IMG/VR virus record: IMGVR_UViG_3300025030_000404
Coordinates: 1 to 24,548 of that record
Reading direction: 5' to 3' (one strand)
Length of the DNA: 24,548 nucleotides
Source: a virus
Below are positions 1-24,548 of the stretch, in pieces; positions within the stretch are counted from its first letter, which is position 1, and the number at the start of each line of letters is the position of its first letter. Below the pieces are notes generated by a model. The model saw only the letters and a program-made list of their open reading frames with translations. It did no database searches and was not told the DNA's origin. The translations under genes were made by a program, and so were the position numbers.

Positions 1-2475
1 CACGGCACGTCCGTTGCGGATGGTTGCCAGCGCAAAGCCTGCGCCGTCAATCTCGTTGTTCTCAAACACGATGTTCTCTGCATCACCGTGAACGTCTACC
101 ACGCCGCTGTAGAGGTATTTAGTGTTACCTCCCTGAACAAACGTTTCGTTGAACCGGGCAGGGTCTTGAGAGAAGCTGTTCCCCTTGACGGTGACGGTGT
201 TGGTGGCGAACTCCCTGACGGAAATGGTCAGCGCGTGCTTGTGGTTGTAAAGCGTGTTGCCGGTCACTTCGATGTTGTGACCCGATACTCCGATCCCGTC
301 GCCGTATCTGCCGCCTGCCCCGGCGTATTTTCCGAGGTAGTCATAAGTGCGGTTATACTCCACTCTACCGCCGATGCCCTGGAATTGGAGCCCGATTGCT
401 GCCGCCTCAGACCCTTTTGCCACGTTGTGATGAATGTAGGCGTTCCGGCCCGTCACAACAAGGCCGTTGGTGTCCTCAGTCGATCCGGTGTTATCAAAAA
501 TCAGCCCCTCTACCTCCACGTCATCCGTGTGCGTGTACACCACCACATCAGATGCGGTGAAGGTATAGACGGGCAAAATGTCAACGGTCGCCGTACTACC
601 GGTGACGTCAACAACGTTGGTCAGCACGCCGTATTTGTATCCCGGCACGTACTCGGTTGCGGCGGTCAGGCGGATCATGTCGCCCTCAGCAACCGTCACA
701 CCGCCGGGAACGGTGAAGGTGTTGACACCCTTAGTCACAGCGATGGACTGCCCGGTATAGTTTGCAAACCACCCGCCAATGTTCAGCGTGTTGGCGTCCG
801 TGACGGCACATTTCAGCGTGGCCCCGTTGCCGTGAATCTTGATGCCTGTGGGGTATCCTGCCGATAGGGTAGCAGTGAGGTTGTACGTTTTTGTGCCGTT
901 AAAGTGGACATCCTTATACGCGCTTGCCTCAAGGATCGCTCTCAGCGGTACTTGGTCTGCGGTCGTCCCGTCACCCGCTGCGTCTACCCAGTCAACAAAA
1001 ACGTCTCCCACCAGCTTCCCGAACACTAGATTAGGATACTCAAAGTTATCAAGCCACATCTGCCGAGGCGCAACGAGTGGGCCGTTGATGGTGAGCACGC
1101 CCGCTGTGTGGTCTATTACCGCTCCCGGCTGGATTCTAAGTGTGATGTTTGCCGGGACCGTGACGTGGTTGCTCATCGGCCAGGTGCCGGGGGTGACAAC
1201 GAGGGTTTTTACTGCGCTGCCGATATCCGTGATAGCCTGGTTTATGGCAACGTGCGACAGCGTGCCGCCGTTGTAGGCAGTTGCGTACACCTCGTTATCC
1301 ACATCCCCCGGCTGCAACGCGCTATCAGCCGTAGCTTTGACTGCGGCAATTTGCGCGGCTCGGGCGGTGGAGTAGGAGGTGAAAGAGACGGTAGAGACAA
1401 AGCCGGTATGGTTGCTGCCGTCATAGTCAAGGTTGGATAGTGCGGAGTGGTCCGTGGTTCCTGCTGGGCCCGTTTCCCCCTGTGGCCCCTGCGCCCCCGT
1501 GGCTCCGTCCGAACCCTTCTGCGCCTGCATCTGCCATGTGTCATTCTGCGGAGTGGTCGGGCTTGCCGGGGGTATCCACGGCGGGAGGTTGAGGGATGGT
1601 AACTTCGCCGCGAATGAAGATCCGTTGTAAGTCACAGAGTCCAGAGTGGAGTAGTTGGTGAACGCGGACCAAGCGCCCTTGAATACAAGTGTGCCACCGT
1701 CCAAACCTGCTGGCCCGGTTGCGCCCGTTGCGCCTGTCTCGCCTTGTGGTCCCTGTGGCCCAGTCGCCCCGGAGTATCCTTGGAATCCCTGCGGACCCTG
1801 TGGCCCTTCCGGACCTGTCGCACCCGTCGCACCTGTATCCCCATGCTCCGCGCTGAGGCTCCAGTATGTCGGGCTTGAGTCCGGAGCAGCACCGGTAGAT
1901 GTACCAATGGCGATGTAGGTAGACGCAGGGGTGCCGTAGCTCACGGCGTCGTTGGCGTAGTATTCGACCAATTCCTCCCAGACTCCGCGCCAAGCCATGG
2001 ACCCGCCAGCTACACCCTGTGGCCCTGTGGCACCGGTCGGGCCTTGAGGGCCGGTTGCCCCGGTTGCCCCTGTCGCCCCCCTTGGTATGGAGAAATCAAA
2101 CACAGCCGCGCTGCTGGTCCCGGTGTTGTTGACCGTGGCGGAGCTTCCCGCCGCGCCAGTGGTGACGGTGCCGACTGCAATGGTGGCCGCCTGCCCTGCC
2201 GGGCCTACTGCGCTGGAAAGCTGCGCTTGGGTAACGCGCCCCCCGCCTACTCCGGTATAGGCCGCGAACACCTCGGGCGATATCCCCGCCGTGGTTTCCC
2301 CCGTGGCGTTAATGGTGCCGTCCGCCTCAACCTCAAGGCCGACACCGGGCTTGACGATGCCTGCGCGGGTATCGGTGGCAATGGGAACAACAGGGGTTGC
2401 CGCACCGTAAAGCATCTGCGCGGTAAGGAAGGCGGCAAACAGAACAAGTGTGGCATAGATACAGAAGCGTTTCAT
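1..2475 (-). CDS. Large tail fibre/spike with collagen-like tracts and beta-helix (partial, C-terminus outside window)
   Basis: An open frame of 825 codons starts at ATG 2473-2475 after a GGAGG ribosome site and has no stop before the left edge, so the C-terminus is missing. The first ~26 residues (MKRFCIYATLVLFAAFLTAQ...) look like a Sec signal peptide. Three collagen-like Gly-X-Y tracts (GATGATGPQGP and similar) lie near residues 130-156, 214-260 and 319-340, separated by short globular segments that both contain a W-x-x-(F/L)-V/T-x-Y motif. From about residue 400 the protein turns into repeated short beta-strand and Asn/Gly turns (for example NNEIDGAGFAL, GNTLYNH), typical of right-handed parallel beta-helix spikes. 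Family knowledge: collagen-like tracts trimerise phage fibres, and beta-helices bind or cut surface glycans. Inference: a host-recognition fibre or spike. It is the last gene of the late operon in view, 42 bp after the other spike. Confidence 0.85.
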   Translation of the reverse strand, partial: MKRFCIYATLVLFAAFLTAQMLYGAATPVVPIATDTRAGIVKPGVGLEVEADGTINATGETTAGISPEVFAAYTGVGGGRVTQAQLSSAVGPAGQAATIAVGTVTTGAAGSSATVNNTGTSSAAVFDFSIPRGATGATGATGPQGPTGATGPQGVAGGSMAWRGVWEELVEYYANDAVSYGTPASTYIAIGTSTGAAPDSSPTYWSLSAEHGDTGATGATGPEGPQGPQGFQGYSGATGPQGPQGETGATGATGPAGLDGGTLVFKGAWSAFTNYSTLDSVTYNGSSFAAKLPSLNLPPWIPPASPTTPQNDTWQMQAQKGSDGATGAQGPQGETGPAGTTDHSALSNLDYDGSNHTGFVSTVSFTSYSTARAAQIAAVKATADSALQPGDVDNEVYATAYNGGTLSHVAINQAITDIGSAVKTLVVTPGTWPMSNHVTVPANITLRIQPGAVIDHTAGVLTINGPLVAPRQMWLDNFEYPNLVFGKLVGDVFVDWVDAAGDGTTADQVPLRAILEASAYKDVHFNGTKTYNLTATLSAGYPTGIKIHGNGATLKCAVTDANTLNIGGWFANYTGQSIAVTKGVNTFTVPGGVTVAEGDMIRLTAATEYVPGYKYGVLTNVVDVTGSTATVDILPVYTFTASDVVVYTHTDDVEVEGLIFDNTGSTEDTNGLVVTGRNAYIHHNVAKGSEAAAIGLQFQGIGGRVEYNRTYDYLGKYAGAGGRYGDGIGVSGHNIEVTGNTLYNHKHALTISVREFATNTVTVKGNSFSQDPARFNETFVQGGNTKYLYSGVVDVHGDAENIVFENNEIDGAGFALATIRNGRAV

Positions 2476-2517
2476 GTGTCCTCCGTGGCCGGTGTTCTCC
2501 GACAAACGGTTAAGGGG

Positions 2518-4554
2518 TTAGTTCAGGATTGCCCAGCAGGCGCTTGACGTGGTGCATGTCGCCTTGTACCACTTCCCGGTGGAACTGTTCAGGTATTCGT
2601 AACCTACCTGCGCGGGTGTCGATGCAGGCGCACCTACCGCCACATCCCGGCTGGTGATGTATCCGGTGGTGTAAGTGGTCGCCCCGAGGCGCACCCTGCC
2701 GCTTGGCTGGTCAATAATGGTGTTGGCAATGCTGGTGGCGTCGTTCACCCGGATTTCGTAAGTGCCCCCGGTGATGACACGAAAGGTGTTGTTTCTAATC
2801 TCCGTCGCCAAAGTTTCGGACGCATATATTCCATTAGTGACGTTGGACAGCTCAAACACGTTGTTGCGTATCTTGGTGCCGTAGGTGATTAAATGGCTAG
2901 CGTGGGAGCCACCCACCGCAAGACCGCTGAGCCTGATCTGGTACGGGTTTGTGTTGGTGTAATCGGCGTAGAACTGGTTACTGTGGATATCGGTATTGAT
3001 GCCGTTGTAATTCAGGACGCCGCCCCTTCCAAGGATGTTGTTGGCTATCACGGTCCCTTTGGCGTTGTAAATTTCGATGTTGTACCGCGCCACATCCGTT
3101 GCTGGCTGCGATGTGTAATACAAGTGGTTGCCAGTTATGATGGTCCTGTTGTCAACAGCGGCCTCATCGGTGCCGCCTGTGTCCCAAAACCGCGCAACTA
3201 AAATATTGGTAATGGCATTGTCGTAAACTTTGCACCCGGAAATGGTGATGTTGCCGATGTTCGCTCCGGGGATATCAAACGACTCCCCGGTGTGGATGCC
3301 GTAGGTGGTGTTATTGTAGGCAATAGCGCCCGTCACAGTCGTGTTATACGCCCCCTGGTGTAGTCCTATGCCGCTGTCATGTTCGTTGTCATAGTACCTG
3401 CCACCGATGATGCGAGTCCCTGCAACAGCGGCTGAGTGCAGTCCTTTTTTCCCGTTGCCATGGGAGGTGACATTCTGCCATGTGCTGTAGTCGCCCCCCG
3501 TCACCGGGCCGCAACCGTTGCCGGTCACGCCGTAGATTTCCACATCTTTGACGATGGTATTTTTGCCGCTGGTGGATACCCCGTAGTTGGCAACAGATGA
3601 CCACACCCACGACTGATTAGCCATGTTGCCATCGACTTTGCCGCCGGAAAAGGTCACGTTGTCGGCGCTGATTTCAACCATAGTGTGAGCGCTGCTGGTG
3701 CCGGCTGCTGAGTTGTCCTTTATTTTGATCGTGCCGTAATGCTCAATGATGATGCTTCGGTTCACGGATATTTCGTCATCGATGATGTATTCTTTCGTCC
3801 GGGAACGCAGCACCCCGCCGATGTTGAGCGCGGCGACAGCGGCCTCCCACTGTATCTGGTCCTGCACTCCGTCTACATCCCACCAGTCAGGCTCCGCATA
3901 GGATATCCCCGAAGTGGCCCCGCCGTGGCGGAACTTGGGTTCTCCGTTCACTGCACCGTTAAGAACCAGAGCACCAGCCCCGGCTGTTTTCAGGTTGGTG
4001 ACAGGCCCGTCAATGGTGAGGGTGCCACTGAAGCTAATAGACGCCCCGTTGACTCCCACAAGGTGGATGTTGTCAGTGACGGTCAAGGTGGTAACGCTTT
4101 GATCCGTGGCATACTTCAGCGTGGTAGGCGTCACCGAGCCAATGGTTGCAACCGCTGCCGACAGGGTGCCGTAGGTGGCAACGTCGGCCTCTAAGGGGTC
4201 GATGGCATCTTTGATACTGACATTGTCCCGGTCGTATACCGTCACCCCTGCGGCGGTTTTGATAACGAATCTGTAGAGCCCGTCACCGTAGAGCTGCGCC
4301 GTGCCGTTGCTGTCCAGCGTGTACGGGTTCGCCGCAACCGTGGACTTGCTGCGGTTCAGCCAAATCGTCTTTGGGGTGCTGGTGCCAGCGGCGTAAGCGT
4401 AGACCTTCCCCCCCGCCAAGGCACCGGAACTGTTGCGCACCTGGGAGAGCAGGAAAGTGATACTCTGCGCGTTGGTCGCCGCCTGCGCCGGTTCAGGGCA
4501 TCCGCACCCTACTAAAGCTAGAGTGATCAGTAGATAAGCGATAAAGCGTTTCAT
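2518..4554 (-). CDS. Tailspike with beta-helix (pectate-lyase-like fold) and N-terminal lipoprotein-type signal
   Basis: 678 aa from ATG 4552-4554, which has GGAG five bases upstream. An in-frame upstream start would overlap the previous gene and has no ribosome site. Residues 1-25 are a signal sequence with a lipobox LVGC (C17) and also an AQA signal-peptidase-I-like site at 23-25. Residues ~26-115 match the compact head-binding domain common at the start of phage tailspikes (SQVRNSSGALAGG..., then KVYAYAAGTSTPKTIW). The middle, about residues 250-630, is rich in short strands with Asn/Gly/Ile turns (GNGKKGLHS, ITGNHLYYT), the signature of a right-handed beta-helix. The end has a Gly-Tyr-Trp-Tyr segment seen at spike C-termini. 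Likely role: a trimeric receptor-binding or depolymerising spike. The catalytic residues cannot be assigned by eye. Confidence 0.85.
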   Translation of the reverse strand: MKRFIAYLLITLALVGCGCPEPAQAATNAQSITFLLSQVRNSSGALAGGKVYAYAAGTSTPKTIWLNRSKSTVAANPYTLDSNGTAQLYGDGLYRFVIKTAAGVTVYDRDNVSIKDAIDPLEADVATYGTLSAAVATIGSVTPTTLKYATDQSVTTLTVTDNIHLVGVNGASISFSGTLTIDGPVTNLKTAGAGALVLNGAVNGEPKFRHGGATSGISYAEPDWWDVDGVQDQIQWEAAVAALNIGGVLRSRTKEYIIDDEISVNRSIIIEHYGTIKIKDNSAAGTSSAHTMVEISADNVTFSGGKVDGNMANQSWVWSSVANYGVSTSGKNTIVKDVEIYGVTGNGCGPVTGGDYSTWQNVTSHGNGKKGLHSAAVAGTRIIGGRYYDNEHDSGIGLHQGAYNTTVTGAIAYNNTTYGIHTGESFDIPGANIGNITISGCKVYDNAITNILVARFWDTGGTDEAAVDNRTIITGNHLYYTSQPATDVARYNIEIYNAKGTVIANNILGRGGVLNYNGINTDIHSNQFYADYTNTNPYQIRLSGLAVGGSHASHLITYGTKIRNNVFELSNVTNGIYASETLATEIRNNTFRVITGGTYEIRVNDATSIANTIIDQPSGRVRLGATTYTTGYITSRDVAVGAPASTPAQVGYEYLNSSTGKWYKATCTTSSACWAILN

Positions 4555-4562
4555 GGGCGCTC

Positions 4563-4844
4563 CTATTTTTCGGTAAGCATCGTTACTTTTTCGGTCACGC
4601 ATTTGAGATCCTTTTCAATCGTCTGTATGCGGTAGTCAAGGGCGGTGTCTTTGGCGTCCAGCCGTGAGGCTATCTGCAACATCTCCATGCGCAGGTTGGG
4701 GGCCTGCCAGAACACTGAGAAACTGAGCAAACCCGTTGCTATTGACAGAATAATCGCGATACCTTTCATCCAAGCCAGGAGGCCAGAATGGTCGTCACAG
4801 TGGCCCGGAGTTTCACAGTTTTGGGGGAGCGTTTTCGGGGTCAC
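4563..4844 (-). CDS. Small one-helix membrane protein with C-terminal coiled coil (holin-accessory-like)
   Basis: 93 aa starting at GTG 4842-4844, chosen because AGGAGG lies six bases upstream. A Cys/His-bearing N-terminus (residues 1-20) is followed by one hydrophobic helix at about 25-48 (MKGIAIILSIATGLLSFSVF) and then a charged heptad-like region at about 55-93. One membrane helix plus a coiled coil resembles XhlA-type or other small lysis-associated proteins, but no specific family is certain. It lies between the ejection genes and the spikes, where many phages keep lysis genes. No endolysin is visible next to it. The spike gene starts eight bases after its stop, so the two are probably co-translated. 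Confidence 0.7.
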   Translation of the reverse strand: MTPKTLPQNCETPGHCDDHSGLLAWMKGIAIILSIATGLLSFSVFWQAPNLRMEMLQIASRLDAKDTALDYRIQTIEKDLKCVTEKVTMLTEK

Positions 4845-4853
4845 AGATGCCTC

Positions 4854-4955
4854 CTAGCAGTAGTAGGTTTTGGAAGAGGGGCGGGGCGTCACCGGCTTCG
4901 GCTTGGTCGTTGGCTTCGGCGCTGCTTTCGGCTTGGGAGCGGACTTCTTGGGCAT
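4854..4955 (-). CDS. 33-aa Lys/Pro/Ala-rich basic peptide
   Basis: ATG at 4953-4955 has AGGAG six bases upstream and reads MPKKSAPKPKAAPKPTTKPK then VTPRPSSKTYYC before TAG. Its stop is followed within ten bases by the GTG start of the next gene, whose ribosome site overlaps it, as expected in a real operon. The composition is almost only Lys, Pro, Ala, Thr and Ser, like basic tails of DNA-binding proteins. No function can be named. A longer overlapping reading frame on the same strand lacks a ribosome site and looks like its shadow. Confidence 0.6.
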   Translation of the reverse strand: MPKKSAPKPKAAPKPTTKPKPVTPRPSSKTYYC

Positions 4956-5187
4956 GTGTTGCTCCTTTCTTGGGTTGGTGGTAAAAAGCGTCAATATAAT
5001 GGCGAAAATCTGTCAAGCGTCAAATTTGTGGCGGTTTTATTGTAACCTCGCGGTATACTTGGCTCTAATGAGCGTCAAATATTTGTGGTTGACAGCGGTG
5101 CATTTTTCCCGTAAACACTTGAATTAAAGCCGCGCAGCGTGTAGTTAAGACTAATAAAGCTTGCTTTTAGCCTCCCCTGTTAAACAC
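4956..5187. other. Gene-free AT-richer intergenic stretch with repeated AGCGTCAA motifs
   Basis: About 230 bases without a credible gene, visibly richer in A+T than the flanking genes. It holds three copies of AGCGTCAA (see the repeat entry) and several TTGAC hexamers on the minus strand. It could hold a promoter for the small-protein and spike genes, but no -35/-10 pair with normal spacing stands out: the best, TTGACG (5018-5023) with TATATT (4993-4998), is 19 bp apart. Confidence 0.4.
4987..5088. repeat. Direct repeats of AGCGTCAAAT(AT)TTGTGG
   Basis: AGCGTCAAATTTGTGG at 5016-5031 and AGCGTCAAATATTTGTGG at 5071-5088 differ only by a two-base insertion. A third partial copy, AGCGTCAAT, is at 4987-4995. 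All are in the same orientation, with the first two 55 bp apart. Read on the minus strand each gives TTGACG, a -35-like hexamer. They may be regulator-binding sites or duplicated promoter elements upstream of the spike genes. Function is inferred from position only. Confidence 0.55.
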
Positions 5188-5214
5188 CGTGGGGAAAACC
5201 TCTCTTTCCCCACG
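5188..5214 (-). terminator. Strong hairpin after the last ejection gene (possible terminator or processing site)
   Basis: CGTGGGGAAA (5188-5197) pairs perfectly with TTTCCCCACG (5205-5214) across a 7-nt loop. It begins eleven bases after the stop of the ejection gene on the minus strand. No T-run follows, so it may be a weak terminator, an mRNA-stabilising hairpin or a processing site rather than a classic intrinsic terminator. Confidence 0.5.
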
Positions 5215-5224
5215 CCCCATTCAC

Positions 5225-6865
5225 TCAAGGTTGTTGCTGAGAATCCCTTGTCGCGATTGCCGCTGCCGTTGCTGCCTTGCCAACATACGGCGCTACCGCC
5301 TTGGCTCCCTTCATCCCCTTGCCCCACATGCGCAGGAACTCCCCCTGAACGCGGGGCGAAGAAGCGGCAAGAAGCGCCCCGAAAGAAGGGTCAACAAGCT
5401 TGGTAAGGGCTGCGCTGCCGATGAGCGCGGGACCGGTGCCAGCAAGGCCAACGGGCATGACGGAACTGTGGGAGTAACCGGCGATGGCTTGACCCAATTC
5501 CTCCCCACCTTCTTTGCCAAGGATGTCAACCAGTTCCCTGCGAAGTGCGAAGTTGTCTTTCATGGCGGACATGAGGCGGCGCAAGGTCTGATCTGCCACA
5601 ATGCGCCCTGACATACCCTGCTTGCGAAGCATCAGCCCAGCCTCCACATCCTTGATGATCTTGGTGGCTTCGGTGTACCCTTTGGTCATCTCGTCGTACT
5701 GTGGCACGTTGGCTGTGATGGTATCCTTCACCCTATTGCGGATTTGCGCTACAAACTGCCGAGCCTGGGAAGAGTCGGAATAGAAGTCGTCAAGGCGGCG
5801 TTTTAGCGCGTCCAAGCCTAGGGCGCTGTTGTCCCCCGGCTGTGCCCCATATGCCGATACCTCCTCTATAATCTCTTCAACGTCCTTTCTCCCCGCCTTG
5901 CCCATTGCCATACGAGAGGTATCAAGCGCCCCGGTTGCGGGGTCTACCTTGACGTTGTATTTCTGCATCAGTGCCACGACTTCATTCTTTACGGGCCTCA
6001 CGTCAATCGGGGTGCCGTTCTGCGCTATCTGTTGAAGGTGGCCTTGGTATGCAGTTGTCCTGGCATCCTTGAGGCGGGTGAGGGCTGTACGTGCCGATTC
6101 AACGATATCCTCGCCCGATATCTTGCCGCGCAGTGCCTTGTCATAGGTGGTGGCGCTCTTCAGGGGGTTCATGCTGTTGGTAGGCTGCATTCCGCTTGCT
6201 ATGGCTTCCTCTACCGCCCCGGTGCCTGTCCCTGACAGTCTGCCGAGCAGGGGTTTTGCCGCCTTGCCCCCAAGCTTTGCAACCCCGCCCACAACGGGGG
6301 GAATGACCTTCCCTACTACCTGCCCACCCATTTCATAGGTTGCCCCGGTGCCAAGGTCTTTGAGCGTCTGCCCTGCGCTTTGCGGCGCTCCTTCCAATGC
6401 GTCGGCAAGGTACTTGCCTGTTGCAAAGCCTGTTGCTGAACCAGCAACCCCGCCAACAATCCCACCAGGGATAGCGCCTACAACGGGAACGGTAACGCCC
6501 CCCGTACCTGCGCCAAGGGTCGCGCCACCAATACCCCCCAAGGTCGCGCCACCCACTTCCAACGTGGGCCTTGCGATATTGGCAAGGGTTTTGCGGGAAG
6601 GAAGATATTCTTTTGCGCGGGTCAGCAGTGAGCCTTCATCGGCTACAAACTTCTTGCGGGCCGCTTCACTCTCCGCTGTGGTGGGGTTCATGTTGCCGGT
6701 GACGGTCTTGTGCCGACTGTCCCGCTTGTTCAGTTCCATCAGCACACTGTCAGCGTCATGCCCGTCATCGAGCGCCTGTTTGTAGTTCATGCCCGTGCGC
6801 TTGCCTAGTTCGGCCATCACTTCATCTTTGCTGTAACCGTCTCGGAGCGCGGCCTGAATGTCCAT
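5225..6865 (-). CDS. DNA ejection/internal virion protein (P22 gp16-position)
   Basis: 546 aa from ATG 6863-6865 with AGGAG six bases upstream. The N-terminus carries two short helical repeats (LRDGYSKDEVMAELGKRTGM, then LDDGHDADSVLMELNKR) like the 'G-x-x-x-x-E-V' repeats found in phage internal proteins. Residues ~100-160 form a long Gly/Ala/Val hydrophobic stretch able to enter membranes, and a second hydrophobic zone lies near 475-505. The rest is helical. It is the third of three proteins in the P22 order gp7-gp20-gp16, which are packed in the virion and ejected with the DNA to cross the cell envelope. The family match is by architecture and synteny, not a clear sequence motif. Confidence 0.7.
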   Translation of the reverse strand: MDIQAALRDGYSKDEVMAELGKRTGMNYKQALDDGHDADSVLMELNKRDSRHKTVTGNMNPTTAESEAARKKFVADEGSLLTRAKEYLPSRKTLANIARPTLEVGGATLGGIGGATLGAGTGGVTVPVVGAIPGGIVGGVAGSATGFATGKYLADALEGAPQSAGQTLKDLGTGATYEMGGQVVGKVIPPVVGGVAKLGGKAAKPLLGRLSGTGTGAVEEAIASGMQPTNSMNPLKSATTYDKALRGKISGEDIVESARTALTRLKDARTTAYQGHLQQIAQNGTPIDVRPVKNEVVALMQKYNVKVDPATGALDTSRMAMGKAGRKDVEEIIEEVSAYGAQPGDNSALGLDALKRRLDDFYSDSSQARQFVAQIRNRVKDTITANVPQYDEMTKGYTEATKIIKDVEAGLMLRKQGMSGRIVADQTLRRLMSAMKDNFALRRELVDILGKEGGEELGQAIAGYSHSSVMPVGLAGTGPALIGSAALTKLVDPSFGALLAASSPRVQGEFLRMWGKGMKGAKAVAPYVGKAATAAAIATRDSQQQP

Positions 6866-6874
6866 GTCGTTCTC

Positions 6875-8266
6875 CTAGTAGGCGGAAAGGGGTTTCTTGG
6901 TGCCACCGCCGCCCTTGCTTGCACCGATCTTGCCAAATCCTTTTGTCACTTTGGGCGCAACGGTTGCCGCTGAATCAACAGCATCGTTGTAATTGCTGAT
7001 GGTCCTATCGGCTTCCTGCTCGTAGTATTTCAGCAGTTGGCGAATGGCCGTTCTTGCCCCGCTTCCGCCCCCGCTGACAGACTGAAGCAAGTTCTGCTCG
7101 TAGTTGGATACTGCGCCAGGGCCAATAACAGAAGCGCGAAGTTGCCCCGCCCCTGCCGCTGCCAGCTTTTTAAACAGTTCGGCCTCTGATGTCGCGGGTA
7201 TGTCAAAAATGCCGGATACAGAAGCAAGCGCGTTGCCCTTCAGCCCTCCAGCATTGCCGCCGTCAAGGAGTTGCACCATTTGGGTGATGCGCGGCTTGGT
7301 CGCCTCTGCCGTCCTCGCCTCTCTGCGGAGTTTGGGGAGGTCTTTGACGGCTTCCCTTGCAACAATGGGGTCCGTCTTGTCGGTGGCCGGGGCAGCGGGT
7401 TTATAACGTGGCGCTTTTTTGGTGCCAGTCAGTTTCCCGCTCGCATCGTAAAGCTCTGTCACCTCTGTATCGCCATCGTTATACTTGCGGTCAAATGGTT
7501 TACTAGGTGCCTCTTTCGGCTTGAAGTGAAACGTTGACTTGCTGGTTTCAGGGTCAAGAACGTTGTAGCCTATCACATCGCCCGTTGTCGGGTCTTTGAT
7601 TGCAACCACAAGGTTGTCGTCCTTGGTGCTGAAATCATCCAGTGTCATGTTCTGGACAATGGGGTTATCAGGCTGAAAACTCTTGTAACCGTCAAGAAGC
7701 TTTTGCGCTAGCCCTCTTCCGGCTTCCCCGCCCTTGGACACCAGCGGCGACAGGGTTTTTATCATTTCCTTGCCCTGCTCGAAATCGGCTTTCTTTTTGA
7801 GAAATCCTGCGCGGTCGCCGCCCCCTGCCATGGTCTGCATTTCCATTTCGGCAAGCTTGGCATCAAGGTCTATCATGGTGGGGAGTTGCCCCTGCGCTGC
7901 CGTGTTCCCCTGTGACGCAAGCCCTGCGGTAACTTTCAGCCGGTCCATCTGAGAGGCAGGCTGTTGAACAGGACCAAGGCCGGAAAGCGCCGATTCCTGC
8001 CCCGGTTGTACCGGCCCCATGCCTGTCGGTTCAGGGTAGAGGTATCCGCCCTTGGCGTTGGACAAGGCGTCCCTCAGGGCGAGCTCGTCGGTGTTCTTGC
8101 GCTGTGCCCCCTGTAGCTGCAAATCGGCAAGGGTGCGCCGTGCTGCGCGGTCGGTCGCTTCATCGGCATACTGCTGGTCTTGCCGCTTCAGTTGCGCCAG
8201 AGTGCCGAGCGTGTTGGTGAGGTTGGCTAAGCCCTGATTTGTAGACGCCCAAGGGTCCATTGCCAT
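6875..8266 (-). CDS. DNA ejection/internal virion protein (P22 gp20-position)
   Basis: 463 aa. ATG 8264-8266 is chosen because it overlaps the upstream stop as TAATG and has GGAGG eight bases upstream; the TTG further up would sit on that ribosome site. It is rich in Gln and Ala, with long helices (residues ~15-55 and ~290-420), no cysteine seen, and no membrane helix, fitting an internal virion protein. Its length is close to that of P22 gp20 (about 470 aa) and it sits in the same slot between the gp7-like and gp16-like proteins. The exact role in ejection is inferred from context. Confidence 0.65.
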   Translation of the reverse strand: MAMDPWASTNQGLANLTNTLGTLAQLKRQDQQYADEATDRAARRTLADLQLQGAQRKNTDELALRDALSNAKGGYLYPEPTGMGPVQPGQESALSGLGPVQQPASQMDRLKVTAGLASQGNTAAQGQLPTMIDLDAKLAEMEMQTMAGGGDRAGFLKKKADFEQGKEMIKTLSPLVSKGGEAGRGLAQKLLDGYKSFQPDNPIVQNMTLDDFSTKDDNLVVAIKDPTTGDVIGYNVLDPETSKSTFHFKPKEAPSKPFDRKYNDGDTEVTELYDASGKLTGTKKAPRYKPAAPATDKTDPIVAREAVKDLPKLRREARTAEATKPRITQMVQLLDGGNAGGLKGNALASVSGIFDIPATSEAELFKKLAAAGAGQLRASVIGPGAVSNYEQNLLQSVSGGGSGARTAIRQLLKYYEQEADRTISNYNDAVDSAATVAPKVTKGFGKIGASKGGGGTKKPLSAY

Positions 8267-9183
8267 TATTGAGCCCTCCAAAGGGGCATACCTTGCCCTG
8301 ATGCGTAGGTTGGTGCCGCCGCTGGCTTGTTGAGATACTGCCCCATCTGGTACGCCCCGTAAGCGTTAGCCGCCGTGCCGCCAAGCCCCGCCCATAGGTT
8401 GGCCTGGGTCTGCCCGTTGTTCTGCGCGATGCTAGCAAGGTTGTTGCCGGCGCTCATGATGTTGCCGCCAACTGTGTTCGCCGCGTTCTGCCCCGCTCCG
8501 GCGATGCTGCCCGCTGCGCCCTGGCCGGTCTTGACCATGTTCCACAACTCGTTGCGTTGCGTTGCCTCGTTCTGTACGTTGAGGTCGCCAAGGGTGCGCC
8601 CGGTGGCGTTGGCCGCAACGGTGCCGGACCCGCGCCCCATCATGCGGAGTGAGCGGCCCAAATCTTCCAGCGTGCGGCTCTTGGTATACTTGAATCCTTC
8701 CGACTCCTGCGGCTTCCACTGCGCCGAGAGCATGGAGGGTTTGTCGGTGATCTCCCCGTTCGGTCCCCTGTAAAATGGCTTATCCGCGCTGTATTTGGCA
8801 TCCCAAGGGTTGTTTGCCAAGTGCTGTAGCAGGAAGTTGTTATCCTTCCCTGCAAAGTACTCGTTGCCGCTCTGCCGCAATAGGTCGGCGTTGAGGTTCT
8901 GCAACTCCCCGGAGTCCAGCCGAGTAAAGCGGGGGTCGATATACTCGGAGTCACCCCCATAAAGGGCGCTCTGAAGGGTGGCTAGCGCACGGTCGGACGG
9001 TTGCCGGAAGGGGGCAAAATCCTCGCGGGTCTGGTCGTACATGTCCCATTGCAATTGATTGGCGTCGGAGGATGAACCCTTGACGGCGTTGGCTGATTTC
9101 TTAGCCGCGCTGTTAGATGCATACGCACTGGCACCTGCGCCTACCACTGCTGCCCCGCCCACTGCCACGGCTACCCAAGACAT
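8266..9183 (-). CDS. DNA transfer/ejection protein (P22 gp7-like)
   Basis: 305 aa from ATG 9181-9183 with AAGGAGG six bases upstream, overlapping the cupin gene by 13 bases. It opens with a Gly/Ala/Val membrane-active segment (VAVAVGGAAVVGAGASAYA), followed by a segment with the 'YDQTREDFAPFRQ' motif, which recurs in annotated phage DNA-transfer proteins (Q/D-x-x-R-x-D-x-x-P-F). The C-terminal ~110 residues are low-complexity Gly/Ala/Asn/Gln. This combination is usual for gp7-type ejection proteins, which enter the periplasm or inner membrane on infection. It is the first of the three ejection genes. Confidence 0.75.
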   Translation of the reverse strand: MSWVAVAVGGAAVVGAGASAYASNSAAKKSANAVKGSSSDANQLQWDMYDQTREDFAPFRQPSDRALATLQSALYGGDSEYIDPRFTRLDSGELQNLNADLLRQSGNEYFAGKDNNFLLQHLANNPWDAKYSADKPFYRGPNGEITDKPSMLSAQWKPQESEGFKYTKSRTLEDLGRSLRMMGRGSGTVAANATGRTLGDLNVQNEATQRNELWNMVKTGQGAAGSIAGAGQNAANTVGGNIMSAGNNLASIAQNNGQTQANLWAGLGGTAANAYGAYQMGQYLNKPAAAPTYASGQGMPLWRAQ

Positions 9184-9662
9184 AACTGGCCTCCTTCGTG
9201 ATCCAACTGCTGTTGATACTCTTTAAAGGTCGCTGCTACCACTGACTGCTCTATCTCTACAAGGTCGCTTTCCGCCTTGGTTGCTACCTGTCCGTTGCCC
9301 TCAGTCAGATGCACCGTTGCCCATCGCATATCCTCAAGGATGTGCAGCACCCGTTTAGTTCCTGGCTTGGTCACGATGACGGCGGGGGCTTCTATGATTT
9401 CATCACCCCTGCCCTCTGACACTACCCGGGCCTTGCCGGTAAGAATGAACGCAAAATGCTCGTAGCGGTGAATCATGGTGGTCATGACAGCGCCAGCAGG
9501 CATGAAGATCTCACGGCAGTACATCCCCGGCACAAAGCGGTGGATGAGGGGGAATATGTCATTGACGCCAGCGACACGGCGCTCTCCGCCCACATCCGTA
9601 AGCGCCTGCTCAAAGATGCCGATTTCTTCTCTGAAACTGTCGCGGGTTTCCAGGTCATTCAT
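9171..9662 (-). CDS. Cupin-fold protein in the tail/ejection module
   Basis: 163 aa from ATG 9660-9662, overlapping the previous stop as ATGA. Residues ~45-120 show the double-stranded beta-helix (cupin) pattern: REIFMPAGAVMTTMIHRYEH, then FAFILTGKARVVSEG and APAVIVTKPGTKRVLHIL. H65, H69 and H118 could bind metal, although the canonical cupin ligand set is incomplete. Cupins of this kind recur in phage structural regions. Their job there is unknown; a small beta-barrel virion part or a modifying enzyme are both possible. It sits where P22 encodes gp14. Confidence 0.75.
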   Translation of the reverse strand: MNDLETRDSFREEIGIFEQALTDVGGERRVAGVNDIFPLIHRFVPGMYCREIFMPAGAVMTTMIHRYEHFAFILTGKARVVSEGRGDEIIEAPAVIVTKPGTKRVLHILEDMRWATVHLTEGNGQVATKAESDLVEIEQSVVAATFKEYQQQLDHEGGQLCLG

Positions 9663-10708
9663 TTGCTGAATATCTCCCTGCTCCCCACGGTATCAAGGGT
9701 GTAGTGGTAGTGAACGCCGATAATAACCGGGTCGTCTGCGGGTGCCGTCCCTGCTGCCGCTATGCGGGTCAGCTTTACAAACATCTGCCCGGCTATGTTG
9801 CCCGTGGTGAATGTGGCGATATCCTCGGCAAAGTGAGTGTTGGCCGGGGTATTCGCCGGAATAACAATCTCTGCTGATACAGTGGTCGGCGCAGGGAAAA
9901 CCCCGTTGCGGTTGGCCTGGCTGTACTCAAGCTGAAACTTGACCGCCCTGTCTGCGCCCACGTTGGTGCGGCTCACAAAGTGGATATGAAACGTTGCCGT
10001 GCTGCCCTCTTTGCCGTCGTGGGCAAACTCCTGAGGGTCAAAGTCGTGAGTATCGTTGACGGCGAAGGTGTAGCCGCGCAGGTTGCCGTTCCACGTGGTC
10101 AGCGTCGGGTTGCCTGCGCCAGTCGTTTTCGGGGGTGCCATGGGGAAGAATATATCTTTCCACACTGTGGCATCCTCGATAAACTTCAGCGTCCCGTCTG
10201 CCTCAAACTCGCTGTAGTCTGTATCGCTGCCGTACTTCTTGCCGCTGATGGTCTGCGCCGTCCCGGTGCCTACCACGCTGTTGCCTGTGCCGACGCCGTG
10301 GATGTTCTGCGTTGCCTCGGCATGGTCTTGCCACACCTTGGCCTGCCCGTTGGAAAGGTGCTTGTCCTTTGTGGAGTCGGCACTGGTCGGGTCAAGCTCC
10401 CCGATGGCGTCAAGTTGGCTGTGGTCGGTGCCGTGGGGGTTGCCATCCGTCACTTCAACGTGGTCCTGCCACACTTTGCCGTCTGCATCGCTGATATGCC
10501 GGTCCTGAACGGTGTCGGCCCCGGTAGCCCATCCCTTTACCTCTTGCAACAGGTCGTGAGTGCGGACGGTGATTTCATCCAAGCGACTCCCGGCTTTGCT
10601 GATGAGGTTCCAGGGGATGCCTGCGAGGTTGCCAAGCATCTTAGCCACGTCCCGATAGAACTGTTCCAGTTCACGTGGCGATTTTGGCGTCTGGTTGAAA
10701 GTAATCAT
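9659..10708 (-). CDS. Tail-needle-position structural protein with tandem internal repeat
   Basis: 349 aa. ATG 10706-10708 is chosen because it overlaps the upstream TGA as ATGA and has AAGGTGG upstream. The longer in-frame extension would overlap the gp10-like gene by over 100 bases and encode an Arg-rich shadow. Residues ~1-60 are helical. Two related repeats follow: DRHISDADGKVWQDHVE...NPHG near 68-98 and DKHLSNGQAKVWQDHAE...NIHG near 113-139. The last ~150 residues are beta-rich, with a conserved-looking HFVSRT and a terminal VHYHYT. It follows the gp10-like gene, where P22 has the tail needle gp26, so a needle, plug or fibre-like role is plausible but unproven. Confidence 0.65.
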   Translation of the reverse strand: MITFNQTPKSPRELEQFYRDVAKMLGNLAGIPWNLISKAGSRLDEITVRTHDLLQEVKGWATGADTVQDRHISDADGKVWQDHVEVTDGNPHGTDHSQLDAIGELDPTSADSTKDKHLSNGQAKVWQDHAEATQNIHGVGTGNSVVGTGTAQTISGKKYGSDTDYSEFEADGTLKFIEDATVWKDIFFPMAPPKTTGAGNPTLTTWNGNLRGYTFAVNDTHDFDPQEFAHDGKEGSTATFHIHFVSRTNVGADRAVKFQLEYSQANRNGVFPAPTTVSAEIVIPANTPANTHFAEDIATFTTGNIAGQMFVKLTRIAAAGTAPADDPVIIGVHYHYTLDTVGSREIFSK

Positions 10709-12144
10709 CGCACCACCTTGATATCTTCCGTAACCTCGTTGAACACCAGACCGTTGTCGCCGCGCTTTACGTCGTAAGCGTACTCGTTGCTGATTTTCTG
10801 GTCGGTCGGTTTGCCCCATGTGCGCCAGCCGGTACGGATTGCCATGCGGGTGCCGCCGTTGGCAAAGATAAACTCATCCTGACGCTTGTAGTAGCGTCCA
10901 CACTGCCGGGACTTCAGCGGCGTGCGCCTGTCGCCAATAGCACCTAGGGAGAGGGACCGCGCAGCGCCCCATTCCAGCCGCCCATCGTTGCGCCATCGGT
11001 GCAGCATCAGCGGTTCATCAACTCTTGCCTCTTCGCTCAGCGTGTACACCTTGCCATCGTTGCCGCCAATGTAGCGCGTTGTCCCGTCATAGGCAAATGA
11101 CTGCGCCACCGCCGCCGTATACCGCCCCTGCTCCGCGTCCCATTCGCCCAAAATGGCCCATTCCTCGGCTCTCACGTTAAAGGCAAGGGTGAGGGAAGGA
11201 AAATACAGGTCATCAATGGTGACGTTGGCCTGAGGGAAGGTGACAACGTAGAACGTTTGCCCCCGATAGCCCACCATGTGGCCCCTTGCCCCGGAGATAT
11301 CAGCATCCTGCACCGGTACGCCAACGGGGAAGCCGATTATCTGCGGTGTCCTCCCGCCAACGAGGCGCACAATCTGCCGGTTCCCTTGGATTACAGCCAT
11401 GAAGAATATGGATTGCGAGTCATAGACGATAGTGAACCGCTCAGGGGTGCCAAAGGGCTGCGCAAGCGCTTTGTTGCTGCTGAAAGGGTTTTCTGTGTTG
11501 CCCGAGACATAGGACACGTCAACAGATTCGGTGCCGATGGCAAACAGGTAATCATCCGGCGTGGCAATCAGCCCTTGCAGCGCATCCGGCTTGCTGGCGT
11601 TGTTCTCGTAGCTCCACACGGCATAGGTCGGCCCGTCATCCCCCTGCGTATCGGAGTAAGCAAAGTCACCGGCCAATCCTCCCCCGGCGGGGTCTTGACC
11701 GTTAGCAACAAGGAAGCCGGAGAGATACGCCAGCAAAGTAACGTTGACCGGTGCCTGCCCCCCGGCAATTGCTGCCCCCGTGTCTCCGGTTATCTTGTAG
11801 ATGGGGGAGGCTGCGGCGACAAACACGCTGTAGGCGTCTTCAGTAAATGTCGGCGGGGTGTCCAGAGAGAGGACGGGGCCTGCTATCTCCGTTTTCTGCC
11901 CGTTGCCATCAAAGCGAAACAGCTTCCCCGCGCACACGGCGTACTTGACGCCATGGAGGGTAGACTGCCACACGTAGACGTTGCCATTCTCCCCCAAGTC
12001 GCAGTATACGGAGCGGTCGGGCCACATGTGGATGGAGGAGCCGACACGGAAGCCGTTAATCAAGTGCGCTAGCACCTGATCGCGGCGGCTGGAATGGTCA
12101 GACTCCAAATCCATCTGGCCGAATACAAGAGGGATACGGGGCAT
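10705..12144 (-). CDS. P22 gp10-like packaged-DNA stabilisation / tail hub protein
   Basis: 479 aa. ATG 12142-12144 is preferred over GTG 12151-12153 because GGAAGG lies eight bases before it and would abut the GTG. The protein is almost all beta-strand with blade-like repeats (VYVWQSTLHG, KLFRFDG, SIFFMAVIQGNRQIVR, KVYTLSEEA), as expected for the beta-propeller tail accessory factor that closes the portal in P22 (about 470 aa there). The N-terminal segment (RIPLVFGQMDLES, then LINGFRVGS and SIHMWPDRSVY) also fits that family. It sits right after the gp4-like connector, as in P22. Role: sealing the DNA-filled head and seating the tailspike or needle. Confidence 0.78.
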   Translation of the reverse strand: MPRIPLVFGQMDLESDHSSRRDQVLAHLINGFRVGSSIHMWPDRSVYCDLGENGNVYVWQSTLHGVKYAVCAGKLFRFDGNGQKTEIAGPVLSLDTPPTFTEDAYSVFVAAASPIYKITGDTGAAIAGGQAPVNVTLLAYLSGFLVANGQDPAGGGLAGDFAYSDTQGDDGPTYAVWSYENNASKPDALQGLIATPDDYLFAIGTESVDVSYVSGNTENPFSSNKALAQPFGTPERFTIVYDSQSIFFMAVIQGNRQIVRLVGGRTPQIIGFPVGVPVQDADISGARGHMVGYRGQTFYVVTFPQANVTIDDLYFPSLTLAFNVRAEEWAILGEWDAEQGRYTAAVAQSFAYDGTTRYIGGNDGKVYTLSEEARVDEPLMLHRWRNDGRLEWGAARSLSLGAIGDRRTPLKSRQCGRYYKRQDEFIFANGGTRMAIRTGWRTWGKPTDQKISNEYAYDVKRGDNGLVFNEVTEDIKVVR

Positions 12145-12146
12145 AC

Positions 12147-13364
12147 CTACCACCTTCCCGGAGCAAAGCAGATTGACGTATCGTCCTCAAAGTCGTGCAA
12201 CTCATCCTTCATCATCTTTGCCTTGCGCTCAAAGTTCTGCTGCTCTGCCAAGGTTGCCCCAAACTTGGGGGCGAGGTCGGAAGTCAGCGCGGCGACGATG
12301 GCCTTGAGACAGTCAGCCGGCGCGGCTATCACATCTTCAAGGTTTAACAGCGTGGGGGTTGCCTGTTTGTACTGGAAGTTGAGCACGTTCCCTGCCAATG
12401 TGCTTACGGGCCATGCGTGGAGCAGGGTGTTACCAAGAAGCGGCTCGTGCGCCACATTAACAACTTCGCTTGCGGCGCTCTTGATCGGGTACATGTTGTA
12501 TTCCGACACAGGCACCACGTTGCACGACCTCTCATCCCCGGTCAGATACTTCAGCCGCACATCCTTGATTTCCATGGGGCGCTGGATCTTGGCCGAGTAG
12601 ACAAACACCGCATTACCCGCTGCCGCTGCGCTTGGCAGTGCCGCCGATATCGCCGTACCGCTAACCTCGCTTACGGTCGCCCAATGAAGCGCCCCGGAGT
12701 CCAGCACTATGCCGATGTTGTAGCCGTCCACAATCCCCGCCGCGCTGGTCAGGTTAACGGTGGTATCCGTAGCCGCCGCATCCGTCGCTAGCGTGGTCTG
12801 CACGTAGGTTGCTGTTGCGTGGTCGCCGGTAGGCCCGAGCAGATAACCCGCCGTGCTCTTGTCGAGAATGAGGGAAGCGTGCCGCCACGTCCAGAGGCCG
12901 AGAATCTGCGCTTGAAATGTCTTGAGGGTGATGTTGAAGGTGCGGATGAGGGAATCAACCTGGAACCCTTCCAAGCCAGTGCCAACGTCGATTGACTGCA
13001 GATTTTCTAGAGCCTCGGTCAAAGCGTCGGCAACGTTGATGGAGAAGTCGCCGGTTGTCTCCGCTTCCTCCCCCTCGGCATCCCCGCCCCATACAAGGTC
13101 GTTGCCAATAAGCGAGTCATCAGCCGCAAGCTTGATCTTAACGGAGTACGGCCCGCCATCGGGTGGGGTGAATGTAACAAGGTAGTAGGCCGTGAGGTCT
13201 GCCGCTGCGCTCGGCTGCTCGACCAAGAATTGCTTAGTGCCATCGGTGACATCGGCGCTGAACTGTTGAGCGGAGAAGTCATACAGCAAATCCCCGTCAA
13301 ACAGTTGCGCGTATACAGCGAGACTGCCAAGCCCCTTGTCGTACGGTAGGTAGATGCGGGACAT
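12147..13364 (-). CDS. Head-tail connector (P22 gp4-like) with extra N-terminal domain
   Basis: 405 aa from ATG 13362-13364, directly after the upstream TAG, with GGAGG eight bases upstream. Residues ~110-405 fit the connector proteins found before gp10 in podoviruses: a helical stretch (VDSLIRTFNITLKTFQAQ, LWTWRHASLILDKSTAGYLLG), a beta segment with GIVLDSGALHW, then KIQRPMEIKDVRL, and a C-terminal helix ending in DDTSICFAP. Residues 1-105 form a separate beta-sandwich-like domain (YDKGLGSLAVYAQLFDG, FTPPDGGPYSVKI) that ordinary gp4-type proteins lack. It therefore looks like a fusion. It probably binds the portal ring and recruits gp10. Confidence 0.7.
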   Translation of the reverse strand: MSRIYLPYDKGLGSLAVYAQLFDGDLLYDFSAQQFSADVTDGTKQFLVEQPSAAADLTAYYLVTFTPPDGGPYSVKIKLAADDSLIGNDLVWGGDAEGEEAETTGDFSINVADALTEALENLQSIDVGTGLEGFQVDSLIRTFNITLKTFQAQILGLWTWRHASLILDKSTAGYLLGPTGDHATATYVQTTLATDAAATDTTVNLTSAAGIVDGYNIGIVLDSGALHWATVSEVSGTAISAALPSAAAAGNAVFVYSAKIQRPMEIKDVRLKYLTGDERSCNVVPVSEYNMYPIKSAASEVVNVAHEPLLGNTLLHAWPVSTLAGNVLNFQYKQATPTLLNLEDVIAAPADCLKAIVAALTSDLAPKFGATLAEQQNFERKAKMMKDELHDFEDDTSICFAPGRW

Positions 13365-13619
13365 CTAAAGATCCTCCGGTGTCACTTCGCCAGGCTCAAG
13401 AAACCTATCAGGCCCTTCGGGGCGCGGGTTACTTACGGTGATCTTGTCCTTCTTCACCTTCAGCGACTCCTGTGGGTGCTTTTCGTCATAGTCCCGGCTG
13501 CACACCATCAGCCCTCGGTAGTCTTTGCGAAGCTGGGAGCCGTAAAACCGGCAACCGCAAATGTCACAGATGGCGAGATGGTCGCCAGGGCGGTAGGGCC
13601 AGTTACCGCCCCCAGACAT
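13365..13619 (-). CDS. Small zinc-binding virion-module protein
   Basis: 84 aa from ATG 13617-13619, overlapping the previous gene by 17 bases, with only a weak GGTGACGG ribosome site, so translation is probably coupled. Residues 18-21 (CDICG, with C23) and the later MVCSRDYDEKHPQ supply Cys/His ligands for a small zinc knuckle. The 'C-x-x-C...GLMVC...HPQ' pattern recurs in short proteins of podovirus structural operons. The C-terminus is acidic and Pro-rich. Function is not known; it may be a minor structural or connector protein. Confidence 0.7.
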   Translation of the reverse strand: MSGGGNWPYRPGDHLAICDICGCRFYGSQLRKDYRGLMVCSRDYDEKHPQESLKVKKDKITVSNPRPEGPDRFLEPGEVTPEDL

Positions 13620-13929
13620 GGACCGTCACCGGAGTTGCGGAGCTGTAGGCTCGGAAGCCTACCTTGGTAAGCTTGCCACGGTCGATGTTCTCCCCGCTGG
13701 ACGGGTAAACGTGGGTTTCGTCGTCGTCAAAGAACACCTTAACCGTGGTGGCCACACCCGCTGCCGTCGCCGCCTTGAACTTTACCCCGTCGCGGTAGGC
13801 AACGGAGTAGTTGGCAAAGCCCTTGGTGCCAAGAGACAGGGTGCGAGAGTGCACAGGATTGGGAGCAAAGTCACCCGCCCAAACGAGGGCGGGGATCAGG
13901 CAAAGGACCATCAGAAGTACATTCTTCAT
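13603..13929 (-). CDS. Small protein with Sec signal peptide in the structural operon
   Basis: 108 aa from ATG 13927-13929 with AAGGAG upstream. Residues 1-18 (MKNVLLMVLCLIPALVWA) are a textbook signal peptide with V16-x-A18 before the likely cut. The mature ~90 residues are beta-rich (SRTLSLGTKGFANYSVAY, TVKVFFDDDE, TPVTVHVWG), resembling small phage head or tail beta-sandwich proteins. A signal peptide is unusual for a protein between capsid and connector genes. It could be exported (a lysogenic-conversion or envelope protein), or the hydrophobic segment may serve assembly. Confidence 0.75.
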   Translation of the reverse strand: MKNVLLMVLCLIPALVWAGDFAPNPVHSRTLSLGTKGFANYSVAYRDGVKFKAATAAGVATTVKVFFDDDETHVYPSSGENIDRGKLTKVGFRAYSSATPVTVHVWGR

Positions 13930-13938
13930 GGCTGCTCC

Positions 13939-14916
13939 TTACGATGCCACTGCGATGCCGGAAGTGGCGTAGGTCGGGACGGCCCCGGTGATATGTACGC
14001 CGGTAGTGGTGGACAGCTTGGTGTTGCCGATGCTGGAGCAGTTGTCAACCAGCACGTAGCCGGCTGACTGCTCTGCGCCAAAAGCCACGCACTGCGCCGG
14101 GACTGCCGTGGAGAGCTTCTGGGAGAAAAAGACGCTGTTGCGGATGAGCAGCATCCTTTCCACGTCGTCGGCGTTGGCCCCGTACACGAACCGGTTGTTG
14201 ACGTGGCCCGCTTTCTTCCAGAAAAAGCAGTTGTCGAAGGTTACATCCCTTGCCACCTTCCCTGCGCCAGCTACGCCCTTGGTCATCAGCACGTTTGCAC
14301 GGACGATGGCCCCGGAAATAGCGTTGGCAAGCGAGCCGATGGTGCAGTTGAAGAGCTGCGCGGAATCGCCGTTCATGACCAGTTCGGACGCGCCGGTCTG
14401 GTCGAGGTCGGTTTCCTTGTAGATCTCACAACCTACCATGCTGAGGTATTCGCCGCCGTCAAGGAAGGTGTACAGGCTTTCGTCCTTGGTGTTGGCAGAA
14501 GTGAATTTGATGTTCTGGAAACTGTTGCGAACGCCGGTGTTGAGCACCGCGCCAAGGTCGGTCGCCGCCGTGGTTACGCCCAGGCTGATCTTCGCGTTCT
14601 GCCCGTACATCCTGGCTGCGCCGTCCATGCCGACAAAGTGAACGCGGTTTTTTGCCACGGTCAGCATTTCGGTCAGGGCGTGCGAGGCGCTGCCAACAAG
14701 CACTATGACATCATCCTTGTTGGTGCGGGCCAGGTCGTAAGCCTTTGCGATGGTTTTGAGGGGGTGTGCTGCACTGTTGGATTTAACGCTGCGGCCATCG
14801 TCGCCGTTAGCGTAATCCACAAAAAGAAAGTTGCCGGGGGATGCCGGGATGCCGCCGCCGCCCATGACAGGGACGCCGAACGAGGAAATGCCGTTGGGGA
14901 AATTGGTCAGGCCCAT
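13939..14916 (-). CDS. Beta-helix structural protein encoded directly after the capsid gene
   Basis: 325 aa from ATG 14914-14916 with AAGGAG upstream. The N-terminus (GLTNFPNGISSFGVPV, then MGGGGIP) is typical of phage structural proteins made with the head. Residues ~30-300 carry repeated strands and turns (FVDYANGDDG, HPLKTIAKAYDLAR, VHFVGMDGAARMYG, VTFDNCFFWKK, MLLIRNSVFF), as in right-handed beta-helices of the pectate-lyase fold. No transmembrane or signal segment is present. Its position beside the major capsid gene suggests a head fibre or decoration rather than a tailspike. Enzyme activity is not evident. Confidence 0.7.
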   Translation of the reverse strand: MGLTNFPNGISSFGVPVMGGGGIPASPGNFLFVDYANGDDGRSVKSNSAAHPLKTIAKAYDLARTNKDDVIVLVGSASHALTEMLTVAKNRVHFVGMDGAARMYGQNAKISLGVTTAATDLGAVLNTGVRNSFQNIKFTSANTKDESLYTFLDGGEYLSMVGCEIYKETDLDQTGASELVMNGDSAQLFNCTIGSLANAISGAIVRANVLMTKGVAGAGKVARDVTFDNCFFWKKAGHVNNRFVYGANADDVERMLLIRNSVFFSQKLSTAVPAQCVAFGAEQSAGYVLVDNCSSIGNTKLSTTTGVHITGAVPTYATSGIAVAS

Positions 14917-14946
14917 GGAGTACTCCTTTCACACGGTTAAGGTGCA

Positions 14947-14968
14947 GGGGGAGTTTTTACGCTCCCCC
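14947..14968 (-). terminator. GC-rich hairpin after the major capsid gene
   Basis: GGGGGAG (14947-14953) pairs with CTCCCCC (14962-14968) across an 8-nt loop, in the 79-bp gap after the capsid stop. There is no T-run downstream on the minus strand. It may attenuate transcription or protect the capsid mRNA 3' end, keeping capsid output above the downstream genes. That effect is inferred. Confidence 0.45.
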
Positions 14969-14995
14969 CAAAAGGGTGAATGCTGCTTTTGTTGG

Positions 14996-15907
14996 TTACG
15001 CGCCAGCGCTGCCGTAGATGGCGCGGGGGTCGTAGGCCGTGAAGGTGTAGCGAGCGCGGGCCTTGTACCGGGCGTTCTCGGTGTCCCAGTCGTTTTCAGG
15101 AGGCTGGTTAAAGTCGTCGGCGTCCCTTTCCTGATACACCAGGCCATCCTGGTCGGTCAGTATGAAGAACGCATCCGGGTCGGTCAGGTAGTGGTTGATG
15201 GCGATGCCCTCGGGAAATACGTTCTTGCTCTTCAGCGCGTTGATAGCGTTGTTGGCGGTGTCGTATTCCAGGGCCGACTTCAGGATGCGCTCGGCCTCAA
15301 AGGTGTTCTGCGGGGCGATGAGCAGCTTCTTCGGCATGACGGCGATTTTCAGGCCCCTATCGTCCGTGAAGTTCATCAGGTCGATTGCCATCTGCTCCAG
15401 CGCGGCCTGGTTCAGGTCGGATGCCACGGCGAGCATGTTGGAGAAGGAGCCGCCTGCGACGTTGGGGTGGTCGGTGGCGCACAGGGTCTTGCCGTCTCCA
15501 AAGGTGTAGCCGGAAGTGAAGGCGCGGTTGATGTGGTTAGCCCCGACGATTTCCTTGGTCTGCCTCATGGAGTGGGCGAGGGCGCGGGCGCGTTGGGTGC
15601 TGACCTTGCTGTACTGGTCATCGTCGTACAGTTCGCGGGTGATGATAAACCCGAGAGCGTAGACGACGTTGGTGGCGCGGGTGGTGAAGCCCTGGCGCAT
15701 GGTGTCGAATGCGATACCCTGCCCTTCGGGTTTCTTCTGCGCAAGGCCGAAACCGGAAAGCCCCTGGTACTCTTCATAGGACTTGTCGGAGGTTTCTTTC
15801 TTGAAGATGTCGGTGTACTCGGTCTTGTGAGCGTCGTACTTGTCACCGTAAATCTTCTTGATGCCGGGCCAAAGAAGCTTGGCGAAATTACCGCTGGTCA
15901 TGGTCAT
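14996..15907 (-). CDS. Major capsid protein (HK97-fold, Mu gpT-like)
   Basis: 303 aa from ATG 15905-15907 with AAGGAG upstream; a second in-frame ATG follows two codons later. Features typical of this capsid family are the N-terminal SGNFAKLLWPGIKKIYGD, a helix with QGFTTRATNVVYALGFIITR then ELYDDDQY, the long central helix (STQRARALAHSMRQTKEIVG), the LCATDHPNVAGG loop and the P-domain-like LIAPQNTFEAERIL. It follows the cement-like gene and precedes a hairpin. Forms the icosahedral shell. It is shorter than the P22 coat (about 430 aa), so the head proteins appear to come from a different lineage than the tail. Confidence 0.9.
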   Translation of the reverse strand: MTMTSGNFAKLLWPGIKKIYGDKYDAHKTEYTDIFKKETSDKSYEEYQGLSGFGLAQKKPEGQGIAFDTMRQGFTTRATNVVYALGFIITRELYDDDQYSKVSTQRARALAHSMRQTKEIVGANHINRAFTSGYTFGDGKTLCATDHPNVAGGSFSNMLAVASDLNQAALEQMAIDLMNFTDDRGLKIAVMPKKLLIAPQNTFEAERILKSALEYDTANNAINALKSKNVFPEGIAINHYLTDPDAFFILTDQDGLVYQERDADDFNQPPENDWDTENARYKARARYTFTAYDPRAIYGSAGA

Positions 15908-15919
15908 TGTCGTGACTCC

Positions 15920-16486
15920 TTAAATGTCGGTCGCGCCAAGCAGGCTGTGCTCAGCAATCACGACTTCCCACTTGGCAGACAGGCCAATTTCGTTGTCTTC
16001 ACGGGGTACAAGGCGCATTACCCGGAGTTGCCCCCCGGCGTCCACGGCCTGCACGTTGGAGCTGTCCAGCGTCATAGCGGAGAAGCCGGTAACGGTGGAG
16101 CCAGCGCCCACGGCCACGTCACCGCACTTGCCGATGTCGGTCACTGCCATCGCCCCGCCTACGCCGTCCTCTTCGATCTCATAGACGGTATCGGGGGATA
16201 CAACCACCAGTGCACGGCGCAGTTGCGCGGCAGGGCGGTGAAGTTGCCCCAAGTTGTCAGGGTTGGCTTTGAAGCCGATGATGACGCCAACGGCGGCGTC
16301 TCCTGCGGCACACTGCGCGATGGCGGGGGTACCGTCGGTGTCGCCAGTGCCGGAAAGTTTTACGAGGTCGCCAACGAAGGTCGCGGTGTTATCTGCGGCA
16401 AGCAGCACCATTTCCTCGATCTGGAACGGCTTCCCCGACAGTCGCCTGACGGGGCGAAGCCCGTTGACTCTGCTGGTATTTGGCAT
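15920..16486 (-). CDS. Head decoration/cement-like structural protein
   Basis: 188 aa from ATG 16484-16486 with AGGAG upstream. The start (RVNGLRPVRRLSGKPFQIEE), FVGDLVKLSGTGDTDGTPAI, and AAGDAAVGVIIGF are the marks of a small beta-barrel family found just before or after capsid genes in many podo- and siphophages, commonly annotated as structural or cement protein. The last third (SAKWEVVIAEHSLLG) is the usual ending. It probably stabilises the expanded shell. The promoter proposed for the antisense HNH gene overlaps its start. Confidence 0.75.
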   Translation of the reverse strand: MPNTSRVNGLRPVRRLSGKPFQIEEMVLLAADNTATFVGDLVKLSGTGDTDGTPAIAQCAAGDAAVGVIIGFKANPDNLGQLHRPAAQLRRALVVVSPDTVYEIEEDGVGGAMAVTDIGKCGDVAVGAGSTVTGFSAMTLDSSNVQAVDAGGQLRVMRLVPREDNEIGLSAKWEVVIAEHSLLGATDI

Positions 16487-16514
16487 TGATTACTCCTTTT
16501 AAAAATGTTAAAGT
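16486..16514 (+). promoter_or_regulatory. Possible promoter for the antisense HNH gene
   Basis: TTGATT (16486-16491), a 17-bp spacer and TAAAGT (16509-16514) lie 27 bp before the HNH start codon. Both hexamers match the sigma-70 consensus at four positions, in a short AT-rich stretch. It overlaps the start of the cement gene on the other strand. Confidence 0.35.
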
Positions 16515-16540
16515 GTTTCCCTAACTTATGGAGGCACTAT

Positions 16541-16996
16541 ATGTCTAAAACATGTACACGGTGTAAAATTGAAAAACCTCTTGACGAATTTTCTCGGCAA
16601 ACTCGCACAAAAAGCGGCTACAGGGGAGAGTGCAAGTCTTGTGCAAAGCTGTATGCGCGGTCCGAAAGCGCCAAAGCATCTCAGCGCAAAACTCAAGCCA
16701 AATACATGCAGACAGAGCATGGTAAAACAAAGAGCCGCGAAAAATGTGCAAGGTACCGCAAAAAACAGCTATTCAAAGATTCTGTCCAAAAATCGAGAGC
16801 TAAATACCCTGAGAGAAGATCTGCGCAAATAGCCCTCTGGAATGCTGTCCAGAGTGGTGGCGTAACCCGGCCAGATGTTTGCTCATTGTGCAATTGCCTT
16901 TGCATACCAGAAGGCCATCATTTCGACTACTCTAGGCCGCTTGACGTTATCTGGCTGTGCAAGATGTGTCATGAGGCAGCACACCATGTGAGTTAG
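16541..16996 (+). CDS. HNH homing-type endonuclease inserted antisense in the head operon
   Basis: 151 aa. ATG 16541 is chosen because GGAGG lies seven bases upstream; the 12-residue upstream extension lacks a site. The N-terminus has a zinc finger (C5-x-x-C8, C31-x-x-C34). The middle (~45-95) is very basic, with repeated K/R-x-x-x-R helices for DNA contact. The C-terminus has C114-x-x-C117 and HH126-127-x-D129-Y-S-R-P-L...WLC140-x-x-C143-H144...HH148-149, a zinc-bound HNH/beta-beta-alpha nuclease core. It is the only plus-strand gene inside the late region, more AT-rich than its neighbours, and ends four bases from the convergent gene. These are signs of a mobile intronless homing endonuclease. 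Confidence 0.82.
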   Translation: MSKTCTRCKIEKPLDEFSRQTRTKSGYRGECKSCAKLYARSESAKASQRKTQAKYMQTEHGKTKSREKCARYRKKQLFKDSVQKSRAKYPERRSAQIALWNAVQSGGVTRPDVCSLCNCLCIPEGHHFDYSRPLDVIWLCKMCHEAAHHVS

Positions 16997-17000
16997 GCTT

Positions 17001-17432
17001 TTACCCTTTTTTGGAGAGCTTGATGCCTTCGCCTATGGCGGAGTCACCGAGCTTGTTCCTGATGTCCTGCTCCATCGCTGCTTCCAGCGTGTCAACTCGC
17101 CCTTGCTTGTCCTTCTGGTCCTCGTCGTAAATGTCTTTGGGGATTTCCATCAGGACCGCTTTGGTCCCTTGTCCGACACTCTTGACGGTCATGCTCCCCA
17201 CACTGGAGGGGTCTGCTGCGTGGGGAGCGCCCACGGATTCATTTTCAACCGGGGACCAGCCGGCCAGTTTGAAGCGTTCCACCCTGTCGTCAACGTCATT
17301 GACCATCCGGCGCACGTAGCCCTCACGGGTGTTGGCCTGGATGATGTTCTGGCGGTGAAGCGGTACGCGCTTCGGCCTGTCTGCCCCTTCTGCTCTGCTC
17401 TGTCCCTCTACGGGCCTGTTCCCTCTGCTCAT
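17001..17432 (-). CDS. Conserved-looking head-module protein of unknown function
   Basis: 143 aa from ATG 17430-17432, overlapping the scaffold stop as ATGA with GGGAGG upstream. The N-terminus is basic (RPKRVPLHRQNIIQANTREG), then YVRRMVNDVDDRVERFKLAG and WSPV, followed by a Gly/Ser turn region, a strand KAVLMEIPKDIYDEDQK and a helical C-terminus. The protein is soluble, without Cys or membrane helix. Proteins of this look occur between scaffold and capsid genes of podophages, but I know of no assigned role. It may act in head assembly or portal/scaffold contact. The operon is interrupted on its downstream side by the antisense HNH gene. Confidence 0.75.
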   Translation of the reverse strand: MSRGNRPVEGQSRAEGADRPKRVPLHRQNIIQANTREGYVRRMVNDVDDRVERFKLAGWSPVENESVGAPHAADPSSVGSMTVKSVGQGTKAVLMEIPKDIYDEDQKDKQGRVDTLEAAMEQDIRNKLGDSAIGEGIKLSKKG

Positions 17433-18205
17433 TTCTTACCTCCCAACAGGCCGCTTTCGGCCAAGTCTTTGATGTATTCCTCTTTGCTCATCACCCCTTG
17501 GCGCACAAAGCGGCTCATCACCTTGCGCTGCTCGTCGGTCAGGTCGGACTCGCCAAATGTGCGCTTTGCACCGGGGCTGCTGCCGCCTTCGACTGCGGGG
17601 GGGGCGGGTTTACGCTCGGATTTCTTCTCGTCGCCGCACTTGCCGGGGAACTCACGTTTACAAGCGGCTTCCATAACCTCCATGGCCCCCTCGAAATCTT
17701 CAGGGTGCTTGCGGAGGTGGGCTTGGGCGCGGGACATGCCGAAGTCAGTTATCTCAGGGTCGGCATAGAACCATTCTTTGTTGACCTTCTCCCATGCGGC
17801 AATAGCGGGGTGCACGTCAGGTTGTGAAGGTTTCAGGGTTTCAGCTTCCTTGATTGCCTTGTCCAACTCCTTAACTTGATCCCTGTCGCCAATGTCAATG
17901 GCTTCGTCGCGCTGCGCCTGGAGGTCTTTGACGGCCTTGTTGTAAGCCGCTTCGCTCACCTTGCCAATGTGGCCCTTAAGTTCGTGGATCGTGGCCTTCA
18001 TCTCGGTAAGTTCGCGCTTCAACTTGTGGTTCTTCTCGTAGAGCGGAGCGCGTTTGACAAACTCCTTGGCGTCTACCCAATGCTCGGGGTCGCCGTCAAA
18101 CTCTTCAAGCGGCCTCCACCCTGCCGCCGCTGCCTTTGCAACGATGGGGTCAGGTGCGGCTTGTGTGTACTCGCCCTCTACGGGCTGTCTTTCGGCTGCG
18201 TCCAT
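17429..18205 (-). CDS. Capsid scaffold-like protein
   Basis: 258 aa from ATG 18203-18205; AAGGAGG is about 12 bases upstream, slightly far. Residues ~28-55 (AGWRPLEEFDGDPEHWVDAK) recur in phage scaffold-like proteins. Residues ~58-128 are a long charged coiled coil. The middle has a second helical part, followed by a Pro/Ser/Lys linker (~195-215). The last 40 residues are a basic helix-turn-helix (LTDEQRKVMSRFVRQGVMSK), as used by scaffolds to bind coat protein. The mostly helical, charged composition and the position before the capsid genes support this call. It would be expelled on head maturation. Confidence 0.75.
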   Translation of the reverse strand: MDAAERQPVEGEYTQAAPDPIVAKAAAAGWRPLEEFDGDPEHWVDAKEFVKRAPLYEKNHKLKRELTEMKATIHELKGHIGKVSEAAYNKAVKDLQAQRDEAIDIGDRDQVKELDKAIKEAETLKPSQPDVHPAIAAWEKVNKEWFYADPEITDFGMSRAQAHLRKHPEDFEGAMEVMEAACKREFPGKCGDEKKSERKPAPPAVEGGSSPGAKRTFGESDLTDEQRKVMSRFVRQGVMSKEEYIKDLAESGLLGGKK

Positions 18206-18212
18206 AGGCTCT

Positions 18213-18515
18213 TTAGCCCTCCTTGATTACTGCTAGGATGTCCTCATCATTGATGACCCGGTACTCCGCGTCACCGTCCTTGATGATCTCGCCAGCGTAG
18301 CGCCGGAACATTACACGGTCGCCCTCTTTGGCCCACGGGGTGCCATCGTCAAAGGCTTTCCATGCGTTGACGCCGATTGCCGCCACGGTGCCGCGCATGG
18401 TGGCCTGCTGGTCGCGCTGCTGCGTGGTAGGGGCGAGGATGATGCCGCCGCTGGTTTTTTCTTCGACCACTTCGGGTAATATCAGGACTCTGTGTCCGCA
18501 CGGGCTGTATTGCAT
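18213..18515 (-). CDS. Phage-encoded GroES-type co-chaperonin (Cpn10)
   Basis: 100 aa, the full length of the family, from ATG 18513-18515 with AGGAG nine bases upstream. It shows the Cpn10 features in order: HRVLILPEVVEEKTSGGIIL, where residues ~17-28 form the GroEL-binding mobile loop with GGIIL, RGTVAAIGV, the EGDRVMFRRYAGEIIKDGD barrel strands, and the ending YRVINDEDILAVI. It presumably replaces host GroES on GroEL to fold phage proteins, most likely the capsid protein, as T4 gp31 does. Its place between portal and scaffold supports a head-assembly role. It is encoded without a GroEL partner in this window. Confidence 0.92.
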   Translation of the reverse strand: MQYSPCGHRVLILPEVVEEKTSGGIILAPTTQQRDQQATMRGTVAAIGVNAWKAFDDGTPWAKEGDRVMFRRYAGEIIKDGDAEYRVINDEDILAVIKEG

Positions 18516-18588
18516 CTGTGTAACTCCTGTGAGTATATAAACTACACTCCAATGTTGCGCCTAGCCTTGCCACAACTTGGAAGCTTTG

Positions 18589-18759
18589 TCAAGTGCAAAC
18601 ACGTCGTGTGTGCACTTTAGCCCACTTGAGCCTGTTACGACAGGCGACCAGTTTGCAGTCTATTGTTTCTAATTTGGTCATGCCAAAATATGTGGGCGCT
18701 CTGCGATAAGCTTCTCGTTGCTTACGGCAAAAGGCTAACGTGTCTGCTATGGTTTCCAT
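18589..18759 (-). CDS. 56-aa basic Cys-containing small protein
   Basis: ATG 18757-18759 follows directly on the stop codon of the 72-aa gene, with GGAGG seven bases before it inside that gene. It reads METIADTLAFCRKQREAYRR and on to a TGA at 18589-18591. It is rich in Arg/Lys with four Cys (C11, C35, C40, C55) that are not arranged as a clear zinc site. A middle segment, FGMTKLETIDCKLVACRNRL, looks helical. No family is recognised. It fills what would otherwise be an empty 240-bp gap before the GroES gene. Confidence 0.55.
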   Translation of the reverse strand: METIADTLAFCRKQREAYRRAPTYFGMTKLETIDCKLVACRNRLKWAKVHTRRVCT

Positions 18760-18978
18760 TTAATCCTCCACGTCCATCTGCATCAGGGCATCAAGCCCCA
18801 ACAAAACCCCCTCCCGGATCGCCGCTTCCCTGAACGTCGCTTCCATCGAGTCCCGGAGTGGGGATTTCTCCTCCTGCCCCTTGCGGAATGTCGCCAGGCA
18901 CCGGAACACCTCCTGCGTTGTCGCCTGCGACTTCCAATCCCTGAATTCCTCCCCCGTCAACGTTGTTTCCAGTACCAT
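18760..18978 (-). CDS. Small protein overlapping the portal 3' end
   Basis: 72 aa from ATG 18976-18978 with AAGGAG seven bases upstream. It reads with normal protein composition: LTGEEFRDWKSQATTQEVFR, then LATFRKGQEEK and a C-terminal helix REGVLLGLDALMQMDVED. Short acidic-helical proteins with an L-T-x-E-E-F-R-x-W...T-Q-x-V-F start are common right after portal genes in phages. Their function is unknown. It overlaps the last 188 bases of the portal frame, and the Gly/Pro-rich tail of the portal is confined to that overlap, which suggests this frame is the older one. Confidence 0.75.
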   Translation of the reverse strand: MVLETTLTGEEFRDWKSQATTQEVFRCLATFRKGQEEKSPLRDSMEATFREAAIREGVLLGLDALMQMDVED

Positions 18979-20869
18979 CTGCGCTCTCCTTCGCCGCTCC
19001 CGGCTGTTTGGTTTGTTCCTGCGCTGCCGTTAAGCTCTCGTAAGCCGCCTTGTAGTATTCCAACTGCGGCCCCAGTTCGGCCGCCTCTGCCTGCGCCAAC
19101 TTCAGAACGCCATCGGCGCGGGTCGTTTCAATCTGCGCCTCTATCAATGCAATCTCCGCATCCTGCTTCTGCGCCAGGAGCTGCAGTTTGGCGGCCTCAT
19201 GCTCACCCTTGATTTGCAGTTCTATCATCTTCGGATCAGGTGGCTGTTGCATTGACGATTTCTCCCCCTCTTTGGGCTGGATCTCGTCTATGTTGTCGAT
19301 GCGGAGTGACTGAAGGTATCTGCGCGTTACCTGCCATGCGTTGACACCCGGAGCCTGTCCCGCTTCCAGCAAAGCCCTTGCCCTTGCCTGCTGCTGAATG
19401 TCCGTTCCCTGCGCGGGGTCCGCCACCGGGATAACGTCAACGTCTTTGCCGTTGTAGTCCTCGCGGAGTGCAACGTTTTCCTCATCCATTACCCGGTAGT
19501 AGTACTCATCGTCCATGTGCAGGCGGTTGAGGCGGGCCAGCTTCTTGTACTCGCTTTTGAGGGACCGGTATACGCGCTTATGGATGCCGTTGAACACCTT
19601 CATCCCTTGCTCAATACGGGCAAGCATGGTGCCTACAGGCTCATTCGGTCCGGCCTGTTCACCGGTCATAACATCGGCCACAGAGGAAAGGGTTTTAGCG
19701 GCTTCGACCATGAAGCCAAGGAGGTTGAACAGGACGGCGCTAGGCTCTTTGGTGGGGAGGGGGAAGAATCCCTTGCTCAGTTCTTCGGGGCTGGCGTCGG
19801 TCTGTTTCCATTCGCCGGGGCTAAACCTGTACTGTCCACCCTTGATCTTGATGCCCCTGGACACCAGGCCACCCTGCACGTTAGCAAGGGTGCCAGCGTC
19901 AAGGAGTTGGTTGATGTTGGTATTGATCGCCTCATTGAGCGGGAACAGGAGTTGGCCAAAGCCCACGTCATAGAATGAGCCGTCAAAGGAGGGTAGAAAA
20001 GAGAACTTGGTGAAGTACTGCACCGGTTCAATGCGCTGCACCTTGCCGCCGTTCACGTACACGCCGTCCTCATCATAACGGGCGTAGATGCGCACCACTT
20101 GGCCGCTTGCCTTGTGGACCGTCACCACGTATGGCTCTTCGTAGCCGTCCTCGTCAAAGTCGTGCCACAAGTGCTGCTCAAGGAACATCTCGGCCTTCTG
20201 CTGTTCCTCTTCAAACTCGTAGTTTAGCGGCACATCAGTAAACAGGCCCGACTGTACCCGCTCGTAGATGTCGTTGCGGTAGAGGAAAACCCCTTGATCC
20301 GTCACCCGCCGCGCATCGTCTACGCTCTTGGCGTCGTTGTGGACCACAATATCAAGCGGCTTGCGGATGCAGGAAACGTTGCGCTGGCGCAAGTTGTCAA
20401 AGTAGGTCTTTTTGAACAGCGTGCCAATGATGGGAAGCATCATCAGCAACCGGTCGGTGTCCTCTTCCCACTCCACCATTTCCTCTAGCACCTGATAGCT
20501 CATGTGTTTGCTGATGCGGTCGGCGCGGTTCTGCTTCATGCCGTCTTGGTCGCGGCCTACAACCTTGCCCTTGACAACCTCGTTGCCCCGGATGATTTCA
20601 GGGTAGGCTCTGGCGTGAAACTGGATCGCAGCGGAGGCAATGAGCGGATACTTGACGTTGGCCGCGTTGTTCCAGGGCCATGTCTTGACATCGGCAACCT
20701 GCATGGCAAGTTCTAGGCCGTCCTTGGTCTTTTTCTCCCAATCGGAGCGGCTGACTAGGTCTTGCTCCCAATCCGCCACCACCTGAGCGCCCAAACGGTT
20801 CAGCACGTCCTCGCTGAACTCCCCGGCCATGTTCGGCATGTCCAGCCATTGCTGCAGTTTCAGGGCCAT
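18791..20869 (-). CDS. Portal protein (P22 gp1-like)
   Basis: 692 aa from ATG 20867-20869, one base after the TerL stop, with AGGAGG inside the end of terL. P22-type portal landmarks are a helical N-terminus with WPWNNAANVKYPLIASAAIQ then FHARAYPEI, the wing/stem (LLMMLPIIGTLFKKTYFD), FGQLLFPLNEAINTNINQLL, and GEQAGPNEPVGTMLARIEQG followed by the crown helices. Residues ~545-620 form a long charged helix (the barrel in P22). The last ~62 residues (from about 631) are Gly/Pro/Asp low-complexity and overlap another gene. It forms the 12-mer ring at the vertex for DNA packaging, docked by TerL. Confidence 0.9.
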   Translation of the reverse strand: MALKLQQWLDMPNMAGEFSEDVLNRLGAQVVADWEQDLVSRSDWEKKTKDGLELAMQVADVKTWPWNNAANVKYPLIASAAIQFHARAYPEIIRGNEVVKGKVVGRDQDGMKQNRADRISKHMSYQVLEEMVEWEEDTDRLLMMLPIIGTLFKKTYFDNLRQRNVSCIRKPLDIVVHNDAKSVDDARRVTDQGVFLYRNDIYERVQSGLFTDVPLNYEFEEEQQKAEMFLEQHLWHDFDEDGYEEPYVVTVHKASGQVVRIYARYDEDGVYVNGGKVQRIEPVQYFTKFSFLPSFDGSFYDVGFGQLLFPLNEAINTNINQLLDAGTLANVQGGLVSRGIKIKGGQYRFSPGEWKQTDASPEELSKGFFPLPTKEPSAVLFNLLGFMVEAAKTLSSVADVMTGEQAGPNEPVGTMLARIEQGMKVFNGIHKRVYRSLKSEYKKLARLNRLHMDDEYYYRVMDEENVALREDYNGKDVDVIPVADPAQGTDIQQQARARALLEAGQAPGVNAWQVTRRYLQSLRIDNIDEIQPKEGEKSSMQQPPDPKMIELQIKGEHEAAKLQLLAQKQDAEIALIEAQIETTRADGVLKLAQAEAAELGPQLEYYKAAYESLTAAQEQTKQPGAAKESADGTGNNVDGGGIQGLEVAGDNAGGVPVPGDIPQGAGGEIPTPGLDGSDVQGSGDPGGGFVGA

Positions 20870-20870
20870 G

Positions 20871-22397
20871 TCAATATCCTCCTACGCGGGAACGGCTTTC
20901 GTCTCCACCGTCATTGCAATAATCGTCTTCGCTGTCGCGCTTCTCTGTGCATATCAGTGCCAACACAGCCGAGTCACCCCTGTCAGGTGAACGACCTATA
21001 CGCTTAACAAGGTCGTCTTTGCTTTCTATCTGTATGCCGCGTGGCGTAAGTTTCCACCGGGGGGCGGTCAGGTCAGCTAGCAACTTCGGACAAGGAGGTA
21101 AAGCTAAATCATCACCGGTCTTGGGGTCCAATGCTTCGCGCATAGACCACCAGTGTTGGGCGCGGAGATTTACAAACTTGAGCTTGCCCGTTTTGTCCGT
21201 TCTCGTGGCTTTCTCGGCCCAATTGACGGCTATGACGTGAATGTTATTGTCGTTGAGATGGTCGTAGACGCTGGAACCTACCCCAATAACGTCAACGTGA
21301 ATCGGCGCGGCGTCCCTGGTATTTGCCAGAATCAAAGATGCAGACGTTGAACCATCCGGGGTCTGTGCCCCTGGGTAACAAGTCTGCTCCGCAAACCACC
21401 AGGCGTGACGCGGCGTAATAATAGTTTCGTCTCTGCCACCCCTCGCAATATCCGCCCCCACCGAGTCCATGGTATTGCGCCGTTTGCCTTCTGGCGTCCA
21501 CCTCTCCATTGCTGCCTCTATCCACGCTGTAGGGATAGTCTGGAACGGGTCATCGTCTGTTCCAGCCGTAAAGTCACCGTTAAGCATCTGTGAGCGCAGC
21601 GGTTCAGGAAGTGCCTGTAGCGTTGACTCGTAATCTGTAGCCATCAGATATGCGTTGTCTTGAATGCGAGAGGGAATGAACGTGCGAGACTTGGGCTTGA
21701 TGCTTTTGCCAGCGTGGATAAAGCGCGAACCATCGGCGCACTCAACCTCTTTGCCGTCAATCATGGCATACCAGCGCAACTCCCCCGGCTTGGCCGGGTT
21801 GGGGTGTTTCTTGTCCAGCCATGGGCCCCAAAACTGTTTAACCCATTGCCCGTCTGAATCTGTAGGGGGGTTGCCTGTGCATATCACTCGGCATCGCTGC
21901 CCCTTCTTTGTGGTGCGGAGCCACCCGAGCAAGAATCTGAATTGTGATTCGAGAAAGTGGCATATCTCATCAAACCCTAGCAGGTCATGAGGCCTGCCTT
22001 GGTACTTGATCTCATCCCCACTGTCTTTGACACTGCCAAATTCCATCTGTCTGTCAGGCATACGCCATACTTTCTCTTGGCCGTTGTACCCATCGCGCCC
22101 GCCTAGTATCTCGGTTATGCGGTCAAGTATGCCTTGGAGCTGTGTTGATTCTCTGCGGAGTATGAGAGATTTGACGTGCTGGGTAAGGGAAGCACCAATA
22201 AGCAGGTCAGACTTGCCGCCGCCTGCAGCGCCACCATAAAAAAGAATGTCGGCTTCCGACTCAAGGGCTTCAGTCTGCGGCCCAGGAAGGGGAACCCATA
22301 CAGGGGCATTTGCGGAAAGTAGGGCGTCTATCTCTGTCCGTTCATCATCGGTGAGGTAATCCAGCAGTTCGGAGATTTTGGCAAGTTCGCCGCTCAT
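20871..22397 (-). CDS. terL: Terminase large subunit
   Basis: 508 aa, overlapping terS by four bases (ATGA). ATPase domain: Walker A GGAAGGGKS at residues 55-63 and Walker B LLGFDE at 139-144, followed by the coupling motif CTGNP at 173-177. Nuclease domain: D316 (GADIARGG), D369 (VDVIGVG) and D475 (RGDSAVLA) are the likely RNase-H-like metal ligands. The full domain set is intact and the length is usual. It pumps and cuts concatemeric DNA at the portal. The downstream portal starts one base after its stop, with its ribosome site inside terL. Confidence 0.95.
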   Translation of the reverse strand: MSGELAKISELLDYLTDDERTEIDALLSANAPVWVPLPGPQTEALESEADILFYGGAAGGGKSDLLIGASLTQHVKSLILRRESTQLQGILDRITEILGGRDGYNGQEKVWRMPDRQMEFGSVKDSGDEIKYQGRPHDLLGFDEICHFLESQFRFLLGWLRTTKKGQRCRVICTGNPPTDSDGQWVKQFWGPWLDKKHPNPAKPGELRWYAMIDGKEVECADGSRFIHAGKSIKPKSRTFIPSRIQDNAYLMATDYESTLQALPEPLRSQMLNGDFTAGTDDDPFQTIPTAWIEAAMERWTPEGKRRNTMDSVGADIARGGRDETIITPRHAWWFAEQTCYPGAQTPDGSTSASLILANTRDAAPIHVDVIGVGSSVYDHLNDNNIHVIAVNWAEKATRTDKTGKLKFVNLRAQHWWSMREALDPKTGDDLALPPCPKLLADLTAPRWKLTPRGIQIESKDDLVKRIGRSPDRGDSAVLALICTEKRDSEDDYCNDGGDESRSRVGGY

Positions 22398-22885
22398 TTG
22401 CCTGCGCGTTTCTTGGCTTCGTTAAGGAGGGCGGCTATACGTGCAGAACGCTGAATGTCGTTGAACTCAAGAGGCCCACCACCGGGGCCGGTTATCTCGG
22501 TTTCTTGCTTGTCCCGATACTCGGCATGGTTCTTGAGCCAAAAGATTGCCCCTGTAGCGTTCTTCGACCACAAAAGCTGTTCCTCGACAAACATTTCAAC
22601 TTTTTGCTTCGCCTTTTTAACAATGTCAGAAAATTGACCTTTTTCTGCATACTCGCAAAGCCCCTGCCTGGAAAGATCCAGATGCATTGCAAGCCCCATG
22701 ATGGTGTAAGGGCGGTTCTGGTAACGAACAGTGGACATGGTGCAAGCACCCTTGTCATCGGTGTGCTCCGTCACCTTGTCCTCCCAACACGAATCAAAGT
22801 ATTCCTCTATCTTCGCACTGAGTTCTTCCGGTGTCGCAAACTTGGGCGGCCTGCCTACCGGTTCGCCTGTCGGCTTCCTTGCCAT
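22394..22885 (-). CDS. terS: Terminase small subunit (P22 gp3-type)
   Basis: 163 aa from ATG 22883-22885 with GGGGAG upstream. The N-terminus is basic and Pro-rich (RKPTGEPVGRPPKF). Residues ~15-30 form a helix (EELSAKIEEYFDSC). A helix-turn-helix-like part, YTIMGLAMHLDLSRQGLCEY, sits near 60-79. The oligomerisation helices run about 85-125, with ATGAIFWLKNHAEYRD, a motif recurrent in small terminases of this type. The end is Lys-rich. It recognises the packaging site and hands DNA to TerL. It is the first protein gene after the tRNA/structured-RNA locus and has no closer promoter visible. Confidence 0.85.
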   Translation of the reverse strand: MARKPTGEPVGRPPKFATPEELSAKIEEYFDSCWEDKVTEHTDDKGACTMSTVRYQNRPYTIMGLAMHLDLSRQGLCEYAEKGQFSDIVKKAKQKVEMFVEEQLLWSKNATGAIFWLKNHAEYRDKQETEITGPGGGPLEFNDIQRSARIAALLNEAKKRAGK

Positions 22886-22917
22886 CCCTCTCCCCTTATG
22901 CTCTACCTCGAATGTGT

Positions 22918-22981
22918 ACCCCTACCGGTAACGCTCCGGCACCTCCCAACCTGTGTTGGGGCTCTCTTTGAGCTAAGGGGT
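22918..22981 (-). ncRNA. tRNA-like cloverleaf element lacking canonical loops
   Basis: On the minus strand ACCCCT (22976-22981) pairs with AGGGGT (22918-22923) as an acceptor stem, followed by TA as in tRNA positions 8-9. Then come GCTC/GAGC (4 bp, 5-nt loop), CCCAA/TTGGG (5 bp, 6-nt loop), AGGT, and GCCGG/CCGGT (5 bp, 7-nt loop). Every stem is complete, but the D-loop lacks GG, the second arm is not a 7-nt anticodon loop, and the T-loop is AGCGTTA, not TTCRA. It could be a decayed tRNA, a tRNA mimic, or an RNA/DNA signal near terS. The fold is seen; the function is not known. Confidence 0.45.
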
Positions 22982-23034
22982 CTTACAAGCCCGATGCCTA
23001 AGCAGCGCGGGAACGGTGTTAACTGCTCAATATG

Positions 23035-23110
23035 TGGCGGCGGGGGCTGGACTTGAACCAGCGACCGAGGGATTCAAAGTCCCTTACCCTACCAACTGGG
23101 CGACCCCGCT
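23035..23110 (-). tRNA. tRNA-Gln (anticodon UUG), CCA encoded
   Basis: A 76-nt cloverleaf on the minus strand. The D-arm is GCCC with loop AGTTGGTA, the anticodon arm AGGGA-CTTTGAA-TCCCT gives anticodon TTG, the variable loop is CGGTC, and the T-arm is GCTGG-TTCAAGT-CCAGC. CCCCGCC, discriminator G and an encoded CCA finish it. Six acceptor pairs are sound; the first (A1-C72) is a mismatch, in line with the weak first pair that glutaminyl-tRNA synthetase favours. It lies about 200 bases downstream of a strong promoter and upstream of terS, so it is likely a phage tRNA made with the late transcript. Confidence 0.9.
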
Positions 23111-23125
23111 ATACTCTGAACTGCT

Positions 23126-23311
23126 GCCGGCCTTTCCCGGCGGTCAACCTGGTGTCTCACGCTCACTGCCAGATAAGGACGGTCGGCTACTGGTGGAGGG
23201 TCCATGCCGACACTCGGAGTTGAGGGAGATGAACCCTTAACGGCCACCGCCCGAGCATACGCCGGCCCCCTTCCTGCCGACCGGGAAGTCCCAATCCACA
23301 GCAGGAGGGGG
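23126..23311 (-). ncRNA. Structured leader of four consecutive hairpins upstream of the tRNA
   Basis: Between the minus promoter and the tRNA, with no gene, are: CCCCCT(T)CCTGC paired with GCAGGAGGGGG (23266-23311, one bulge, inner GGG/CCC stem); CTCGG/CCGAG (23213-23255), enclosing AGGG/CCCT with a 7-nt loop; GTCGGC/GCCGAC (23182-23211); and GCCGG/CCGGC with a 6-nt loop (23126-23141). The stems are adjacent and do not conflict. This may be a processed leader, remnants of other tRNA genes, or a regulatory or packaging-related RNA. No known RNA family was recognised. Confidence 0.4.
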
Positions 23312-23319
23312 ACGGCGAC

Positions 23320-23348
23320 ATTGTAGACTTTCATTAGGGGAGTGTCAA
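23320..23348 (-). promoter_or_regulatory. Sigma-70 promoter for tRNA and late operon
   Basis: On the minus strand TTGACA (23343-23348), a 17-bp spacer and TACAAT (23320-23325) give an 11/12 match to the consensus. Transcription would start near 23313, directly at the first leader hairpin, and run through tRNA-Gln into terS and the head genes. Confidence 0.75.
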
Positions 23349-23462
23349 TAAAAACTTATGGGGAGAAAGAGCACCCTTGGGGCGCTATCAAGGTAGGGTC
23401 GCGCTGCAACGGCTCCACCGTCTCCCTGCATCTGCCACTGACGGGCACTCAAAAAAAACTGG

Positions 23463-23491
23463 TTGACACGGCAAGATAATAATATTATTAT
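23463..23491 (+). promoter_or_regulatory. Sigma-70 promoter with palindromic operator for the early genes
   Basis: TTGACA (23463-23468), a 17-bp spacer and TATTAT (23486-23491). The perfect 16-bp palindrome ATAATAATATTATTAT (23476-23491) covers the spacer end and the whole -10 box, so a dimeric repressor bound there would block it. It is divergent from the late promoter 115 bp away and leads to the zinc-ribbon gene at 23528. Confidence 0.7.
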
Positions 23492-23527
23492 TTGGGCACG
23501 GTATTTCACGACACTGAGGGAGGAACC

Positions 23528-23659
23528 ATGGAGCCTAAAAAAGCAATGAAAACACAGTGCAAGTGCTTGTGTTGTGGACACGAATGGGAGTCAAGGGTGG
23601 AACACCCGGCGGCTTGCCCGGCATGTAAGCGCTACGACTGGAAAAAGGGGAAACGGTAA
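23528..23659 (+). CDS. 43-aa zinc-ribbon protein
   Basis: ATG 23528-23530 has GGAGG/AGGAA upstream and is the first gene after the plus-strand promoter. It reads MEPKKAMKTQCKCLCCGHEW and on, with C13-x-x-C16 near GHEW and a second pair CPAC before a basic end (KRYDWKKGKR). This is the usual zinc-ribbon layout of tiny phage and conjugative-element regulators. Its stop overlaps the next start as TAATG. It may bind DNA or a protein partner; no partner is known. Confidence 0.7.
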   Translation: MEPKKAMKTQCKCLCCGHEWESRVEHPAACPACKRYDWKKGKR

Positions 23660-23864
23660 TGAACGAGTTGATTGCCATCAACAGCGGCACCATCGGCGGG
23701 GAAACTGTGCAGACAGTCAACGCAAGGGACCTGCACTCTTCCTTGAAAGCAGGCAAGACTTCACGACATGGATCAAGGCCCGAATCGACCAGTACGGGTT
23801 TATCGAGGGGTCCGACTACCTGCTCCACAAAACTGGGGAGCAGCTCCCCAGCGGAACCAAGTAG
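23659..23864 (+). pseudogene. AntA/AntB-type antirepressor, frameshifted and truncated
   Basis: The start MNELIAINSGTIGGETVQTV then NARDLHS matches the N-terminus of AntA/AntB antirepressors. Right after the S codon (near 23744) the homologous continuation, FLESRQDFTTWIKARIDQYG then FIEGSDYLLHK, is found only in the -1 frame, ending at TAG 23862-23864. One base lost in the TCT-TCC run explains it. The family normally goes on past this point, so the gene is also cut short. Intact family members oppose phage repressors after induction. This copy is probably inactive unless the loss is a sequencing error or frameshifting occurs. Confidence 0.8.
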
Positions 23865-23960
23865 GAACTTTCAGCGTGACCATGCGAGATGGTGGCGCAG
23901 TGGTGAAGGGAAAAACGAAACGGTTTTAGATGTTTAACTACCCCAAAGGAGGGAAGGAAG

Positions 23961-24176
23961 ATGAGCACTGTGGCATACCCGAAAGGGAAGGTTTTGGTGG
24001 TTGACGACAGTGTACGAATGGTCGGTTCGGCGATAGGTTCACTAATGGCTATGGCATGTTCCGCGCTCCCCATTCTTACAGAACCGGAGCGGCTGTACCC
24101 GCCCAAGGTCTACCCAGAAAATGTGCGCCACCAAGGAGCCAAAGAACGGGCGCGTCGGCTCAAACGCATGGCGTAG
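23961..24176 (+). CDS. 71-aa early-region protein of unknown function
   Basis: ATG 23961 has GGAGGGAAGG upstream. The N-terminus MSTVAYPKGKVLVVDDSVRM is followed by a short hydrophobic stretch (GSAIGSLMAMACSALPIL, about 22-39) that is barely long enough to be a membrane segment, then PERLYPPKVYPENVRHQGAK and a basic end. No family is recognised. It follows the antirepressor remnant by ~95 bp that hold no clear gene. Confidence 0.55.
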   Translation: MSTVAYPKGKVLVVDDSVRMVGSAIGSLMAMACSALPILTEPERLYPPKVYPENVRHQGAKERARRLKRMA

Positions 24177-24300
24177 ACTATTCCACTTTGCAATGAACAG
24201 GAGGGCATCGAGCCACGGGGGAGACGGCGACTATCTGCCCCCCCTGCATGATGCTCCATTTCCCGGCAGAAGCGGCAACTATTCGACAGGGGGTAGGAGC

Positions 24301-24420
24301 ATGACCACCACCCACGCGCTGTATTTCTTCGCCGGTCTGGTTGCTGGCGCTTTCTTGGGGGTTTTAATGATGTGCCTTATGGCTCTATCGGGAACTAAGG
24401 AGGATTACGATGGGATGTAA
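24301..24420 (+). CDS. 39-aa single-helix membrane protein (DUF3789-like)
   Basis: From ATG 24301 it reads TTTHALYFFAGLVAGAFLGV then LMMCLMALSGTKEDYDGM. One membrane helix (about residues 6-29) and a short acidic tail are typical of the tiny DUF3789-type proteins of phages and plasmids. AGGAG lies only one base before this ATG, which is tight. A start at 24194 in the same frame would add a polar 35-residue extension with no ribosome site. Function is unknown. Confidence 0.5.
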   Translation: MTTTHALYFFAGLVAGAFLGVLMMCLMALSGTKEDYDGM

Positions 24421-24451
24421 ATCAGGTAGGGATAGGAGGGAGGGGGAATGA
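24410..24451 (+). CDS. 13-codon mini-ORF, possible leader for the next gene
   Basis: ATG 24410 has a perfect AAGGAGG seven bases upstream and reads MGCKSGRDRREGE, stopping at TGA 24449-24451, which overlaps the next ATG (24448). It also overlaps the end of the membrane gene. It is so short that it may only couple translation to the next gene. Confidence 0.3.
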   Translation: MGCKSGRDRREGE

Positions 24452-24548
24452 ACAAGGATAAACGTTTTGAGGATGTTTCAACGGAAACGCTGCGTGAGTC
24501 GTTGCTTGCGTTGGCTGACTTGCGGCGGAAGTACACAGGCGAAAATCA
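24448..24548 (+). CDS. Unknown early protein (partial, C-terminus outside window)
   Basis: ATG 24448 has GGAGGGAGGGG upstream and the frame stays open to the right edge for 33 codons: NKDKRFEDVSTETLRESLLA and a charged helical continuation LADLRRKYTGEN. It is helical and polar. No family can be assigned from so little sequence. Confidence 0.6.
   Translation, partial: MNKDKRFEDVSTETLRESLLALADLRRKYTGEN

Follow-up and report, generated by a model that had tools for sequence, protein, structure and literature searches.

A stable hairpin at a predicted transcript 5' end and a tRNA-Gln gene upstream of the terminase genes of a virus fragment

Introduction

Stem-loops at the 5' ends of bacterial mRNAs, such as that of ompA, are a familiar device, and it is well established that they stabilise the transcripts they begin. 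Several phage systems are also relevant here, namely tRNA genes carried in or near structural operons, the pRNA of phi29, which is a structured RNA close to packaging genes, and the put RNAs of phage HK022. A put RNA is made up of two stem-loops in about 70 nt, and the promoter of putL is located immediately before it (PMC9378689).

The window analysed here, a 24,548-base virus fragment, contains a leader of terminase genes that shares one or more properties with each of these systems. As with ompA-type stem-loops, a stable stem-loop at or near the predicted 5' end of the transcript precedes an untranslated leader; in the window, however, the leader contains a tRNA, the transcription start is a predicted one and the stabilising effect is putative. 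Like putL, the leader has stem-loops directly after a phage promoter and a long operon downstream, but its first hairpin alone takes up about 55 nt, the second supported hairpin lies about 73 nt away, and the leader, for which neither Rfam nor a blastn comparison with phages gave a match beyond chance, belongs to a packaging rather than an early operon. The tRNA resembles other phage-borne tRNAs in being an ordinary tRNA-Gln with an encoded CCA on the operon strand; it differs in sitting between the promoter and terS, an arrangement found in none of the relatives checked. Finally, the leader shares with phi29 pRNA its proximity to packaging genes, whereas the window has a TerS/TerL pair of the BPP-1 type, the leader has no Rfam pRNA match, and it is not conserved with the terminase, since the relatives of terS and terL tested lack it. 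The first-pass annotation had offered a packaging RNA as a long shot, and that reading finds no support here.

Results

A leftward unit on the minus strand runs from a promoter through a leader of about 200 nt to tRNA-Gln(UUG), terS, terL and the portal gene. Its sigma-70-type promoter (TTGACA-17-TACAAT, 23320-23348, minus strand) matches the consensus at 11 of 12 bases, and the promoter spacing places the predicted transcription start near 23313. A divergent promoter, TTGACA-17-TATTAT (23463-23491, plus strand), which also matches 11 of 12 bases, faces the rightward unit. These are the two promoter-like sites in 22400-24000, compared with 0.4 ± 0.6 in shuffled sequences. A strong promoter ahead of a tRNA/terminase operon had been proposed from the sequence, and the near-consensus match, with terS and terL downstream on the same strand, confirms it. 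The small terminase subunit is encoded at 22394-22885 (minus strand; PHROG 606, E 1.4e-28) and the BPP-1-like large subunit at 20871-22397 (minus strand; PHROG 979, E 8e-42); the latter is 52-58% identical to TerL of Limnohabitans phage DC33, phage zth2-2 and Bordetella phage BPP-1. About 430 nt from the predicted start to terS are untranslated, including about 150 nt between the 3' end of the tRNA and terS. Because the window is a 24.5-kb fragment, transcription may also enter the unit from farther upstream.

The tRNA beside the leader, which had likewise been pointed out earlier, was identified both by ARAGORN and by Rfam. It is a tRNA-Gln with anticodon TTG and an encoded CCA (23035-23110, minus strand), and its RF00005 score of 61.4 bits (E 2.8e-11) passes the gathering cut-off of 29. 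The tRNA is intact, with an A-C mismatch at the 1-72 pair and G73. An unpaired 1-72 position and G73 suit glutaminyl-tRNA synthetase.

The predicted transcript opens with an imperfect stem-loop of about 23 pairs, hairpin 1 (23261-23316, minus strand). Its folding energy is -41.7 kcal/mol compared with -25.4 ± 2.9 in shuffles (z -5.7), and in a scan of the contig on both strands it ranks first among 4082 windows of 60 nt by z as well as by energy. In the same scan the minus strand reaches -41.7 and the plus strand -33.2. Since the transcribed strand folds better and the stem contains three G-U pairs, hairpin 1 fits an RNA structure better than a DNA inverted repeat. Within a 600-nt transcript begun at 23313 its core pairs form with probabilities of 0.83-0.98; the four pairs at the base of the stem are at or ahead of the predicted start and possibly are not transcribed. 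The first-pass annotation had hairpins beginning at the predicted transcription start and described a structured RNA leader between the promoter and the tRNA/terminase operon. The first point agrees with the positions found (hairpin 1 from 23316, start near 23313), and the stem-loop is significant at a +1 predicted from the promoter match. Of the second, a non-coding leader that is truly structured at its 5' end and precedes a tRNA-terS-terL unit is supported.

Hairpin 1 is the sole clearly non-random element of the leader. The 205-nt leader as a whole has a z of -3.6, mainly because of hairpin 1; the remainder (23258-23112) gives -1.6 in the transcribed sense, where 15 of 200 shuffles fold equally well, and -0.45 for the opposite strand. 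Perfect stems of at least 5 bp number five in the leader against 5.5 expected in shuffles, none reaches 7 bp, and the counts at 5, 6, 7 and 8 bp are each near or under those of shuffles. A long, imperfect hairpin interrupted by many 1x1 mismatches (23123-23187, minus strand) is moderately above chance, with a z of -3.2 in a window chosen for it; in the 60-nt scan, 23184-23125 has a z of -3.96 and ranks 20th of 4082. Inside it, the GCCGG/CCGGC stem at 23141-23126 is an alternative fold. The perfect 6-bp stem GTCGGC/GCCGAC with an 18-nt loop (23182-23211, minus strand; local z -2.0) has a length met at chance density and competes with the fold at 23187-23123. Thus, of the four perfect or near-perfect hairpins originally reported, hairpin 1 is confirmed and the hairpin at 23187-23123 is retained in moderate form, while the rest are at the level expected from shuffles. 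The several stems seen at first are real, yet they are expected from GC-rich sequence. Background folding of GC-rich DNA would mostly account for the weaker hairpins that lie from hairpin 1 to the tRNA, and likewise for a multibranch structure that follows the tRNA ahead of terS and had been called tRNA-like (22905-22985, minus strand; z -2.4).

Coding potential in the leader had been described as absent. It is low overall; one possible ORF of 23 codons, read from the sequence (ATG at 23258, TAG at 23187, minus strand), nevertheless has a Shine-Dalgarno-like AGGAAGGGGG within the 3' arm of hairpin 1. This ORF might encode a leader peptide or might have arisen by chance.

Relatives of the leader were sought by similarity, by structure and by gene neighbourhood. 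The Rfam search suggested by the first-pass annotation returned the tRNA and no other family, at gathering as well as relaxed thresholds (E<=10), all other matches being far under their family cut-offs. When the leader was compared by blastn with phages and plasmids, only chance matches were obtained. Viral and genome contigs supplied TerS relatives at 33-64% identity; we also collected TerL relatives at up to 61% identity and further viruses from annotated records (BPP-1-like, Acidovorax, Acinetobacter, Limnohabitans and methanogen viruses). No leader-like DNA was found among the TerS, TerL and portal (about 40% identity) relatives tested, and folding the 500 nt ahead of terS in 15 relatives gave nothing comparable in place and energy. 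Similarly, ARAGORN found no tRNA beside terminase genes at the loci of TerS, TerL or portal relatives, the sole tRNA there being a tRNA-Met of one contig (L128), about 0.9 kb upstream of its terS, and the Rfam tRNA model had no match in eight whole virus records. In the DNA fetched for the portal relatives there was no terminase akin to that of the window, and a search of viral contigs with the structural protein encoded at 12150-13364 found no relative. The leader appears to be a singleton, and the phage a mosaic with no near kin, in the collections searched.

Discussion

We favour, at about even confidence, the view that the leftward packaging/structural operon begins with this stretch as its untranslated 5' leader, which would carry a 5'-terminal hairpin and a tRNA excised by RNase P. 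RNA polymerase would start near 23313 and produce a transcript that opens with the very stable hairpin 1. This hairpin would protect the 5' end against RNase E and against loss of its pyrophosphate, and may aid the polymerase across the untranslated stretch ahead of terS. The tRNA-Gln, an ordinary accessory phage tRNA, would be released by RNase P and 3' processing, an excision that would also split the transcript into a short leader RNA and the message for terS. We favour this account because promoter, +1 and hairpin are in register, hairpin 1 lies far outside the shuffles, its core stem forms in a long transcript, and a real tRNA, terS, terL and portal follow on the same strand. We infer the stabilising function of hairpin 1 from its position alone. 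Since no terS or terL relative tested has a similar leader, any selection on the leader is putative. The leader has a real hairpin at its predicted 5' end and is otherwise unremarkable and unconserved; its role is probably the usual one of an mRNA leader, protective or regulatory. If so, it is a further example of a phage operon leader that begins with a hairpin and contains a tRNA. Its main use would then be as a caution, as chance gives neat series of hairpins in GC-rich DNA and the comparison with shuffles alone singles out the real one.

An explanation by chance would extend this caution to hairpin 1, which could itself be functionless in non-coding, GC-rich DNA that folds well. The near-random folding and the expected stem counts in the rest of the leader are consistent with this idea, as is the lack of conservation in the relatives, phages and plasmids searched. 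However, hairpin 1 outranks every other scanned window by z as well as by energy, and it is located exactly at the predicted start; we regard this explanation as unlikely.

Hairpin 1 might instead act together with the next hairpin as a cis-acting antitermination RNA of the HK022 put kind, binding the very polymerase that transcribed it so that terminators along the long operon are ignored. A strong stem-loop at the predicted +1 followed by a moderate one, and some 430 untranslated nucleotides on which Rho would otherwise act, point in this direction, and it is the position of hairpin 1 that would suggest a put-like action on the polymerase. Against this, the two adjacent stem-loops within about 73 nt that characterise put are not seen, the two supported hairpins being separated by 73 nt (hairpin 1 spans 23316-23261 and the next begins at 23187). 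The leader matches no Rfam family and, in blastn, no phage record beyond chance, no homologue is available for checking conserved residues, and put is known from the early operons of lambdoid phages. We therefore consider a put-like element rather improbable. Should hairpin 1 act on RNA polymerase, protein-free antitermination would extend past lambdoid phages.

Packaging sites are often found just upstream of terS, and hairpin 1 is an inverted repeat between divergently transcribed units. It could thus be a DNA site, either for the terminase (cos or pac) or for a regulator of the divergent promoters. The better folding of the transcribed strand argues for RNA instead; searches for repeated protein-binding sites of the TerS type gave only short two-copy matches, and likeness to the lambda cosN core (23310-23321) is at chance level, with 7 matches against 3.7 expected. 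A DNA site is accordingly doubtful in our judgement. The more exciting readings of the leader are speculative. One of them would be a cis-acting RNA of a kind not yet described in phages, perhaps an antiterminator that needs no protein and differs from put in sequence; made at the start of the packaging operon and released by tRNA processing, it would control transcription of the structural genes. We hold this reading to be decidedly improbable.

The leader had also been read as a graveyard of several tRNA genes, which would have been acquired together with tRNA-Gln. Such remains would be in keeping with the adjoining real tRNA, and phage tRNAs are often clustered, but tRNA-Gln is the only one found. 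The Rfam tRNA model at E<=10 gives no second match across 22880-23520, with no relics in 23316-23112 or in 22985-22905, and there is no T-arm motif in register. Neither Rfam nor ARAGORN recognises a tRNA in the fold at 22985-22905. As the relatives tested also lack a tRNA beside their terminase genes, this origin is most improbable. Equally remote is an attenuator, in which hairpin 1 would hold the ribosome-binding site of a leader peptide encoded by the 23-codon ORF, and translation of this ORF would remodel the hairpins farther on: the Shine-Dalgarno-like sequence is suitably spaced from ATG 23258 and the stop codon falls within the third stem, but no terminator follows the ORF, it has no single-amino-acid codon bias and no homologue, and ORFs this short are common by chance.

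Additional observations

MetMV-like viruses, whose hosts are methanogens and methane-oxidising archaea, carry a different, conserved structured RNA of about 190 nt. It lies directly ahead of a terS gene whose product is 57% identical to TerS of the window. It was located at L023:2457-2664 (MK170447, MetMV), L126:2645-2852, L032:378-567, L176:3543-3733 (minus strand) and in L179. The six aligned sequences represent three distinct variants. Three pairs keep their pairing through changes on both sides, and two pairs are disrupted in some of the six. This RNA has no Rfam match. Its covariance model (R1) matches MetMV-like viruses and neither the window nor other terS relatives; at full sensitivity the best match in 22380-24000 of the window scored 0.8 bits. 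The MetMV-like RNA is unrelated to the window leader and has no bearing on it. Record MK170447.1 carries the RNA twice (7249-7438 and 66378-66567), 59.1 kb apart, and a similar contig is 58.8 kb long; this circular 67.8-kb record probably holds a duplicated end arising from assembly redundancy.

In the window, 18791-22885 is a mosaic packaging module, with a TerS like those of methanogen and GTA-like viruses and a TerL like those of BPP-1-like phages. The portal protein resembles those of a set of viral contigs in which no related terminase was present in the DNA fetched. Another viral contig with a TerS-TerL pair related to that of the window contains an int-alpA RNA (RF02996, 56.7 bits) at L033:976-1040 (plus strand). 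Limnohabitans phage DC33 (PQ492659, L020) has Inoviridae in its taxonomy line; its 39-kb genome encodes a BPP-1-like terminase large subunit, and it is therefore a tailed phage. Finally, an ORF of 163 amino acids in the window (16505-16996, plus strand), HNH-like as judged by eye from its translation, breaks up the leftward structural genes, a placement as for a mobile homing endonuclease.
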